DNA of 64,000 bases from Micromonospora parathelypteridis (lineage in GTDB: Bacteria > Actinomycetota > Actinomycetes > Mycobacteriales > Micromonosporaceae). Below the pieces are notes generated by a model. It did not search any database. It was given only the letters and a program-made list of their open reading frames with translations, and was not told where the DNA came from. Made by a program: the position numbers and the translations under genes. The stretch is taken from NCBI RefSeq assembly GCF_014201145.1, contig NZ_JACHDP010000001.1:2542001-2606000 (forward strand). Reading direction: 5' to 3'. Below are positions 1 to 64,000 of the stretch, one piece after another (positions within the stretch are counted from its first letter, which is position 1; each line of letters opens with the position of its first letter).

Positions 1-161
1 CACCGACCGGCCTGAGGGGTCGGGCGGCGAGGGCGGGCCGTAAGGGGACGACGGCGTCATGACGTCGAGCCTGCCAGATTATTCGGGCATTTCCCTGTTT
101 TTGCCGCTATTGACGCAAGACGCCTGATGGAGGGCAGGGCGGTCGGCGTGTCGGCGGTCGT
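1..161. other. intergenic left end, no gene supported
   Basis: This stretch lies downstream of the DUF3152 gene. It contains a 10-bp perfect palindrome CGTCATGACG at 55-64 and an AT-richer patch around 78-118 that could be a promoter for a gene beyond the left edge. No open frame with a ribosome site is visible. Confidence 0.4.
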
Positions 162-1016
162 TCAGAGGGCAGGGCCGGCGTAGCGGCGCCCGTCAAGGTA
201 CGGCCACGGGTTGACCCGGCACCCGTTGAGGAAGAGCGTCTGCTGCATCATCACCGGCGCCGGTCGACCCGAACCGGGGCAGCGCTCGTGCCGGTGCCCG
301 AGCTGGTGACCCACCTCGTGGTTGACCACGTACGTCCGATAGACCGTCAGCGGCACGCCGGCCGAGACGAAGTGCGGCACGGACAGCCGCCACCGATCCA
401 GATTGATGATCACCTGGCCGGGCGCGCGGCAGGACGTGTACGGCCGACCCCCGATCCGGATGTCCACCCCACCATCGGCGCACATCCGACCCGCAGTGCG
501 GGCGGTGGCCAGGTAGACGGTGAAGTCGCGGGGCGCGTCCCCCGGCACCTGCTGCAGCCGCAGCCTGCCGCTGTCGACCCAGCTACCCGGCCCGGCGAGC
601 GCCGTCTGCACCGCCTGCGCGAAGTCTGCGGCGTCCTCGTTGCTGCCCGACTCCACCGCGACCCGGTAACGCCGCAGCTCACCCGCGCGACCCAGCACCG
701 GGCCGGAACGCGCGTCGTAGCCGAACGTCCCCGTGCCGGCGCTCGGGACCGCGCCGGACACCCGCAGCACCGGGGGCGGGCTGGACGGCACCGAGTCGGA
801 GGGCGACGGGCTGACCGACGGCGGCAACGGCGCGGCCACCAGCGGCGGCAGCGTGGCGACCTCCTCGGCGGCCAACTGGTCGGCGCCGGGGCGGCCACCC
901 GGTCCTTCGGCGATCACGGTCACCACCGCGCCGACCGCCAACACCACCGCCACCAGTTGGGCGAGCAGGGCGAAGCGCCGCTGACGGCGAACAGGGCGGC
1001 GGGCTGAGCTGGGCAT
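162..1016 (-). CDS. DUF3152 secreted or membrane-anchored zinc-metalloprotease-like protein
   Basis: A 284-aa protein with a basic N-terminus, one hydrophobic segment at about residues 16-36 (signal peptide or anchor), a Pro/Ser-rich linker at about 55-85, then a DUF3152 domain. The domain carries HEVGHQLGHRHE near residue 235. This is an HExxH zinc motif with a third His in the HExxHxxGHxH arrangement, followed by a VMMQQ turn like the Met-turn of metzincins. Two Cys pairs near the motif could be disulfides outside the membrane. The family is widespread in Actinobacteria with no firmly known substrate; peptidase activity is inferred from the motif. It begins 5 nt after the hydrolase gene ends and is the last gene of a three-gene leftward operon. 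ATG start at 1016. Confidence 0.88.
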   Translation of the reverse strand: MPSSARRPVRRQRRFALLAQLVAVVLAVGAVVTVIAEGPGGRPGADQLAAEEVATLPPLVAAPLPPSVSPSPSDSVPSSPPPVLRVSGAVPSAGTGTFGYDARSGPVLGRAGELRRYRVAVESGSNEDAADFAQAVQTALAGPGSWVDSGRLRLQQVPGDAPRDFTVYLATARTAGRMCADGGVDIRIGGRPYTSCRAPGQVIINLDRWRLSVPHFVSAGVPLTVYRTYVVNHEVGHQLGHRHERCPGSGRPAPVMMQQTLFLNGCRVNPWPYLDGRRYAGPAL

Positions 1017-1021
1017 CCGGC

Positions 1022-1996
1022 TCAGCCTGCCAGATCAGACCGCCCGACGGTGTCCCCCGTTTCGGCGAGCAGGCCGACCACCGCCCGGGCGACCAGGCGG
1101 GGAACTTCCAGCTGCGCCACGTGACCGACGCCGTCGAGCATCATCAACCGGCTGTCCCGGATGACCCGGGCGGTCTGCGGCGCGACGCGCACGTCGACCA
1201 GGCGATCCTGTCGGCCGCCCACCACCAGGGTCGGTGCGCGCACCGACGCGGCGAGGCGCCACAGCGAACCCGGCCCCGGCAGGTACGCCCGCAGGAAACT
1301 GGAGACCAGCCCGCGGAACGTCCGGACGTACGCGGCGGCGTAGTGCTCCGCCTCGTAGCGCACCCGGATCTCCTCCAGCGCCTCGGCCCGGCGCTGCGCG
1401 CAGATCCGGCTAAGGTCGGCGACGCAGGCCTCCAACACCTGCTCGGCCATCACCTCCGGGGGAAGCTGGGTGAGCCGTCGGGCGACCAACCGTTCACCCC
1501 TGGGAATGGCGAGCACCGGCAGCATCCGCCCCTGCAGGGAGCGGCGGAAATCCAGGAACGGCAGCGCCGGGGAGATCAGCGTGAGGGTACGGACCAGGTC
1601 CGGCCGGGACCCGGCGACCTGGACCGTGACCGCGCCGCCCAGCGAGTTGCCGAACAGGTGCACGGGGCCCCGACCGGAGTGCTCGATCCAGCGGACGACC
1701 AGATCCGCGAAAGCCGGGATGGTGTAGCGGGGGCCCGGCTCGCTGCGGCCGAAGCCGGGCAGGTCGATGGCCTGACCGTCCAGCCGGTCGGCGAGCAGCC
1801 CGGCCAGGTCGGTCCAGTTCTGCGACGACCCACCCAGCCCGTGCACGTACAGCGCCGGCTCCGCGCCGCTGGCGGTGGCCGGGGTGTCCCGCACGTACGT
1901 GACCAGGCCGTCGAGGCGAACCTCCCGGCCTGGCCACGGCGGCGGGACCTGGTCATCGGGGAGCAGATGGTCCGGCCAGAGGGTGGCACGCTTCAT
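1022..1996 (-). CDS. alpha/beta hydrolase fold protein
   Basis: A 324-aa alpha/beta hydrolase. Visible hallmarks are the oxyanion HG motif in YVHGLGGSSQNW (about residue 50), the nucleophile elbow GNSLGG (Ser near 117) and a C-terminal GHVAQLE His. The acidic member is probably the Asp in GGRQDRLVD. This is a complete catalytic triad, so it is likely an active esterase or C-C hydrolase; the substrate is unknown. A cap-like helical insertion with many charged residues sits between about 160 and 240. The first codon of the open frame is TTG at 1999, but ATG at 1996 is adjacent and preferred. It lies 23 nt after the Pro-rich gene and 5 nt before the DUF3152 gene, so all three are probably cotranscribed. 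Confidence 0.88.
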   Translation of the reverse strand: MKRATLWPDHLLPDDQVPPPWPGREVRLDGLVTYVRDTPATASGAEPALYVHGLGGSSQNWTDLAGLLADRLDGQAIDLPGFGRSEPGPRYTIPAFADLVVRWIEHSGRGPVHLFGNSLGGAVTVQVAGSRPDLVRTLTLISPALPFLDFRRSLQGRMLPVLAIPRGERLVARRLTQLPPEVMAEQVLEACVADLSRICAQRRAEALEEIRVRYEAEHYAAAYVRTFRGLVSSFLRAYLPGPGSLWRLAASVRAPTLVVGGRQDRLVDVRVAPQTARVIRDSRLMMLDGVGHVAQLEVPRLVARAVVGLLAETGDTVGRSDLAG

Positions 1997-2019
1997 CAAT
2001 ACAGTCTGCCCCGGACCAC

Positions 2020-5000
2020 TCAGGACAGCAGCGCCTCCAGCCGACGATTCACCGCCGCGAGCGTCGCCCGGACCACCGCCTGCCGCGGATCACCGGCGAC
2101 CAGGGCCGAACCGGCGAGCTGCTCGACCCAGCCCTCACAGACGAGCAGCACCACCACGGTGGCGACTTCGCAGTTGCCGAACGGCACCACCGCCGCGTGC
2201 TCGACGAAGCAGCGCCCCCGCTCGGCGTTGTCGGCGCCACGCAGCAGCTCGTCCACGGCGGCGGCCGCCGCCACCGCGCAGAGCCGCAGCACGTAGCCGT
2301 CCACGGCCGGCCCGGTGGCGTACCCGGAGGCGCTTTCGCCATCGGCCAGCAGCCGGACCTCCACGTTGGCGTCCAGGCCGAAGGTGCTGACCTGCACATG
2401 GTCGATGACCACCCGCGGACCCGGCGTGCCGCCGGTGTCCAGCGGTCGGGACGGCGCCGACTCCGTCGTGGTCACCTGACCACCGGAGTACGACGTCCCG
2501 AGCGTCGCCGGGCTGCCGGTTGCGGCACCGGCCGGGGCGGCGGAGACCGATCCCGGTTCCTCGACGGTGGCCCGACCCCGGTGCGGCGCGTTCGGCCGGC
2601 GACGGCGCGAGGTGTCCGTGCCGGTCCACTGCTCGGGGTCTGCCGGCGTGGCCTCCGCCGGACCACCGGACGGTCGACCGACCGCTGTCGACTCGGCCGC
2701 CCGGATCTCGCCGGTACGCGGGTCGGCACCGGCATCGCGCGGGGTCGTGCCCTGGGGCTCCGCGGTACGCCGATCGGCAGGTCGGGGCTCGACAGGTCGG
2801 GGCTCGGCAGTTCGGGGCTCGGCCACGCGACGGCGTACCGGCGGGGGTGGGGTGGTGGGCAGGCCGGGCACGTTCTGTGGGGCGGCGGCCAGCCCCATCC
2901 GCTCCTGGAGCAGCCGGGCCACCTGTCGGCTCACCTCGGCCGGGTCGGCGCCGTCGGCCAGGTCCAGTCGCAGACTGTGCGCCCCTGCCGGGGTGCGGCG
3001 CAGCGCCGCGTCGCGGACACCGGCGACCTCCCGAACGGCGTCCAGGATGGCGTTGACGTCGAACCCCTCGGGGCGCTCCCGCAGTGGGGCTGGCTCGTCC
3101 TCACGGCGGAGGTGGGTGGCGATGCGGGCGCGCTCCGGGGTTTCGGCGGGTGGCTCCACGGCTGGCGGTTCCGGCACGACGGGCACGTCCGGTTCCGCGG
3201 GGACGCGTTGCGGCAACACCACCGCCCTCGGGTCCGGTTGGCGGGCGTCGTCGGCCGGGTCGGTCGGCGACGTCAGGTCGGGGGCGGATCGGCGAGCCGC
3301 GTAGGGGGAGGTGGACGCGGACGTGGGCCGGTCGCGGCGATCGGACCCCATCGTGGCGGGGGGTGGGACCGCTCCGCTGGAGGACGACGTGCCCTCGGCG
3401 GAGGACGGGGCGTTTGTCGACACGGGTGCGCGCGGTGGATCGACGGGCGACGGCCCGGGCGATTCGGGTGTCGCCGGCCGGAGTCGGAACGGCGCGGCCG
3501 GCCGGATCTCGGGCCGTGGCATACCGGGCGTCTCGCTCGCGTCGCCCCCGAGGGGTCGGCTCGCCGACTGGCTCGCCGCCCAGGACGGGCGCTCCGCGGC
3601 GGCCGGGGGGATGCGACCCTCGGACCAGTCCGGCCGCTCGGCACGGGCGGCACTCGCCGGGGTGGTGGACGCACCGCTCACCCAGGAGGGGCGCTCCGCC
3701 ACCAGGGGCGGGCCCGCCGGAGCCGGTGGCGCGTCGGCCAACGTGGGAGGTGGCCCGGCCGGCGCCGGGGGTGGCGCGGCAGGTGGCGCCGTTGGCGCAG
3801 CAGGTGGCCCGTCGGCCGACGCCGAGCTGGCGGCCCAGGAGGGGCGCGTCGGCGGGGAACTGGTTGGCGCCGGATCGGATCCCCCGGCCCAGGACGGCCT
3901 CACCGGCGGAACGCTCGTCGACGCCTCGGACCCACCGGCCCAAGAAGGCCGAACCGGCGGAACGCTCGTCGACGACTCCGACCCACCGGCCCAGGACGGC
4001 CGAACCGGCGGAGCGCTGGTCGGCTCGGAGTCGGCTCCGCCAGCCCAGGACGGCCGCTCAAGACGGGGTGCGCTGGTCGGCGTCGAGCCGCCGGCCCAGG
4101 CCGGCCGGTCGGCGGGCGGGCCACTGGTCGGCGTCGGACCGCCAGCCCAGGTCGGCCGCTCGGCGGGCGGGCCACTGCTCGGCGTCGGACCACCGGCCCA
4201 GGTGGGGCGTTCGACGACCGGTGGTGTCATGCCTGACGACGCCGGCGGGCCACTGGTGGGAGGCGGGTCCGCGTCGGCGGCCCGGAGCGGGCGATCAGCA
4301 GGCGGCACGGCAGCCGGTGCCGCCCAGGACGGACGGTCGGACGGCGGCGCGCTGGTTGGTTCGGCGGGGCGCACCGGCGCGGCATCGGACAGCGACTCGC
4401 CCCGGGTCGATTCGTAGGGGTGGGGCGGGTCGGCGCGCACCGGCTCGTACGGCTGGTTGGGCTCGGCGACCCAGCCCGGCGGGGACTCGTCCCGCGACGT
4501 GGCGCCAGCCGACTCGTCGTCCTGACGGGACCAGGGCGGGGCCCATCCGCCACCCCAACTCGGGCGGTTCCAGCTCGGCCCCGACCAGTCCGGCTCGATG
4601 GCCGACGATTCTCCGGCACGAGGCGCGTCACCGGCACGGCGCGATTCTCCTGGCCGGGAGCTTTCGGCGGCGCGACCCGGCTCGGTCGCGTCGGCGTGCC
4701 CGGCCGGTCCGGTGCGTCCCGGCGTTGCCGGGCCCCCCGGTGGCTGTGGGTCCCGCCAGTCGCGTGGCACGGCCGGAGGTTCGTCGGCGGCCAGCCGCTC
4801 GCTGGTCGGCGCGTGGAAGCCGGGCGGCACCTCGAAACCCGACGCGGCGGTGCCGACGGGCGGCACCTGGACGGCCGGCGGCGCCGAGGTGGGCAACCCG
4901 GGCTCGGCCCAGCGAGCCCGGTGCGCGGCGGCCGGATCGGCGCTGGAGCGTTTGGCGGGGCCCGTGTCGGGCTCGCCGCCCCCCTGTTCCAGCGAAGGTA

Positions 5001-5460
5001 CGGGTCGTTGGGCGGGCACCACCAGCCGGTCGCTGGTCGCCTCGGGTCGACCCTCCGCAGGCAGCCCGGGCGGCGCGCTCACCGGCGTGGGGCGTCCTGC
5101 GGGTGGTTCGAGACCGGGACGGCGAACGCCGTTGGTCTCGTCCGGGTGGTGCACGCCGTTGGCGTGGTGGCCGTTGGCGTGGTGGCCGTTGGCGCGGGCC
5201 GGCGGATCGAGGTCACCCGGCAGCCCGACCAGGGGCGGCGGCAGGTCGCCATGACGGGTGGAAGAGGTGCGCCAGCCGGACGCGGGGTCGGGTTGCCAGC
5301 GTGGCGCCTCGTCCCGGGCATCCTCACGATCGGCGGCTCGTGGCCACCCACCCGCCGGGGGCGCCCACCCGCTGACGGGACGGCCCGGGTCGTCGTGCTG
5401 ACCCGCTCCGTCACCGTGCTCTCCCGGGGTGGCGGCTCCGGGTTGCCCTGTTTCACTCAC
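2020..5460 (-). CDS. large Pro-rich protein with RPSWAGG tandem repeats, unknown function
   Basis: 1146 aa, unrecognised. About the first 800 residues are disordered, rich in Pro, Ser, Ala and Gly, and carry an array of more than ten imperfect repeats built on R-P-(S/T/A)-W-A-G-G at roughly 17-21-residue spacing (about residues 410-620). A short alpha/beta module follows near 785-850 (begins EGFDVNAILDAVREV). The C-terminal 130 residues form a compact folded domain rich in Val and Ala (begins RVVIDHVQVSTFGLD) with a Cys-containing core. There is no signal peptide or membrane span, so it is probably cytoplasmic. GTG start at 5460 with AAGGAG 6 nt upstream. The Trp-bearing linear repeats suggest multivalent binding; this is inference. 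First gene of the leftward operon. Confidence 0.82.
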   Translation of the reverse strand: MSETGQPGAATPGEHGDGAGQHDDPGRPVSGWAPPAGGWPRAADREDARDEAPRWQPDPASGWRTSSTRHGDLPPPLVGLPGDLDPPARANGHHANGHHANGVHHPDETNGVRRPGLEPPAGRPTPVSAPPGLPAEGRPEATSDRLVVPAQRPVPSLEQGGGEPDTGPAKRSSADPAAAHRARWAEPGLPTSAPPAVQVPPVGTAASGFEVPPGFHAPTSERLAADEPPAVPRDWRDPQPPGGPATPGRTGPAGHADATEPGRAAESSRPGESRRAGDAPRAGESSAIEPDWSGPSWNRPSWGGGWAPPWSRQDDESAGATSRDESPPGWVAEPNQPYEPVRADPPHPYESTRGESLSDAAPVRPAEPTSAPPSDRPSWAAPAAVPPADRPLRAADADPPPTSGPPASSGMTPPVVERPTWAGGPTPSSGPPAERPTWAGGPTPTSGPPADRPAWAGGSTPTSAPRLERPSWAGGADSEPTSAPPVRPSWAGGSESSTSVPPVRPSWAGGSEASTSVPPVRPSWAGGSDPAPTSSPPTRPSWAASSASADGPPAAPTAPPAAPPPAPAGPPPTLADAPPAPAGPPLVAERPSWVSGASTTPASAARAERPDWSEGRIPPAAAERPSWAASQSASRPLGGDASETPGMPRPEIRPAAPFRLRPATPESPGPSPVDPPRAPVSTNAPSSAEGTSSSSGAVPPPATMGSDRRDRPTSASTSPYAARRSAPDLTSPTDPADDARQPDPRAVVLPQRVPAEPDVPVVPEPPAVEPPAETPERARIATHLRREDEPAPLRERPEGFDVNAILDAVREVAGVRDAALRRTPAGAHSLRLDLADGADPAEVSRQVARLLQERMGLAAAPQNVPGLPTTPPPPVRRRVAEPRTAEPRPVEPRPADRRTAEPQGTTPRDAGADPRTGEIRAAESTAVGRPSGGPAEATPADPEQWTGTDTSRRRRPNAPHRGRATVEEPGSVSAAPAGAATGSPATLGTSYSGGQVTTTESAPSRPLDTGGTPGPRVVIDHVQVSTFGLDANVEVRLLADGESASGYATGPAVDGYVLRLCAVAAAAAVDELLRGADNAERGRCFVEHAAVVPFGNCEVATVVVLLVCEGWVEQLAGSALVAGDPRQAVVRATLAAVNRRLEALLS

Positions 5461-5609
5461 CGCGCGCTCCTTGGTCGCCCTCGCTGAGGCTACCGTGTGC
5501 CGAGAGTGGCGATAAGTTACAGCGGCGGGCCATTTCCACGACGGGGGTCACGGGCTTCGCCCGGTCTGGGGGGAAAATGCCGGCTCGTACGGAGAACTCG
5601 GAGGATCCC

Positions 5610-6248
5610 ATGACCGCTGCGGGGAACGGTGCACAGACCGCTGGCCGGCCCACCCGCCTGCCCCGCTCCGCGCGCCGAAAGCAGCTCCTCGCTGCGGCGC
5701 AGGAGGTGTTCGTCGCGCAGGGTTACCACGCCGCCGCGATGGACGACATCGCCGAGCGGGCCGGGGTCTCGAAGCCGGTGCTCTACCAACACTTTCCCGG
5801 AAAGATGGATCTCTACCTGGCGCTGCTCGACACGCACTGTGACGCCATCGTCGCTAAGGTGCACGACGCCATGCGCGGCACCAGCGACAACAAGGAACGG
5901 GTCGGCGCCTCGGTGCGGGCGTACTTCGACTTCGTCGACCACGAGAGTGAGGCGTTCCGCCTCGTCTTCGAGTCGGATCTGCGCAACGACCCGGCGGTGC
6001 GGCAGCGGGTGGAGCGGGTCGAGCAGGGCTGCATCGCGGCGATCACCGACACCATCATCTCGGACACCGGGGTGAGCCGGGCGCACGCCGAGTTGCTCGC
6101 CTCCGGGCTGGTCGGCGCGGCGGAGACGGCCGCCCAGTTCTGGCTGGCCGGAGGCCGGCAGGTGCCGAAGGCCGAGGCCGAGGCGTTGGTGGCCGCGCTG
6201 TCCTGGCGGGGCATCGCGAGCTTCCCGCTGCAAGGTGAGTCAGCCTGA
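5610..6248 (+). CDS. TetR/AcrR family transcriptional regulator
   Basis: A 212-aa regulator. The N-terminal helix-turn-helix is clear: RRKQLLAAAQEVFVAQGYHAAAMDDIAERAGVSK is the usual TetR signature (quoted in part), followed by VLYQHFPGKMDLYLALL. The C-terminal part is a ligand and dimer domain with no recognised ligand. The reading frame is open from 5577, but ATG at 5610 has GGAGG at 5600-5604 with 5-nt spacing and is preferred. It diverges from the Pro-rich gene operon with a shared 149-bp promoter region, so it may control that operon as well as itself. A DUF3107 gene follows 64 nt downstream on the same strand. Confidence 0.9.
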   Translation: MTAAGNGAQTAGRPTRLPRSARRKQLLAAAQEVFVAQGYHAAAMDDIAERAGVSKPVLYQHFPGKMDLYLALLDTHCDAIVAKVHDAMRGTSDNKERVGASVRAYFDFVDHESEAFRLVFESDLRNDPAVRQRVERVEQGCIAAITDTIISDTGVSRAHAELLASGLVGAAETAAQFWLAGGRQVPKAEAEALVAALSWRGIASFPLQGESA

Positions 6249-6312
6249 CCGCCGACCCCGTGATCGGATAGCCTTCGCAGGGCGGTTCTTTCGCCCCAGT
6301 TGAGGAGGCACA

Positions 6313-6540
6313 GTGGAGGTCAAGATCGGCGTGCAGTACGCGCCGCGTGAGCTGGTACTGGACAGCGCTCAGTCGCCGGCCGAGATCGAGCAGATCGTGA
6401 CCGACGCCTTCGCCGGTAACGGCGGCACGCTCTCCCTGACCGACGAGAAGGGCCGGCGGGTCATCGTTCCGGTCGAGAAGGTCGCCTACGTCGAGATCGC
6501 CGAGGCGTCGCCCCGGTCGGTCGGTTTCACCGTCCGCTGA
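6313..6540 (+). CDS. DUF3107 small actinobacterial protein
   Basis: A 75-aa protein matching the conserved actinobacterial DUF3107 family: it starts EVKIGVQYAPRELVLDSAQS, has a central acidic helix and ends with EIAEASPRSVGFTVR. The fold looks alpha/beta and cytoplasmic; no function is established. GTG start at 6313 is fixed by GAGGAGG at 6302-6308 with short spacing. The gene lies downstream of the TetR regulator and is followed by a strong hairpin at 6555-6584. Confidence 0.92.
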   Translation: MEVKIGVQYAPRELVLDSAQSPAEIEQIVTDAFAGNGGTLSLTDEKGRRVIVPVEKVAYVEIAEASPRSVGFTVR

Positions 6541-6554
6541 CCGGTCCGGCCATC

Positions 6555-6584
6555 GCGGCAGGTCGGCGTCGACCCACCTGCCGC
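6555..6584 (+). terminator. hairpin after DUF3107 gene
   Basis: Nine-bp perfect stem GCGGCAGGT / ACCTGCCGC with a 12-nt loop, starting 14 nt after the DUF3107 stop. There is no U-tract, which is usual in high-GC actinobacteria. Confidence 0.6.
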
Positions 6585-7030
6585 AGGCCGGTGCCGGGCC
6601 CGACTCGCCCGGGTGGCCGGTTCGTCATTCCGACGGCGGTCATCCGCGTGGTGTGCGCGGCGGCGGGCCTCCCGCACAGCCCCGGCACGTCGGCCCGGCC
6701 ACCCGCGCGCGGTGAGCGCGGCCCGCTCGGCCGACCCCTCGGCACTTCCCGCGCATCGGCGACCGCTCGGATGACTCGTCGGTCATCGCGTCGCCGAGGA
6801 CGCCCCCCGCCCTCACCGATCGTGTGATGCAGATCATAATCCTTGCCCCCGCGTGGCGCCTGGCCGGCTGGGAATCGGGACGGGGCCATGCCTGTTCAGG
6901 TAGCATGGAGCAGTTGCCGTGGGCGCCGATCTGATCGAAGCTCAGCCCGCGGCGCGCGTGCGGCCCGGTCCGGCTCGGCAATCTGCCGCCGACCGTGTGG
7001 CCCGCGTCACACCGATCGCGCCCTGAGGAC
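6585..7030. other. long intergenic region upstream of the DEAD-box gene
   Basis: About 450 bp with no convincing gene; short frames here lack ribosome sites and have shadow-like composition. It holds a SigR-like promoter motif at 6871-6896, implying an mRNA leader of about 125-165 nt before the helicase start. The leader is GC-rich and could fold, but no known riboswitch class is recognisable. Confidence 0.5.
6871..6896 (+). promoter_or_regulatory. SigR/SigH-like promoter (GGAAT-N18-GTT)
   Basis: GGAAT at 6871-6875 and GTT at 6894-6896 are separated by exactly 18 nt, matching the consensus of the thiol-oxidative-stress ECF sigma factor SigR (Streptomyces) / SigH (Mycobacterium). It is on the correct strand of the only gene it could serve, the DEAD-box helicase. 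A TAGCAT hexamer about 5 nt further on (6902-6907) could also be a housekeeping -10. Confidence 0.5.
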
Positions 7031-8758
7031 ATGACGGGCGCACCCACGAGAGGGCACCCCCACATCCACATGAGCGAGCTGACTCAAGATTTGATGGACG
7101 GCCAGGAACTGGCCCCCACAGCCCCGGTTCGACCGGAGGCCCCCACGTTCGCCGCACTCGGCGCCCGTGCCGAGACCGTCGAGGCATTGGCCGCGGCCGG
7201 CATCACCCGCGCCTTCGCCATCCAGGAGTACGCGATCCCGATCGCGCTGCGCGGCGTCGACCTGATCGGTCAGGCGCCCACCGGCACCGGCAAGACCCTC
7301 GGCTTCGGCGTCCCGCTGCTCGACCGGGTCTTCGCACCGGGCGAGGGCAGCGACGGCGTCCCCCAGGCACTGGTCGTCGTCCCCACCCGCGAGCTGGGCA
7401 TCCAGGTCGCCAAGGATCTGGCCGCCGCTGGCCGGACGCGAGGCGTCCGGGTGCTGCCGATCTACGGCGGCGTGGCGTACGAGCCGCAGATCGACGCGCT
7501 GCGCAAGGGCGTGGAGATCCTGGTCGGCACCCCCGGCCGGCTGATGGACCTGCAGAAGCAGAAGCACCTCCGACTGGACCGGGTGCACGCACTCGTTCTC
7601 GACGAGGCCGACCGGATGCTCGACCTGGGCTTCCTCGACGACGTCGAGAAGATCCTGGCGATGCTTCCGGAAGACCGCCAGACGATGCTCTTCTCGGCCA
7701 CCATGCCGGACCCGATCGTCACCCTGTCCCGGCGCTTCCTGCGTCAGCCGATGACGATCCACGCCGGGCACACCGCCGAGACCGGCCCGTCGCCGCAGAC
7801 CCAGCAGCTGGTCTACCGCACCCACTCGATGAACAAGGTCGAGGTGGTGGCGCGCATCCTCCAGGCCGAGGGGCGCGGGTTGACCATGATCTTCACCCGT
7901 ACCAAGCGGGCCGCCGACCGGGTCGCCGAGGACCTCGACTTCCGCGGGTTCGCGGTTGCCGCGGTGCACGGTGACCTCGGCCAGGGTGCCCGCGAGCGGG
8001 CGCTGCGGGCCTTCCGGGCCGGCAAGATCGACATTCTGGTCGCCACCGATGTGGCGGCCCGAGGGCTCGACGTCACCGGCGTCACGCACGTGATCAACTA
8101 TGACTGCCCGGAAGACCAGGACACCTACACCCACCGGATCGGCCGTACCGGCCGGGCGGGCGCGACGGGTGTCGCGGTGACCTTCGTCGACTGGGACGAC
8201 ATGCCGCGCTGGCGGATCATCGACAAGACCCTCGGTCTGGAGATGCCCGAGCCGCCGGAGACGTACCACACGTCGCCGCACCTCTACACCGACCTGCACA
8301 TCTCCACCGAGGTCAGCGGCACGCTGCCCACCGCCGAGCGCACCCGCGCCGGGCTGTCCGCCGAGATCGAAGAGGATCTGGGTGGGACGACGCGCTCCCG
8401 CCGGGGCGACAGCGGCCCTCGGGGCGGCCGACGCGGTGAGAGCCGGGGCGAAGGCCGCGGCGAGCGCCGTGGTCGGGGCGACGGCCGTCGTGACCGCTCC
8501 GACGCCGGCACGCCAGCCGTCGCCGAGGCGCCCGTCGGCGACGCCGCCGAGGAAGGCACCCGTACCCCGCGCCGTCGGCGTCGCCGCCGGGCCGGCGATG
8601 CGGTCGCGGGCGAGCCGACCGCGGTGATCTCCACCGACGCCGGTCCCACCGAGCCGGCCGTCGCGTCCGAGGGCGAGCCGTCGAAGCCGCGCCGCCGTCG
8701 GCGCCGCCGTGGTGGCGGTTCCGACGCGGGTACGCCGGCCGAGGCGACCGCGGACTGA
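7031..8758 (+). CDS. DEAD-box ATP-dependent RNA helicase, RhlE-like
   Basis: About 575 aa. All core helicase motifs are present in order: Q-motif region (FAIQEYAIP), APTGTGKT Walker A, PTRELGIQ, GTPGR, VLDEADRMLDLGF Walker B, FSATMP, IFTRTKR, ATDVAARGLDV and HRIGRTGR. The C-terminal 130 residues are a disordered Arg/Gly/Glu tail ending in runs of Arg, typical of actinobacterial cold-shock and ribosome-assembly helicases and likely to bind RNA. The start is uncertain. GTG 6995, ATG 7031 (GAGGA only 1 nt upstream) and ATG 7070 (begins MSELTQDLMD) are all in frame and none has an ideal ribosome site. The probable role is RNA unwinding in ribosome biogenesis or mRNA decay. A hairpin terminator follows at 8775-8821. 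Confidence 0.93.
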   Translation: MTGAPTRGHPHIHMSELTQDLMDGQELAPTAPVRPEAPTFAALGARAETVEALAAAGITRAFAIQEYAIPIALRGVDLIGQAPTGTGKTLGFGVPLLDRVFAPGEGSDGVPQALVVVPTRELGIQVAKDLAAAGRTRGVRVLPIYGGVAYEPQIDALRKGVEILVGTPGRLMDLQKQKHLRLDRVHALVLDEADRMLDLGFLDDVEKILAMLPEDRQTMLFSATMPDPIVTLSRRFLRQPMTIHAGHTAETGPSPQTQQLVYRTHSMNKVEVVARILQAEGRGLTMIFTRTKRAADRVAEDLDFRGFAVAAVHGDLGQGARERALRAFRAGKIDILVATDVAARGLDVTGVTHVINYDCPEDQDTYTHRIGRTGRAGATGVAVTFVDWDDMPRWRIIDKTLGLEMPEPPETYHTSPHLYTDLHISTEVSGTLPTAERTRAGLSAEIEEDLGGTTRSRRGDSGPRGGRRGESRGEGRGERRGRGDGRRDRSDAGTPAVAEAPVGDAAEEGTRTPRRRRRRRAGDAVAGEPTAVISTDAGPTEPAVASEGEPSKPRRRRRRRGGGSDAGTPAEATAD

Positions 8759-8774
8759 CCACCAGCCACACCTG

Positions 8775-8821
8775 ACATCCCCCGCACCGCCACGCGCGGT
8801 ACGGGGGATGTTGCCTTCCCA
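8775..8821 (+). terminator. hairpin terminator of DEAD-box gene
   Basis: Perfect 10-bp stem ACATCCCCCG / CGGGGGATGT with a nested ACCG/CGGT stem inside, 17 nt after the stop codon. Confidence 0.75.
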
Positions 8822-8844
8822 CCCCACCTGCCGAAGATGGAACG

Positions 8845-10023
8845 ATGCCGGAATCACTGGACGCCGCCCTGACCGAGGTCCGGGCGTTGCTGCTCGACCC
8901 CGCGCTGACCCGGGCGGTCGCCGCCGGACGCCGGCGCGGGCACCGTCCCACTGTTGTTCGGGCCGAGTTGCGGCCGGTGACGCTCAAGGCCGGGCCCAGA
9001 CTTCAGATCGCCACGTCCGACGGCGCTCGTCCGTACACCCGCAACGTCGCCCCCGGTCCCGAGGCCGCTGTCGCGGTCGACGAACTGCTGGCCGAGCCCT
9101 TCGGCAACTGGCACGTGGAGACGGCCGACGCGACGCTCCAACTGCGGGTGACCAAGTCCGGCGAGGCGCAGGTGCACCGGGCGGCCGCGACGGCCCGTCC
9201 GGCGGCGACGCCGGGCGGGAACGACCGGACCAAGGAGTACCTGCTCGACCCGGGCGATGAGATCTTCGCCGAGATCGGCGGGTCGGCGGCCAAACGCCGC
9301 CAGGTGGACGCGTTCCTGCGTGCCCTGGCCGCGACCCTGCCCGACGACCTGACCGGTCCGCTGCGGGTCGTCGACCTGGGCTGCGGCAACGCCTACCTGA
9401 CGTTCGCCGCGTACCGCTACCTGTCGAACCGAGGGCTCGACGTCCAGCTGATCGGCGTGGATGTCCGGGAGGACCAGCGGCGGCGCAACACCGAGCTGGC
9501 CGAGCGGCTGGGCTGGGCCGAGCGGGTCAGCTTCGTGGCCGGCACGATCGCCGACGCCGTCGTCGACCCCGCCCCCGACCTGGTGCTGGCGCTGCACGCC
9601 TGCGACACCGCCACCGACGAGGCGCTGGCCCGCGCGGTGCGCTGGGAGGCCCGCTGGGTGCTGGCCGCGCCGTGCTGCCATCACGACCTGGCGAAGCAGC
9701 TCCGCGCCCACCCCGCCCCGGCCCCGTACGAGCTGCTGACCCGACAGGGCATCCTGCGCGAGCGCTTCGCCGACGTGCTCACCGACGCGCTGCGGGCCGG
9801 GCTGCTGCGGGTGCACGGATATCGGGCCGAGGTGGTGGAGTTCGTGGACTCCCAGCACACGCCACGTAACCTGCTGATCCGCGCCCGCCGTACCGGCGCT
9901 GCGGCAACCGAGCCGCAGCGCGCGGAGTATCGCGAGCTGGTGAACCAGTGGCAGGTCACGCCCCGGCTGGAGACCCTGCTGGCCGCCGGCGAACAGCCGA
10001 TCGACCAGCAGCCCGTGGCCTAG
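8845..10023 (+). CDS. SAM-dependent methyltransferase, Methyltransf_32 / METTL25-like
   Basis: 392 aa. The N-terminal third (about 1-140) is a family-specific region. The Rossmann methyltransferase core begins at about 165 with RVVDLGCGNAYLTF, the SAM-binding glycine motif I. It continues with a DVRED acidic loop, then DLVLALHACDTATDEAL and the diagnostic APCCHHDL motif. The ALHACD plus PCCHH pair is the signature of the Methyltransf_32 group (relatives of METTL25, GSTCD and RRNAD1), thought to modify RNA or protein; the substrate here is unknown. ATG at 8845 lacks a strong ribosome site. The gene is convergent with the small membrane protein gene, with a 6-bp stem (CTAGCC/GGCTAG) around its stop codon. 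Confidence 0.85.
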   Translation: MPESLDAALTEVRALLLDPALTRAVAAGRRRGHRPTVVRAELRPVTLKAGPRLQIATSDGARPYTRNVAPGPEAAVAVDELLAEPFGNWHVETADATLQLRVTKSGEAQVHRAAATARPAATPGGNDRTKEYLLDPGDEIFAEIGGSAAKRRQVDAFLRALAATLPDDLTGPLRVVDLGCGNAYLTFAAYRYLSNRGLDVQLIGVDVREDQRRRNTELAERLGWAERVSFVAGTIADAVVDPAPDLVLALHACDTATDEALARAVRWEARWVLAAPCCHHDLAKQLRAHPAPAPYELLTRQGILRERFADVLTDALRAGLLRVHGYRAEVVEFVDSQHTPRNLLIRARRTGAAATEPQRAEYRELVNQWQVTPRLETLLAAGEQPIDQQPVA

Positions 10024-10041
10024 CCAGCCCCGGGGCGAGGG

Positions 10042-10491
10042 CTAGCGACGCTTGTCGCCGCGCTCCCGGCCACTGTTGCGCTCGCCGGCACCACCGTCGA
10101 GGACCGTCACCCGGTCGCCACCGCTGCGCTGGCTGGCCCACTCGGTGTCGCCGGGGGCGGTCGGGAACGGCACCACCTTGCCCGTGCTCTCGGCGTTGCC
10201 GGCGGCGGTGAAGGCGTTCCAGGAGATGTCGACAAGCAGCTTCTTCATCTCCGCGTGCCGGATGGCGGCGTTGTGCTGCAGCGCCATCCGGGCGCCCAGC
10301 ACCACGCCCAGCAGCGTGGTGGTGATGGCGCCGGTGGCTGCCAGCACCTGGAGACCGGTCGCCGAGTCGGTGCGGAGCACCAGGACCAGCAACCAGATCC
10401 AGAACGTGGCAGCGAAGACGCCAGCCTTGGCGACGAAGAAGAGGCTGACCGCACCGGGCTGGTACGGCTGGGGACGGCTCGATTCGGCCAT
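10042..10491 (-). CDS. small two-helix membrane protein, unknown
   Basis: 149 aa, family not recognised. Two hydrophobic segments at about residues 16-38 and 45-65 predict a membrane hairpin, followed by a roughly 80-residue hydrophilic cytoplasmic tail (KKLLVDISWNAFTAAGNAES) ending in a basic stretch. The frame is open from 10596, but ATG at 10491 is chosen because GAGGAG precedes it with 4-nt spacing. It is convergent with the methyltransferase gene. It diverges from the HTH regulator with a 250-bp gap, and may be controlled by it; that link is inference from position. Confidence 0.75.
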   Translation of the reverse strand: MAESSRPQPYQPGAVSLFFVAKAGVFAATFWIWLLVLVLRTDSATGLQVLAATGAITTTLLGVVLGARMALQHNAAIRHAEMKKLLVDISWNAFTAAGNAESTGKVVPFPTAPGDTEWASQRSGGDRVTVLDGGAGERNSGRERGDKRR

Positions 10492-10609
10492 GGTGCTCCT
10501 CGGCGGTGGTCCGGTCGAACACGGCAGGCGAACGAACGCCATGCCGGGGCGGGCACCGAGCTTAGTGGAAGAACGATGGTGATCGCTCGGTGCCATTTCT
10601 GGTTGGTAC

Positions 10610-10644
10610 GCATCCTGACGGATGCAAAGTCCCGCCCACGGGAC
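10610..10644. promoter_or_regulatory. pair of short inverted repeats in a divergent promoter
   Basis: Two adjacent dyads, GCATCC-TGAC-GGATGC (10610-10625) and GTCCC-N6-GGGAC (10629-10644), lie between the divergent membrane-protein and HTH-regulator genes. They are possible operators for the HTH protein; function is not shown. Confidence 0.35.
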
Positions 10645-10741
10645 AGTTTGTGCGATCAGTCAGTTGTTTCCGACCCTGGGAGTACTACCCTCGGAAGGCA
10701 GATCGTCCCAGTGCTCGGCAGGGAGGAACAGACACACAGGG

Positions 10742-11158
10742 ATGGGATCCGCCGACATATCACCGCAGATGGCCTTCGCCCGCTTCGTTCGGCGTGCCAT
10801 CGACGACGCTCGCGACGAACGTGGCTGGACCGTGACCGATCTCGCCGCACACACGGGCGTGGGCCGCTCCACCGTGTTCCGCTGGCTGGCCGGTGACTGG
10901 CAGGACTATCCCGAGTTGGCCAAGGTGCGCGGCTTCTGCGCCGCACTGGACCTGCCGGTCGCTGCCGCGTTCCGCGCGCTCGGGCTGCCCGACGCCGGTC
11001 CGGTGCCCCGCCGACGCCACGACGACGGCCCGGTCGAGGCGGACGTCCGTGCCATCCTGGATCGGCTGGCCGACCCAACGGTCAGCGCCGAGGAGAAGCA
11101 CCACATCCGCGACCTGCTCCGCTACCTGGCCCGCCGCCCCATCCGCCGCGCCGGCTGA
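10742..11158 (+). CDS. XRE-like helix-turn-helix regulator
   Basis: About 138 aa. The N-terminal half is a lambda-repressor-like HTH (VTDLAAHTGVGRSTVFRWLAG) extended by a helical region with DYPELAKVRGFCAALDLPVAAAFRALGL, as in actinobacterial XRE regulators. The C-terminal part (EADVRAILDRLADPTVSAEEKHHIRDLLRYLA) is helical and probably mediates dimerisation. ATG 10742 is chosen as a compromise: GGGAGGAA at 10721-10728 lies about 13 nt upstream, while ATG 10769 (MAFARF) is also possible. The gene is convergent with the next one, and their two stop codons form the ends of a perfect palindrome at 11156-11171. Confidence 0.82.
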   Translation: MGSADISPQMAFARFVRRAIDDARDERGWTVTDLAAHTGVGRSTVFRWLAGDWQDYPELAKVRGFCAALDLPVAAAFRALGLPDAGPVPRRRHDDGPVEADVRAILDRLADPTVSAEEKHHIRDLLRYLARRPIRRAG

Positions 11159-11171
11159 GCCGGCCGGCTCA
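11156..11171. terminator. 16-bp perfect palindrome containing both convergent stop codons
   Basis: TGAGCCGGCCGGCTCA is a perfect palindrome. Its first three bases are the TGA of the rightward HTH gene and its last three are the TGA (read on the other strand) of the leftward gene. It probably acts as a shared bidirectional terminator, though with no loop it would have to open at the centre. Confidence 0.55.
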
Positions 11172-12188
11172 GGGGACGATGACGCTGAATTCCGCGGTGT
11201 GGACGTCGGCCCCCACCTGGAAGTCGAGGTAGAGGCGGTAGCGACCGGGGCCCGGGATGGTCAGCCAGAACTTGACCTGGCCGTCGACCAGCTCCGGCTC
11301 CGGGTGCACGTGCAGGTAGCCGAGGTCGCCTTCGCGTAACGCCACCAGGTGCCCGTACGCCCCGAGGTAACGCTCCAGCGGAGCCGCACCGCCAGCGCCG
11401 TCGACCCGGAAGGTCAGCGGCACTGTCGCTCCGGCCTGCGGGGCGCCCTGATAGCCGACGGTGAACCCGTCCACGGTCGTCGACGTCGCAGTGCCCGGCA
11501 GCGGGCGGGGCTGGTAGCCACCGGGCGCGACAAGGTCCGTGCCGAGGGTCACCGCGGTCTGCGCGCCGTTGTCGGCGACGACGGTGAAGTCGGCGTACGC
11601 GCGCCAGACGCCGGGCTGCGCGAGCGTCAACGGCACCGACCAGGTGCCGTCCGTCGCCATGGTCGGGTGCAGATGCTGGTAGCCGGTCAGGTCCCGGCGG
11701 ACGACGATGAGGTGCATCGGCTTGTCGTGCACGATCGCGAACCGGGTTACCGGCCGGCGTTGCACGTCGCGCACCTGGAAGCGGAGTTGACCGGGACGGC
11801 CGGCCGCGAACTCGGTGCCCAGCGGTGCCAGGGTGAACCCGGCCGAGCTGACCGCCAGACCTCCCGGCTCGGTTGGCGCGCCCTGATCGGTGCCCGTGGC
11901 GGTGCCGTGGCTGTGCGGCCCGATGCCGGGCGGATCGGTGTGCCCGGCCGCCAACGACGGGCTGCCCGTGGCGGCACCGTCGGTGTTCAACCGGCCGAGG
12001 CCGAAACCGAGCAGGACCGCCAGCACCAGCCCGCCGACCACCAGCGCCAGCCGAAGGGTGCTCCGGTCCGGCGCGGCAGAGACCTCGTCCGGCACCGCGG
12101 GCGCGACAGCGACGTCATCAGGCACCGCGGGCGCGGCGGAGACCTGGTCAGACACCACCGGCGCGGCGGTGGGGTGCTGGTCGGTCAT
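11169..12188 (-). CDS. membrane-anchored His-rich protein with two HxHP-type beta domains
   Basis: 339 aa. A cytoplasmic Ala/Pro/Val-rich N-terminus containing three imperfect SDQVSAAPAVPD-type repeats precedes one transmembrane span (about 47-68) with a GxGLGRL exit. Outside the membrane a His-rich linker (GIGPHSHG) leads to two similar beta-sandwich modules. Each has a paired motif: PMHLIVVRRDLTGYQHLHP in the first, and GHLVALREGDLGYLHVHPEPE in the second. This resembles secreted FixH/YtkA or cupredoxin-like metal-binding proteins; copper binding is inferred from the His pattern only. The open frame extends to 12734, but ATG 12188 gives a sensible topology. Confidence 0.72.
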   Translation of the reverse strand: MTDQHPTAAPVVSDQVSAAPAVPDDVAVAPAVPDEVSAAPDRSTLRLALVVGGLVLAVLLGFGLGRLNTDGAATGSPSLAAGHTDPPGIGPHSHGTATGTDQGAPTEPGGLAVSSAGFTLAPLGTEFAAGRPGQLRFQVRDVQRRPVTRFAIVHDKPMHLIVVRRDLTGYQHLHPTMATDGTWSVPLTLAQPGVWRAYADFTVVADNGAQTAVTLGTDLVAPGGYQPRPLPGTATSTTVDGFTVGYQGAPQAGATVPLTFRVDGAGGAAPLERYLGAYGHLVALREGDLGYLHVHPEPELVDGQVKFWLTIPGPGRYRLYLDFQVGADVHTAEFSVIVP

Positions 12189-12323
12189 GCCGCCCACGGT
12201 ACCGCCGTGGCGGGTTCGTCCAGGCAGACGCCCGGACGGCGTGGCGCCCGTCGCATTCGGCAGCGCCCGGGAACTTTCCCGCCCACCCGGGCGAGGCCGA
12301 GGCCACAGGCGCGAGCAGCACGG

Positions 12324-12379
12324 GTCAGCCGGCCACCGCGAGCGGCAGCGAGTCAGCCCGCCACCGCGAGGGCGAGTGG
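12324..12379. repeat. 28-bp tandem duplication spanning the recQ-like stop codon
   Basis: GTCAGCC(G/C)GCCACCGCGAG occurs at 12324 and again at 12352. The second copy encodes the last residues (ALAVAG) and stop of the RecQ-like gene; the first lies just downstream. The period is 28 bp, so it is not codon-phased. It looks like a recent small slippage duplication. Confidence 0.6.
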
Positions 12380-14482
12380 GAGCACGTCGGGTGCGCCAGC
12401 CCGGCGCAGAGCCCGGGCCACCAGCGTCATCGTCCAACCCGAGTCGATCAGGTCGTCGACGAGCAGCACCGGACCGTCCAGTCCCGCCACGGCATCGGCC
12501 AGGTCGGCTGGCACGGTGAAGGTGTCGTGCAGCGCGCGTACCCGTTGGGCGCTGTTGCCGCGCGGCCCGCCTGGGCCGCCCGGGCCGGCCGGGGTGACCT
12601 CGCCGAGAATCGGCAGCCGGCCCACGGCGGCGATCCGCTCGGCGAGCGACCCGACCAGCCGGGGCCGTCGCCGGGAACCGACCGCGACCACCGCCACCGG
12701 CCGACGCGGCCACGGGTCGTCGCCGTGCGCCCACGCCTTCAGCACCTCGACCACCGCGCCCGCGACGTCGTCGGGCACCGGCGCGTCCGGCGCCTCCGGA
12801 CCGACGAGATCACGCAGCCGACCACCCCAGCCCAGGTCGGAGAGGCGTCCGACGGCCCGGCCCGGCAGCGCCTGCTCCGCGGGGGAGATCCGGCCCTTGA
12901 GGGGTACGCCCACCGCGTCGAGGCCGGTCGGCCAGAGCTTCTTCGGCGCGATCTCCACGCCGGGTCGGCCCAGGAAGGTCTGCGCGGCCGCGAGCGCGGC
13001 CGTCGACACGTCGGCGGAGAAGAGTGGGTCGGCGCATCTGTCGCACCGGCCGCAGTCGGCCGCCCCGGTGTCGTCCAGGCATTCCCGTAGATACCGCATC
13101 CGGCAGTCGGTCGTGGTCGCGTACTCCCGCATGGCCTGTTGCTCGACGGTGCGTGCCTCGGCGACGCGCCGCAACCGGGCCTCGTCGTAGACCCAGGGCT
13201 CACCGGTGGCGAGCCAACCGCCGCGCACCCGGCGGACCGCGCCGTCCACGTCGAGCACCTTGAGCATCAGCTCCAACCGGGCCCGGCGCAGGTCGACGAG
13301 GGGCTCAAGAGCCTGGGTGCTGAGCGGGCGGTCGGTGTGCAGGGCGGCCAGCACGGCACGCACCTGCTGCTCCGGCGGGAACGCCAGCGAGGCGAAGTAG
13401 CGCCAGATCGCCGCGTCCTCCGCACCGGGCAGCAGCAGCACCTCCGCGTGCTCGACCGCACGGCCGGCGCGGCCGACCTGCTGGTAGTACGCGATCGGCG
13501 AGGGCGGCGCGCCGAGGTGCACGACGAAGCCCAGGTCAGGCTTGTCGAAGCCCATGCCGAGCGCGCTGGTGGCGACCAACGCCTTGATCTTGTTGTCGAG
13601 CAGGTCCTGCTCGGCGGCCCGCCGGTCGGCGTCCTCGACCTGACCGGTGTACGAGGCCACCGGGTAGCCCCGGGAGCGCAGGAACTCGGCCGTCTCCCCC
13701 GCTGCCGCCACGGTCAGCGTGTAGACGATGCCCGAGCCGGGCAGCTGGTCCAGGTGGTCGGCGAGCCAGGCCAGCCGGTGCGCCGGGCTGGGCAGGTCGA
13801 GTACGCCGAGACGCAGCGACTCGCGGTCCAGGGTGCCGCGCAGGATGAGAGCGTCACCCAACTGCTCGGCGACGTCCTGGGTGACCCGGGCGTTGGCGGT
13901 GGCGGTGGTCGCCAGCACCGGGGTCCGCTCGGGCAACTCGGCGAGGAACGTCCGCAGTCGCCGGTAGTCCGGCCGGAAGTCGTGCCCCCAGTCGGAGACG
14001 CAGTGCGCCTCGTCGACCACCAGCAGCCCGGTGGTCGCGGCCAGCTTCGGCAGCACACCGTCGCGGAAGTCCGGGTTGTTGAGCCGCTCCGGGCTGATCA
14101 GCAGCACGTCCACCGCACCGGTCTGGATCTCGGCGGTGATCTCGTCCCACTCGTCGAGGTTGGCCGAGTTGATCGTGCGAGCCCGGATGCCGGCCCGGGC
14201 AGCCGCCTCGACCTGGTTGCGCATCAGCGCCAGCAGCGGCGACACGATGACGGTCGGGCCGGCCTGCTCGGCCCGGGTGGCGTCACGCAGCAGCGCGGTG
14301 GCCACGAAGTAGACGGCCGACTTGCCCCAACCGGTGCGCTGCACGCAGAGCACCCTCCGCCGGTCGACGACCAGCGCCTCGATGGCCCGCCACTGATCCT
14401 CCCGCAGCCGGGCGTGGTCGCCGGCCAGCCGGCGCAGCACCGCCTCGGCCCGCTCCCGTACCGCCGCCCGCTCGTCGCCCAT
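12353..14482 (-). CDS. RecQ-family DNA helicase with C-terminal phosphoribosyltransferase-like domain
   Basis: 709 aa. Helicase motifs: Q-rich entry LREDQWRAIEAL, Walker A RTGWGKS (about 49-55), VVDEAHCVSDWGHDFRPDY (DEAH, motif II with the RecQ aromatic loop), ATTATA, GFDKPDLGFVVHLGAPPS and QQVGRAGR. The RecQ zinc module is present as CRMRYLRECLDD...CGRCDRC (about 430-460). There is no HRDC domain. Instead the last 200 residues include a PRPP-binding-loop motif VLLVDDLIDSGWT (about 672-684) as in type I phosphoribosyltransferases and ComF-like proteins. ATG 14482. DNA repair or replication-fork processing is the family role; whether the PRTase-like domain is catalytic is unknown. Confidence 0.9.
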   Translation of the reverse strand: MGDERAAVRERAEAVLRRLAGDHARLREDQWRAIEALVVDRRRVLCVQRTGWGKSAVYFVATALLRDATRAEQAGPTVIVSPLLALMRNQVEAAARAGIRARTINSANLDEWDEITAEIQTGAVDVLLISPERLNNPDFRDGVLPKLAATTGLLVVDEAHCVSDWGHDFRPDYRRLRTFLAELPERTPVLATTATANARVTQDVAEQLGDALILRGTLDRESLRLGVLDLPSPAHRLAWLADHLDQLPGSGIVYTLTVAAAGETAEFLRSRGYPVASYTGQVEDADRRAAEQDLLDNKIKALVATSALGMGFDKPDLGFVVHLGAPPSPIAYYQQVGRAGRAVEHAEVLLLPGAEDAAIWRYFASLAFPPEQQVRAVLAALHTDRPLSTQALEPLVDLRRARLELMLKVLDVDGAVRRVRGGWLATGEPWVYDEARLRRVAEARTVEQQAMREYATTTDCRMRYLRECLDDTGAADCGRCDRCADPLFSADVSTAALAAAQTFLGRPGVEIAPKKLWPTGLDAVGVPLKGRISPAEQALPGRAVGRLSDLGWGGRLRDLVGPEAPDAPVPDDVAGAVVEVLKAWAHGDDPWPRRPVAVVAVGSRRRPRLVGSLAERIAAVGRLPILGEVTPAGPGGPGGPRGNSAQRVRALHDTFTVPADLADAVAGLDGPVLLVDDLIDSGWTMTLVARALRRAGAPDVLPLALAVAG

Positions 14483-14521
14483 CCGGCATTTCTACCAGCC
14501 CTGACCCGAGAACCCCCACGA

Positions 14522-16222
14522 TCAGCGGGGCTCGGCTGGCTCCGCCTCCACCGCAGCGGGGCGGCTCGCGGGCGGGGCGGGCGGCGGCAGGAAGAGCAGG
14601 ACACCGCGGAGCGCGTCGACAGCCGCGAGCGGCAGCGCGCAGCGGGCGGCCAGCTCCTCCATCGACGCGTACGGGCCGCGTACCCACCGGTCCATCGCGA
14701 TCTGCCGGCGTTGCACTTCGGTGAGCCCGGGAAGGGTGGCGAGCACCTGGTCGGGTACGGCGTTGACGTCGACGAGCCCGCCGTCGTCGAAGGCGCGGGC
14801 CAGGTCCGGTCGGCCGATCGCGAACTCGTAACGCGCCGACGGGTAGCGGTGCAGCAGGTTTCGCGCCTGCTGGCGGCGCACCCGGCGCTCCTCGTCGCGC
14901 GCCTGGGCCACGAGCCGCCGCCCGGTGACCCGTCCCCAGACCCATCTGTTGAGCAGGACCACGTGCGCGGCGCCGACCACCCAGCAGAGACCGAGCACGC
15001 CGAGCCCGGAGAACGCCTCGACGGCGGAGTCCTCCGTCTCGAGGTCGTCGGTGGAGATCATGACGACCAGCACCGACGCGGTGACGAGGTAGCCGAAGGC
15101 GGCAAGGCCGAGCCGTCGACTGCGCCGCCGCACCGCGTACGCCAGCATCACCAGCCAGGTCACCGTGCCGAACGACAGCAGTGGCAGGAGGGTGCCGGCG
15201 ACGGTGGCCGTGGTGCTCACCCAGGTCGGCAGCGGGTGCCGCTCCCGGCGCGGCTGGTCGACCCCGAACGGGGAGGGCGGGCCGGCGGGCAGACCGTCCA
15301 GCGCGGGGTGCAGCGGCGAGGGGAGGTCCGCGTACGGCGGGACGGCCGCCTGGAGCGGCGGGGCCGACGCCTGGGCCGGGGCGGTCGAGGCGGGCGGCGC
15401 AGCGGGGGGTGGCACGGTCGGGTTGGAGGTCGGGGCACCCGGGACGCTGGCGGTGAGGGTCGGGTCGGCGCGCAGGATCCGCCCGTGCAACTCGCGGAGC
15501 GCCTCGCCGGGCCCGATGCCGTACTCCTCGCGGAGCAGGCTGTCGATATCCCGGTACGCGGCCAACGCCTCGGCCTGCCGGCCGCTGCGGTACAGCGCCA
15601 GCATGTACTGGTGGCGTAGCCGCTCCCGGACGGGGAACTCGGCCACCAACTCGACCAGCTCGCCGACCAGCTCGCGGTGCCGCCCGCTGTCCAGTTTCAG
15701 CTCGGCGCGGGTCTCCAGGGCAACGGCCCGCAGCTCCACCAGGCGGTGCCGGGCGGCCTCGAACACTCCCCCGGAGAAGCCCGTGAACGGCTCTCCGCGC
15801 CACAGGTCCAGGGCGGCGGTCAACTCGGCCAACGCCTGCTCCGTCTGCCCGGACGCGTGCCGCTGCCGGGCGGCCTGGACGCTCCGATCGAAGCGGACCG
15901 CGTCCACCGCCTCGGGATCCACCCGCAGCAGGTAACCGGCGTCGGTCAGGCTCAGCACCTGCCCCGGCGTACGCGGCGACCGGTCCGGCTCCAGCACCCG
16001 GCGCAGCCCGGCGACGTACTTCTGCACCACGTTGGGGCCGTTCGCGGGCGGATCGTCCGGCCAGACCGCCTCGACGATCTGCCCGGTGGCCACCGGACGA
16101 CCCGCGGAGAGCAGCAGCACGGCCAACACCGCGCGCTGCTTGCCGGGACCGAGGTCGATCTCACGGTCGGCGTACCAGGCCCGCTGAGGCCCGAGGATCT
16201 CGAAACGCAGCGTTCCTGACAT
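14522..16222 (-). CDS. SARP/BTAD-type regulator with membrane spans and helix-hairpin-helix tail
   Basis: 566 aa. The N-terminus is an OmpR-type winged helix (about 1-95, LGPGKQRAVLAVLLLSAGRPV...VQKYVAGLRRVLEP) followed by a bacterial transcriptional activation domain (about 100-245, helical TPR-like, FPVRERLRHQYMLALYRSGRQAEALAAY in part). This is the SARP/AfsR core. A Pro-rich linker leads to about three hydrophobic segments (roughly 315-425). A C-terminal segment (NAVPDQVLATLPGLTEVQRRQI) resembles a helix-hairpin-helix seen in ComEA/T2SK-like proteins. A regulator anchored in the membrane is unusual. ATG 16222 has AGGAG 11 nt upstream; GTG 16243 is also open. It faces a lipoprotein gene across a region with fourfold CGGCAG repeats. 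Confidence 0.85.
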   Translation of the reverse strand: MSGTLRFEILGPQRAWYADREIDLGPGKQRAVLAVLLLSAGRPVATGQIVEAVWPDDPPANGPNVVQKYVAGLRRVLEPDRSPRTPGQVLSLTDAGYLLRVDPEAVDAVRFDRSVQAARQRHASGQTEQALAELTAALDLWRGEPFTGFSGGVFEAARHRLVELRAVALETRAELKLDSGRHRELVGELVELVAEFPVRERLRHQYMLALYRSGRQAEALAAYRDIDSLLREEYGIGPGEALRELHGRILRADPTLTASVPGAPTSNPTVPPPAAPPASTAPAQASAPPLQAAVPPYADLPSPLHPALDGLPAGPPSPFGVDQPRRERHPLPTWVSTTATVAGTLLPLLSFGTVTWLVMLAYAVRRRSRRLGLAAFGYLVTASVLVVMISTDDLETEDSAVEAFSGLGVLGLCWVVGAAHVVLLNRWVWGRVTGRRLVAQARDEERRVRRQQARNLLHRYPSARYEFAIGRPDLARAFDDGGLVDVNAVPDQVLATLPGLTEVQRRQIAMDRWVRGPYASMEELAARCALPLAAVDALRGVLLFLPPPAPPASRPAAVEAEPAEPR

Positions 16223-16260
16223 GCGAATTTCCGCTCCTGACACCCCCGGCGAGCGCCGGA

Positions 16261-16298
16261 CGGCAGTGCCCGGCAGCCGGACGGCAGCATATCGGCAG
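16261..16298. promoter_or_regulatory. four CGGCAG direct repeats at 10/11/11-bp pitch, probable SARP operator
   Basis: CGGCAG occurs at 16261, 16271, 16282 and 16293. SARP proteins bind direct heptamer repeats with an 11-bp period, so this array, placed between the SARP-type gene and the divergent lipoprotein gene, is a strong candidate binding site. An 11-mer CCGGACGGCAG also repeats at 16256 and 16277. Confidence 0.6.
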
Positions 16299-16365
16299 CC
16301 GCACCGCCGTGCCCGCCGACAACATCGTCATCGGCACAAGCCACGCATCGAGAAAGAGAAGTGTG

Positions 16366-17187
16366 ATGACACAGGCAACGGGCAGCGCGAGCACCATCCG
16401 ACGGACGGTCGGCGCGGTCGCCGCCATGCTGGCCACGACCACCCTGCTCGGGGGGTGCGGGCCCAAGAACGAACCAGCCTCTGCACCGCAGAGCAGCCCG
16501 AGCGCCAGCCCGACCGTCGACCCGAAGCAGGCGCTCCTCGACGCCGTCCCGGACGGCACCGAGGGGACGTTCCAGTTCAGTGGCAAGGACTCCTCCAGCA
16601 CGCTCAGCGGACGGATCGACCACGCCTCGAAGGCGATCGAGATCAACACCACTGCCGCGCCGGGCTCCGACGGCATCACCACGAAGATGTCGTTCCTGCT
16701 GATCGGGGAGGAGGTCTGGGTGAAGGCGAAGTTCAGCGGCCAGCCGGGCCTGCCGAAGTTCCCGGACAAGTGGATGAAGCTGGACCGCACGAAGCTGGCC
16801 GACAGCGACTCCATCCCGGCCTACGACGGTGCCGACCAGGGCAACGCCGGCCCACTCATCGAGGCGGCCACCTCCGTCAAGGAGCAGAGCCCCGGGAAGT
16901 ACGTCGGGGTCATCGACATGAGCGTTGGTAACGCGGCCCAGGCGTTGGAGGAGGGCGAGGCGGCGGCGCTCGGCGAAGCCGCCAGGACGGTGCCGTTCAC
17001 CGCGGTCGTCGACGCGGACAAGCACCTGACCTCGCTCACGCTGAAAATCCCGGCCGCCGGCAAGGCGAAGGCGTACGACTACGTCGTCAACTACGCCGAC
17101 TACGGCACCACGCCGAAGATCAGCGTGCCGACCGGCGCTGCCGTGACGAACGCACCCAAGATGGCGTACGAGATGTTGAACGGCTGA
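16366..17187 (+). CDS. secreted lipoprotein, LppX/LprG-like
   Basis: 273 aa. A signal peptide with a lipobox (TTTLLGGC, Cys near residue 31) is followed by a Ser/Pro/Asn-rich linker and a domain starting about residue 50 (KQALLDAVPDGTEGTFQFSGKDSS). The pattern of amphipathic strands (KMSFLLIGEEVWVKAKF, YDYVVNYADYGT) fits the LppX/LprAFG or LolA-like lipoprotein fold that carries lipids or glycolipids. Actinobacteria often have several; the ligand here is unknown. ATG 16366 gives the shortest sensible signal peptide. It diverges from the membrane SARP-type regulator, which may control it through the CGGCAG repeats. An 11-bp stem terminator follows at 17202-17231. Confidence 0.82.
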   Translation: MTQATGSASTIRRTVGAVAAMLATTTLLGGCGPKNEPASAPQSSPSASPTVDPKQALLDAVPDGTEGTFQFSGKDSSSTLSGRIDHASKAIEINTTAAPGSDGITTKMSFLLIGEEVWVKAKFSGQPGLPKFPDKWMKLDRTKLADSDSIPAYDGADQGNAGPLIEAATSVKEQSPGKYVGVIDMSVGNAAQALEEGEAAALGEAARTVPFTAVVDADKHLTSLTLKIPAAGKAKAYDYVVNYADYGTTPKISVPTGAAVTNAPKMAYEMLNG

Positions 17188-17201
17188 CCCACGACGCAGG
17201 A

Positions 17202-17231
17202 GGGCGGCGGCCACACGGGGGGCCGCCGCCC
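17202..17231. terminator. bidirectional hairpin terminator
   Basis: Perfect 11-bp stem GGGCGGCGGCC / GGCCGCCGCCC with an 8-nt loop, between the convergent lipoprotein and SDR genes. Confidence 0.75.
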
Positions 17232-17236
17232 TTCAG

Positions 17237-17272
17237 TCGTTCGTGGCCGCGGCTAATCGTTCGTGGCCGCGG
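17237..17272. repeat. 16-bp direct repeat with 4-nt spacer
   Basis: TCGTTCGTGGCCGCGG at 17237-17252 is repeated exactly at 17257-17272, separated by CTAA, just downstream of the terminator hairpin. Probably a slippage duplication. Confidence 0.7.
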
Positions 17273-17279
17273 GGCCTGG

Positions 17280-18026
17280 TCAGCGGCCGAGGACCGAGCC
17301 CCCGTTGACACCGAGGACCTGGCCGGTGACGTAACCGGCAGCAGGGCTGGCGAGATAGCGGACGGCCTCGGCGATGTCGTCCGGCAGCCCGGCCCGCCCG
17401 ACCAGGGTCGCCGCCACCCGCTTCGCGTACCCCTCGGTGGTCATCCGGTCGCCGAAGAACTCGGTTTCCGCGACATAGCCGGGGCTCACCACGTTGACCG
17501 TGATCTGTTCCGGGCCGAGCTGAGCGGCCAGGTCGTACGCCCAGCCGTGCAGGGCGGCCTTCGCCGCCGAGTACGCCCCACCGCCGCCGCGTTGGGCGGC
17601 GATCGAGCTGACCAGGATCACCCGGCCGCCCGGGCGGCGGAGGGCGGGCCGCAGCGCCTCGGTGAGCAGCACGGCGGTGAGCACGTTGGCGTCCAGGTTG
17701 GCCCGCCAGTGCGCGGCGATCCCGGCCGGCGTGTCGGTGTCTCCGCCCAGATAGCCACCGGCGTTGTTGACCACCACGTCGATCGCCCGGTCGCCGACCG
17801 CCGCGAGTACGCGGTCGAGCTGCTCCGGGTCGGTCAGATCGGCGGTGACGGCGGTGACGGCATCGGCCCGACCACAGTCGAAGGAGATGCGGGAGGCAGT
17901 GTCCGTCAACACGTCCGTCCGCCGCCCGACGATCAGAACGTCGTACCCGTCCGAAGCGAGCGTCCCCGCAACGGCCGCACCAATCCCGGTCCCGCCCCCA
18001 CTGACAACCGCAACCTTAAAGTCCAT
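17280..18026 (-). CDS. short-chain dehydrogenase/reductase (SDR)
   Basis: 248 aa classical SDR. It has the NAD(P)-binding TGxxxGxG-type loop as SGGGTGIGAAV (about 9-19), a basic residue after beta-2 (VGRRTDVL, favouring NADPH), NNAGG near 86, the catalytic Ser in ILVSSIAAQ, YSAAKAALHGW (Tyr/Lys pair) and a typical C-terminus with YLASPAAGYVTGQVLGVNGG. It is probably an oxidoreductase of the FabG type; the substrate is unknown. ATG 18026 is fixed by GGGAGG 8 nt upstream. It stands alone, downstream of the liv operon and separated from it by a large foldback element. Confidence 0.92.
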   Translation of the reverse strand: MDFKVAVVSGGGTGIGAAVAGTLASDGYDVLIVGRRTDVLTDTASRISFDCGRADAVTAVTADLTDPEQLDRVLAAVGDRAIDVVVNNAGGYLGGDTDTPAGIAAHWRANLDANVLTAVLLTEALRPALRRPGGRVILVSSIAAQRGGGGAYSAAKAALHGWAYDLAAQLGPEQITVNVVSPGYVAETEFFGDRMTTEGYAKRVAATLVGRAGLPDDIAEAVRYLASPAAGYVTGQVLGVNGGSVLGR

Positions 18027-18027
18027 C

Positions 18028-18173
18028 TCCCCAACCTCCCTCACCCGAACCCCTACCCAGAACCCCGTCGATCATGAAGTTAGCGACAAGCCGCACGCCG
18101 TGTCGGGGCAATAACTTCATGATCGACCGGGGCCAGGGCGGGGGGCCTGGGTGGGGGTGGGGGTGGGGTTGGG
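18028..18173. repeat. foldback element: C-rich tract, 16-bp GATC-bearing hairpin arms, G-rich tract
   Basis: Perfect arms GTCGATCATGAAGTTA (18067-18082) and TAACTTCATGATCGAC (18112-18127) enclose a 29-nt loop that itself has a CGACA/TGTCG stem. On the left lies a C-run-rich tract (18028-18066), on the right a G-run-rich tract (18128 to about 18200) that runs into the 3-prime end of livM. The tracts are roughly complementary, extending the foldback, and the G tract has G-quadruplex potential. The same architecture recurs at 52798-52973. Confidence 0.75.
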
Positions 18174-19280
18174 TCAGTTTGGGGGGGTTCGGGGTTTTAG
18201 GGAGCGGGTCAGGTGGGACAGGCGGGGGGCGAGGCTGGTTAGGCCTCCTGGGAAGAAATAGACGGCCAGGATGAAGACCGTGCCCAGGACGAACAGCGGC
18301 TGGCTCAGCGGATGGCTCAGGACCGCCGGCAGGTTGTCGACCGCGTCGGAGGTGCCGAAGGCGGTGAGCCGGTGGTCCAGGTACATGTAGAGGACACCGC
18401 CGAGCACCGGCCCCCACCGGGTGCCCGGCCCGCCGAGCACCACCATGACCAGCAGTGACAGGGTCAGCTCGGACGAGGTGATGTGCGGCGACGCGCCGCC
18501 GACGATCAGGACGTAGACCACCCCGCCCGTCGACGCCAGCCCACCAGCCAGAGTGAACGCCACCAGCTTGTAGCGGTAGGGGTCCAACCCGAGGACACCG
18601 ATCCGCCGCTCGTCGTCGCGCAGCCCGGCGAGCACCCGACCGGTCGGCGACCCGCTCACCCGGTGCACCACGAAGACCACCAGCGTCAGGTACGCCAGCG
18701 CCAGCCAGTAGAGGTTGACCGTGTTCGTCACCCCCACCAGGCCGGCGGGCAACCCGGACACGTCCAGTGGCAGGCCCTCCTCGCCACCGGTGAGCCCACC
18801 GAAGTCGCGCGCGACCAGGATCGCCCCGACCTGCGCAAAGGCCAGCGTGACCATGGCGAAGGCGATACCCACGGTACGCAGCGCCACCGCACCGAGCAGC
18901 GCGGCGAGGATCGTGCCGCCGGTGATGGTCAGCAGCGCCGCCTGCCACAGGGGAAGGCCGGCCCGGGTGACCAGGATGTCGGTGCCGTACACGCCGGCCG
19001 CGAAGTAGAGCGCGTGCCCGAAGGAGAGCATGCCGGTCCGGCCGAAGAGCAGGTCGTACCCGGCGGCCAGCCCACCGAAGATCAGGCAGATGGCGAGCAG
19101 TTGCAGGGTGCCGGGCGAGTTGACCGGCCCCTCGAAGATCCCCGGAAGGGAGATCGTCGAGTACGGCAGGATCACGAGGACGACCAGCGCGACCAGCGGA
19201 AGGAACGGGCGGATTCGGTGCACACGGCCGGGTCGCGGCGACGTGGGTGCCGGTGCCGGGGTTATGTCGAGGAGCGTCAT
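18174..19280 (-). CDS. livM: branched-chain amino acid type ABC transporter permease LivM
   Basis: 368 aa with about ten hydrophobic spans and the LivM signature (YDLLFGRTGMLSFGHALYFAAGVY near residue 75, and GLRDDERRIGVLGLDPYRYKLVAF, both in part), which includes the EAA-like loop contacting the ATPases. With LivH it forms the membrane channel of a HAAT-family importer for branched-chain amino acids, urea or amides; the substrate is not decided by sequence. The ATG at 19280 overlaps the livH stop by 4 nt, indicating translational coupling. The extreme C-terminus is encoded by the G-rich tract of the neighbouring foldback element. Confidence 0.93.
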   Translation of the reverse strand: MTLLDITPAPAPTSPRPGRVHRIRPFLPLVALVVLVILPYSTISLPGIFEGPVNSPGTLQLLAICLIFGGLAAGYDLLFGRTGMLSFGHALYFAAGVYGTDILVTRAGLPLWQAALLTITGGTILAALLGAVALRTVGIAFAMVTLAFAQVGAILVARDFGGLTGGEEGLPLDVSGLPAGLVGVTNTVNLYWLALAYLTLVVFVVHRVSGSPTGRVLAGLRDDERRIGVLGLDPYRYKLVAFTLAGGLASTGGVVYVLIVGGASPHITSSELTLSLLVMVVLGGPGTRWGPVLGGVLYMYLDHRLTAFGTSDAVDNLPAVLSHPLSQPLFVLGTVFILAVYFFPGGLTSLAPRLSHLTRSLKPRTPPN

Positions 19281-20167
19281 GCCGTTGCCACCTTTCCGGC
19301 GATGCCCTGCGGGCGCAGCAGCAGCACCACGGCGAGCAGGCCGACCACACAGATGTCGCCCAGCCCGGACGTGCCGTAGTAGTTGACGAACTGCTGCACC
19401 AGCCCGACCACGACCGCCGCGTACGCGGAGCCGACCACCGAGCCCATCCCGCCGATCACCACCACGATGAACGCGAAGATCAGCAGTGAGCTGCCCTGCC
19501 CCGGCGAGACAGTGCCGAAGTAGACCCCGCCGAGCGCACCGGCGAGCGCGGCGGCCGCCCCACCGATCGCGAAGACCAGGGTGAACGCCTTGCGTACGTC
19601 GATGCCGAGCGCGGTCACCATCTCCCGGTTCTCCACCCCGGCCCGGATCACCAGGCCGTACCGGGTCCAGCGCAGGAACGCCAGGATCGCGCCGAGCACC
19701 AGCACCGCCGCGATGATCAGCAGCAGGCCCCCGTTGGGCACCTGCGCGCCGAGGATCCCGGTCACCTGCCGGGTCCAGTCCGGACGCGGGAACGGTCGGG
19801 CGTCCGCACCCCAGGTGGCCTGCAGAAGCGCCACCCCGGCCAGGGACAGACCAACGGTGACCAGCACCTGCTCGATCGTGCGGGAGTAGAGCGGGCGGAT
19901 CAGCACCAACTCGACCAGGATCGCCACCAGCGTTCCGGCGGCCACCCCGAAGGCGACCGCGAACACGAAGCCGAACCCGTCCGGGCCGGCGCCCGGCAGG
20001 TTGCCCGCCGCCCACCAGGTGCCGTACGCGCCCACGCCGAGGAACAGCCCGTGCGCGAAGTTGAGCACGTCGGCCAGACCGAAGACCAGGGACAGGCCGG
20101 AGGCGACCAGGAAGTACAGCGCCGCCAGGCCGAGCCCGGTCAACGCCAACAGGATCACGGTCCCCAT
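19277..20167 (-). CDS. livH: branched-chain amino acid type ABC transporter permease LivH
   Basis: 296 aa, about eight membrane spans. The LivH hallmarks are visible: a first span, then SGLSLVFGLADVLNFAHGLFLGVGAY, and the coupling region ENREMVTALGIDVRKAFTLVFAIGGAAAALAGALGG (each quoted in part). The ATG at 20167 overlaps the livF stop (TGATG). Partner permease of LivM in the same leftward operon. Confidence 0.93.
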   Translation of the reverse strand: MGTVILLALTGLGLAALYFLVASGLSLVFGLADVLNFAHGLFLGVGAYGTWWAAGNLPGAGPDGFGFVFAVAFGVAAGTLVAILVELVLIRPLYSRTIEQVLVTVGLSLAGVALLQATWGADARPFPRPDWTRQVTGILGAQVPNGGLLLIIAAVLVLGAILAFLRWTRYGLVIRAGVENREMVTALGIDVRKAFTLVFAIGGAAAALAGALGGVYFGTVSPGQGSSLLIFAFIVVVIGGMGSVVGSAYAAVVVGLVQQFVNYYGTSGLGDICVVGLLAVVLLLRPQGIAGKVATA

Positions 20168-20952
20168 CAGTGCGACACCTCCGCCGAGCCGACGCCGAGC
20201 AGCGACTTGGTCAGCGCGGTTTCCAGCAGCAGCTCGCGGGCGTCGCCGGTCCAGGCCACCTTGCCGGCGGCCAACACGACCGCATCGCGGGCCAGCCGGC
20301 GTACCACCGCCAGGTTCTGCTCCACGAGCAGCACCGGCACCGACTCCGCGACCCGTTCCAGCACCTCGGCCACCTCGGTCACCACCTTCGGCGCCAACCC
20401 CTTGGTCGGCTCGTCCACCAGCAGCAGCCGGTTGTCGTTGAGCAGCACCCGCCCGATCGCGAGCATCTGTTGCTGCCCGCCGGAGAGCGAACCGGCCCGT
20501 TGCCGTCCGCGCCGGTCCAGCTCCGGGAAGAGCGCGAAAACCCTGTCGTACGCCGGGCTGGTGCCGCGCCGCTCGGCGAGCCGCAGGTTCTCGGCGACGG
20601 TGAGGCCGGCGAACACGCACCGGTCCTCCGGCACGTAGCCCAACCCGCCGCGGACCAGCCGGTGAGTGGGCCGAGCCAGCAGGCTCTGCGCGCCCATCCG
20701 GACGGTGCCGCGGACCTCCCCGGCGGGCGGGGTGAGGCCGACGATCGCGCGCAACGTGGTGGTCTTGCCGACTCCGTTGCGCCCGAGCAGGACGGTCACG
20801 CCGGTCGGGGCGACCGTGAAGGACACCCCCTGGAGGATGTGCAGCCCGGAGATCCGGACCGACAAGTCCTCCACACTGAGGATCGGTTCCAGCAGAGCCG
20901 CCTCCGTTCGCGACTGCGGGGCTCGCGAACCCGGCTCACTCCTCGCGCTCAC
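20167..20952 (-). CDS. livF: ABC transporter ATP-binding protein LivF
   Basis: 261 aa. Walker A GRNGVGKTT, Q-loop region, ABC signature LSGGQQQMLAIGRVL, Walker B LLLVDEPTKGLAPKV and H-loop LLVEQN identify a LivF-type ATPase. GTG 20952 overlaps the livG stop by 4 nt (GTGA); the first 25 residues are poorly conserved, so a later start is possible. It works with LivG to energise the LivHM channel. Confidence 0.93.
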   Translation of the reverse strand: MSARSEPGSRAPQSRTEAALLEPILSVEDLSVRISGLHILQGVSFTVAPTGVTVLLGRNGVGKTTTLRAIVGLTPPAGEVRGTVRMGAQSLLARPTHRLVRGGLGYVPEDRCVFAGLTVAENLRLAERRGTSPAYDRVFALFPELDRRGRQRAGSLSGGQQQMLAIGRVLLNDNRLLLVDEPTKGLAPKVVTEVAEVLERVAESVPVLLVEQNLAVVRRLARDAVVLAAGKVAWTGDARELLLETALTKSLLGVGSAEVSH

Positions 20953-21692
20953 AGCGACTCCCCCAGGTAGGCCTCTTGCACGGTGGGGTTCGCCATCACC
21001 GTCTCCGGGGTGTCGCAGGCCAGCAGCGCGCCGTGGTGCATCACGGCGATGCGGTCGGCCAGTTCGAGGATGACGTCCATGTGGTGCTCCACCATCAGCA
21101 CCGCCCGGCCGCTGTCGCCGGTCAACGACTTGATGACGGCCACCAGCTCGGGCACGTCCTCCGCGCTGACCCCGGCCATCGGTTCGTCCAGCAGCATCAC
21201 CCGCGGTTCACCGGCGAGCAGCAGGGCGATCTCCAACTTGCGCTTCTCGCCGTGGGCCAGGGTGCCGGCCAGTGCCGTACCCCGGTGGGCGAGGCCGACC
21301 CGGTCGAGCGCCGTGTCGGCGGCGACGGCGACCTCCCGGTCGGCCGCCGCCCGCCGCCACAGTGCCATCGAGCCCCCGCGGTGCGCCTGCACGGCGAGCC
21401 GGACGTTCTCCCGCACGCTGAGCGAGCCGAAGACCGAGGACGCCTGGAAGGTACGGCCCAACCCGAGGCGGGCCCGCCGGTGCGGCGGAAGCGCCCCGAT
21501 GTCCTGCCCGTCCAGGGTGATCCGACCCTCCGTGGCCCGGCGCAGGCCAGTGATCAGGTTGAACAGTGAGGTCTTGCCGGCGCCGTTCGGCCCGATCACG
21601 CCCAGGAACTCCCCGGGCGCGAGGTCGAGGTAGACGCTGTCGACGATGGCGACCTCACCGATCCGCCAGGTCAGACCGCGGGTGGCGAGCAT
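20949..21692 (-). CDS. livG: ABC transporter ATP-binding protein LivG
   Basis: 247 aa. Walker A GPNGAGKTSLFN, the LivG-specific LGRTFQASSVFGSLSVRENV region, signature LAHGEKRKLEIALLL, Walker B VMLLDEPMAGVS and VEHHMDVI switch His. Start ATG 21692, only 3 nt after the livK stop, so it is cotranscribed with the binding protein. Confidence 0.93.
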   Translation of the reverse strand: MLATRGLTWRIGEVAIVDSVYLDLAPGEFLGVIGPNGAGKTSLFNLITGLRRATEGRITLDGQDIGALPPHRRARLGLGRTFQASSVFGSLSVRENVRLAVQAHRGGSMALWRRAAADREVAVAADTALDRVGLAHRGTALAGTLAHGEKRKLEIALLLAGEPRVMLLDEPMAGVSAEDVPELVAVIKSLTGDSGRAVLMVEHHMDVILELADRIAVMHHGALLACDTPETVMANPTVQEAYLGESL

Positions 21693-21695
21693 GGG

Positions 21696-22895
21696 TCAGC
21701 CCTTCATGGCCACGGCCGGTGGCGCGGTCTCGTCACCGGTGAGGCTCTTCTGCGCGGTCGCCGTGAACGCGGTGCCGCTGCCGGTCAGCTTGGCCTGGAA
21801 CATCGGCTGAAGCAGCGCGTGGTCGGCGGCTCGGATGGTCATCTTGCCCTTGACCCCGTCGAAGCTCCAGTCCTCCAGGGCGGTGACCATCTTGTCGACG
21901 TCGTCCCCGCCCTCCTGCACCGCGCGCACCACCATCTGGGCGGCGGCGAAGCCGTCCGGGTGGAACAGGTCGATGGTGCTGACCTTGGCCTTCAGCGCCT
22001 TGCTGGCCTCGGTGTCGCTGGCACCGTCGAAGTAGTGCGACAGGAAGGAGATCTTCGTGCCGGCGGCGCCGAAGGTCGGCCAGGAGGAGCGGATGTCCAG
22101 GCCGGTGACGACCGTGGTGGACGAGAGCACGCCCTGCTGGTCGAGGCTCTGCCACATCGCCGGGGCGGTGGTGCCGGCCCAGGCCACGAAGAGCAGATCC
22201 GGCTTGGCCGCCTTGATCTGGCTGGCGAACGGGGTGAACTCGGTGGCGCTGGCCGGGGCCCGGACGCTGCTCACGGTGGCGCCCGCGCCGCCGATGACGG
22301 TCTTGACGGCCGCCTCGTTGGCGTCGCCGAACGCGCCGTCCTGGGCGAAGACCACGACCTTCTTACCGGCCGAGTCGCCGATGAAGGACTTGGCGGTGAC
22401 CACGTCCTGGTAGGACTGTCGGCCGGAACGGAACGTGTACTTGTTCGCGCCGGTCACCGCGTCGGTGGCGGCCGGGCCGGAGATGAACAGCACCTTGTTC
22501 TGCGCCGCGATGGGCGCGACCTGCAGCGCCACACCGGAGGCCGTGGAGCCGGCAATGATCTTCGTGCCCTTGCCGATCAGGTCCTTCGCGGCGGATACCG
22601 CCTTGGCCGGGTCGCCCGCGTCGTCGACCTCGGTCAACTCGATCTTGCGGTCGCCGACCTTGCCGGTGCCCTTGGTGGCAAAATCGAGCCCCGCCTTGAA
22701 CCCCTCGATGTACTGCTTTCCGTAGCTGGCCAGGGCACCCGACTGGGAATACACCAGGCCGACCTTGACCGGCGCGGCACTGTCGCCGCCGCCGGTGGCG
22801 GTGTCCTGCGGGCTGCCACAGGCCGTGGCGGCCAACGCCGCGGCCATCATCGTGGCGGCGGAGAGGAACACCCGCCGCGTCGTCCGGACCGTCAT
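21696..22895 (-). CDS. livK: branched-chain amino acid type ABC transporter substrate-binding lipoprotein LivK
   Basis: 399 aa. The signal peptide has RTTRRVFLSAATMM (twin-Arg-like) and a lipobox ending in ATAC (Cys about residue 26), so it is probably a lipoprotein on the outer face of the membrane. The mature part is a type I periplasmic-binding fold (KVGLVYSQSGALASYGKQYIEGFKAG in part, AGSTASGVALQVAPIAAQNKVLFISGPA in part). ATG 22895 has GGAG 6 nt upstream. It is the first gene of the leftward livKGFHM operon. The ligand could be branched-chain amino acids, other amino acids or urea/amides. Confidence 0.9.
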   Translation of the reverse strand: MTVRTTRRVFLSAATMMAAALAATACGSPQDTATGGGDSAAPVKVGLVYSQSGALASYGKQYIEGFKAGLDFATKGTGKVGDRKIELTEVDDAGDPAKAVSAAKDLIGKGTKIIAGSTASGVALQVAPIAAQNKVLFISGPAATDAVTGANKYTFRSGRQSYQDVVTAKSFIGDSAGKKVVVFAQDGAFGDANEAAVKTVIGGAGATVSSVRAPASATEFTPFASQIKAAKPDLLFVAWAGTTAPAMWQSLDQQGVLSSTTVVTGLDIRSSWPTFGAAGTKISFLSHYFDGASDTEASKALKAKVSTIDLFHPDGFAAAQMVVRAVQEGGDDVDKMVTALEDWSFDGVKGKMTIRAADHALLQPMFQAKLTGSGTAFTATAQKSLTGDETAPPAVAMKG

Positions 22896-23363
22896 CGCGA
22901 CTCCACATGAGGACTCGGAGGGAGAGAACTTCTTCGTGTCGGCTCACGCTAGAAGTGACGTCACCCACGAGCTATGTGGCGGAAACACACAAGTAACAGG
23001 AATGAGGTGGCCCAGGGTTACAACGGGCCGCACAAGCATTCGGAGAGCCGCTCCCCCGGTGGCCCAAACCCCCACGGACCACTCGACCCCTGTGTCGGGC
23101 CGCGCCATCCCGCCACGCCCTCGGTCGGGCTGGACACCCCGGCGAAGGTCGTGCTCGATCCTGGAAGTAGTGGCCTCGACCGCGCAGCGACACCACTACA
23201 ACCTGGATCGAGCACGATCTTGAGCCTGCGAGGCCACTACAACCTGGATCGAGCACGAACGTGCCGCTGGCCCGCAGTCCGGGTGGCGGACGGCGGGCCA
23301 GCGTGTGGGCCGGGCTTGGTCGGCCCGGTGGTCGGCGCGGAGCGGATCAGCTCCGGGCCGAGG
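22896..23363. other. intergenic region with liv promoter and a large foldback repeat
   Basis: About 470 bp between livK and the glycerophosphodiesterase gene, both leftward. The part next to livK is AT-richer and probably holds the liv promoter. The middle carries the three-copy foldback at 23150-23257. No gene is supported. Confidence 0.5.
23150..23257. repeat. foldback element with one inverted and two direct copies of a ~25-29-bp arm
   Basis: Arm A (CGTGCTCGATCCTGG..., 23150-23178) is the inverted counterpart of arm C (...CCTGGATCGAGCACG, ending 23257), with a six-base mismatch block in the middle. An extra copy B (23193-23217) repeats 25 nt of C directly (CCACTACAACCTGGATCGAG and on). 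GATC sits near the outer end of each arm, as in the other foldbacks of this window. Confidence 0.72.
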
Positions 23364-24485
23364 TCAGTTCCCGGCGAGGCCGGCACGGGCGGCGACGGCG
23401 GTGTCGGGCTGGTCGGTGAAGACACCGTCGAGGCCCAGGCCGAGGAAGAGTTCGTACTCGGCAGTGATGTCGCCACGCGCGTTGGGATCGGTGCCGATGC
23501 GGAAGTCCACCGGGAGGAACTGGTTCTCCGCGCGGAACGTCCAGGAGTGCACGAGTAGGCGCTCCCGGTGCGCGTCACGCACCACGTCCGTCGGGGCGAG
23601 CAGGGCACCGGCGGCGTCCCGGGGCACGATCAGGTTCTTGTTCGCCCCGATGCCGTCGGCGTACCCGGCGATCCACTTCAGCCCGGCCGGCGAGGCCAGG
23701 TCCTGGTAGCTGCGCGTGTCGCCGGCGACGGTGAAGTCGTACGGGCGGCCGGTGGCGTCGAGCAGTTGGATCAGCTTGACGTCGGTCAGCCGGCTCAACC
23801 GACGCAGGTTCGCCGTCTCGAACGACTGGATGAAGACCGGCGAGTTCTTCCGGTCCAGTTTGTTCTGGCGCAGCACGCGGAGCAGCGGTTCCTCCAGCGA
23901 CAGGCCGATCGAGGCGAAGTAGCTCGGGTGCTTGGTCTCCGGGTAGATGCCGATGGTGCGGCCCCGTGTCCGCCCCTCGGCTCGGGCCAGGTCGATGACC
24001 TCCTGGAGGGTGGGCACCTCGAAGCGGCCGTCGAAGGCGGTGTTCGGCACCCGGACCTGCGGGAGCCGCTCCTTGGCCCGCAGCGTCTTCAGCTCGGCGA
24101 GGGTGAAGTCCTCGGTGAACCAACCGGTCACCGCGACGCCGTCGATGCTCTTCGTCGCCTTGCGGGCGGCGAACTCCGGGCGGGCGGCCACGTCGGTGGT
24201 GCCGGAGATCTCGTTCTCGTGCCGGGCGACCAGCACGCCGTCGGAGGTGGAAACCAGGTCCGGCTCGATGTAGTCGGCACCCATCCGGATCGCCAACCGG
24301 TACGCCTCCAGCGTGTGCTCCGGCCGGTAGCCGCTGGCGCCACGGTGCCCGATCACGATCGGTCGGTCGCTCGCCCGGGAGCGGTCCGCGTCGGCCACCG
24401 GTTCGGCTTCGGCCATGGTCGGCACGGCCACGGCGGTGGCGAGCAGTACGCCGGCCAGGCCCAGGGTCGAGAGGGTGCGTCGCAT
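23364..24485 (-). CDS. secreted glycerophosphodiester phosphodiesterase
   Basis: 373 aa. A cleavable signal peptide (LSTLGLAGVLLATAVAVPTM) precedes a GDPD TIM barrel. Motifs: VIGHRGASGYRPEHTLEAY (catalytic His plus Glu), GADYIEPDLVSTSDGVLVARHE (metal-binding Glu/Asp and second His), IYPETKHP and FIQSFE. The length and the HENEISGTTDVA region match the GlpQ type. It would hydrolyse deacylated phospholipids or teichoic-acid-type glycerophosphodiesters outside the cell. ATG 24485 has AGGAG 6 nt upstream. It diverges from trkH. Confidence 0.92.
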   Translation of the reverse strand: MRRTLSTLGLAGVLLATAVAVPTMAEAEPVADADRSRASDRPIVIGHRGASGYRPEHTLEAYRLAIRMGADYIEPDLVSTSDGVLVARHENEISGTTDVAARPEFAARKATKSIDGVAVTGWFTEDFTLAELKTLRAKERLPQVRVPNTAFDGRFEVPTLQEVIDLARAEGRTRGRTIGIYPETKHPSYFASIGLSLEEPLLRVLRQNKLDRKNSPVFIQSFETANLRRLSRLTDVKLIQLLDATGRPYDFTVAGDTRSYQDLASPAGLKWIAGYADGIGANKNLIVPRDAAGALLAPTDVVRDAHRERLLVHSWTFRAENQFLPVDFRIGTDPNARGDITAEYELFLGLGLDGVFTDQPDTAVAARAGLAGN

Positions 24486-24626
24486 CGCCGTCTCCTGTCG
24501 TCGGGGGAAGCCGCTCCAGCAGACCTCCCCGGATTGACCGGCAGTTGGTCGATGGCTGACCGGGAGATGAATCTCCGGAATGAGCGTTCTCACTCCGGGT
24601 GGCGGGCGGAAAAGGAAGATTGTCTG

Positions 24627-25961
24627 GTGCGCCGGTTTTTCCGCAACCCCGTGCGGCTGGTGCCGTTCGCGTTCCTGGTGCCGATCCTGCTCGGTACCGG
24701 GTTGCTCATGGCGCGCTGGGCGACCGCCGATCATGAGCGCCCGCCGTTTGTCACCGCGCTCTTCACCGCCACCTCGGCCGTGTCGGTCACCGGCCTGGCG
24801 ATCACCGACACGCCGAACTACTGGTCCGGCTGGGGACTGCTGGTGATCACCCTGCTCACCCAGCTTGGCGGTCTCGGCATCCTCACCGTCGCGGCGCTGG
24901 CCATCCTGGTCGTCTCCAGTCAGCTCGGGCTGCGCAACCGGCTGCTCGTGCAGGCCGAGACGGCGGAGTTCGGCATCGGCGACGTAGGGCGGCTGTTACG
25001 CCGGATCGCGGTGACCGTCTTCGCCTGCGAGGCGGTGATGACCGCGCTGATCTCCGGTCGGCTCTGGCTGGCCTACGACTACTCACCGGGGCGGGCTCTC
25101 TGGTCGGGTGTCTTCCACGCCGTGCAGGGGTTCAACAACGGTGGCTTCGCGCTCTACTCGGACGGTCTGCTGGCCTTCAGCCGCGACCCGTGGGTGTCGC
25201 TGCCCCTGGCGGTCGGCGCGATCATCGGTGGGCTCGGGTTCCCCGCGCTGTTCGAGGCGGTACGCGAGTGGCGCCAGCCGGCGCACTGGGCGGTCGCGAC
25301 CAAGTTGACCATCTGGGGCAGCGCGGTGCTGCTGCTGATCGGCTTCGCCGGCCTGCTCGCCGCCGAGTGGACCAACGCGAGCACGATCGGCCAGTACGAC
25401 GTACCCGGCAAGATGCTCGCGTCGTTCACCCAGATCGCGTTGAGCCGCACCGGCGGCTTCAGCGTCCTGGACATCGCCGCCCTGCAGGAGGAGAGCTACC
25501 CCCTGCTGATCGTGCTGATGTTCATCGGTGGGGGCAGCGCCAGCACGGCCGGTGGCATCAAGGTCTCCACGTTCTTCCTGCTGGCGTTCACCCTCTGGGC
25601 GGAGCTGCGCGGCGAGCCCGACGTGACGGTCGGGCACCGCCGGGTGGCCACCGCCAGTCAGCGGCAGGCGGTCACCGTGGCGCTGCTCAGCGTCGCGCTG
25701 GTCACGCTCGGAACGATGACGTTGCTGCTGCTCACCGAGGGCGTCCGCTTCGTCGCGGCCCTGTTCGAGATCACCTCCGCGTTCAGCACCACCGGTCTGT
25801 CCACCGGCCTGGCCAGCGAACTGCCGGCCGGCGGTCAACTGACCCTGACCGTGCTGATGTTCATCGGCCGGGTCGGGACCCTCACCCTCGGGTCGGCGAT
25901 CGCCCTGAACACGCGACGCCGGCTCTACCGCTATCCCCAGGAACAACCCATCGTCGGCTAG
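24627..25961 (+). CDS. potassium uptake channel subunit TrkH/KtrB
   Basis: 444 aa, about ten hydrophobic segments arranged as four membrane-pore-membrane repeats. The filter loops are visible in order: TSAVSVTGLA, VQGFNNGGFAL, LSRTGGFSVLD and FSTTGLSTGL, each with the conserved Gly. This matches the Trk/Ktr/HKT superfamily translocating subunit for K+ (or Na+-coupled K+) uptake. The start is chosen at GTG 24627 because AAGGAAG lies about 9 nt upstream and the protein then begins RRFFRNPVRLVP; in-frame ATG codons at 24552 and 24567 are alternatives. The regulatory subunit gene follows 18 nt downstream. Confidence 0.92.
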   Translation: MRRFFRNPVRLVPFAFLVPILLGTGLLMARWATADHERPPFVTALFTATSAVSVTGLAITDTPNYWSGWGLLVITLLTQLGGLGILTVAALAILVVSSQLGLRNRLLVQAETAEFGIGDVGRLLRRIAVTVFACEAVMTALISGRLWLAYDYSPGRALWSGVFHAVQGFNNGGFALYSDGLLAFSRDPWVSLPLAVGAIIGGLGFPALFEAVREWRQPAHWAVATKLTIWGSAVLLLIGFAGLLAAEWTNASTIGQYDVPGKMLASFTQIALSRTGGFSVLDIAALQEESYPLLIVLMFIGGGSASTAGGIKVSTFFLLAFTLWAELRGEPDVTVGHRRVATASQRQAVTVALLSVALVTLGTMTLLLLTEGVRFVAALFEITSAFSTTGLSTGLASELPAGGQLTLTVLMFIGRVGTLTLGSAIALNTRRRLYRYPQEQPIVG

Positions 25962-25979
25962 CAGGGAAGGAGCGGTGCG

Positions 25980-26648
25980 GTGTCGGCTAAGAGAGCGGAC
26001 AGCGGCGGCGTCGTCGTGATCGGGCTTGGTCGCTTCGGTTGCCACCTGGCCGGGTCGTTGGCCCGGATGAACCGCGAGGTGTTGGCCATCGACCGCAACC
26101 CGGCGCAGGTGCAGCGCTGGTCGGCGCAGCTCGACCGGGTCGTCCAGGCAGACTCGACCGAGGAGGGAGCGCTGCGGCAGCTCGGGGTCACCAGTTTCGG
26201 ACGGGCGGTGGTGGCCATCGGGGCCTCGGTGGAGGCGAGCGTGCTCACCGTGCTGGCACTGGTTGAGCTGGGCCTGCCCCAGATCTGGGCCCGGGCGACC
26301 TCACAGAAGCACGCCAAGATTCTGTCGTCGGTGGGCGCACACCACGTGATCTTTCCGGAGGCCGAGACCGGGGACCGGGTCGCGCACCTGATCGTCAGCC
26401 GGTTGCTGGACTTCATCGAGTTCGACGACGACTTCGCCATCGCCACCGTCCGGGTGCCGGAGTCCCTGGTCGGACGCACCCTGCTCGACCTGCGACCGGA
26501 GGAGCGTTATGGGGTTCGGGTGGTCGGCGCCAAACTGCCGGGCGAACGCTTCCGCTACACCTCGGACGACACCGCGCTCCCGCAGGGTGGTGTGCTCATC
26601 GTCGAGGGTGGAATCGACCAGGTGCAGCGGTTCGCGGGACAGCGCTGA
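25980..26648 (+). CDS. potassium uptake regulatory subunit TrkA/KtrA (RCK)
   Basis: 222 aa with an N-terminal RCK/TrkA-N Rossmann domain (VVIGLGRFGCHLAGSL, dinucleotide-binding GxGxxG) and a C-terminal TrkA-C domain (VPESLVGRTLLDLRPEERYGVRVVGAKL in part). It gates the adjacent TrkH-type channel in response to nucleotides. GTG 25980 is fixed by GGAAGGAG at 25965-25972 with 7-nt spacing. The pair is a complete two-component K+ uptake system. Confidence 0.93.
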   Translation: MSAKRADSGGVVVIGLGRFGCHLAGSLARMNREVLAIDRNPAQVQRWSAQLDRVVQADSTEEGALRQLGVTSFGRAVVAIGASVEASVLTVLALVELGLPQIWARATSQKHAKILSSVGAHHVIFPEAETGDRVAHLIVSRLLDFIEFDDDFAIATVRVPESLVGRTLLDLRPEERYGVRVVGAKLPGERFRYTSDDTALPQGGVLIVEGGIDQVQRFAGQR

Positions 26649-26696
26649 CCTGACTGCTTCCTGCTGGCCACCGCATAGCGTTCACTCCAGCTCATA

Positions 26697-26825
26697 GCAA
26701 CGCCAATTTGATCTTCGTTGCGTTAGCTTCATTCCCGATGCAACGAAATTAGCGGCTTGAGCTGGGACAACACCTCTGCATCGCAACGAGCGGCTTGAAG
26801 GGCATTGGAAAGCAACGTAGCGTTT
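26697..26825. promoter_or_regulatory. AT-richer promoter region with repeated GCAACG boxes
   Basis: The perfect inverted repeat TTCGTTGC-N18-GCAACGAA (26714-26747) is joined by further GCAACG boxes near 26697, 26782 and 26813. A partial direct repeat GCAACGA...GCGGCTTGA occurs at 26740 and 26782. This is the lowest-GC stretch around and precedes DUF4097-drrAB, so it is probably an operator region. Confidence 0.5.
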
Positions 26826-26861
26826 CCGATGTCAGAAAGAACGGGCCGCAAGGAGAGCGTC

Positions 26862-27527
26862 ATGCAGAAGTTCGACAGCCCCACCCCGATTTCCACCGTC
26901 GTCGACATCCCCGCCGGCCGGGTGCGGTTCATCGCCGCCGACCGCGTCGACACCGCGGTCGAGGTCCTCCCCGCGGACGCCTCGAACGGCCGCGACGTGC
27001 AGGTCGCGGAGCAGACCACTGTCGAATACGGCGACGGCGTTCTCCGGATCAAGGCTTCGGCGAAGAACCAGCTCTTCGGCAGCTCCGGATCCATCGAGGT
27101 GACGGTCCAGCTGCCCACCGGTTCCCGGATCGAGGCCAAGGCGGCCAGCGCCGAACTGCTGGGCGTCGGACGGTTCGGCGACGTCGCCTTCGAGGTCGCA
27201 CACGGCGACATCAAGCTCGACGAGGCCGCCACCGCCCGACTCACCGCCGTCGCCGGTGACGTCTCGGTCGGCCGCATCAACGGCTCCGCGGAGATCAGCA
27301 CCAGCAAGGGCGACATCCGCATCACCGAGGCCGTACGCGGCACGGTCGTCCTGCGTACCGACGCCGGCGAACTGTCGGTCGGCGCCGCCCACGGCGTCTC
27401 GGCCTCCCTGGACGCCGGCACCGGATTCGGCCGGATCCACAACGCGCTCAAGAACACCGAAGGCGCCACCGACCTGAACATCCACGCGACCACCGGCTAC
27501 GGCGACATCGTCGCCCGCAGCCTCTGA
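26862..27527 (+). CDS. DUF4097 beta-strand repeat protein
   Basis: 221 aa, DUF4097 family. It shows a regular run of short beta strands with alternating Gly/Asp turns (GDVAFEVAHGDIKLDEAATARL, AGDVSVGRINGSAEISTSKGDIRI, TTGYGDIVARSL; each in part), expected to form a beta-helix. There is no signal peptide. In actinobacteria such proteins commonly precede ABC exporters of the DrrAB type; their role is not established. ATG 26862 is chosen because AAGGAGA sits 6 nt upstream. It is followed 11 nt later by the ABC ATPase gene, so the three genes form an operon. Confidence 0.88.
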   Translation: MQKFDSPTPISTVVDIPAGRVRFIAADRVDTAVEVLPADASNGRDVQVAEQTTVEYGDGVLRIKASAKNQLFGSSGSIEVTVQLPTGSRIEAKAASAELLGVGRFGDVAFEVAHGDIKLDEAATARLTAVAGDVSVGRINGSAEISTSKGDIRITEAVRGTVVLRTDAGELSVGAAHGVSASLDAGTGFGRIHNALKNTEGATDLNIHATTGYGDIVARSL

Positions 27528-27538
27528 AGGGCATGATC

Positions 27539-28477
27539 ATGACCAACCTGGCCATCTCAGCGAACGGACTGCACAAGTCCTACGGCGACAAGATCGTGCT
27601 CGACGGCATCGACCTGGCCGTACCCGAAGGAACGATCTTTTCGCTGCTCGGCCCGAACGGGGCGGGCAAGACCACCACCGTCCAGATCCTGTCCACTCTG
27701 CTCCCCGCCGATGGCGGCACCGTCCACGTCGCCGGCTACGACCTGGCCCGCAAGCCGGACGACGTGCGCGGCGCGATCGGCGTCACCGGCCAGTACTCGG
27801 CCGTCGACAAGCTGCTCACCGGCGAGGAGAACCTGCTCCTCATGGCCGACCTGAATCACCTGTCCCGCTCCGATGGCAAGCGCAAGGCCGCCGAGCTGCT
27901 CGAACGGTTCGACCTGGTCGACGCGGCCGGCAAGACCGCCGGCACCTACTCCGGTGGAATGCAGCGCAGGCTGGACCTGGCAATGACCCTGGTCGGCGAC
28001 CCCCGCCTGATCTTCCTGGACGAGCCCACCACCGGGCTCGACCCCCGCAGCCGTCGCTCCATGTGGCAGATCGTCCGCGAACTGGTCGCCAACGGCGTCA
28101 CCATCTTCCTCACCACCCAGTACCTGGAAGAGGCCGACGAACTCGCCGACCGCATCGCCCTCCTCGACCACGGACGCCTGATCGCCGAAGGCACCGCCGA
28201 CGAACTCAAGCGCCTCATTCCCGGCGGCCACATCGAGCTCACCTTCAGCGACACGCACCTGCTCGATGCCGCTCAGCACCTCCTCGGAGCAGGAGTCGCC
28301 GACCCCGAGGCGCTCAGCCTGCAGGTGCCCAGCGACGGAAGTGTCCGCGCGATCCGCGAACTGCTCGCCCGCCTGGACGAAGGCTCGATCGACATCGACG
28401 AGATGAGCGTCCACACCCCCGACCTCGACGACGTGTTCCTCACCCTCACCGGCCGCCAGAAGGAGACCACCCGATGA
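27539..28477 (+). CDS. DrrA-type ABC exporter ATP-binding protein
   Basis: 312 aa. Walker A GPNGAGKTTT, Q-loop VTGQYSAVDKLLTGEENL, signature YSGGMQRRLDLAMTL, Walker B LIFLDEPTTGLDPRSR, switch TTQYLEEADELADRI. The C-terminal extension (DIDEMSVHTPDLDDVFLTLTG in part) is typical of daunorubicin-resistance DrrA proteins. Two ATGs are in frame; 27539 has GAAGGG 7 nt upstream and is preferred over 27533. Energises export of an unknown, probably hydrophobic, compound with the next gene product. Confidence 0.93.
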   Translation: MTNLAISANGLHKSYGDKIVLDGIDLAVPEGTIFSLLGPNGAGKTTTVQILSTLLPADGGTVHVAGYDLARKPDDVRGAIGVTGQYSAVDKLLTGEENLLLMADLNHLSRSDGKRKAAELLERFDLVDAAGKTAGTYSGGMQRRLDLAMTLVGDPRLIFLDEPTTGLDPRSRRSMWQIVRELVANGVTIFLTTQYLEEADELADRIALLDHGRLIAEGTADELKRLIPGGHIELTFSDTHLLDAAQHLLGAGVADPEALSLQVPSDGSVRAIRELLARLDEGSIDIDEMSVHTPDLDDVFLTLTGRQKETTR

Positions 28478-29247
28478 ACACCCTCACCCTCGCCATGCGG
28501 GACAGCTCCACGATGGTCCGGCGGCAGCTCAAGCGCCTGATCCGCTACCCGTCCATGACCGTGCAGCTGGTCGCGACGCCCGCCATCCTCCTGGTCCTGT
28601 TCGTCTATGTCTTCGGCGGCACCCTTGGCGCGGGCATCGGCGGTGGCCGCGACGCCTACGTCGACTATGTCGTCCCCGGCATCCTGCTCATGGCGGCAGC
28701 CACAGCGGCGACCGGAACCGCCGTCATGGTCGCCACCGACATGACCGAAGGCATCATCGCCCGCTTCCGCAGCATGCGAATCTCCCGGGCCTCGGTCCTG
28801 ACCGGCCACGTCATCGGCAGCCTCGTCCAGCAGCTCCTCAGCATGGCCGTCCTCATCGGCATCGCCCTCGCCATCGGCTTCCGGCCGAACGCCAGCGCAA
28901 CCGAGTGGCTCGCCGCCGGCGGAGTGCTCACCCTGCTCGTCCTGGCGGTCACCTGGCTGGCGGTCGCCCTCGGCCTGAAGTCCTCGACTCCCGAGGCCGC
29001 CAGCAACGCGCCGATGCCCCTGATCCTGCTCCCCTTTCTCGGCAGCGGCTTCGTCCCCACCGACTCCATGCCCACCGCCCTCCGCTGGTTCGCCGAGTAC
29101 CAGCCCTTCACCCCGATCATGGAAACCGTCCGCGGCCTCCTGCTCGGCACCCCGATCGGCAACAGCGCCATCATCGCCACCGCCTGGTGCACCGGTATCG
29201 CCCTCGTCTCCTACCTCTGGGCCAAGAACACCTTCAACAAGGCCTGA
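28474..29247 (+). CDS. DrrB-type ABC exporter permease
   Basis: 257 aa, six hydrophobic spans, ABC-2 type. The conserved DrrB region is seen in YVVPGILLMAAATAATGTAVMVATDMTEGI (in part), FRSMRISRASVLTGHVIGSL and PFTPIMETVRGLLLG. The ATG overlaps the drrA-type stop by 4 nt, so they are translationally coupled. Drug or lipid export is the family role. A long hairpin terminator follows 17 nt downstream. Confidence 0.92.
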   Translation: MNTLTLAMRDSSTMVRRQLKRLIRYPSMTVQLVATPAILLVLFVYVFGGTLGAGIGGGRDAYVDYVVPGILLMAAATAATGTAVMVATDMTEGIIARFRSMRISRASVLTGHVIGSLVQQLLSMAVLIGIALAIGFRPNASATEWLAAGGVLTLLVLAVTWLAVALGLKSSTPEAASNAPMPLILLPFLGSGFVPTDSMPTALRWFAEYQPFTPIMETVRGLLLGTPIGNSAIIATAWCTGIALVSYLWAKNTFNKA

Positions 29248-29264
29248 GCGTCAACAGACCGAAC

Positions 29265-29296
29265 AGGGCCGTCAGACCAACTGGTCTGACGGCCCT
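29265..29296. terminator. strong bidirectional terminator hairpin
   Basis: Perfect 15-bp stem AGGGCCGTCAGACCA / TGGTCTGACGGCCCT with only 2 nt between the arms, located between the convergent exporter permease and kinase genes. Confidence 0.85.
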
Positions 29297-29338
29297 GAAC
29301 CGTGACAACGCGCCTTCAACGACCGCCGCGACCTTCGG

Positions 29339-31000
29339 TCAACGTGGTGCTTGCCCCGGGCCACCGCCACCGTGTCCCTCGGCCTTTTTCGGTTTCGCGG
29401 GGACCTTGGCGGCTTTCGGGGGCTTGGCCTTCGTCGCGCCGCCGCCCGTACCGGAGCCGCCGCGCACCGTCGTCGCCTTCGCTGGGGCCTTCGGTGGGGC
29501 GGCCTTGACCGGCGGGACCGTGGACGGCGCACTGCCGGCGACACCGGAGACGCGGACCCCGCAGGTCGCCTCGCCGAGCCGGAACTCCACCGGCAGCGGG
29601 TTCGCCCCGCTGTACTTCCCCGTGAGGGTGAGCTTCTCGGCCGCACCGGGTGCCAGCGTGTTGCGCTGGGCCGTCGGCCGAATCAGCACCGTGCTTCCCT
29701 GCTGGTGCACCGGCGCGGGCTCGGCCTTCGTCACCGTCTGCTGACCGGGGAAAGTGAAGCTCATCGCCCAGTCCCGCAGCTCACGGTCACCGGTGTTGGT
29801 CAGCGTCAACTCGGCGGCGAAGTCGGTGCCGGAGTCCGTGCGCAGCGCGTACGCCACCTCGCAGGGCGGCGCCGACGGCGGCAGACCCATCCGGGCCTCG
29901 GTCGTCGGCCGGCCCTCACCGCTGGCCGGGCTGCGCGAGGTGAACCCCCACATCGCCCCGGTGACCGCGATCAGCCCGACGGCTGCCACCCCCGCCTCAA
30001 CCCGACGACGTCGGGTCACCCGCCGACGCGTCCGCCGGTCCCGTTCACGGGTACGCGACAGCGGCAACGCGTCGGTCGCCGCGGACCAGGGCAGAATCGT
30101 GGTCCGCGCACTGCCCAACATGGCCGGGTCCAGGGGCCCGCCGGCCGGGGAGACCGGCGCGAGCATTCCGGCTGCGTCCGCGAGGGTCCGGGTCAGCTCG
30201 GCGGTGGCGGGCCGGTCATCGGGCCGCTTGGCCAGGCAGCGCCCCACCAGTTCGGTCACCTCGTCGGGCAGCCCTGCGACGGTGGGCATCGGCTCCGGTT
30301 CGTTGTACATGTGTGCGCGCAACATCTGGGTGGTCGTGCTGGCCCGCCACGGCAGCCGCCCGGTGAGCATCCGGTAGAGCAGCAGCCCGACGGCGTACAC
30401 GTCGGTGGCCGGGGAGACCTGGCCGTTGTCGAGCCGTTCGGGAGCGAGGTACGCGGGAGTGCCCAGCAGCGCGCCGTCCGGCCCCTTCTCGCTCTCCCCG
30501 ACCAGCGCGGAGATACCGAAGTCGACCACCTTGACCCCGGTCGACGTGAGCATGACGTTGCCCGGGGTGACGTCGCGGTGCACCACGCCACGGGCGTGCG
30601 CGGTGGCCAGCGCCGAGCTGACCTCCGCGGCGATGGTCACCGCCTCCCGCCACGGCAGCTGGCTCTCCCGGCCCAGTCGGCTGGCCAGCGATGCGCCGTC
30701 GACCAGCTCCATCACGACGTAGGGAACGGTCAGGCCGACCTGCTCGGACTCGCCGTAGTCGTACACGTTGGTGATGTTGGGGTGGCAGAGCCGCGCGGCG
30801 GCCTGCGCTTCGATTCGGATCCGGTGGCGGAAGGCCCGGTCGCTCGCCAGCCGCGAGGCCAGCACCTTCACCGCGACCTGGCGGCCGAGCACCTCGTCGT
30901 AGCCGCGCCAGACCACCGACATGCCGCCCGCGCCGAGCTGCTCGATGAGCCGGTACCGCTCATCGAGCAGCTGCGCGCCGTTTCGGTCCCCACCACCCAT
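29339..31000 (-). CDS. transmembrane Ser/Thr protein kinase with extracellular CBM2-like domain
   Basis: 553 aa. The N-terminal Hanks-type kinase (about 13-275) has LGAGGMSVVWRG, VAVKVL (Lys), HRDVTPGNVMLT (catalytic loop), DFGISALVG (DFG) and GTPAYLAPERL. A basic juxtamembrane stretch of Arg residues and a single span (about 335-355) follow. The extracellular part begins after a short linker. It has the pattern of a family 2 carbohydrate-binding module: a Cys near its start (PPCEVAYALRTDSG), FAAELTLTNTGDRELRDWAMSFTFPG in part, and a closing Cys (GEATCGV). A Pro/Lys/Ala-rich C-terminal tail ends the protein. It may sense cell-wall or polysaccharide ligands. ATG 31000. Confidence 0.9.
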   Translation of the reverse strand: MGGGDRNGAQLLDERYRLIEQLGAGGMSVVWRGYDEVLGRQVAVKVLASRLASDRAFRHRIRIEAQAAARLCHPNITNVYDYGESEQVGLTVPYVVMELVDGASLASRLGRESQLPWREAVTIAAEVSSALATAHARGVVHRDVTPGNVMLTSTGVKVVDFGISALVGESEKGPDGALLGTPAYLAPERLDNGQVSPATDVYAVGLLLYRMLTGRLPWRASTTTQMLRAHMYNEPEPMPTVAGLPDEVTELVGRCLAKRPDDRPATAELTRTLADAAGMLAPVSPAGGPLDPAMLGSARTTILPWSAATDALPLSRTRERDRRTRRRVTRRRRVEAGVAAVGLIAVTGAMWGFTSRSPASGEGRPTTEARMGLPPSAPPCEVAYALRTDSGTDFAAELTLTNTGDRELRDWAMSFTFPGQQTVTKAEPAPVHQQGSTVLIRPTAQRNTLAPGAAEKLTLTGKYSGANPLPVEFRLGEATCGVRVSGVAGSAPSTVPPVKAAPPKAPAKATTVRGGSGTGGGATKAKPPKAAKVPAKPKKAEGHGGGGPGQAPR

Positions 31001-31071
31001 GGTGACCGTTGTTGCCCACGAGCAACCGACCTACACCTGGAGTATCGGAATCGGTCAGAATTGTCACCCGT

Positions 31072-32634
31072 TCAGGCGGTGGCCAGCAGTTGGTCGACCG
31101 GGGCGTAGTCGTCGGTCAACACCAGCGCCGAGCCGACGAAACCCGTCAGCTCAGTGCCGGCGAGCAGGCTGACCGTGGGGTCGACCGCGTTCAGCCGGGC
31201 GCGGATGGCGTCCAGCGGCAGCGGGGCGTCGGAGCCGACGATGAGGAAGTTGCTGCCCTGCTGCTCGGCGAGCGCCTCCGGTGGGGCGATCAGCGCGACG
31301 TGCGTGAACTCGGCGGCCACCGTGGCCAGCTCGGCGCGGATGAACCGCAGCGGCGGGTAGTCGATGACGTTCTGCACGTACACGCCGCCGGGGCGGGTCA
31401 CCCGCCGGACCTCGGCGGCCATCTCCCGGGTGGCCAGGTGCCAGGGCACCACCAGGTGACCGAACGCGTCACCGACCACCAGGTCGCGGCTGTCCGTCGG
31501 CTCGCCGACGACCAGCATCCGTGCGTCGCCCACGACCGCCCGCAGGTCCGGCCCGGTGCGTACGCCCAGCTCCCGCTCGCCCAACTCGACGAGCCCGCCG
31601 TCGATCTCGAAGACCACGTTGTCGGTGCCCGGCCGGGTGGCGGTCAGGTAGCGCGGCACGGTGAACCCACCGCCGCCCAGGTGCAGCGCGTCCAACCGCT
31701 GCCCGGTCGGCGCGGCCACGTCGGCGACCGCGCCGACCCACTTCGTGTACGCGTACTCCAGGTGCTTCGGATCGGCCAGGTCCACGTACGAGTGCTGGGC
31801 CGAGTTGAGCAGCAGGGTCCGTCCGGTGGGCCGGTCGGGGTCTGACGTGACCCGGGCGCAGTGGTACGCCGTCTCGATGTCGCACGGGTTCGGTGCCACG
31901 GTGGTCAGCCCCGCCCCGACCAGGCCGAGCACGGCCAGCGCGGCCCGGGTCCGGGCGGGACCGGGCAGCTCGGTGGGCTCCTGCCGGCGCAGGTACCAGC
32001 CGAGGCCGATGCCGACCAGCCCGAGCGCGACCGCCAGGGTCAGCAGGATGACCGTGCTGCGCAGTGCGGCGACCAGCACGAAGCCGGTGAGCAGGGTCGC
32101 CGTGATTCCGCCCAGGGTGCCGATCCCGGAAAGTCGGCCGACCACCTGGCCGGTGCGGCGCAGGTCGGCGAGCTGGAGCTTCACGACCAGCGGGGTGACC
32201 GCGGCGAGCAGCGCGGCCGGTACGAATACGGCCAGAGCAACCAGCAGCAGGATGCCGCTGGCCGCGCCACCGCGTAGCACCTCACCGGCGTACCGGACGA
32301 CGGGCAGGGTGACGGCGGTGGCGATGCCGGCCAGCACCAGCGCTGGCGCCAGCAGGCCTCGCGGATTGCGCCGGTCGGCCAGCCAGCCGCCGGACCACGC
32401 CCCGTAGGCGATCGCGGCCAGCGCGATGCCGATCACCGAGCTGGTCACCTGGAGGGTCACCCCGACGTACGGGCCGACCAGGCGTAGCGCGACGGTCTCC
32501 AGCACCAATACGGCACCGCTGGAGAAGAAGACCAGGAAGGCGGCCAGGCCGTTGGGCAGCGCCCGGCCAGTGATGGACACGGGCGGGGCCGAGGATGCCG
32601 GCGGGGCCGCCACGTCGGACGGTGGGGTGCTCAT
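31072..32634 (-). CDS. fused MFS-like membrane domain and spermidine-synthase-like domain
   Basis: 520 aa. The N-terminal 230 residues contain about seven to eight hydrophobic spans (FLVFFSSGAVLVLETVALRLVGPYVGVTL in part; GTLGGITATLLTGFVLV). The C-terminal half is a Rossmann domain with LDALHLGGGGFTVPRYL (motif I), VVFEIDGGLVELGERELG and VVGDAFGHLVVPWHL, as in spermidine synthases and related aminopropyl or methyltransferases. Such fused proteins are common in actinobacteria and other bacteria with no settled substrate; true spermidine synthesis is doubtful. ATG 32634. It lies 36 nt downstream of the LAS-type peptidase gene start region on the opposite side of its stop and is transcribed the same way. 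Confidence 0.88.
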   Translation of the reverse strand: MSTPPSDVAAPPASSAPPVSITGRALPNGLAAFLVFFSSGAVLVLETVALRLVGPYVGVTLQVTSSVIGIALAAIAYGAWSGGWLADRRNPRGLLAPALVLAGIATAVTLPVVRYAGEVLRGGAASGILLLVALAVFVPAALLAAVTPLVVKLQLADLRRTGQVVGRLSGIGTLGGITATLLTGFVLVAALRSTVILLTLAVALGLVGIGLGWYLRRQEPTELPGPARTRAALAVLGLVGAGLTTVAPNPCDIETAYHCARVTSDPDRPTGRTLLLNSAQHSYVDLADPKHLEYAYTKWVGAVADVAAPTGQRLDALHLGGGGFTVPRYLTATRPGTDNVVFEIDGGLVELGERELGVRTGPDLRAVVGDARMLVVGEPTDSRDLVVGDAFGHLVVPWHLATREMAAEVRRVTRPGGVYVQNVIDYPPLRFIRAELATVAAEFTHVALIAPPEALAEQQGSNFLIVGSDAPLPLDAIRARLNAVDPTVSLLAGTELTGFVGSALVLTDDYAPVDQLLATA

Positions 32635-32670
32635 CGTCGCGATGGTACGCAGCGAAGCTGATGCCTCGGG

Positions 32671-33687
32671 TCAGTACAGCGATAGATGAACGTGGTTCGT
32701 GTGGGACGCGGCGGGACTGCCGCTGCCGCTGTACGAACGCCACCCGGTGCCGGGATGCCAGATCTGCCGGTACCAGATCACGTAGAGCACACCCAGCCGG
32801 TCGGCGTTGCGCACGTGCCAGGCGGCCAGGCTGTCGCCGTACGCCTTGTCGCCGCCGGTCGCGTTGCGGTCCTCGAAGCCGTTCGTGGCGGCCGCGAAGT
32901 CGCAGGCCCGCCCCTTCGGGTGCTCGCCGCCGCCACCGCTGCGTTTGCAGGAGACGTGCCGCTTGTAGCCGGCCGCCTGGGTCTGGTTCAGCGCGTGGAG
33001 GGTGCGCGGGGTGATGCAGCCCGAGGTGGTCGGGTCCTTCACGGAACAGGATTCCGACGGCCAGGATCCGTCGGAGTTGCGCGGCGCCGGCTTCGCCGAG
33101 GCGGAACTGCCGCCGCTGAAACCGTTGCTGCCGCCCGAGCTGACCTCGGCGAGTGCCGCCTCGGCCTCCTTCTTCTTCTTCGCCATGACGGCGAGCTGCT
33201 TCTGCTGCTCGCGGACCTCGGCGTCGATGGCGAGCTTGGCCTGCTGCGCCTGCTGCCGGGCTTCGACGAGGTCACGCAGCCGCTTGCTGTCCCGCTGGGC
33301 CATCAGCTCAAGGTCGCTCGCGCGTTGCAGGAACGTCTGCGGCGTGGCGGTGTTGAGCAGCATGGCGACCGGGCTGAGCCGGCCGGCGCGGTACGACTGC
33401 GCGGCCACCTCGCCAACCTGGGCGGTGAGCCCGACCAGGCGACCCTCGACCACCGTCAGCTCGCCGGTCAGCGCCGTCTGGCGCCGCTTGGAGTTGTCCA
33501 GTTTGGCCTTGGCCTCGATGTGCCCCTTGGCGGTCAGCTCCAACGCGTCCTGCAGCTTCTTGCTGCCACCCTCGCCGGGTTCCGCGTACGCGGGCACGGC
33601 GGTACCGCCGAGCATCAGCGCGACGGTGGCGAGCAGGGCGAACAGTGCGCGGCGACCGAGCCGCGGGCTGAGCCTGGTCCTGGGCAC
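32671..33687 (-). CDS. secreted coiled-coil protein with LAS-type (M15-like) peptidase domain
   Basis: 338 aa. Signal peptide (RRALFALLATVALMLGGTAVPAYA) then a long alpha-helical coiled coil (about 35-195, rich in Lys/Gln/Glu/Ala, e.g. QQAQQAKLAIDAEVREQQKQ), as in RipA/EnvC-like wall hydrolase regulators. A Ser/Gly linker leads to a C-terminal domain of the ARB-07466-like type. GGEHPKGRACDFA and ASHTNHVHLSL provide the HxxxxxxD and HxH pattern of LAS zinc peptidases (D-alanyl-D-alanine carboxypeptidase relatives). Four Cys probably form disulfides. Likely a peptidoglycan hydrolase active in the wall. GTG 33687 is fixed by GGAAGGA 7 nt upstream. Confidence 0.87.
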   Translation of the reverse strand: MPRTRLSPRLGRRALFALLATVALMLGGTAVPAYAEPGEGGSKKLQDALELTAKGHIEAKAKLDNSKRRQTALTGELTVVEGRLVGLTAQVGEVAAQSYRAGRLSPVAMLLNTATPQTFLQRASDLELMAQRDSKRLRDLVEARQQAQQAKLAIDAEVREQQKQLAVMAKKKKEAEAALAEVSSGGSNGFSGGSSASAKPAPRNSDGSWPSESCSVKDPTTSGCITPRTLHALNQTQAAGYKRHVSCKRSGGGGEHPKGRACDFAAATNGFEDRNATGGDKAYGDSLAAWHVRNADRLGVLYVIWYRQIWHPGTGWRSYSGSGSPAASHTNHVHLSLY

Positions 33688-33881
33688 GCAAGCGTCCTTC
33701 CGTCGACCGCCGGCCCCCGGGTCAACAACTGCGCGGCGGCGTCCCCGCCGGCGCCGGTCGGCGGCCTGCTGGCGGAGACCGCCGGTCACGATACCGGACT
33801 GTGGGCCGGTGACCAGTCCCCTGACCTTCGAGCTGCCTCAATGTCGACGGAGCGTTTTGACGCCGTCGCGCAGTGCGCGGA

Positions 33882-34691
33882 TCAGGGGTTGAGGAGGGCG
33901 TCGCGTACCTCGGCCCAGACCTGCTCGTTGACCGCGACGAGCAGACCTCGGCCGTCGTCGGCGGGGTGGTAGTCGACTCCGTCGAACCGGCGGGCAACGC
34001 CACCAGCCGCGCGGACCAGCACCGTGCCCGGCGCGTGGTCCCACGGCAGGGTGCGCCAGAAGAGGGCGAACTGCTGCTCGCCGGTGAGGATGTCCAGGTA
34101 CTCCCGGCCGGCGCAGTGCTGGCCGGGCAGCAGCTCACCGAGCCGGCGCCCGCCGGCGCGGACCCGGTCGCGGGTCTCCGGCGGCAGGAACTGGGTCATC
34201 GCCGCGCCGCGCAGCTCGCCGAGTGGCGGCACCGTGGCGGTGCCGTCGACCGGTCGGCCGTTGAGCAGGGTCCCGTCGTCCGCCCAGCCCGCGGCGAGAG
34301 TGTCGGCGAGCGGGTCGAGGATCCAGCCGGCGGTCGGCCGCCCGTCGGTCAGCAGCGACACCATCAGGGCGAACGGCCGGCGGCCCGCGGCGAAGTTGGC
34401 GGTGCCGTCGACCGGGTCGACCAACCAGACGTCCCCGCTGTCGCGCAGGTGCCGCAACAGCCCTGGATCGTCGGCGACGCCCTCCTCACCGACCACCGTC
34501 GAGCCCGGCCGCAGTCGGCGCAGCCCCGCCGAGAGCAACTCCTCGGCCCGGCGGTCGGCGATGGTGACCACCTCGCCGGGCGCCTTCTCCGACACGTCGG
34601 CGTCGTCGAGCTTGCGGAACAGTGGCAGAACGACCTGGTCGGCGGCCTCTCGGAGCAGGTCGCCAACGTCGTCGAGCAGGGTGTCAGCCAC
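33882..34691 (-). CDS. inositol monophosphatase family protein
   Basis: 269 aa. It has the Mg-binding signatures of the family: VGEEGVAD (Glu pair), [21 protein letters not shown] in part (DPxDGT) and the C-terminal [15 protein letters not shown] (WDxAxG). It could act on inositol-1-phosphate, histidinol phosphate or PAP; the family signatures alone do not decide. The ATG at 34691 overlaps the response-regulator stop by 8 nt. It is therefore the last gene of the phosphatase-kinase-regulator operon, an unexpected metabolic partner for a signalling cluster. Confidence 0.9.
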
Positions 34692-35136
34692 GCGGCGGCA
34701 GCTTGACCACGCTGACGAAGAACTCGTCGATCTGACGGACCACCGAGATGAAGCGCTCGAAGTCCACCGGCTTGGTCACGTAGGCGTTGGCGTGCAGCTG
34801 GTAGCTGCGCAGGATGTCCTCGTCGGCCTGCGAGGTGGTGAGCACCACCACCGGGATCCGACGCAGTTCCTCGTCCTTCTTGATCTCCTCCAGCACCTCC
34901 CGGCCGTCACGGCGGGGCAGGTTGAGGTCGAGCAGGATCAGGTCGGGTGTCACCGCGTCCGCGTACTGACCCTCCTGCCGCAGGTAGGCGAGCGCCTCGG
35001 CGCCGTCGGAGACGACGGTCAGCCGGTTCCGCAGCTTGTGCTCCTCGAACGCCTCCTGGGTCATCAGCACATCACCCGGGTCGTCCTCCACGAGCAGGAC
35101 CTCGATCGGGCTCTTGCCATCCGCCGGCGCGGTCAT
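34684..35136 (-). CDS. Rcp1-like single-domain response regulator
   Basis: 150 aa, receiver domain only. Acidic pocket EDDPGD, phosphoacceptor Asp in [13 protein letters not shown], Thr in VVVLTTSQ and Lys in [11 protein letters not shown] are all in place. The LN-LP-R-DG variant is typical of Rcp1-type regulators that partner phytochrome-like or CHASE3 histidine kinases. No output domain, so it relays phosphate or controls partners by protein contact. The ATG overlaps the kinase stop by 4 nt. Confidence 0.93.
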
Positions 35137-36872
35137 CCCACCGTCTCCCTCATGTCACCCGTTCTACCGCTTTCCGGCGACTCGTCGGCCCGGTCCGGCC
35201 GGTCCGACCCGTCGGACTGCTCCGTCAGCGCTGCCGGAACCTCGTTCGAGGGCGTCGCGTCGCCCGCTGCCATAGCCTGCGGCTGCTCCGACGGGTCGAC
35301 AGCGGCAGCCGCGGCAGCCGCGATGTCCTCGGGAAGCGCCGGCAGGGTGAACCGGATCGCGGTGCCCTCCGGCACGTCGGTGTCCACCCAGACCCGGCCG
35401 CCGTGATATTCGACGATCTTCTTGACGATGGCCAACCCGATGCCGGTGCCCGGGTACGCGTCCTTCGAGTGCAGCCGCTGGAAGATCACGAAGATCTTGT
35501 CGGCGAACTCCGGCTCGATCCCGATGCCGTTGTCCTGGCAGCTGATCTCCCACTCGGTGCCCACCAGCCGGGCCGAGATGTGCACCTTCGGCGGCACGTC
35601 CGGGCGACGGAACTTGATCGAGTTGCTGACCAGGTTGGCGAGCAGGTTGGTGAGCAGCGGCTCCTCCCCCGAGATAACCGGCAGCTCGGTCCAGGTCAGC
35701 TCGGCGTCGGCGTACTGCCGGGCGGCTTCGGTCTGGCCGGCCACGTCGCCCATCACCTTGTTGAGGTCGACCTCGACGAAGCCGGTGGTGAGACGGCCGA
35801 TCCGGGAGAACGCGAGCAGATCGTTGATCAGGCGCTGCATCCGCTGCGCGCCGTCCACCGCGAAGGCGATGTACTGGTCGGCCCGCTCGTCGAGCTGCCC
35901 GGCATAGCGGCGCTGGAGCAGCTGGCAGAAGCTGGCCACCTTGCGCAGCGGCTCCTGCAGGTCATGCGAGGCCACGTACGCGAACTGCTCCAGGTCACGG
36001 TTGGACCGGGTGAGTTCCTCGGCCTGCTTCTGGAGCTGGTTGTTGACCCACTCGATGCGCTCGCGGGCAGCCCGCACCTCGGCCAGGTCGGTGGCGATCT
36101 TCTGGCGCATCGCGTCCACGTCCTCGCCGAGCCGGATGAACTCCGGCGGGCCGCTGGTGGCGATGCCGTGCTGGTAGTCACCCTCGGCGACCTCGCGGAC
36201 CTGGGTGGCCAGCCCGGTCAGGGGCCGGATCACCATCCGGTCCAGCGAGAGCAGCAGCACCGCGCCGGCCACGACCACCACCAGGGCGGCGACGATCAAC
36301 AGGACGACCAGCACGTTGCTGCTGGTACGCACATTGGCGGCGGCCTGCTCCCGGGCGGCCAGGATCTCCTCCTGGAGGTCGTTCACCGCCGCCCGCACCT
36401 GGTCGAACTGCTGGCGAGCCTGCTCGGTGACCAGCGCCTGGCCAGCGCTGGTGCCGCTCTGCTCGGTGGTGGTGATGACCGGTTCCGCCACCGACTGCCG
36501 CCACTGTGCGGTGCGCTCCTCGACAGCCTGCAACTCCTGGCCGATCTGCGGATAGTCGCCCAGCAGCGTCCGCATCGAGGCGACAACGCTCTTCTCCCGG
36601 TCGAGCCCCTGCCGATAGGGGCTCAGGTCGGCCGGGTCGCCGCTGACCGCGTACCCGCGGATCGCCGTCTCCTGGTCGAGCAGCGCGTTGAGCAGCTCCT
36701 GCGACTGCACCCGCAGCGGGCCGGTCTGGTTGAGGATGGCGTCGATCTGGGTGCGGTTGCGGGCGGCCATCGCCGCCTCCGCGCCAGCCAGGCCGATCAG
36801 CAGCACACCCACGACGGTGAGCAGGGTGATGACCCGACGGCGCAGACTCCAGCCGCCGACCACCGGCTTCAC
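35133..36872 (-). CDS. CHASE3-HAMP sensor histidine kinase
   Basis: 579 aa. One span (about 11-33), an extracellular CHASE3-type four-helix sensor (about 38-190, with [20 protein letters not shown]), a second span (about 195-220), HAMP, a coiled coil, and HisKA with the phosphoacceptor in [14 protein letters not shown]. The HATPase part has [10 protein letters not shown] (N box), [10 protein letters not shown] (G1), [22 protein letters not shown] (F/G2 in part). An acidic, Pro/Ser/Asp-rich tail of about 70 residues follows and is disordered. It probably phosphorylates the adjacent single-domain regulator. It overlaps both neighbours by 4 nt. Confidence 0.94.
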
Positions 36873-38143
36873 CGGCCACCACCCCGGCTGACCAGCAGCA
36901 TGGCCACGTCGTCGGCGAGCGGACCACCGTTGATGTGCTCGGCCCGGCCGACCAGCCAGGCCGGCAGTTCGGGCAGTGACACCGCACGGTTGGCCGGCTC
37001 GTCCAGCAGCCCACTCAGGCCCGGCACGTCGAGCCGCTCGTTGCCGGCACCCACCCGCCCCTCGATCAGGCCGTCGGTGTACATCAGCAGGGACCAGTCA
37101 TCGGTGTCGAACTCCAGGTCGTAGGCGATCGGCCGGCGGGGTCGTACGCCGAGCAGCAGGCCGCCGGGCGCCGGCACCGGGGCGACCCGGCCTCCGGAGA
37201 GCAGCAGCGGCGGCGGGTGCCCGGCGAGTCGGACGGTGGCCCGGTTGGCGTCCAGGTCGAGCCTGGTGGTGGCCACCGTCGCGAAGATCTCCTGCAGGCG
37301 GCGCTCACTCATCAGCACCTGCTCCAGCGCGGGCAGCACCTCGTCGTCCGGCACTCCGGCGAGCACCAGGGCACGCCAGGCCACCCGCAGCTCCACACCG
37401 AGCGCGGCCTCGTCCACCCCGTGCCCGCAGACGTCGCCGACGATCAGGTCGAGGCGGTCCGGCCGGGTCTGCACCACGTCGAAGAAGTCCCCGCCGATCA
37501 GCGCGGCGTGCCGCCCGGGCCGGTAGAAGGTGTGCACCGCGACCTGGTCTGTCGTCATCAGCGGCTGGGGCAGCAGGCCGCGTTCGAGCCGGGCCGACTC
37601 CGCCTGGCGCAGCTCGACCTCGCGCAGCCTGCGGGCGTTCTCGTCGGCGCGCTTGCGCTCCACGGCGTAGCGCAACGCCCGGGTCAGCAGCACCCCGTCG
37701 ACCTGGCCCTTGACCAGATAGTCCTGTGCCCCCTCGGCGACCGCCACGACGCCCAGGTGCTCGTCCGAACGACCGGTCAGCACGCACACGGCGGCGCCGC
37801 TGGACATCTCCAGCACCTGGCGCAGTCCGTCCAGCCCTTGCGCGTCGGGCAGGCCCAGGTCGAGCAGGACGCAGTCGACGTCGGCGATCCGCTGCCGTGC
37901 CTCGCTGAGACTGGTGGCGACCATGAGATCGATCATCGAGTTCGTCTCGGCGAGCAGCTCACCGACCAGGAAGGCGTCGCCCTCGTCGTCCTCCACCAGC
38001 AGCACCCGCAACCGCTCGCCGGGCGGCAGGTTGGCGTGCCGCGCCAGGCCGCCGTGGGGGTACGGCACAACTGGGGAACCGGCCAAGCCGGCCCCCCGGT
38101 GCGGCCGGGTCACCGCCGCGAGACGCGGGAGTTCGCTGGTGAT
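36869..38143 (-). CDS. response-regulator/PP2C-type (RsbU-like) phosphatase
   Basis: About 424 aa. After roughly 50 N-terminal residues comes a receiver domain (LRVLLVEDDEGDAF, VDCVLLDLGLPDAQG, VLTGRS, YLVKGQV) and a linker coiled coil. A PPM/RsbU phosphatase follows with IGGDFFDV, LDLIVGDVCGHGVDEA, MYTDGLIEGR and GPLADDVAMLLV supplying metal-binding Asp residues. It probably dephosphorylates anti-sigma-antagonist-type proteins. The start is unusual. GGAAGGAG at 38150-38157 is 6 nt before an ATC codon at 38143 and a TAATAC -10-like box is at 38176-38181. The nearest standard in-frame start codons are GTG 38197 (no ribosome site, upstream of the -10) and GTG 38113. First gene of the operon with the kinase and regulator. 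Confidence 0.9.
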   Translation of the reverse strand: MTSELPRLAAVTRPHRGAGLAGSPVVPYPHGGLARHANLPPGERLRVLLVEDDEGDAFLVGELLAETNSMIDLMVATSLSEARQRIADVDCVLLDLGLPDAQGLDGLRQVLEMSSGAAVCVLTGRSDEHLGVVAVAEGAQDYLVKGQVDGVLLTRALRYAVERKRADENARRLREVELRQAESARLERGLLPQPLMTTDQVAVHTFYRPGRHAALIGGDFFDVVQTRPDRLDLIVGDVCGHGVDEAALGVELRVAWRALVLAGVPDDEVLPALEQVLMSERRLQEIFATVATTRLDLDANRATVRLAGHPPPLLLSGGRVAPVPAPGGLLLGVRPRRPIAYDLEFDTDDWSLLMYTDGLIEGRVGAGNERLDVPGLSGLLDEPANRAVSLPELPAWLVGRAEHINGGPLADDVAMLLVSRGGGR

Positions 38144-38175
38144 GTCGGGCTCCTTCCGAGTGCCCTGCTGATCCT

Positions 38176-38181
38176 GTATTA
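38176..38181 (-). promoter_or_regulatory. candidate -10 box of the signalling operon
   Basis: TAATAC on the minus strand, about 19 nt before the GGAAGGAG ribosome site. A transcript starting here would exclude the upstream GTG at 38197. No clear -35 is seen. Confidence 0.35.
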
Positions 38182-38358
38182 GACAACGGTCGCACACAAC
38201 ACGACGCCTGCGGCGCGGGCGGGGATGGGCCGCATCACTGCCCGCGGAATGACAAACCGGGCGGACGGTCGGCGTTGGGCGTACCGGCCATCCCATCCGG
38301 GGCCGCCGACGGGCAGGATGGTGCCACCCCAGGCCCCACCACCCCCCGAGGAGTTTCC

Positions 38359-40779
38359 GTGGGCGCACCGACCACCCCGGCCACGACGGGCACGCCGGCC
38401 CGGCCGACTCCGGGCGTACCCCCTGCCGACCGTGCGTTGACCCGGCCGCGGCGGCGGCTCGTGGCCGCCGCGGCGGCGCTGGTGGCGCTGGCCGCCGTCG
38501 GCGCTGGCAGCCTGCTCGACCTGCGCACGCCGACGCCGAAGCCGGCGGACGCGCCGGCGGGTGAGTTCAGTGCCGCCCGGGCGTACGAGGACGTCCAGGT
38601 GATCGCGGCCCGGTCACACGTCGCCGGCAGCCCGGCCAACGACCAGGTTCGCGCCCACCTCGAGCAGCAGTTGCGCGGGCTGGGCCTGGAGACCGAGGTG
38701 CAGGACACCGTGGCACCGGAGGCCGGCCAGCTCAGCGGGGCGGCGGGCGGTGCGACCCTGGCCCGCGTCCGCAACGTGGTGGCCCGGATGCCGGGCACCG
38801 ACTCGACGGGCCGGGTCTTCCTGGTCGCCCACTACGACTCGGTGCAGACCGGGCCGGGCGGCAACGACGACGCGGCCGGCACGTCGGCCATCCTGGAGGT
38901 GGCCCGCGCGCTGAGCACCGGCCCTCGACCCCGCAACGACATCGTCTTCGTGCTGACCGACGCCGAGGAGGCGTGCCTCTGCGGCGCGGCCGCGTTCGCC
39001 GCCAGTCACCCGCTCGCCGCCGACGGCGGTGTGGTGCTCAACCTGGAGGCGCGGGGCTCGACCGGGCCAGTGATCATGTTTGAGACGTCCCGGAACAACG
39101 CGAAGCTGGTGGACGTCTTCGGCCGGTCCGCCCCGCATCCGGTCGGCACCTCGTTCGCGGTGGAGATCTACCGCGCGCTGCCCAACGACACCGACTTCAC
39201 CGCGTTCCTGGACCAGAAGTTCGTCGGGCTGAACTCGGCGTACATCGACGGGGGCGCGATCTACCACACGCCGTTGGACACCCCGGCGGCGATGGACCGG
39301 GGCAGCCTCCAGCAGCACGGGGACAACGCGCTGGGCCTGGCCCGGGAGTTCGGCCGGACCGACCTGACCGAGCTGCGCTCCGGGCACGACGCCACCTATT
39401 TCCCGGTCCCCGGCGGGCTGGTCCGCTACCCGGGCTGGCTCACCCTGCCGTTGGCCCTGCTCGCGGTGGCCGCGGTGGCCGCGCTGGGCTGGTTGACCCG
39501 TCGCAGCGGTCGGGCCAGCACCGGCCGGCTGGCCGCCGGCTTCGGGCTGGCTCTGGTGCCGATCGTGGCCGCGCCGGTCGCCGCGCAGTTGCTCTGGCTG
39601 GCGATCACCACGATCCGACCGGGGTACGCGGAGCTGCTCGACCCGTACCGGCCGATCTGGTACCGGTTGGCCGTCCTGGCGCTCGCCACCGCCATCCTGT
39701 TCACCTGGTACGCGCTGACCCGCCGCCGGATCGGCCCGGCCGCGCTCGCCGTCGGCGGGCTGGCCTGGTTGGCCCTGTTCGGGGTGCTGCTCGCCGTGGC
39801 GGTGCCCGGCGGGGCGTACCTCACCACCCTGCCGGCGCTGGCCGGCGCCCTCGGCGGGCTGGTCGCGCTGCGTACCCGGCAGACCGGGCCATGGCCGGTG
39901 GTGGCGGTGACCGCCGCCGCGGCCGTCGGCGTGGTCATCCTGCTGCCCACCGTGGTGCTGCTCTTCCCCGCGCTGGGGATGGCCATGGGCGGGGTGGCCG
40001 CGCTGGTCGCGGTGCTGCTCGGCCTGACCGCGCTGCCGGTAGTCGACCTGCTGCACCCGCAGGCCGGCGGCCAGCGCGGCCTGCGGGCGTTGCGGGCCCG
40101 CCGGCTCGGCATGTTGCCGGCCACGGCCGCCGCCGTGGCGGCGGTGGTGCTCGCCGGGGTCGGGCTGGGCGTCGACCGGTTCGACGCCGCCCATCCCGCG
40201 CCAACCCACCTGATGTACGCGTTGGACGCGGGCACCGGCCAGGCCCGTTGGCTCAGCCACGAGAGCGACCCGCAGTCGTGGACGGACGGCTACGTGGACG
40301 GGCTGACCGACGTCAGCGACGACTTCCCCGGGCTCGGCGGCGGTGAGCTGCGGGCTGGGCCGGCACAGTCGGCGAATCTGCCGGCACCGAAGCTGGAGGT
40401 GTTGGCCGACAACAGTTCCGGCGGCGAACGCACGCTGCGGCTGCGGCTCACCCCGCAGCGGACGGCCCGGCTCGCCACCCTGCACGTCGACACGTCGACG
40501 GCCACCGTGCTGCGGGCCGAGGTGGCCGGGCGGTCGGTGCCGGTGGAGCCGCGCGCGGGGAAGTGGGGCTTCGGGTTGGTGTTCCATGCCCCGCCGACGG
40601 AGGGCATCGAGGTCGCGTTGACCCTGCGGCCCACCGGCGGCCAGGTGGCGCTGCGGGCGATGGACGCCAGCGACGGCCTGGAGGCGCTGCCCGGCTTCCG
40701 CCCCCGACCGGCGGCCGTCGGCGTCGTCGGGTCGCACAGCTCCGAGATGCTGGCGGTCGCGCGCACCTATCCCATCTGA
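38359..40779 (+). CDS. membrane-bound M28-family metallopeptidase
   Basis: 806 aa. One N-terminal span (about 35-55) is followed by an extracellular M28 domain: FLVAHYDSVQTGPGGNDDAAGTSAILEVA (in part) gives zinc His/Asp and the bridging Asp, DAEEACLCGA gives the catalytic Glu, and YHTPLDTP the last His. Then come about eight or nine membrane spans (about 355-615) and a C-terminal extracellular beta domain. This is the layout of the Fxna/ERMP1/Vps70-like M28 proteins found in actinobacteria; it probably cleaves peptides at the cell surface. GTG 38359 is fixed by GAGGAG at 38348-38353. It diverges from the phosphatase operon. Confidence 0.92.
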   Translation: MGAPTTPATTGTPARPTPGVPPADRALTRPRRRLVAAAAALVALAAVGAGSLLDLRTPTPKPADAPAGEFSAARAYEDVQVIAARSHVAGSPANDQVRAHLEQQLRGLGLETEVQDTVAPEAGQLSGAAGGATLARVRNVVARMPGTDSTGRVFLVAHYDSVQTGPGGNDDAAGTSAILEVARALSTGPRPRNDIVFVLTDAEEACLCGAAAFAASHPLAADGGVVLNLEARGSTGPVIMFETSRNNAKLVDVFGRSAPHPVGTSFAVEIYRALPNDTDFTAFLDQKFVGLNSAYIDGGAIYHTPLDTPAAMDRGSLQQHGDNALGLAREFGRTDLTELRSGHDATYFPVPGGLVRYPGWLTLPLALLAVAAVAALGWLTRRSGRASTGRLAAGFGLALVPIVAAPVAAQLLWLAITTIRPGYAELLDPYRPIWYRLAVLALATAILFTWYALTRRRIGPAALAVGGLAWLALFGVLLAVAVPGGAYLTTLPALAGALGGLVALRTRQTGPWPVVAVTAAAAVGVVILLPTVVLLFPALGMAMGGVAALVAVLLGLTALPVVDLLHPQAGGQRGLRALRARRLGMLPATAAAVAAVVLAGVGLGVDRFDAAHPAPTHLMYALDAGTGQARWLSHESDPQSWTDGYVDGLTDVSDDFPGLGGGELRAGPAQSANLPAPKLEVLADNSSGGERTLRLRLTPQRTARLATLHVDTSTATVLRAEVAGRSVPVEPRAGKWGFGLVFHAPPTEGIEVALTLRPTGGQVALRAMDASDGLEALPGFRPRPAAVGVVGSHSSEMLAVARTYPI

Positions 40780-40788
40780 CGGACAGCG

Positions 40789-40826
40789 CGGTGGTCCGGT
40801 GGAGCGATTTCGCCCCCGGACCACCG
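40789..40826. terminator. bidirectional hairpin terminator
   Basis: Perfect 11-bp stem CGGTGGTCCGG / CCGGACCACCG with a 16-nt loop, between the convergent M28 peptidase and small membrane protein genes. Confidence 0.75.
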
Positions 40827-40887
40827 GCTATTCGAAACGACCGAAACTGTCACCCGCCGATTCGGATCGATCCGGTGTCAAATTTCA

Positions 40888-41376
40888 TCAGCCCACCGGT
40901 TCGGGTTGACCGGCGCCGATCCGCCGCCAGCGATTTCCGTCGTGATCGGTGAAGGTGAGTTCCATCAGAACGGTGTCGGCCGCGCGTAGGCGGTGTTCTG
41001 CCGTGACGGTGACGAAGATGTCGTGAACGTCGTGACCAGGAATCCGGCGGACCTGTTTGGCCGCGGCCAGCCCGACGGGTGAGCCGTCCGGATCGTCGGG
41101 CGGGACGAGCCGGGCCAGCACCGCCACGTCCAGTACCGGGGCGTCACTCTCGTTGGCCACGGTGACTCGCAGCACCGAGGTGCCCCGAATCTCGGCCACC
41201 GCCGAGACCAGCCGGGCCTGGGTGGCCCGGATCCGCAGGTCGTCGGTGCGGCGGGCGCGGATCTCCCGGCGCAGCCCGAGATAGACGAAGAGCACGCTGG
41301 CGATGGAGCCGACCGCGCCGAACCAGTCCGGTACGGAACCCCAGTCGACCACGTCCTGGATTGGCGACCAGTTCAT
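40888..41376 (-). CDS. small membrane-anchored protein, unknown
   Basis: 162 aa, not recognised. One N-terminal span (DWFGAVGSIASVLFVYLGL, about 17-36) is followed by a basic helix (RREIRARRTDDLRIRATQARL) and a beta-rich soluble domain (TSVLRVTVANESDAPVLDVAVLARL in part; DTVLMELTFTDHDGNRWRRI in part). The layout resembles actinobacterial one-span proteins with a beta domain near STAND ATPases. It diverges from the STAND/TPR gene with a 247-bp gap, so they may share regulation. ATG 41376. Confidence 0.72.
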   Translation of the reverse strand: MNWSPIQDVVDWGSVPDWFGAVGSIASVLFVYLGLRREIRARRTDDLRIRATQARLVSAVAEIRGTSVLRVTVANESDAPVLDVAVLARLVPPDDPDGSPVGLAAAKQVRRIPGHDVHDIFVTVTAEHRLRAADTVLMELTFTDHDGNRWRRIGAGQPEPVG

Positions 41377-41555
41377 GAGTCCATCGTGGAGGCCTCTGTC
41401 GAACGTCGAGCACGACGGATCGGCCGGAATCAGCGGCGAATTGGGACTCCCGACGCCGATTCCGGTGAGCCGGCCGACCTAAACGGAGAGTGTGCAACCC
41501 AGTACGGCGGTGGATACCCTTGCGGTTGACGTGGTGCGGGCGACAATCCCTCCGA

Positions 41556-41574
41556 CTGTCCACCAGATGGACAG
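41556..41574. promoter_or_regulatory. inverted repeat CTGTCCA-N5-TGGACAG upstream of STAND gene
   Basis: Perfect 7-bp dyad with a 5-nt centre, 49 nt before the chosen TTG start of the STAND/TPR gene. Looks like a dimeric regulator site; no regulator assigned. Confidence 0.4.
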
Positions 41575-41623
41575 GATCTTCTGCCGCCGGCCACTGCAAT
41601 TTCGCCACCGAAGGGGGACCGCA

Positions 41624-43807
41624 TTGACTGCGGACGTTCCACCCGAGGATGCCGGCGTGCCCCGGCCCGCGTACGACCGGCCGAGTCGCGTCTCCGTCGA
41701 TCCACCGCTCGGACGGCTGGACAGCCCGCTGCACGGGCGCGACGACCTGATCGACGAGATCGTGCAGCCAGCGGGAAGTGCCGGGGGACGGCCCTCGGTG
41801 CACATCCTCTGCGGCATGGGTGGCTCCGGCAAGAGCCACGTTGCCCTGGAGATCGCCCGCCGCGCCCGGGCCGACGGCCGGACGGTCTGGTGGGTGCAGG
41901 CGGGGCGGCTCAACTCCGGCATGCGGGAGGTGGTCAGCCAACTCGGCGCCTCGGAGAGCCAGGTCGACCAGGCCTGGGCCGGGATGATCAGCGCGACCGA
42001 CCTGGTGTGGCGCTACCTCAACCAGGCAGCCCAACCCTGGTTGCTGATCTTCGACAGTGCGGACGAGCCGGCGACGCTGGGCCCCACCGACGGGGTGCTC
42101 GCCGACGGCACCGGTTGGTTGCGCCGCCCGGATGCCGATGACGGTGTGGTCGTCGTGACCACCCGGGATGGCAATCGGGCCACCTGGGGCACCTGGTCGA
42201 CGCTGCACCAGGTGCGCCCGCTCGACGCCGAGGCCGGCGCGCAGGTGCTGATCGACCGGGCCGGTGAGCAGGCCGGCGACCTGACCGACGCCCGTGAGCT
42301 GGCCCGGGAGCTGGGCGGGTTGCCGCTGGCGTTGCGCGCCGCCGGCAACTACCTGCGGTCGGTCAACGCCAGCCCGGTCTGGCGCGGCTCGTCCACCATC
42401 ACCACCTTCGCCGACTATCGGTCCGCCGTGCAGCGTCGGTTCCGCTCACCACGCGACGCCACCGATGTCGACCTCGACGAGTCGCTCGGCCTGGAGATCG
42501 TCCGTGAGGTCGACGACATCTCACTGGACCTGCTGGCCCGCCGCCAGCTCCAGCAGAGCCGGCCGCTGCTGAACGTGCTGGCCTGCCTGAGCGTCTCCCC
42601 GGTGCCCTACGAGGTGGTGCTCAGGCCGGCCATCCTGGCCGGGTCGCCGCTCTTCGCGGGGCTGACCAGCCGGCAACGGGTGAAGGTGCTGGAGGGCATC
42701 GGAGACCTCGCCCTTGTCGACTTCGACGTCCGGGAGGACGTCACCGACCCGGCGTTCGCGCACGTGCTGTCGCTGCACCCGCTGGTGCACGCGATGTTCC
42801 GCGACCGGGACGAGGTCCGCGAGCAGATCGCCGAATACCACAGCGTGGTCATGAAGCTGTTGCTCGCCGCCACCGCAGGGCAGAGCCCGGACGACTCGGC
42901 GGCCTGGGCCAACTGGGACGTGCTGGTGCCGCACCTGGTCGAGGCCGTGCGCGAATACCTGGTACCGCAGCACCACAAGCACGACCCCGAGACGGTACGC
43001 CGCGCGCTGGAGCTGACCCGGTTGACCGCCCGCTACCTCATCGCGGTCGGCCTACCCGGCTCGGCCTTCGACATCCTGGACCCGATCGTGCGCGGCTGCG
43101 CCGCGTACGACCACGATCTGGACCGGCCGCAGGTGCTGGCGCTGCGCCACGAGTTGGGCCGCACCTGGCTGGAACGCAACCAGCCGGAGATGGCCGACCG
43201 GGTGCTCCGCGAGGTGATCGCGGACCGCACCAGAGTGCTGGGCAGCGACGACGCCGACACCCTCGCCAGCCGACACAAGCTCACCAAGGCGATCATGGCG
43301 CAACGCCAGTGGCCGGAGGCCGAGCTGGAGCTGCGGCAGATCGTCGCCGCCGAGGACCAGGTCCGCGGCCCGGAGCACTGGGACACCATGATCGTGAGGC
43401 ACAGCCTCGCGCTGGCGGTGCTCGCCCAACAGCGGGCCCCCGAGGCCGAGGAGATGCTGCACGCGATCCTGGAGGTCCGCTACCGGACCTGGCCGCTCAA
43501 CCAACCGGAGACCTGGCAGGCCCGGCACACGCTGGCCCGCTGCATGCAGGAGCAGGGCCGCCTCGCCGAAGCGGAGGCGGAGCTGCGAGCCACCCTGGCC
43601 ACCGTCGAGCCCCGGCACGCCGACCGCAGCGAGGTGCTCGCCATCCGGGCCACCCTGGCCGCCGTGCTCCTGCTCGACGGGCGGCTCGACCCGGCGATCG
43701 AGGCGTACGAGCAACTGCTGGCCGACCGTCGACGACTACTCGGGGACACCCACCTGGACACCCTCCAGGTCGAGCACGCACTGCGCCGCCTGCGCAACGG
43801 CGGCTGA
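41624..43807 (+). CDS. STAND (NB-ARC) ATPase with tetratricopeptide repeats
   Basis: About 727 aa. NB-ARC module: LHGRDDLIDEI, Walker A CGMGGSGKSHVA (about 65-75), Walker B WLLIFDSADE, VVVVTTRDG and GGLPLALRAAGNYL (GxP). A winged-helix and helical region follow, and from about residue 455 to the end a series of TPR-type helices (LRHELGRTWLERNQPEMADRVLREVI, RHTLARCMQEQGRLAEAEAELRATL; each in part). Such proteins are signal-sensing switches used in regulation, cell death or phage defence. There is no toxin or protease effector domain here. The start is TTG 41624 with AAGGGGGA at 41611-41618. It is convergent with the dehydratase gene with only 4 nt between the stops. Confidence 0.87.
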   Translation: MTADVPPEDAGVPRPAYDRPSRVSVDPPLGRLDSPLHGRDDLIDEIVQPAGSAGGRPSVHILCGMGGSGKSHVALEIARRARADGRTVWWVQAGRLNSGMREVVSQLGASESQVDQAWAGMISATDLVWRYLNQAAQPWLLIFDSADEPATLGPTDGVLADGTGWLRRPDADDGVVVVTTRDGNRATWGTWSTLHQVRPLDAEAGAQVLIDRAGEQAGDLTDARELARELGGLPLALRAAGNYLRSVNASPVWRGSSTITTFADYRSAVQRRFRSPRDATDVDLDESLGLEIVREVDDISLDLLARRQLQQSRPLLNVLACLSVSPVPYEVVLRPAILAGSPLFAGLTSRQRVKVLEGIGDLALVDFDVREDVTDPAFAHVLSLHPLVHAMFRDRDEVREQIAEYHSVVMKLLLAATAGQSPDDSAAWANWDVLVPHLVEAVREYLVPQHHKHDPETVRRALELTRLTARYLIAVGLPGSAFDILDPIVRGCAAYDHDLDRPQVLALRHELGRTWLERNQPEMADRVLREVIADRTRVLGSDDADTLASRHKLTKAIMAQRQWPEAELELRQIVAAEDQVRGPEHWDTMIVRHSLALAVLAQQRAPEAEEMLHAILEVRYRTWPLNQPETWQARHTLARCMQEQGRLAEAEAELRATLATVEPRHADRSEVLAIRATLAAVLLLDGRLDPAIEAYEQLLADRRRLLGDTHLDTLQVEHALRRLRNGG

Positions 43808-43811
43808 CTGG

Positions 43812-44753
43812 TCAGTGCGGCGCGGCCGGGCCCAGGTCACTCGGGTCGGTGTTGCCGCCACAGATGATCACTGCCACCCGCTCCCCCGGCTGTGGCACGT
43901 ACGCGCCGCCGACCAGCGCGGCCAGCGCGGCAGCGCCACCCAACTCGGCGGCGACCCGCAGCTCCGACCAGAGCAGGCGACGGGCGCGCACCAGGTCCTC
44001 GTCACGGACCAGGACGGAGACCACCCCGGTCCGGCGCGCGGTGTCGAAGGCGATCTCGCCGATGCGACGGGCGCCCAACGAATCCGTGGCGATGCCGCCC
44101 ACCTCGATGTCGACCGGCCGGCCGGCCTTGAGGGCCGAGTGCAGGGTGGGGATCTGCTCGGGCTCGACGGCGACGACGCGTACCGACCCGCCGAACCAAC
44201 TGGCGATGCCGGAGACCAACCCACCGCCGCCGACCGCCACCAGCACGGTGTCGATCCCGCCGACCTGCCGCTCCAGTTCCCGGCCAACGGTGCCCTGACC
44301 GGCCACCACCTCCGGCTGGTCGTACGCGTGCACGACCAACGCGCCGGTCTCCCCGGCCCGCTGCGTGCTCGCGGCCAACGCCTCGGCGTAGTGCTGACCG
44401 ACCTGGCGCACCTGCGCGCCCAGCCCGGCCAACCGCTGCACCTTCACCGGCGAGGCGGTGACCGGCACGAAGACCTCCGCCGGAACGCCCAACGACCGGG
44501 CCGCGTACGCGACGGCGAGGCCGTGGTTGCCACCCGAGGCGGCGATCACCCCGGCCGACGGCAACGCCCCCTGGAGCATCCGGTTGAACGCGCCACGCGG
44601 CTTGAACGAGCCGGTGTGCTGGTGCAGTTCCAGCTTGAGACTGAGCTGCCCGGGCACGCCCAGGTCGGCACCGTCGACGGCGATCACCGGGGTCTCCCGG
44701 ACCCGCCCCTCGACCAGTGCGGCGGCGGCCTCGACGTCGCTTCTGTCCACCAT
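43812..44753 (-). CDS. PLP-dependent threonine/serine dehydratase-like enzyme
   Basis: 313 aa, fold type II. The PLP-lysine motif is HTGSFKPRGAFNRM (Lys near 49), substrate loop AASGGNHGLAVAYAA, phosphate-binding glycine loop VAVGGGGLVSGIA and C-terminal ICGGNTD. It lacks an ACT regulatory domain, so it resembles catabolic threonine/serine or hydroxy-amino-acid dehydratases. ATG 44753 is preceded by GAAGGG at longer spacing; ATG 44795 is an alternative. It starts 16 nt after the 2OG oxygenase gene and is cotranscribed with it, suggesting that the oxygenase makes, or acts near, a hydroxylated amino acid that this enzyme uses. Confidence 0.9.
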   Translation of the reverse strand: MVDRSDVEAAAALVEGRVRETPVIAVDGADLGVPGQLSLKLELHQHTGSFKPRGAFNRMLQGALPSAGVIAASGGNHGLAVAYAARSLGVPAEVFVPVTASPVKVQRLAGLGAQVRQVGQHYAEALAASTQRAGETGALVVHAYDQPEVVAGQGTVGRELERQVGGIDTVLVAVGGGGLVSGIASWFGGSVRVVAVEPEQIPTLHSALKAGRPVDIEVGGIATDSLGARRIGEIAFDTARRTGVVSVLVRDEDLVRARRLLWSELRVAAELGGAAALAALVGGAYVPQPGERVAVIICGGNTDPSDLGPAAPH

Positions 44754-44769
44754 GGGGAAACGCCCTTCA

Positions 44770-45570
44770 CTACGACCAGAGGGCCAGTCGACCATCGTCG
44801 GTGAGCCCGACAAAACATCCTATGGAGATCCGCCGGCCATCCGTCGCGGGACGCACCGTGTGATAGTGCCGCGGGTCGAACAGAAAGCCCTCCCCGAGCG
44901 TGGGTCGCAGTGTCAACGACTGCGCGTCGGCGGCTACCGACTCGTGGAAGCCGTACCCGCCGGGAATCCGCAGGTCCTCGTCGTTCGGCTGCCAGCGCCG
45001 CCGCCACAGCACGGTCTCCCCACCGGCCGGCGGCACCCGGATGTAGATGTTGAACGCCAACTGCGCCACCACGTCACTGTCGAGCAGCCGGCCGGCGTAC
45101 TCCCGGACCGCGTCGTCGAAATGCACCTGGAGCCCCGCGTTGATCTCCCGGACGATGCCGACGTGCATGTCCCGACGCTGCCGCCGCCCGGCTGCGACGT
45201 CCGGCCACGCGGCCCGGAACGCGGCCAGACACAGCTCCCGTGGCGCGTCCGCCAAGCCCAGCGTGGACCAGCTCTTCTCCGCCGCGCGGGCCGCGTCCCA
45301 GTAGTCCTCGCGCAGGTCACCGGCGTCCCGGTGGTCGTTGATGGCCGGGCCGAACTTGGCGACGACGGGAAAGACCCGGCTCTCGTCGTACCGGTCCATC
45401 GGGGCGTTGGCGAGAGCCGCGGTGATCGCGTGGCAGCGGGCCGCGGCCAGCAGCCCCGGCACCCGGACGGCGGCCAGCCGCCCCGCGATGAGCCCGGCGA
45501 CATCCGCGCGAGTGATCGAATCGGATTCGACGGCGACGAACAATGGATCGGTCCTGCTCGAATGCTGCAC
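44770..45570 (-). CDS. 2-oxoglutarate/Fe(II)-dependent oxygenase
   Basis: 266 aa. The jelly-roll core is visible: LQVHFDDAVREY (HxD iron ligands), AFNIYIRVPPAGGETVLW (GGxT strand), a loop with YGFHESVAAD, and FLFDPRHYHTVRPATDGRRISIGCFVG in part (distal His and the Arg that holds 2-oxoglutarate). HxD rather than HxG argues for hydroxylation and against halogenation. The N-terminal 90 residues are helical and family-specific. GTG 45570 is fixed by GGGAGG 6 nt upstream; the frame is open further but without a ribosome site. It heads a two-gene operon with the dehydratase and faces a 61-aa gene across 285 bp. Confidence 0.82.
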   Translation of the reverse strand: MQHSSRTDPLFVAVESDSITRADVAGLIAGRLAAVRVPGLLAAARCHAITAALANAPMDRYDESRVFPVVAKFGPAINDHRDAGDLREDYWDAARAAEKSWSTLGLADAPRELCLAAFRAAWPDVAAGRRQRRDMHVGIVREINAGLQVHFDDAVREYAGRLLDSDVVAQLAFNIYIRVPPAGGETVLWRRRWQPNDEDLRIPGGYGFHESVAADAQSLTLRPTLGEGFLFDPRHYHTVRPATDGRRISIGCFVGLTDDGRLALWS

Positions 45571-45855
45571 GGCGGTCCTCCCGTAACGAAGATCCCTCAC
45601 CGGACATGTCGCGCCCCCCGATCCGCGCACCGTGCAATGTACAAACCTCCGGCAATGCCGATCATTGACCGCGACACATGCGCTGTAGGGTTTCCGCAGT
45701 TCCGGGCAGGGTGGCGCGGGCATCGCTACCATCGGCCCAACCGGGTTTCGCGATACCGAGCCGTACGGCGAAAGCTTTCCACCGATCGGGGAATGGTGAC
45801 GAATCCCGGCATGACAGATGATGCGACTAGCTCGAACGCTGACGAGGAGTTCGAT
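45571..45855. promoter_or_regulatory. divergent promoter region
   Basis: 285 bp between the oxygenase operon and the 61-aa gene. It is somewhat AT-richer than its surroundings around 45640-45690. It contains CAATGTACA and several CG-flanked A/T steps but no clear operator. Confidence 0.3.
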
Positions 45856-46041
45856 ATGGCTGGGGCCGGCCCGACGGATCTTGACATGCAGGTCGACCGC
45901 CTGGAAATGGCGCGTCGAATCGCCCGGGAAATGATCGAGTCCGACCGTCAGGCACTGGAGCTGGCCGTCCGGCAACGGCCACAGTGCTGGTCCCGGCACC
46001 CAGCCGGCCACGGCGCCCGCCCGGACGCCCTCGCGGGCTGA
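45856..46041 (+). CDS. 61-aa small acidic/amphipathic protein, unknown
   Basis: Not recognised. ATG 45856 is preceded by GAGGAG (45844-45849) with ideal 6-nt spacing, which is the main reason for calling it. The protein has an acidic start (GAGPTDLDMQVDRLE), a strong amphipathic helix (MARRIAREMIESDRQALELA) and a short basic, Pro/His/Gly-rich tail with a single Cys-Trp (QCWSRHPAG). It is divergent from the 2OG oxygenase/dehydratase operon and 118 nt upstream of the sigma factor gene. It could be a small regulator, a leader-core peptide, or part of the sigma operon. Confidence 0.55.
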   Translation: MAGAGPTDLDMQVDRLEMARRIAREMIESDRQALELAVRQRPQCWSRHPAGHGARPDALAG

Positions 46042-46159
46042 CCCAGCAAGCAGCGCTCGGCACACGCACGTACGGTTCCCACTCAACCCCCGGCACCACC
46101 GGTCGCGTCTCACTCTGCATCCGCACGCGAACGCGAGGCGGACGCGACCTGGAGGTGGC

Positions 46160-46690
46160 GTGAGCCGGCACGAGGACGACGAACAGTTCCGGCTGTTCGT
46201 ACAACGACAGTGGGGGCCGTTACTCCGAACGGCCTACCTGCTGACCGGCGACCGAGGGGCTGCCGAGGACCTGACGCAGTCGGCGTTGGAGAAGACCCAT
46301 CGGCGCTGGGGGCGGGTGCTGCGCAGGGACGCGCCCGAGGTCTACGTACGCCGGGCGATGGTCAACACGGCGATCTCCTGGCGGCGTCGACGGCGACCGC
46401 TGGAGGTGCCGCTGCTGACCTCCGACAGCGCGCCGACAACTGACGCGTACGCGCAGGTGGAGGAGCGGCAACTGCTCCTCACCCTACTGCGGCGGTTGCC
46501 GCCCAGGACCCAGGCGGTCCTGGTGCTGCGCTACTTCGAGGACCTCAGCGAGGCGGACACCGCCAAGGTTCTCGACTGCTCCATCGGCTCGGTGAAGAGC
46601 CAGGCGTCGCGCGGACTGGCCCGGCTGCGGAACGAGTTGGCCCCACCCGCCCCGCAGTCCCCGGTGCGGCTCGAGGAGGAACTCGCATGA
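46160..46690 (+). CDS. SigE-family ECF RNA polymerase sigma factor
   Basis: 176 aa. Region 2 (FRLFVQRQWGPLLRTAYLLTGDRGAAEDLTQSALEKTHRRW in part) and region 4 (LLRRLPPRTQAVLVLRYFEDLSEADTAKVLDCSIGSVKSQASRGLARLR in part) match the actinobacterial SigE subgroup (the TIGR02983 type, not mycobacterial SigE). GTG 46160 has GGAGG at 46151-46155. The stop overlaps the next gene by 4 nt, the normal arrangement for an ECF factor and its membrane partner. It is likely autoregulated. Confidence 0.93.
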   Translation: MSRHEDDEQFRLFVQRQWGPLLRTAYLLTGDRGAAEDLTQSALEKTHRRWGRVLRRDAPEVYVRRAMVNTAISWRRRRRPLEVPLLTSDSAPTTDAYAQVEERQLLLTLLRRLPPRTQAVLVLRYFEDLSEADTAKVLDCSIGSVKSQASRGLARLRNELAPPAPQSPVRLEEELA

Positions 46691-48111
46691 CCGAGAGCTT
46701 CGCGAATTCAACGCTGAGCCCTGCGCTACGGCAGGCCACGCACGCCGTCGACGTACCTGAGGACCCGTGGCCGGGGTTCGCCCGGCGCGAGCGACGGCAC
46801 CGGCGGACCCGGCTCATCCGGGCGGCGGCAGCCGCCGCGGTCGGGGTCGCGCTCGTCGGGGTCCAGACCAATGTGGTGCCCCTGCCCGGGTGGGCGCCGG
46901 GCATCGCGGTCGCCGCCGCCCCGGCAGCGCTGCTCGACGCGCCACCTCGGGGCTCGTTGGCCGGCGATCGGGCCTGGCTGGAGACGCTGCGGGCGCGGAT
47001 CAGCACCGACATCCCGTTGGGTGGCGGGAGCCGGGACGGAATCTGGAAGGTTGGCGATCGCGACCGGATTCGTCTGCTCTACGGCAGTGACCAGCCGGGC
47101 CACCGGGTCGCGCTGGTCGCGGTGCCACTGCGGTTCGGCCTGCTGACCAAGGAGGCGCTGGTCTGGTACGTGGGTCCGGCCGGGACCGACGCCCAACAGA
47201 TGCGCTACGCCGGCCACAGCGAGGACGTCAACGAACCGGTGATGACGCTGATGCAGGCCGAGCCCGGCCGGAGCGGGTTCGCGGTCGTCGTCGGGCCCGT
47301 CGATTCGACCGTGACGATCAGTGGCGAGCCGCGATACACCCCAGCGGGAACGCTGGAGTACGAGGACCTCGCCAGGGCGGACGGCCGCGGGGTTGGGTTT
47401 GCCGCCCTGCCCGCTGTGCCGCTTCCGGGCGAACCCGTCGTCCGGGTCAGCCGTGGCGACCACGTGCTCTACCAGGGCGGCCTGGGCGGCGGCCCGTACG
47501 CCGGTGTCGACCCGACCGGGCAGGAGATGGACGCCCTGCTCACCGCCGCCCGACGAGGTGCCCGAGGCACGCCGATGGACGATGCCAACCTGCGCAACTA
47601 CATCGAACTGGCGCTCGTCGACAGTCGCCTCCCGGCGGCCGGGACGACGGTACGGGTGCGGTGGTCCAGCAGCGAGCACGGCCAGGCCGCCGCGCTGCTC
47701 ACCGTGCAGCCCGTCGGCGGCGGCGTGATCGCGTACGCCAGGCATGGCGACGAACGAACCGGCTGGTGGACGGACCTGCGGCTGCTGCTGCCGGCCGAGG
47801 GTGCCGACCAGCGACCAGTTGGCTGGCGGATCCGGGAAGACATCGGCACCGGCACGCCGACGGACCAGGTACGGGTGATCGCTCCGCCGGACGCGGCTCG
47901 GGTCACCGTCACGGCCGGCGGCGCTCCTCCGGCCCCGGTCACCCTCGACGTGTCGAACGCCGGCACCACGCGGATTCCGCCGGACCAGTCAGCCACCTTC
48001 ACTGCGTACGCCGCGGACGGTCGCGTCCTCGGAACCACTCCGTTGCCACCGGTCGAGGCTGATATGTCGGGCCTGCCGGGCGACAGCCCGGCCACCCGGG
48101 TCACCCCCTGA
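46687..48111 (+). CDS. one-span membrane protein coupled to the ECF sigma factor (possible anti-sigma)
   Basis: 474 aa, family not recognised. The N-terminal 40 residues are cytoplasmic, with an acidic and Trp-bearing DVPEDPWPGFARRERRHRR. A single Ala/Val-rich span (about 40-58) is followed by some 400 extracellular residues with a beta-rich pattern (HRVALVAVPLRFGLLTKEALVWYVGPAG in part). No zinc-binding HxxxCxxC anti-sigma motif is present in the short N-terminus. Translational coupling to the sigma gene (ATGA overlap) suggests that it modulates the sigma factor; this is inference. Confidence 0.75.
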   Translation: MTESFANSTLSPALRQATHAVDVPEDPWPGFARRERRHRRTRLIRAAAAAAVGVALVGVQTNVVPLPGWAPGIAVAAAPAALLDAPPRGSLAGDRAWLETLRARISTDIPLGGGSRDGIWKVGDRDRIRLLYGSDQPGHRVALVAVPLRFGLLTKEALVWYVGPAGTDAQQMRYAGHSEDVNEPVMTLMQAEPGRSGFAVVVGPVDSTVTISGEPRYTPAGTLEYEDLARADGRGVGFAALPAVPLPGEPVVRVSRGDHVLYQGGLGGGPYAGVDPTGQEMDALLTAARRGARGTPMDDANLRNYIELALVDSRLPAAGTTVRVRWSSSEHGQAAALLTVQPVGGGVIAYARHGDERTGWWTDLRLLLPAEGADQRPVGWRIREDIGTGTPTDQVRVIAPPDAARVTVTAGGAPPAPVTLDVSNAGTTRIPPDQSATFTAYAADGRVLGTTPLPPVEADMSGLPGDSPATRVTP

Positions 48112-48147
48112 CGAGAACCGAAAGCGAGGCCGAACAGCGGGCCGCTT

Positions 48148-48221
48148 GATCGACACCATTTCGCCGACGTTGCGGTATCCAGCCGCCCGGATACCGCAAC
48201 GTCGGCGAAATGGAGTGGATC
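48148..48221. repeat. 74-nt GATC-bounded foldback element, intact copy
   Basis: Begins and ends with GATC. Inner arms 48156-48180 and 48189-48213 are a perfect 25-bp inverted repeat (CCATTTCGCCGACGTTGCGG and on) with an 8-nt loop. By hand alignment 59 of 74 positions match the element at 51946-52019, so these are two copies of one family. It lies between convergent genes and may also terminate transcription. Confidence 0.8.
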
Positions 48222-48251
48222 GAGCGCGCTGCGGTCGGCAGAGCGCCGGCG

Positions 48252-48506
48252 CTACTTCCAGCGGAAGTGCACGAAGAGCCGGCCGAAGTTCTTGGAGTCC
48301 TTCTCCACGCGGTGGTAGAGCTGCTTGACGTCCTTCTGGTCGAGGAACCGCAGCACCCGCTTCTTGAGCTGGCCGGACCCCTTGCCAGGGATGATCTCGA
48401 CGAGGGTGGCCTTCTTCGCCACCGCCTCGTCCATGATCCCGCGCAACGCGCGGTCGATGTCCTGCCCCTTGTTGAAGATCTCGTGCAGGTCCAGCTTGAG
48501 CTTCAT
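48252..48506 (-). CDS. Smr/MutS2 C-terminal-domain small protein
   Basis: 84 aa consisting of a single Smr domain. KLDLHEIFNKGQD provides the LDLH motif at the start, and VEIIPGKGSGQLKKRVLRFL the HGKGxGxLK-type loop (here PGKGSG, the His replaced by Pro). Smr domains nick branched DNA or act on RNA as endonucleases. The His-to-Pro change may lower activity or make it a binding protein. ATG 48506. It is convergent with the membrane protein gene, separated by the 74-nt foldback element. Confidence 0.87.
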   Translation of the reverse strand: MKLKLDLHEIFNKGQDIDRALRGIMDEAVAKKATLVEIIPGKGSGQLKKRVLRFLDQKDVKQLYHRVEKDSKNFGRLFVHFRWK

Positions 48507-48582
48507 GCCGCAGCCCCCGGCCGGTCAGGTCCCATGTCCGCCATCCTAGGCACGCCCGGCGGCCCACCCGCCGGACGACGGA

Positions 48583-48606
48583 GGGGCGGCCCCGAAGGAC
48601 CGCCCC
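48583..48606. terminator. short GC hairpin downstream of TPR gene
   Basis: Seven-bp stem GGGGCGG / CCGCCCC with a 10-nt loop, 20 nt beyond the TPR gene stop (leftward). Confidence 0.5.
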
Positions 48607-48626
48607 GCCACGTCACCGGTGCACGC

Positions 48627-48995
48627 TCAGCGCGTGCCGCCCACGCGGGTTTCCACCCGCTCCAGCGCCGTCCGGTAGTCGTCGTTGGTCGCGTACATCG
48701 CTGCGGCGATCCGCAGGTGCCGCAACGCGTCGGTGTGCCGGTTCAGCCGCTCCAGCGTCCGACCGAGCACGTGGTGGGCGTAGTGGTCGCTCGGGTCCCG
48801 ATCGACCAGCTCCCGCAGATGCTCCTCAGCCCGGTTGAGCTGGGCCGACTGGAAGTACGCCCGGGCCAGCAACTGCCGGACCGCGGCGTTGCCGGGTTCG
48901 GCGGCGACAATCGGCTCCAGCAGTCGGGCCGCTCCGCTGGGATCACCGGTTTCGAAGAACATGGTCGCCCGCCGGTAGTCCGCCAGAAGATCCAT
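48627..48995 (-). CDS. small tetratricopeptide repeat protein
   Basis: 122 aa made of about three TPR units: ADYRRATMFFETGDPSGAARLLEPIVAAEP, AAVRQLLARAYFQSAQLNRAEEHLRELVDRDP and DHYAHHVLGRTLERLNRHTDALRHLRIAAAM (each in part) show the W/L-G-Y/A-F-A-P spacing. It is a soluble scaffold protein of unknown partner. ATG 48995. It stands between the Smr gene and the ROK kinase gene, all leftward, but a hairpin separates it from the Smr gene. Confidence 0.85.
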   Translation of the reverse strand: MDLLADYRRATMFFETGDPSGAARLLEPIVAAEPGNAAVRQLLARAYFQSAQLNRAEEHLRELVDRDPSDHYAHHVLGRTLERLNRHTDALRHLRIAAAMYATNDDYRTALERVETRVGGTR

Positions 48996-49097
48996 CTGCC
49001 CACCTCCTCGGGTCGCACCGTCACCTGTTCCGACGCTGGCACAACGCTGGGCGTTTGGCGACTGTTCCCGGGAGCCGGGAGCCCGGGCCGAATCGGG

Positions 49098-49868
49098 TCA
49101 GGTACGGGCGTCCCGGCGTCCGGCGGCGAGCTCCCAGGCGCGGACACCGCCGACGATCCCGGCGGTGTTCGGCACCACCACCACGTCGTCGCCCATCCGG
49201 GCCAGCTGCTCGGGCCGGATCAGCCGGGAGTTGCCCCCGCCCAGATAGAGCCGGTCCCAGCGGAACACCGGGCGAAGCCCGTCCACCACCTGCCGGATCC
49301 GGCGGGACCAGAAGGCGTCGCCGAGCCGCCGGCGTTCCGGCTCACCCACGTACGTGTCGTAGGTGGTGCCCCACCGCACCGGCGCGTGGGACAGCTCCAG
49401 GTGCGGTGCGAGCACCCCGCCGTCGAAGAGCGCGCTGCCCAGCCCCGTTCCCAGGGTCAGCACCAGCTCGCAGCCCGTGCCGGCGACCACCCCGGCGCCG
49501 TGCACCTCGGCGTCGTTGAGCACCAGCGCCGGCACCCCGAACGCGTCGGCCAGCGCGCCCCGCGCGTCCCAGCCGGACCACTCGGTGAGCAGGTCCGGGT
49601 CGACCCGGGTGCGTGGGCCGTTGCGGGTCACGTAATGCGGTGTGGTCACCACCACACCGTGCCGGATCATCCCGGGTACGCCGACCGTCAGCCGGTCCGC
49701 CGCCGGCAGGCGCCCACCCAGATCCAGCAGGGTCCGGACGAACAGCGCAGGCGGCAACGGGTACGGGGTCGGCACCCGCAACGGCCGGGCCCGCATCGTC
49801 CCCGCCTCGTCGAGCACGGAAGCCTTGATGCCTCCGCCGCCACAGTCGATCGCCAGTGTGGTCACCAC
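49098..49868 (-). CDS. ROK-family sugar kinase, polyphosphate-glucokinase-like
   Basis: 256 aa. The N-terminal phosphate loop is LAIDCGGGGIKASVLD (DxGGxxIK). The middle has LTVGVPGMI and VLNDAEVHGAG (catalytic Asp region), then LTLGTGLGSALFDGGVLAPHLELSHAPV (in part), close to the TLGTGIGSALF segment of polyphosphate/ATP glucokinases. The C-terminus has LYLGGGNSRLI. It lacks the CxCGxxGC zinc motif of classical ROK repressors and kinases, as do PPGKs. Probably a glucose kinase using polyphosphate or ATP. Two adjacent GTG codons (49868, 49865) are equivalent starts. Divergent from the ABC-F gene. Confidence 0.83.
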   Translation of the reverse strand: MVTTLAIDCGGGGIKASVLDEAGTMRARPLRVPTPYPLPPALFVRTLLDLGGRLPAADRLTVGVPGMIRHGVVVTTPHYVTRNGPRTRVDPDLLTEWSGWDARGALADAFGVPALVLNDAEVHGAGVVAGTGCELVLTLGTGLGSALFDGGVLAPHLELSHAPVRWGTTYDTYVGEPERRRLGDAFWSRRIRQVVDGLRPVFRWDRLYLGGGNSRLIRPEQLARMGDDVVVVPNTAGIVGGVRAWELAAGRRDART

Positions 49869-49929
49869 GCCATGAGTCTGCCCGCTGCCGTCGGGTCGTA
49901 TGCCAGCAGCCGGATAGGCTGCCGTCCTG

Positions 49930-51567
49930 ATGAGCGCCACGATGATCGTCAAGGACCTGGCCGCCGGGCACGGCGACCGCCCGCTCTTCGCCGGACTGGA
50001 CCTGGTGGTCGCCCCCGGTGACGTGGTCGGCCTGGTCGGGCCGAACGGGGCCGGCAAGTCGACGCTGCTGCGTACCCTCGCCGGGTTGTTGCCGGTCGAG
50101 GCCGGCACCGTGCGGCTCAGCCCGCCCACCGCGAGCGTCGGGCACCTGCCGCAGGAGCCGGAACGGCGACCGGGCGAGACGGTACGGGACTTCCTGGCCC
50201 GGCGGACCGGGGTGACCGCCGCGCAGGCGGCGCTGGACGCGGCGACCGAGGCGCTGACCGCCGGGGCGCCCGGCGCCGACGACGCGTACGGCGACGCGCT
50301 GGAGCGCTGGCTCGCCCTCGGCGGCGCGGACCTGGACGAACGCGCCGAGCAGGTGAGCGCCGACCTGGGGCTCGCAGTCGACCTGGACCACCCGACCACC
50401 GGGTTGTCCGGCGGCCAGGCGGCCCGCGCCGGGCTGGCCTCGCTGCTGCTCAGCCGCTACGACGTGTTCCTGCTCGACGAGCCGACCAACGACCTGGACC
50501 TGGCGGGGTTGGAACGGCTGGAGGAGTTCGTCACCGGGCTGCGGGCCGGCACGGTGCTGGTCAGCCACGACCGGGAGTTCCTCACCCGCACGGTGACCCG
50601 AATCCTGGAGTTGGACCTGCCGCAGCAGCAGGTGCACCACTACGGCGGTGGTTACGCGGCCTACCTGGAAGAGCGGGAGGTGGCCCGCCGGCACGCCCGC
50701 GCCGACTTCGAGGAGTACGCCGACACCAAGGCCGGCCTGGAGGCGCGGGCCCGCACCCAGCGTGGGTGGATGGAGAAGGGCGTGAAGAACGCCCGGCGCA
50801 AGGCCACCGACAACGACAAGATCGGCCGCAAGTTCCGGAGCGAGGCGAGCGAGAAACAGGCCGCCAAGGCCAAGCAGACCGAACGGCTGATCGAACGGCT
50901 CGACGTGGTCGAGGAGCCCCGCAAGGAGTGGGAGCTGCGGATGGAGATCGCCGCCGCCCCCCGCGCCGGCGCCGTCGTGGCCACGCTGCGAGGTGCGGTG
51001 GTACGTCGCGGCGGGTTCACCCTCGGCCCGATCGACCTCCAGATCGACTGGGCGGACCGCGTCGCGGTGACCGGGGCGAACGGCTCGGGCAAATCCACCC
51101 TGCTGGCCGCGCTGCTCGGGCGGCTGCCGCTGGACGCCGGCACCGCCTCGCTCGGCCCCGGGGTGGTGGTGGGCGAGGTGGACCAGGCACGAGGGCTGTT
51201 CCTCGGCGACGCGCCGCTGATCGACGCGTTCCAGGCGGCCGTACCCCACATGTCGCCGGCGGACGCGCGGACCCTGCTGGCCAAGTTCGGGCTGCGAGCG
51301 GCGCACGTGCCGCGACCGGCGGCCACCCTCTCCCCCGGTGAGCGAACCCGGGCGGCGTTGGCGCTGCTGCAGGGGCGTGGGGTCAATCTGCTGGTGCTCG
51401 ACGAGCCCACCAACCACCTGGACCTGGCCGCCATCGAGCAGCTCGAATCGGCGCTGGCCAGCTACCCCGGAACGCTGCTGCTGGTCACCCACGACCGGCG
51501 AATGCTGGCCGCCATCGAGACGAACCGCCGACTCCGGGTCGACGCCGGGCGGATCGCCGAAGATTGA
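49930..51567 (+). CDS. ABC-F family ATPase (translation factor / ribosome protection type)
   Basis: 545 aa with two ABC domains and no membrane span. First: GPNGAGKSTLLRTLAG, LSGGQAARAGLASLLL, LLDEPTNDLDLAGL. Second: GANGSGKSTLLAALLG, LSPGERTRAALALL, LDEPTNHLDLAAI. The linker between them (about 255-330, rich in Lys/Arg/Glu with MEKGVKNARRKATDNDKIGR) is the P-site tRNA interaction motif of ABC-F proteins. It may be a housekeeping EttA/Uup-like factor or a macrolide/lincosamide/pleuromutilin protection protein; the length and LSPGE second signature fit actinobacterial ARE-type members. ATG 49930. Confidence 0.9.
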   Translation: MSATMIVKDLAAGHGDRPLFAGLDLVVAPGDVVGLVGPNGAGKSTLLRTLAGLLPVEAGTVRLSPPTASVGHLPQEPERRPGETVRDFLARRTGVTAAQAALDAATEALTAGAPGADDAYGDALERWLALGGADLDERAEQVSADLGLAVDLDHPTTGLSGGQAARAGLASLLLSRYDVFLLDEPTNDLDLAGLERLEEFVTGLRAGTVLVSHDREFLTRTVTRILELDLPQQQVHHYGGGYAAYLEEREVARRHARADFEEYADTKAGLEARARTQRGWMEKGVKNARRKATDNDKIGRKFRSEASEKQAAKAKQTERLIERLDVVEEPRKEWELRMEIAAAPRAGAVVATLRGAVVRRGGFTLGPIDLQIDWADRVAVTGANGSGKSTLLAALLGRLPLDAGTASLGPGVVVGEVDQARGLFLGDAPLIDAFQAAVPHMSPADARTLLAKFGLRAAHVPRPAATLSPGERTRAALALLQGRGVNLLVLDEPTNHLDLAAIEQLESALASYPGTLLLVTHDRRMLAAIETNRRLRVDAGRIAED

Positions 51568-51605
51568 TCCGTGCCAGCGGGCCAGCGCGGGGTGAGAATG
51601 ACGCC

Positions 51606-51914
51606 ATGCTCAAGTGGGAGTACGCCCTGCTGGTCCGCCGCCGCCAAGCTGCGACCAACGACCTCGGCTGGGAGGTCGTCTTCGTCTGGTACGGCCCGGA
51701 CGGCTCGATGGTCGACGTGACGCCGTACGGCGACACCGCGCTGGCCCACCTGAACCGGGCCGGCGACCAGGGCTGGGAGTTGGTCGCGATGAGCGAGGAC
51801 CCGTCCCTGCCCGGCCATCACGAGTTGCACCGCTATCACCTCAAACGGCCCAAGCCCGCCGCCCCGCAACCCCGCCAACGGATACGCGGCGGCCGCCGTA
51901 CCGTCTCGGGCTGA
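51606..51914 (+). CDS. DUF4177-like small protein
   Basis: 102 aa. It shows the pattern of the DUF4177 fold: WEYALLVRR at the start, a central helix ALAHLNRAGDQGWELVAM, and a final strand HELHRYHLKRPK. The C-terminal 20 residues are a basic Pro/Arg tail. Function is unknown. ATG 51606 follows GGGGTGAG; the same frame opens at 51564. It lies 38 nt downstream of the ABC-F gene on the same strand and could be cotranscribed. A 74-nt foldback element follows at 51946. Confidence 0.75.
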   Translation: MLKWEYALLVRRRQAATNDLGWEVVFVWYGPDGSMVDVTPYGDTALAHLNRAGDQGWELVAMSEDPSLPGHHELHRYHLKRPKPAAPQPRQRIRGGRRTVSG

Positions 51915-51945
51915 CTCGGCCGCACCCTGCGCGCGTCAGCAACAT

Positions 51946-52019
51946 GATCGACACGACATCGCCGATGTTGGTGTATCCCGCGCCCCGGATACCCCCAGAT
52001 CGGCGATCTGGAGTGGATC
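51946..52019. repeat. 74-nt GATC-bounded foldback element, diverged copy
   Basis: Same length and ends as the element at 48148, 59 of 74 positions identical by hand alignment. Its arms (GATCGACACGACATCGCCGA... against ...TCGGCGATCTGGAGTGGATC) pair imperfectly, so it looks like a decayed copy. It sits between two genes transcribed in the same direction. Confidence 0.78.
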
Positions 52020-52071
52020 ATGGGGCATACCGGGCGCGAATGCGGGTAACGCGCGGCGGGAGGTGACCCGA

Positions 52072-52797
52072 ATGGTCGCGTTGGCACAAACTCCACCCTC
52101 GGCCGACCGGCTGCGGGCGATCGACGAATTCCTCGGTCAGGCGTGGGCGGACCAGGTACGACACGACGACCGGCTGCAGGGCCTGGCGGTCGAGGTGCGG
52201 TTCGACCGGGGGGTGGCCCACCTCAGCGGAGACGTCGCCGAACCCGCCGAACTACGGCTCGTACGGGACCTGGTGGGGCGGCTCGCCGGCGTCTACGGCG
52301 TCTGGTGCCGGGTCGGCGTCGACGGGCGGGCGCCGGTGGTCGTGGACCTCGGCTGCGGGCCGACCAAGCAGTGGTCGAGCAACCTGGGGCTGGACATCTA
52401 CCCGGCGCCGGGGGTGGACGCGGTCGCGGACCTGTCCGGTTCGCTGCCGCTCGCCGACAACTCGGTGGACGTTCTCTTCGCGGTACACATCCTGGAGCAC
52501 CTGATCGACTTCCTGCCGCTGGTGGACGAGTGCCACCGGGTGCTCCGCCCGGGCGGTGTGCTGCACGTGATGAGCCCCTGGTGGGGGCATGTCAACGCGG
52601 TGGCCGACCCGACTCACGTCCGGCTGATGGACGTGCAGACGTTCAAGGGGATCTGCCAGCTCCGGCCGCCGGGCACCCCGCGGTGGTACCCGCTGCACGC
52701 CGGCTGCGACGGTGCCTCCATCTTCGCGGACCTGACCCCCCTCCCCCCAGACGCCAACCCCGCACCCCAACCCCACCTAGCCCGCTTCTTCGACTAA
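52072..52797 (+). CDS. BON-domain / SAM methyltransferase fusion
   Basis: 241 aa. Residues about 35-90 have the BON-like pattern LAVEVRFDRGVAHLSGDVAEPAE...VYGVWCRVGV. This is followed by a type 11 methyltransferase: VVDLGCGPTKQWSSNLGLDI (motif I), SGSLPLADNSVDVLFAVHILEHLIDF and HRVLRPGGVLHVMSPWWGHV (in part). BON domains bind membranes or ligands, so the fusion may place the enzyme at a surface; the substrate is unknown. ATG 52072 has GGGAGG 8 nt upstream. The 3-prime end runs into a C-run-rich tract that belongs to the next foldback element. Confidence 0.82.
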   Translation: MVALAQTPPSADRLRAIDEFLGQAWADQVRHDDRLQGLAVEVRFDRGVAHLSGDVAEPAELRLVRDLVGRLAGVYGVWCRVGVDGRAPVVVDLGCGPTKQWSSNLGLDIYPAPGVDAVADLSGSLPLADNSVDVLFAVHILEHLIDFLPLVDECHRVLRPGGVLHVMSPWWGHVNAVADPTHVRLMDVQTFKGICQLRPPGTPRWYPLHAGCDGASIFADLTPLPPDANPAPQPHLARFFD

Positions 52798-52959
52798 CCA
52801 CCCACCCCACCCACCCCACCCACCTCACCCACCCACCCGTCGAGCGCGGTGATCAAGAGGTTTGCGTCAAGGGGAGCGCAATTTCTGACGCAAACCTCTT
52901 GATCACCGGACAGGCCTGGGGGAGGGGGCGCGCGGGGTGGGGGTGGGGGTGGGGTGGGG
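52798..52959. repeat. foldback element: C-rich tract, 22-bp perfect GATC-bearing hairpin, G-rich tract
   Basis: Arms 52848-52869 (GGTGATCAAGAGGTTTGCGT...) and 52886-52907 are a perfect 22-bp inverted repeat with a 16-nt loop. CCCACCCCACC-type runs lie left (about 52735-52840) and GGGTGGGGGTGG-type runs right (about 52917-52973), roughly complementary. It separates the convergent methyltransferase and LacI-type genes and resembles the element at 18028-18173 in layout but not in arm sequence. Confidence 0.8.
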
Positions 52960-53967
52960 TTAGGGGGTTTGGGTTGATTCGCGGAGCTCTAGGCGGTGGG
53001 GGGCCTTCAGCTCTTTGGCGGGGGCGGTGCGGTCGCCGTCCAGGCGGTTGGCCAGGAGTTCGACCGCAAGGCGGGCGATCTGCTCCTTGTCGGGGGCGAC
53101 GGTGCTGAGCGTGGGGATGGAGAACCGGCCGTCCTCGATGTCGTCGAAGCCAACCACCGCCACGTCCTCAGGAACCCGCAGGCCGGCTTCGTGCAGGGCG
53201 CGCAGGGCGCCCAGGGCGAGTGTGTCGTTGAAGCAGAAGACGGCGTCGGGGCGTACGCCGGAGGTGAGCAGGCCCCGCATGGCGGCCGCGCCGTCGGCGC
53301 GATGCCAGGCCGGCGCGGGCGCCACCAGGGCCTCGTCGTAGTCGAGCCCGGCGGCGCGCAGCGCGTCGGTGTAGCCGGCCAGTCGCAGCCGGGCGCTGGC
53401 GCCTTCGTCGGTGCGTTGTGCGCCGATGGCCGCGATCCGGCGGTGGCCGAGCTCGATCAGGTGGCTGGTGATCTCCCGGGCCGCTGTCACGTTGTCGATC
53501 ATCACGCGATCCGCGGGGCCGTGTTCGACCCGCTCGCCGAGCAGCACCATGGGCGTGCCGTCCAGGCTGGCAAGGTCTTCGGCGGTGAGCGCCAGCGGGC
53601 TGAAGATGAGCCCGTCGATCAGGTGGTCGGTGATGCCGGAGGCGACGACCCGCTCCTGCTCACGCCGGCCGCCGGTCTGGTCGATCAGCACCGTCCAGCC
53701 GTAGTCGGCGGCGGCGATGACCACGTGGCGGGCCAACTCGGCGAAGTACGGGATGTCCAGCTCCGGAACGGCCAGCGCGATCACGCCGGTGCGGCCCTTG
53801 CGCAGGTGGCGGGCGGAGAGGTTGGGCCGGTAGTTGAGCTCGGCGATCGCTTCCTCGACCCGGGCACGGGTGTCTGGCCGGACGTGCACGTAGCCGTTGA
53901 CGACGTTGGAGACGGTCTTAACCGACACGCCGGCCCGTTCGGCCACGTCTTTGAGCCTGTGTCGCAT
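52960..53967 (-). CDS. LacI-family transcriptional regulator of the arabinan cassette
   Basis: 335 aa. The HTH is at the very N-terminus (RLKDVAERAGVSVKTVSNVVNG) followed by the hinge helix (LSARHLRKGRTGVIAL) and a periplasmic-binding-type sugar domain ending with VVGFDDIEDGRFSIPTLSTV (in part). ATG 53967 is fixed by GGGAGG 7 nt upstream. It diverges from the GH51 gene, and two copies of TACAACGTTG sit between them, so it most likely represses that operon until an arabinose-type sugar binds, and probably represses itself. Confidence 0.92.
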   Translation of the reverse strand: MRHRLKDVAERAGVSVKTVSNVVNGYVHVRPDTRARVEEAIAELNYRPNLSARHLRKGRTGVIALAVPELDIPYFAELARHVVIAAADYGWTVLIDQTGGRREQERVVASGITDHLIDGLIFSPLALTAEDLASLDGTPMVLLGERVEHGPADRVMIDNVTAAREITSHLIELGHRRIAAIGAQRTDEGASARLRLAGYTDALRAAGLDYDEALVAPAPAWHRADGAAAMRGLLTSGVRPDAVFCFNDTLALGALRALHEAGLRVPEDVAVVGFDDIEDGRFSIPTLSTVAPDKEQIARLAVELLANRLDGDRTAPAKELKAPHRLELRESTQTP

Positions 53968-54017
53968 TCCGCAACCTCCCGATGTAACCCAGCGCACCAT
54001 ACCTCTTCATCAGCCCT

Positions 54018-54043
54018 TTACAACGTTGCCTACAACGTTGTAG
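54018..54043. promoter_or_regulatory. tandem LacI-type operators
   Basis: CTACAACGTTGTAG at 54030-54043 is a perfect 14-bp palindrome with the CG centre typical of LacI-family operators. A second half-perfect copy TTACAACGTTG starts at 54018, 12 bp upstream (one helical turn). They lie between the LacI-type gene and the GH51 gene. Confidence 0.8.
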
Positions 54044-54114
54044 AAACGAAGGACACCGGGTGAACCGTGACTGCGCTCACCCGGGCAACGGCACTGAGGA
54101 AAGGTGGCACCCCC

Positions 54115-55629
54115 TTGCGGACCGCGCAGCTGACGGTCGACCCGGCCTTCTCCATCGGCCCGGCCGACCGACGCCTCTTCGGCTCCTTCGTCGAGCACAT
54201 GGGGCGGTGCGTCTACGGCGGCATCTACGAGCCCGGCCACCCCACCGCCGACACCCGCGGCCTGCGCCGCGACGTTCTGGAACTGACCCGTGAGCTGGGC
54301 GTCTCGGTGGTCCGGTACCCGGGCGGCAACTTCGTCTCCGGCTACCGCTGGGAGGACGGCGTTGGCCCGGTCGGCAACCGGCCGCGCCGGCTCGACCTGG
54401 CCTGGAAGACGATCGAGACCAACGCGTTCGGGTTGGACGAGTTCATGACCTGGGCCGCCGAGGCCGGCGTCGAGCCGATGATGGCGGTCAACCTCGGCAC
54501 GCGCGGCGTCCAGGAAGCACTGGACCTGCTGGAGTACGCCAACCACCCGGGCGGCACGGAGCTCTCCGACCTGCGGCGCAAGCACGGCGCCGAGGATCCG
54601 TACGGGGTGCGGCTGTGGTGCCTGGGCAACGAGATGGATGGCCCGTGGCAGGTCGGCCACAAGACCGCCGACGAGTACGGCCGCCTCGCCGCCGAGGCCG
54701 CCCGCGCGATGAAGATGATCGACCCGTCGATCAGTCTGATCGCCTGCGGCAGCTCCAACCGGCGGATGCCCACCTTCGCCTCCTGGGAGGCGACCGTGCT
54801 GGAGCACACCTACGAGCACGTCGACTACATCTCGGCGCACACCTACTACGACCCGTCCGACGGTGACCAGGCGAGCATCCTGGCCTCGGCCGTCGACATG
54901 GACAACTTCATCACCGAGGTCGTCGCGACCGCCGACCACGTGGCCGCCAAGCAGCGGCACAAGCGCAAGCTGAAGATCTCCTTCGACGAGTGGAACGTCT
55001 GGTACGAGTCCCGCCTAAAGGCCGACCTGGACCGGCGCGGCTGGGTCGAGGCTCCCGCCCTGATCGAGGACAACTTCACCGCGGTCGACGCGGTGGTCGT
55101 CGGCGACCTGCTGATCACCCTGCTGCGCCACGCGGACCGGGTTGGTGTGGCCGCCCAGGCCCAGTTGGCCAACGTGATCGCGCCGATCCGCACCCGCAAC
55201 GGCGGCCCGGCCTGGCGGCAGAGCATCTTCCACCCGTTCGCGTTGACCGCCCGGTACGCCCGGGGCACCGTGCTGCGCACCGAGCCGGTGTCGCCGCGCT
55301 ACGACACGAAGAAGTACGGGGACGTGCCGGTGCTCGACACCGTCGCCGTCCACGACGAGGAGACCGGCGAGCTGACCGTGTTCGCGGTCAACCGCGGCCA
55401 GACGGACCTCCCGTTGGAGATCGATCTGCGCGGCCTGCCGGCTATGTCCGGTCTGTCGTTCCAGAGCATCGCTGCCGGGTCTGACCCGTCAGCGACGAAC
55501 ACCGAGGCCGAGCCCGACCGGGTGACGCCTCGGGACCTGCCCACCCCCACCCCCGACGGCGGTCGGTGCACCGTGCGCCTGCCCGCCGTGTCCTGGAACG
55601 TGCTGCGTTTCGGCCCGGCAAGCGCCTGA
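54115..55629 (+). CDS. alpha-L-arabinofuranosidase, GH51
   Basis: About 504 aa, the usual GH51 length. VDPAFSIGPADRRLFGSFVEHMGRCVYGGIYEP (in part) is the family N-terminus. WCLGNEMDGPWQ carries the acid/base Glu and ISFDEWNVWY the nucleophile Glu. No signal peptide, so it acts in the cytoplasm on imported arabino-oligosaccharides. The start is taken as TTG 54115 (RTAQLTVDPAF), preceded by AAGGTGG; GTG 54067 is in frame but closer to the operators and less family-like. It is the first gene of a five-gene rightward operon. Confidence 0.92.
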   Translation: MRTAQLTVDPAFSIGPADRRLFGSFVEHMGRCVYGGIYEPGHPTADTRGLRRDVLELTRELGVSVVRYPGGNFVSGYRWEDGVGPVGNRPRRLDLAWKTIETNAFGLDEFMTWAAEAGVEPMMAVNLGTRGVQEALDLLEYANHPGGTELSDLRRKHGAEDPYGVRLWCLGNEMDGPWQVGHKTADEYGRLAAEAARAMKMIDPSISLIACGSSNRRMPTFASWEATVLEHTYEHVDYISAHTYYDPSDGDQASILASAVDMDNFITEVVATADHVAAKQRHKRKLKISFDEWNVWYESRLKADLDRRGWVEAPALIEDNFTAVDAVVVGDLLITLLRHADRVGVAAQAQLANVIAPIRTRNGGPAWRQSIFHPFALTARYARGTVLRTEPVSPRYDTKKYGDVPVLDTVAVHDEETGELTVFAVNRGQTDLPLEIDLRGLPAMSGLSFQSIAAGSDPSATNTEAEPDRVTPRDLPTPTPDGGRCTVRLPAVSWNVLRFGPASA

Positions 55630-55689
55630 GATCGCGCCGGGCTTGAGCAGGCACAATTCATACCGTCCCCCCTCAAGGAGAGATAAAGC

Positions 55690-57021
55690 ATGATCCAGAA
55701 CGACATGAGCCGGCGGCGCCTGCTCGGCCTCGGTCTCGGACTCGGCGCTGCGGCCTCGCTGACCCTCGCGGGCTGCGGCGGCGGCGACGACAGTGCCTCC
55801 GGGCCGGCCGCCGGCAACGGTGGCAAGGAGTACACCGGTCCCAAGGTGGACCTGAAGCTCTGGAACGGCTTCACCGGCGGTGACGGCGAGATCTTCAAGG
55901 CGCTCGTGAACCAGTTCAACACCGAGCACCAGAACATCGCCGTGTCGGTGGCCACGTACCAGTGGGAGGACTACTACAACAAGCTCCCCGGTGCGGCCTC
56001 CAGCGGCAACGGCCCGGACATCGCGGTCATGCACATGGACCAGCTCGCCACCTTCGCCGCCCGCGGCGTGATCAGCGAGCTGGACGACGTGGCCAAGAAC
56101 CTGGAGCTCTCCGAGGCGGACTTCGCGCCCACGGTGTGGCAGGGCGGGCTCTACAACAACAAGCGGTACGGCATCCCGCTGGACATGCACCCGCTGGGCT
56201 TCTACTACAACAAGGCCGTCATGCAGCAGGCCGGCCTGGACCCGAACAAGCCGCCGACCACCAAGGACGACTTCACGGCGGCGCTGGTCGAGTTCAAGAA
56301 GGCCGGCGTGCAGGGCTTCTGGATCAGCCCGTTCCAGTTCACCGGCGGCATGACGTTCTACTCCCTGCTCAACCAGTGGGGCGGCACCCTCTTCGACGCC
56401 GACGTCGCCAAGGCCACGTTCAACTCCGACCCGGCGGTCGAGGCCTGCACCTGGCTGGTCGACATGATCAGGCAGGGCCACTCGCCGGCCAACGTCGGCC
56501 AGGACGCCGAGTACCTGGCGTTCAAGAGCGGTAAGAACGCCTTCACCTTCAACGGCATCTGGCAGATCAACGATCTGAAGAAGAGCCCCGAGGTGCAGTG
56601 GGGCGTCGCCCCGCTCCCCCAGATCGGCAGCAAGAAGGCCACCTGGGCCAACTCGCACAACTTCACCATCGTGAAGCAGAAGGCCAACAACGCCAACAAG
56701 ATCGCCGGCTCGAAGGTCTTCATCAACTGGCTGAGCCAGCACTCGCTGGACTGGGCCAAGGGCGGCCAGATCCCGGCCCGGAAGGCCGTACGCGAGAGCG
56801 CCGAGTTCAAGGCGCTGCCGGAGATCTCGGTGCTCGCCCCCGAGCTGGAGTACGCGGCCTTCCCGCCGGCGGCCCCCGGCCTGGGCGAGGTCATCACGAC
56901 CTTCTACAACTCGTTCAACGAGGCCGCGCTGGGCAAGAAGACGCCCAAGCAGGCGCTGGACGACGGCGTTGCCAAGGCCAACCGGCAGCTCGAGGACAAC
57001 CGCAAGAAGTACGGGAGCTGA
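55690..57021 (+). CDS. sugar ABC transporter substrate-binding lipoprotein
   Basis: 443 aa, family 1 solute-binding protein. The signal peptide has SRRRLLGLGLGLG (twin-Arg-like) and a lipobox TLAGC (Cys about residue 29). The mature part has NTEHQNIAVSVATYQWEDYYNKL and PDIAVMHMDQLATFAARGVI (both in part), as in extracellular sugar-binding proteins. With the two permeases it would import arabinose-containing oligosaccharides; the sugar is inferred from the neighbours. ATG 55690 has AAGGAGA 9 nt upstream. Confidence 0.92.
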   Translation: MIQNDMSRRRLLGLGLGLGAAASLTLAGCGGGDDSASGPAAGNGGKEYTGPKVDLKLWNGFTGGDGEIFKALVNQFNTEHQNIAVSVATYQWEDYYNKLPGAASSGNGPDIAVMHMDQLATFAARGVISELDDVAKNLELSEADFAPTVWQGGLYNNKRYGIPLDMHPLGFYYNKAVMQQAGLDPNKPPTTKDDFTAALVEFKKAGVQGFWISPFQFTGGMTFYSLLNQWGGTLFDADVAKATFNSDPAVEACTWLVDMIRQGHSPANVGQDAEYLAFKSGKNAFTFNGIWQINDLKKSPEVQWGVAPLPQIGSKKATWANSHNFTIVKQKANNANKIAGSKVFINWLSQHSLDWAKGGQIPARKAVRESAEFKALPEISVLAPELEYAAFPPAAPGLGEVITTFYNSFNEAALGKKTPKQALDDGVAKANRQLEDNRKKYGS

Positions 57022-57027
57022 TAACTA

Positions 57028-57993
57028 GTGGCGGACGTGATCGAGGTCGGGGCGGCGCGCGGAGACGCGCCGCCCCCGGCGGCCAAAGCAGCCCGCCGGG
57101 CCGCCTCGGCGGGTCGGACCAGACGGGCGACGCCATACCTGTTCCTTGCCCCCTACCTGGTCCTGTTCGGGGTCTTCGGCCTGTTGCCGATCATCCTCGG
57201 CGTGTGGCTGAGCGTGCACCAGTGGGACTTCCAACTGCCCAACCGGCCGTTCGTCGGGTTGGACAACTACAAGGAGCTGTTCTCCAGCGACTCCGCCGTC
57301 TACGGCGACTGGTGGGAGAGCGTCCGGGCCACCGCGATCTTCACGGTGCTGTCGGTGCCGCTGCTGGTGGTCGTACCGCTCGGGCTGGCGCTGCTGCTGA
57401 ACCGCTCCTTCCCGGGCCGGACCTTCTTCCGGGCGGTCTACTTCGCGCCGTACGTGCTGGGCGTCGCGGTGATCGGCCTGCTCTGGCGGTTCCTGCTCGA
57501 TGCCAACCTGGGCCTGGTCAACCGGCTCCTCGGGGTTGTCGGGCTGCCGTCGGACACCCCCTGGGTCACCAACATGCCGTGGGCCTGGATCTCCCTGGTC
57601 GGGGTGACCGTCTGGTGGACCTCCGGCTTCAACGCGGTCATTTACCTGGCCGGCCTGCAGGACATCTCGCCTGAGCTGTACGAGGCCGCCCGGATGGACG
57701 GCGCGAACGCCTGGCAGCGGTTCCGCAGCGTCACGCTGCCCGGCCTGCGCCCGGTGCTGCTGTTCGTGATCACCACGACCGTGCTCGCCTCGGCGAACAT
57801 GTTCGGCCAGTCGTTCCTGATCACCCAGGGGACGCCCGGCACGGAGACCCGGACGGTGGTGTGGTTCATCGTCGAGGAGGGCCTGCGGGACAACGACGCC
57901 GGCCGCGCCGCCGCGATGAGCATCGTGTTCGCCCTGATGCTGGCGGTCGTGAGCCTCGCCAACTTCCGTCTCTTCCGCTACAAGGAAGACTGA
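57028..57993 (+). CDS. sugar ABC transporter permease, MalF/UgpA type
   Basis: 321 aa with about six spans. The EAA loop is YEAARMDGANAWQRFRSVTLPGLRP (in part), the segment that docks the ATPase. GTG 57028 follows the binding-protein stop by 6 nt. It pairs with the following permease. Confidence 0.93.
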   Translation: MADVIEVGAARGDAPPPAAKAARRAASAGRTRRATPYLFLAPYLVLFGVFGLLPIILGVWLSVHQWDFQLPNRPFVGLDNYKELFSSDSAVYGDWWESVRATAIFTVLSVPLLVVVPLGLALLLNRSFPGRTFFRAVYFAPYVLGVAVIGLLWRFLLDANLGLVNRLLGVVGLPSDTPWVTNMPWAWISLVGVTVWWTSGFNAVIYLAGLQDISPELYEAARMDGANAWQRFRSVTLPGLRPVLLFVITTTVLASANMFGQSFLITQGTPGTETRTVVWFIVEEGLRDNDAGRAAAMSIVFALMLAVVSLANFRLFRYKED

Positions 57994-58003
57994 GGGGATC
58001 GCC

Positions 58004-58861
58004 ATGACGACGCCCACGCCCACCACCGGCGGCTCCGCATCGGGGCTGCGCCGGGTCGGGCTCTACACGACCCTGGTCGTGCTGGCCCTGATCTTCCTGG
58101 TTCCGCTGCTGTGGATGGTCATCACCTCGCTGAAGACCTACACCGCAGCCCAGCAGATCCCACCGAGCTGGCTGCCGAACCCGCTCGCCGGATACGGCTA
58201 CGAGCAGGTCATCAACAACTCGGCGAACCCGGTGCTGCGCTGGTTCCTCAACAGCATGGTGGCGGCCACGCTGCACTCGCTGCTGGTGCTGGTGACCGCC
58301 TCGATGGCCGCGTACTCCCTGGCTCGTCTGCGGTTCCGGGGACGCGGGGTGACCTTCGCTCTGATCGTCGGGACGCTGTTCATCCCGCCGACCTCGCTGA
58401 TCGTCCCGAACTTCCTGATCGTCGACCAGCTCAACTGGATCGACACCCTCGCCGTGATCGTGGTGCCCGGCGCGGCCAGCGCGTTCGGGGTGTTCTTCCT
58501 GCGGCAGTTCTTCCTCTCCCTGCCGGACGAGCTGGAGGAGGCCGCCACGCTGGACGGCGCCAACCAGTGGCAGATCTTCGTCAAGGTGGTGCTGCCGCTG
58601 TCCAAGCCGGCGCTGGCCACCCTGGCCGTGCTGTCGTTCCTCACCAACTGGAACGACTTCCTCTGGCCGATCTTCGTGCTGTTCAGCCCGGAGAAGCTCA
58701 CCCTGCCGCCGGGCCTGGGCCTGCTCCAGGGCTCGTACGTCACCGACTACCCGGTGATCATGGCGGGTGCGGTGCTGGCCAGCCTGCCGGTGCTGATCCT
58801 CTTCGTGCTCGCCCAGCGGCACATCATCCAGGGCGTCTCCCGCAGCGGTTTGAAGGGATGA
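58004..58861 (+). CDS. sugar ABC transporter permease, MalG/UgpE type
   Basis: 285 aa, six spans, EAA loop LEEAATLDGANQWQIFVKVVLPLSKP (in part), and the MalG-type NSMVAATLHSLLVLVTASMAAYSLARL start of the inner-membrane domain. ATG 58004 has GAGGGG about 8 nt upstream. The stop overlaps the GH43 start by 4 nt. No ATPase gene is in this operon, so a shared MsiK-type ATPase encoded elsewhere is likely. Confidence 0.93.
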   Translation: MTTPTPTTGGSASGLRRVGLYTTLVVLALIFLVPLLWMVITSLKTYTAAQQIPPSWLPNPLAGYGYEQVINNSANPVLRWFLNSMVAATLHSLLVLVTASMAAYSLARLRFRGRGVTFALIVGTLFIPPTSLIVPNFLIVDQLNWIDTLAVIVVPGAASAFGVFFLRQFFLSLPDELEEAATLDGANQWQIFVKVVLPLSKPALATLAVLSFLTNWNDFLWPIFVLFSPEKLTLPPGLGLLQGSYVTDYPVIMAGAVLASLPVLILFVLAQRHIIQGVSRSGLKG

Positions 58862-59883
58862 CGCGCACAACCGTCTGTCGACGCGGCGCGGCGGCGATCG
58901 TCATCGCCGCCGCGCTGCTCGTTGCGGGCTGTGCCGACAGCAGCGAACCCACCCCCACGAGCAGCGGGAGCGACCCCAGCATGTTCACCAACCCCGTCGT
59001 GAAGACCGACGCCCCAGACCCGCAGGCCATCCAGGTGGGCGACACCTGGTACCTGTTCCACACCAACTCCGAGGGCCGCAACGTCCCGGTGCACACGTCG
59101 ACGGACCTGGTCGACTGGACCGAGGCCAAGGACGCTCTGCCGACGCTGCCGGACTGGGCGGACGCCGGCAAGACCTGGGCACCCGAGGCGATCCAGCTGG
59201 CACCGGACCGGTTCCTGCTCTACTACACCGTCGCCGGGCGGGAGTCCGGGCGGCAGTGCGTCGGGCGGGCCGTGGCCAGCGCGCCGCAGGGGCCGTACCG
59301 GGACGACGCGAGCGGCCCGCTGATCTGCCAGGCCGACCTGGGTGGGGCGATCGACGCCAGCCCGTTCCGGGACACCGACGGCAGCCTCTGGCTGCTGTGG
59401 AAGAACGACGGCAACGCGATCGGGGTGGACACCTGGCTCTGGTCCCAGCGTCTCGCCGATGACGGCCTGACCCTCGTCGGCGAGCCGACGAAGCTGCTCA
59501 AGCAGACCGAGCCGTGGGAGGGCACCCTGATCGAGGGGCCGTTCTTCCACCGCCAGGACGGTCGGCTGTTCCTCTTCTTCGCCGCCAACGCCTATGACAG
59601 GGCGGAGTACGCCGAGGGCTACGCGGTCTGCGAGAGCCCGACCGGCCCGTGTGTGAAGGCCGCCGAGAACCCGATCCTGAAGAGCAAGGATGCCGCCTCG
59701 GGCCCCGGTCACGCCTCGATGGTCGTGAAGGACGGCCGGACCTGGCTGCTGTACCACGCCTGGCCGCCCGGCCAGGAGGGCAGCACCGACCCCGGTCGGC
59801 AGGTCTGGCTCGACGAGGTGACGTGGGTCGACGGCAAGCCGGTGGTCCAGGGCCCGACCGCCGCGCCGCAGCCCCGCCCCTGA
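58858..59883 (+). CDS. GH43-family glycosidase, lipoprotein
   Basis: 341 aa. Signal peptide with lipobox LLVAGC (Cys about residue 25), then a five-bladed propeller. The three catalytic acids are in the usual places: DAPDPQAIQVG (base Asp), GAIDASPFRD (pKa-modulating Asp) and LIEGPFFHR (acid Glu). GH43 enzymes are arabinanases, arabinofuranosidases or xylosidases. Its surface location fits trimming of arabinan or arabinoxylan outside the cell before uptake. ATG 58858 overlaps the permease stop by 4 nt; last gene of the operon. Confidence 0.9.
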   Translation: MTRTTVCRRGAAAIVIAAALLVAGCADSSEPTPTSSGSDPSMFTNPVVKTDAPDPQAIQVGDTWYLFHTNSEGRNVPVHTSTDLVDWTEAKDALPTLPDWADAGKTWAPEAIQLAPDRFLLYYTVAGRESGRQCVGRAVASAPQGPYRDDASGPLICQADLGGAIDASPFRDTDGSLWLLWKNDGNAIGVDTWLWSQRLADDGLTLVGEPTKLLKQTEPWEGTLIEGPFFHRQDGRLFLFFAANAYDRAEYAEGYAVCESPTGPCVKAAENPILKSKDAASGPGHASMVVKDGRTWLLYHAWPPGQEGSTDPGRQVWLDEVTWVDGKPVVQGPTAAPQPRP

Positions 59884-59887
59884 CCGT

Positions 59888-59926
59888 CAGTAAGGGCCTC
59901 TCGCGATCCGCGAGAGGCCATTACTG
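59888..59926. terminator. long bidirectional terminator hairpin
   Basis: An 11-bp stem GGCCTCTCGCG / CGCGAGAGGCC with a 3-nt loop, extended outward by CAGTAA/TTACTG. Between the convergent GH43 and permease genes. Confidence 0.85.
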
Positions 59927-59936
59927 CATTTCCGGG

Positions 59937-61424
59937 TCAGCTGTCAGCGGCCGGGGCGACGGCCGGATCGTGTCGGGCCAGCCGGTTGCGGCGGTAGCCG
60001 TAGCCGAAGTAGATCACCGCGCCGAGCAGCATCCAGGCGAGGAACCGCAGCCAGGTCTCCACCGACAGGTTGAGCATCAGGTAGAAGCAGGCCAGCGCCG
60101 AGATGATCGGCAACACCGGGGAGAACGGCACCCGGAACGGCCGTTCCAGGTCCGGGCGCCTGCGGCGCAGGATCGGCACCGCGGTCGACACGAGCACGAA
60201 CGCGCAGAGCGCGCCGATGCTGACCAGGTCGGCCAGCGCGGACAGCGGCAGGAAGCCGGCGAGCAGCGCGACCGCGACCGTCATGATCGCCGAGATCCGG
60301 TACGGGGTGCCCCAGCGCGGATGCACCTTCGCGATCGAGGGCGGGATCAGCCCGTCCCGGGCGATGGCGAAGCCGATCCGGCCCATCGCCACCAGGTCGA
60401 CCAGGATGACGCTGGTCAGGCCCGCGACCGCCGCGATGGAGACCAGCACGGCAGCCCAGCCTGCGCCGACCGCCTCGAAGGCCGACGCGATCGGGGCGCC
60501 CCGGTCGATCTCGGTGTACGGCACCATTCCGACCACCACCAGCGAGACGCCGATGTAGAGCACGGTGGAGATCAGCAGCGTGCCGAGCAGACCCAGGGTG
60601 AGGTCCCGCTTGGGCTTCCTCGTCTCCTCGCCCAGGTTCGCCACCGCCTCGAAGCCGGTGTACGCGAAGAAGACGACCGCAGCGGCGCTGAGCACCCCGA
60701 CGAAGCCGAAGACCGACGGCTCCAGCCCGAAGAGCGCCTGCGTGACAGGTTGCTTGATGCCGTCGTCGCCACTGCCTGCGGGCTCGGCCGGGGGGATGAA
60801 CGGAGTGAGGTTGGCGGCCTTGACGAAGAACAGACCGGCCACCACCACGAAGACGCAGATGGCCACCTTGACCAGCACCAACAGGTTGGTGATCCGGGCC
60901 GACTCCCGAATGCCGACGATCGCCACGACGCCGAGGATCAGCACGATGGCGATGGCTCCGACGTTGACCGTGCTGCCTTCCTCGCCGAACCAGCGGGTGG
61001 GCAGGTCGAGCAGCTCCGCGAGGTAGCCGGACCACCCTCGCGCCACCACGGCCGCGCCGAGCGCGAACTCCAGCAGCAGATCCCAGCCGATGATCCAGGC
61101 GACGATCTCGCCCATCGTCGCGTACGCGTACGTGTAGGCGCTGCCGGCGGTCGGCACGCTGGAGGCCAACTCGGCGTAGCAGAGCGCGGCGAGCAGGGCC
61201 ACCAGGCCGGCGATGGCGAAGGAGATCACCACGCCCGGTCCGGCGCTGTCCCGGGCTTCGATCCCGGTGAGCGTGAAGATGCCGGTGCCGATCACGATGC
61301 CGATGCCGAAGCCGGTGAGGTCGACCGCACCGAGCCGTCTCTTCAGCCCGAGTTGACCGTCCGAGCCGTCTGCCTCACCTTGGGCTATCACGTCCTTGAT
61401 CGGTTTGGTGCGCAGCACGGACAC
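59937..61424 (-). CDS. APC-superfamily cationic amino acid permease
   Basis: 495 aa with about 12-14 spans. The family start is VDLTGFGIGIVIGTGIFTLTGIEA (in part), followed by PGVVISFAIAGLVALLAALCYAELAS (in part) and a central YTGFEAVANLGEETRKPKRD (in part). This matches CAT/YfnA-type amino acid permeases. GTG 61424 has GGGAGGGG about 8 nt upstream. It is convergent with the arabinan operon and divergent from the GH10-like gene. Confidence 0.92.
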   Translation of the reverse strand: MSVLRTKPIKDVIAQGEADGSDGQLGLKRRLGAVDLTGFGIGIVIGTGIFTLTGIEARDSAGPGVVISFAIAGLVALLAALCYAELASSVPTAGSAYTYAYATMGEIVAWIIGWDLLLEFALGAAVVARGWSGYLAELLDLPTRWFGEEGSTVNVGAIAIVLILGVVAIVGIRESARITNLLVLVKVAICVFVVVAGLFFVKAANLTPFIPPAEPAGSGDDGIKQPVTQALFGLEPSVFGFVGVLSAAAVVFFAYTGFEAVANLGEETRKPKRDLTLGLLGTLLISTVLYIGVSLVVVGMVPYTEIDRGAPIASAFEAVGAGWAAVLVSIAAVAGLTSVILVDLVAMGRIGFAIARDGLIPPSIAKVHPRWGTPYRISAIMTVAVALLAGFLPLSALADLVSIGALCAFVLVSTAVPILRRRRPDLERPFRVPFSPVLPIISALACFYLMLNLSVETWLRFLAWMLLGAVIYFGYGYRRNRLARHDPAVAPAADS

Positions 61425-61533
61425 GCGGTCACCCCTCCCACCGTGCGACCACCCCGTGGCGGCCGGTAGCCGGCGTTGCTACCCAGTGGCGGGATTGATC
61501 AACCGTGAACCCTTGCGGCAATGACCAGACTGT

Positions 61534-61543
61534 GAAAATTTTC
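61534..61543. promoter_or_regulatory. AT-rich palindrome GAAAATTTTC in divergent promoter
   Basis: A 10-bp perfect palindrome followed by TACTAG, an isolated AT island in a GC-rich region between the permease and GH10-like genes. Reminiscent of RpiR/SIS-type operators near wall-sugar genes; this is inference. Confidence 0.4.
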
Positions 61544-61627
61544 TACTAGCGATGCATGGATGAGCGGCGAATCTTGCCGGCAGTGCCGCGCTGGACACCC
61601 GGGAGCCCCAACGAAGGGACACACCGC

Positions 61628-63286
61628 ATGAAGGCCACACGACTCGGTGCCGCCGGGCTGGTCGCAGCCCTGCTCGGCACGCTCGTCACCAGCACCCCCG
61701 CCAACGCCGCGCCCGACGCGGCCAGCACCACCACCGCCACCTGCGCCACCGACCCGGCCACGCCGAAGCGGCAGTTCCGGGCCATGTGGATCTCGTCGGT
61801 GGTCAACATCGACTGGCCCAGCAAGGCGTCCCAGACCAGCCCGGACCAGGTCGCCGCCCAGCAGACCGAGTACCGGGAGCTGCTCGACCTCGCCCAGCGG
61901 CTGAACCACAACGCGGTCGTGGTGCAGGTCCGGCCCACCGCCGACGCGCTCTGGCCCTCGCCGTACGAGCCGTGGTCGGAATACCTGACCGGCATCCGTG
62001 GGCAGGACCCCGGCTGGGATCCCCTGGCCTTCCTGGTCGCCGAGGCCCACCGGCGCAACCTGGAGTTCCACGCCTGGTTCAACCCGTACCGCGTCTCGAT
62101 GCCCGCGCCCGGCGGCGCCGGCGCGGACCTCGCCCAGCTCGCCCCCGGCCACCCGGCCCGGCAGCATCCGGACTGGACCTTCGCCTACCCGCCGGCCGGC
62201 GTGGCCGGCAGCCGGCTCTACTACAACCCCGGCATCCCCGAGGTCCGCGAGTTCGTGCAGACCGCGATGATGGACGCGGTCAGCCGGTACGACATCGACG
62301 GCGTGCACTTCGACGACTACTTCTACCCCTACCCCAGCGGCACGTACCAGGTGCCGGACGACGCCACCTTCGCGGCCTACAACCGGGGCTTCACCGACCG
62401 GGCGGACTGGCGGCGCGACAACATCAACCTGCTGATCCAGGAGATGAACGGCAAGATCAAGGCGGCGAAGCCGTGGGTGAAGTTCGGGGTCAGTCCGTTC
62501 GGCATCTGGCGCAACAAGGCCGTCGACCCGCTCGGCTCGGACACCACCGGCAGCCAGTCGTACGACATCATCTCCGCCGACACCCGTAAGTGGATCAAGC
62601 AGGAGTGGATCGACTACGTGGTGCCGCAGCTCTACTGGTACATCGGCCAGTACCCGGCGGCCGACTACGCGCGACTCGTGCCGTGGTGGGCCGAGACCGT
62701 GCGGGGCACCCGCGTACAGCTCTACATCGGCCAGGCCGACTACAAGAGCGGCGATGCGGCGTACGGGCCGTTCTGGCAGAACCCGAGTGAGCTGTCCGAC
62801 CACCTGACGCTCAATCAGGCGTACCCCGAGGTGCAGGGCAACGTGCACTTCTCGGCAGTTCAGGTGCGGGCCAACCGGCTCGGCGCCACCGACATCTACG
62901 CGGCCGAGCACTACTCCCGTCCGGCGCTCGTGCCAGCCATGCCGCACCTGCCGGCCCGTCCACTGCTCTTCCCGGTGGTCACCAAGGCGGCACGGCAGGC
63001 CGACGGGGTCCGGCTGACCTGGCGCCAGCCGGCTGACGGCGTCGGGCCACTCGGCACCGCCACCTCGTACGCGATCTACCGGTTCGACGGCACCACGCTG
63101 CCGGGTCGGTGCGGCACCGCGGACGCCGCACACCTGGTCGACACCGTCCGGGCCACCCCGGGCGGCTCCCAGTCCTGGGTGGACACCTCGGCCGTGCCCG
63201 GCCGGCGCTACACCTACCAGCTGACCGCGCTGGACCGGTCGGCCAACGAGAGCCCGACGAGCCCGCCGGCCTTCGTCCTGCGCTGA
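61628..63286 (+). CDS. secreted glycosyl-hydrolase-like 10 (GHL10) protein
   Basis: 552 aa. Cleavable signal peptide (MKATRLGAAGLVAALLGTLV in part, ANA cleavage), then a GHL10/DUF187 TIM barrel: RQFRAMWISSVVNIDWPSK, NHNAVVVQVRPTADALWPS, NLEFHAWFNPYRVS, DIDGVHFDDYFYPYPSG, VKFGVSPFGIWRNK and VVPQLYWYIGQYP. The C-terminal 100 residues form a fibronectin-type module (LTWRQPADGVGPLGTATSYAIYRF in part). Related proteins act on wall or extracellular glycans; the YngK/NagZ-linked wall-recycling role is possible. ATG 61628 follows GAAGGGA. Confidence 0.9.
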   Translation: MKATRLGAAGLVAALLGTLVTSTPANAAPDAASTTTATCATDPATPKRQFRAMWISSVVNIDWPSKASQTSPDQVAAQQTEYRELLDLAQRLNHNAVVVQVRPTADALWPSPYEPWSEYLTGIRGQDPGWDPLAFLVAEAHRRNLEFHAWFNPYRVSMPAPGGAGADLAQLAPGHPARQHPDWTFAYPPAGVAGSRLYYNPGIPEVREFVQTAMMDAVSRYDIDGVHFDDYFYPYPSGTYQVPDDATFAAYNRGFTDRADWRRDNINLLIQEMNGKIKAAKPWVKFGVSPFGIWRNKAVDPLGSDTTGSQSYDIISADTRKWIKQEWIDYVVPQLYWYIGQYPAADYARLVPWWAETVRGTRVQLYIGQADYKSGDAAYGPFWQNPSELSDHLTLNQAYPEVQGNVHFSAVQVRANRLGATDIYAAEHYSRPALVPAMPHLPARPLLFPVVTKAARQADGVRLTWRQPADGVGPLGTATSYAIYRFDGTTLPGRCGTADAAHLVDTVRATPGGSQSWVDTSAVPGRRYTYQLTALDRSANESPTSPPAFVLR

Positions 63287-63303
63287 CCCGTCCGTCCCTC
63301 GCC

Positions 63304-63338
63304 GAATGCCCCGGGTGCTCAATGCTCCCGGGGCATTC
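63304..63338 (+). terminator. hairpin terminator of GHL10 gene
   Basis: Perfect 12-bp stem GAATGCCCCGGG / CCCGGGGCATTC with an 11-nt loop, 17 nt after the stop. Confidence 0.85.
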
Positions 63339-63390
63339 GTCTGTTTCGACGCCTGTCATCAATAGTTGGCGCGGCACATACCGACCGGTT

Positions 63391-63436
63391 GATCAGCTGA
63401 TCGAGACTCATCGACATCCGGTAACCCGCCGGTAAC
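63391..63436 (+). promoter_or_regulatory. palindrome and 11-bp direct repeat upstream of phospholipase gene
   Basis: GATCAGCTGATC at 63391-63402 is a perfect palindrome. CCGGTAAC occurs at 63418-63425 and 63429-63436, an 11-bp period, 36 nt before the start. The spacing is like that of PhoP direct-repeat boxes; the match is weak. Confidence 0.35.
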
Positions 63437-63472
63437 TTCCGTCCCGCCCGCTCACCCCCGCGGAGGTAACCC

Positions 63473-64000
63473 GTGCCCCGACGTCTCGCCACCCTGTTCG
63501 CCTCGGGCGCGCTAGCGCTGCTCGCCACCCTCGCCATCGCCTCCCCCGCCGCCGCCGTCACCCCCGCCCAGCGGCTCTCCGTGCTGTCCAGTTGGACCCA
63601 GACCAGCGCCTCCAGCTACAACTCCTGGAACAGCGCCCGGGTCAACCGGGCCCCCTGGGCCGAGTACAACTTCAACTGGTCCACCGACTACTGCTCGTCC
63701 AGCCCGGACAACCCACTCGGGTTCACCTTCAACCTGGGCTGCTACCGGCACGACTTCGGCTACCGCAACTACAAGGCGGTCGGCCAGTTCCCCGCCAACA
63801 AGTCCCGACTGGACAGCGCCTTCTACGAGGACCTGAAGCGCGTCTGCGCCACGTACAACGCGATCGTCCGGCCAGCCTGCTACAGCCTGGCCTGGACCTA
63901 CTACCAGGCGGTCAGCATCTTCGGATCGGTAGCGGCCGTCCAGCAGGCCGACATCGACCGCGCCGCCCGAATGAAGGCCGACGCCGAACGCCGAGCCGCC
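63473..64000 (+). CDS. secreted prokaryotic phospholipase A2, partial (C-terminus beyond window)
   Basis: 176 codons are visible and the frame is still open at the window end. A signal peptide (LATLFASGALALLATLAIAS then AAA cleavage) precedes a bacterial/fungal PLA2 domain. CYRHDFGYRNYK carries the His-Asp catalytic pair, and paired Cys (DYCSSS, LGCYRHD, RVCATYN, PACYSL) would form the two conserved disulfides. It hydrolyses the sn-2 acyl ester of phospholipids outside the cell with Ca2+. GTG 63473 is fixed by GGAGG at 63462-63466 with 6-nt spacing. The helical end (VAAVQQADIDRAARMKADAE) is family-typical. Confidence 0.9.
   Translation, partial: MPRRLATLFASGALALLATLAIASPAAAVTPAQRLSVLSSWTQTSASSYNSWNSARVNRAPWAEYNFNWSTDYCSSSPDNPLGFTFNLGCYRHDFGYRNYKAVGQFPANKSRLDSAFYEDLKRVCATYNAIVRPACYSLAWTYYQAVSIFGSVAAVQQADIDRAARMKADAERRAA

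Follow-up and report, generated by a model that had tools for sequence, protein, structure and literature searches.

A REPIN-like family of paired palindromes in Micromonospora, selected in place in a genome without the usual transposase

A long hairpin lying between two convergent genes of Micromonospora parathelypteridis is one copy of a real, genus-level repeat family of the REPIN kind, which in this genome (G000 below; one contig, 7.01 Mb) occurs without the usual transposase and whose copies are selected in place. By the window we mean the whole stretch of 64,000 nucleotides from this genome that was analysed. The explanation we favor, with some reservation, is that of an actinobacterial REPIN-like replicator that would be spread by a mobiliser other than the known one, its copies acting as hairpins at the 3′-ends of genes, either as terminators or as insulators.

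Results

Anatomy of the focal hairpin

The segment 48148–48221 forms a single 74-nt hairpin with GATC at both ends and an unbroken inner stem of 25 bp, as the initial annotation had described it, and the predicted minimum free energy of the RNA, −58.4 kcal/mol (z −10.9), was matched by none of 200 shuffled sequences. The annotation had also pointed to a second copy of 74 nt, and alignment bears this out, with 59 of the 74 positions of 51946–52019 identical to the focal copy. The homologous unit is wider than the GATC-bounded 74 nt and measures 78 nt in both cases (48146–48223 and 51944–52021), with two further positions beyond each GATC, one variable and the other a mostly conserved T, which is A on the opposite side. 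Since the DNA flanking the two window copies shows no alignment above chance, a local duplication of this DNA was rejected as the source of their likeness. Nor are the hairpins chance products, a point on which the annotation was right: the arm pattern matches three times in the window and not once in 100 shuffles.

The general plan of an element is a left arm of 35 nt, a loop of 8–10 nt and an inverted arm of 35 nt. In the focal element, to which we assign no strand, the left arm (TTGATCGACACCATTTCGCCGACGTTGCGGTATCC) spans 48146–48180 on the forward strand and contains an inner palindrome at 48156–48172; it is followed by the loop of 8 nt, variable in sequence, at 48181–48188 and by the right arm, an inverted copy of the left, at 48189–48223 on the reverse strand, with its own inner palindrome at 48197–48213. 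The arm consensus in G000 is TGATCSACWCCANDTCGSCGAYRTKGSGGYRTCC (47 bits). Arms start with TGATCSACWC, and arm columns 11–27 are palindromic by themselves, their pattern in the family being CCANNTCGSCGANNTGG, where the symmetry is that of the consensus. With 32 of 35 arm positions paired, the focal copy reaches the maximum of the 72 compared copies of 78 nt. A cloverleaf was rejected as the favored fold, since the long hairpin outscores one hand-drawn clover in all 72 of these copies.

The focal element is approached by the 3′-ends of both its neighbours, namely a gene of 474 aa without a Pfam match (46687–48111, forward strand) and a convergent gene of 84 aa with an Smr domain (48252–48506, reverse strand). 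The second element of the window (51944–52021, likewise given no strand) is flanked by two tandem genes. Rfam 15 gave no match in the window at gathering score. Rfam models of miRNA precursors match 48141–48227 far below that score (mir-4874, E 0.002), which we take to reflect the long stem only.

A dispersed family of paired arms

A blastn search of G000 returned at least 57 matches, with 40 of 63 candidates scored and palindromes matching on both strands, and a covariance model built from 22 copies returned at least 150 strand-wise matches. A loose arm pattern allowing at most one mismatch matched 103 times on the forward and 107 times on the reverse strand, where the reversed control gave none on either, and from these counts we estimate about 105 elements in the genome. 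A total of 0.86 Mb of G000 DNA, most of it surrounding copies, holds 86 elements of at least 40 bits; 168 arm hits fall inside elements and five outside, four of these five in one local array. The corresponding numbers in 1.2 Mb of the closest relative that we used (G205) are 68 inside and four outside, and one 400-kb Markov control gave no arm hits. Arms are nearly always paired, and solo arms are almost absent in these about 2 Mb from two genomes.

Local arrays are found at G000 positions 3014738–3015028, 3161565–3161848 and 2017336–2017601, in which whole elements recur every 206–213 bp, or repeated left arms, two of them 41 bp apart, precede one complete element. In multi-contig genomes some elements lie near contig starts (G163:C18:1043, G180:C17:346, G016:C39:43 and G024:C16:379), perhaps as hairpins breaking the assemblies.

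The covariance model matches 23 of 24 genomes of the same genus and none of 16 from elsewhere in the order, while under strict filters 25 of 150 genomes and eight of 44 genera of the bacterial family, G000 included, are matched. An exact pattern with 23 fixed bases, searched in one genome per GTDB species, found 61 loci, all of them in Micromonospora. The number of exact arm matches ranges from 0 to 148 over 151 genomes; 52 of the 151 have none by this pattern, which misses divergent core types, and the role of the element therefore cannot be essential in the genus. An origin in phages or plasmids was rejected, as neither collection holds a match at E 0.01. Searches of the open-licence literature turned up no account of a Micromonospora repeat of this kind.

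Elements occupy the places of 3′-end hairpins

Using gene calls from our own codon-usage script, we find that the 82 G000 elements with both neighbours called lie in 25 convergent, 49 tandem and eight divergent gaps, whereas 143 intergenic gaps of at least 100 bp from a 400-kb reference stretch, which includes nine elements, divide into 17 convergent, 79 tandem and 47 divergent. Divergent gaps are thus depleted (P 9e-5) and convergent gaps enriched (P 1e-3). At least one gene 3′-end is faced by 74 of the 82 elements. Facing stop codons lie at a median distance of 80 nt (n = 101), facing starts at one of 199 nt (n = 67), and overlap with a called gene end is seen for three of 86 elements. The same bias is present in other species, where 69 elements lie in 23 convergent, 39 tandem and seven divergent gaps (P 3e-4 for the divergent ones). 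With about 105 copies in the genome and this placement, the dispersed intergenic family of REP-like character that the initial annotation proposed is real.

Strong stems in general share this preference. Other stems of at least 11 bp, in gaps of 60–700 bp that hold no element, occur in 16 of 28 convergent, 24 of 117 tandem and one of 49 divergent gaps; when element-holding gaps are included, the gaps of this size with such a stem number 18, 24 and two, and in shuffled letters no such stem is found. It follows that elements occupy slots of 3′-end hairpins. At two G000 element sites, the same gap in a relative that is 85–94% identical to G000 in aligned blocks over 5 kb (G002) holds an unrelated hairpin of the GATCTTGCA...AAGATC type, as judged by eye. 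The genus has a second hairpin family with the ends GATCTTGCA...TGCAAGATC, which is found in similar 3′-end gaps; a pattern scan gave one copy in 400 kb of G000, two in G205 and six in G002, and its places include L162 (at most 160 nt from the Smr stop codon), G000 2659354–2659421 and the 5.92–6.32 Mb region of G002.

The elements share with intrinsic and bidirectional terminators a strong hairpin, a median distance of 80 nt from facing stops and the enrichment in convergent gaps, but they differ in being a dispersed family conserved base by base, with lineage-specific cores and without a T-tract. Five T within the 10 nt after the element are found for none of 86 elements, and for one of 86 on the other strand, and a terminator pattern scan listed neither window element. 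The eight of 82 elements that lie between divergent genes count against a 3′-end role. Judged from sequence and gene context, the copies would nevertheless most likely serve as 3′-end hairpins, either bidirectional terminators or insulators.

Copies at shared sites are under purifying selection

The divergence between G000 and G205 is 10.5% at fourfold sites and 1.9% at codon positions 1 and 2. In the stretches compared, 25 of 29 G000 copies have a G205 copy in the corresponding gap or at most 120 bp from it; these 25 counterparts comprise 24 and one more from alignment, and in one G000 array two copies correspond to a single G205 copy. The 24 pairings tried yielded 18 that were kept; of the others, three were 71–76% identical, two carried a deletion in one of the genomes and one was an alternative partner. 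Dropping six of 24 pairings, including the two with small deletions, biases the result somewhat toward constraint.

Over the 18 ortholog pairs, with column classes defined from 62 other copies, changes were found at 18 of 684 conserved, 22 of 180 middling and 69 of 396 variable positions and at 31 of 138 loop positions, a contrast between conservation and change that is strong by either statistic (Fisher 3e-17; Spearman −0.88). It persists when four pairs whose orthology is less sure, including the focal pair, are removed (14 of 532 conserved, 49 of 308 variable). Measured against base-specific fourfold rates, the conserved columns show 18 changes where 128 are expected and the variable columns 69 where 74 are expected, although codon preference inflates the fourfold rates for these columns' A and T, which makes the contrast within the element the safer one. 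Single pairs carry 0–2 changes in conserved and 1–8 in variable columns, and this, together with a rate in variable columns that is about that of fourfold sites, makes wholesale replacement by other copies unlikely. The two pairs dropped for deletions mean that some copies do decay. Copies at shared sites are under strong sequence-specific purifying selection and are not decaying debris.

Cores change between lineages within a constant frame

Within G000 the two arms of one copy agree at 26.7 of 35 positions and arms of different copies at 26.4, and since arms of the same copy are barely more alike than other arms, the long hairpin is not maintained in detail. Paired cells make up 83.5% of the G000 alignment compared with 81.9% in shuffles, of which 16 of 500 do as well; the covariation score exceeds that of shuffles only a little, with 13 of 500 attaining it. 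The initial annotation had named many intergenic copies with covarying arms, as found by a covariance model, as what would support a mobile or structural family; the many copies, mostly intergenic, are there, but arm covariation within G000 is weak and coupling is seen mainly between the subfamilies of different species. Within G000, a structural RNA is thus not supported by covariation.

Three columns are almost restricted to two bases: column 19 is always C or G, and column 28 is C or G, and column 10 A or T, each in 123 of 124 arms. Species differ in the core, within a frame that remains GATCSACWC...GSGGYRTC: most G000 arms have TCGSCGA, and the cores found elsewhere include TCCTTGA, TCCCTGA, TCATTGA, TCCTGAA, TCCGGCGGA, GGGGCCGA and others, mostly with one core type per genome. 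At the arm-symmetric columns 12 and 26, 91 of 166 G000 arms have C..G and three have G..C, whereas G..C is found in 25 of 26 among the arms listed for G193, in all 17 arms taken from G020 and in 12 of 15 from G004; G280 has C..G in 18 of 26. Over 232 elements, with relatedness ignored, columns 12 and 26 are coupled within an arm (z 9.1) and also between the two arms (z 8.2 and 11.1), and columns 18 and 20 are coupled within an arm (z 14.1). Both arms are alike at columns 12 and 26 in 73 of 114 elements from other species, and in the central triplet in 54. Such coupling of the core could fit either a dimer binding double-stranded DNA or a folded single strand.

The first of these gives the strongest rival to the explanation we favor, namely that the element is a double operator recognised by a DNA-binding protein with sequence specificity, be it a nucleoid, chromosome-organising or roadblock factor. 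Each arm would then be a palindromic site for a dimer, two such sites at fixed spacing would make one site of high affinity, and the hairpin would be a by-product. Selection on given bases rather than on pairing speaks for this, as do the arms of one copy, which are not clearly more complementary than expected, the near-invariant columns 10, 19 and 28 and the in-arm pairs 12/26 and 18/20 that change together. It accounts less well for the near absence of solo arms, as single operators might work too, and for the avoidance of divergent promoters, and a copying mechanism would still be required to bring copies to new sites. On balance we consider the double operator rather unlikely, and we favor the replicator with hairpins at gene ends.

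Gain, loss and mobility

Copies are gained and lost between species. In the 400 kb compared, G002 has a single element, which is at none of nine G000 places, where the same scan recovers eight of the nine G000 elements; in this comparison the left flank was unfound at one place and a G002 gap of 0.8–2 kb was undisplayed at three. One G002 gap of 22 bp retains GATCCACTCGG, which is perhaps the remnant of an element. An element lies within the 330 nt upstream of dxr in seven of 31 genomes, with three core types and different upstream genes, and the close relative G205 has none there. By eye, the stop codon of an upstream ORF in G019 and G021 is provided by the TGA of TGATC; this ORF is longer in relatives free of the element. 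The distribution over species implies past mobility, as the initial annotation had suggested.

Among 49 candidate empty sites, the 20 displayed and judged by eye gave no target duplication and no precise insertion. A unit of 1.4 kb carrying the gene of a 194-aa secreted protein occurs in six copies, and three pairwise alignments of it end at most 2 bp from the outer end of an element; a fourth ends 16–17 bp beyond the element, and the remaining ones start inside the unit. The near-identical family of this secreted protein (194 aa, without a Pfam match) is found at six G000 places (2371657, 4686726, 6357357, 6452276, 6875113 and 6883600), and a second near-identical family, with a Peptidase_C39_2 domain, at three (460970, 1213692 and 1746301). 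Genes of both families have long leaders with repeated GGAAT...CGTTA motifs, presumably akin to ECF sigma promoters, and an element adjoins each of them. The duplicated genes were rejected as carriers of the element, since the two families adjoin 11 of 86 elements.

At the focal site, G205 (2582790–2586136, compared with window 48111–48252) has 3.2 kb with several small genes between two elements, and G000 has one element and lacks those small genes. Recombination between two copies could have produced this difference of 3.2 kb, but the DNA just left of the G000 element resembles the corresponding flank of the right-hand G205 copy, which places the junction beside the element and not inside it.

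No transposase had been seen nearby, which agrees with the few neighbours scanned. In a survey around 86 G000 elements and 78 elements of other species, in which neighbours were compared with one another, recurrent families inspected and seven proteins scanned against Pfam, none of the recurrent families was a known transposase by eye. Next to the element at 3627030 lies what resembles the terminal part of a phage-type integrase, and a neighbour of the element at 4209927 resembles a small helix-turn-helix protein; both were judged by eye and neither is recurrent. As for ends shared with an autonomous insertion sequence, there are nearly no solo arms in the about 2 Mb from two genomes, the rest of G000 having been covered by pattern with a partial listing.

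The initial annotation had called the element MITE- or REP-like, and it is the second part that stands. A classical MITE, that is, a decaying non-autonomous relic of an insertion sequence spread by transposition, would likewise be short, non-coding and dispersed, with terminal inverted repeats and a copy number that varies between species, and the homology of the duplicated 1.4-kb units ending at most 2 bp from the element in three comparisons, as well as the small deletions in some copies, would suit it. However, at shared sites the conserved columns have not decayed and selection acts in place, solo arms are nearly lacking in the DNA examined, no target duplication was seen, no parent element was seen and the 3′-end bias is strong. 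The MITE reading, in which the copies are a dead relic, is disfavoured, and we regard it as quite improbable.

Relation to REPINs and RAYTs

Among the known kinds of repeat, the REPIN comes closest to this element. REPINs are described as inverted doublets of REP sequences with fixed spacing and conserved arms, where singlets are remnants, and tandem arrays with flanks as well as hairpin and clover folds are discussed for them; movement by RAYT is given as a hypothesis, and for SBW25 the distribution of the REP doublets over extragenic space is reported to be random (PMC3116915). The Micromonospora element resembles the REPINs of Pseudomonas and other bacteria in having a pair of conserved, inverted arms whose spacing is fixed and which form an extragenic hairpin of about 70–80 nt, and further in its many copies, in arms that are themselves palindromic and in some tandem arrays. 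It differs in its ends, which are TGATC, the tetranucleotide GTAG or CGTC of REPINs being absent from the arm end, in a strong 3′-end bias where the SBW25 doublets were reported as random, and in the selection in place that has been measured for it.

The transposase is another difference. G000 has no match to Y1_Tnp at E ≤ 1, and G205 has partial matches only. In the genus as a whole 48 of 151 genomes have Y1 matches (44 above the family cut-off), and these do not track high copy number, being present in eight of 25 genomes with at least 40 arm matches and in 40 of 126 others (P 1.0). No association with copy number was found at thresholds of 10 (P 0.11), 20, 40 or 60 arms; at a threshold of one arm match the association is weak (38 of 99 against 10 of 52, P 0.02). 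That a true REPIN family was moved by a RAYT (Y1 transposase) since lost from G000 seems to us highly improbable, as neither the empty Y1 search in this genome, nor the lack of enrichment in high-copy genomes, nor the start of the arms agrees with it, even though the architecture, size, pairing and local arrays are those of REPINs (PMC3116915) and the Y1 matches in the genus, their association at one arm and the partial matches in G205, expected of a decayed gene, would fit. The element works like a REPIN and has its architecture; with no RAYT found in G000, membership in a REP-RAYT system is not established.

Discussion

The REP and BIME sequences of E. coli are placed after genes and have binding proteins. 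Like those of E. coli and its relatives, the Micromonospora elements are repeated palindromes outside genes, but their sequence is another, their arms are 35 nt and nearly always form an inverted pair, and in our analysis they are found only in Micromonosporaceae. For REPs, PMC3733652 describes palindromes outside genes and names supercoiling, termination and mRNA stability as processes in which a part has been hypothesised for them.

We suggest the following course of events for the REPIN-like replicator that we favor. Two REP-like palindromic arms in inverted orientation exist and are passed on together. In the time over which species diverge, a trans factor that reads the arms, and that we infer from the pattern of copies, would place copies of the pair at new sites, and a copy would settle mainly just after stop codons, often between convergent genes. 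Once settled, the copy would supply a strong hairpin or dyad marking gene ends in G000, and would most likely stop or insulate transcription from both sides. From then on selection retains the copy.

A more far-reaching proposal, which we put forward tentatively and think has the lesser chance of being correct, is that of a RAYT-independent paired-palindrome replicator of Actinobacteria, the copies of which would form genome-wide selected 3′-end sites. A switch of core between lineages, taking in nearly all copies of a genome, would then imply co-evolution with a trans protein that both spreads and reads the sites.

The family suggests that something other than the RAYT/Y1 transposase acts as its mobiliser. 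As a small dispersed repeat whose positions have shifted between species and which yet is measurably selected in place, it bears on whether REP-like repeats are selfish, useful or both, and its about 100 defined sites per genome, with cores specific to the lineage, could serve as bait for a binding protein.
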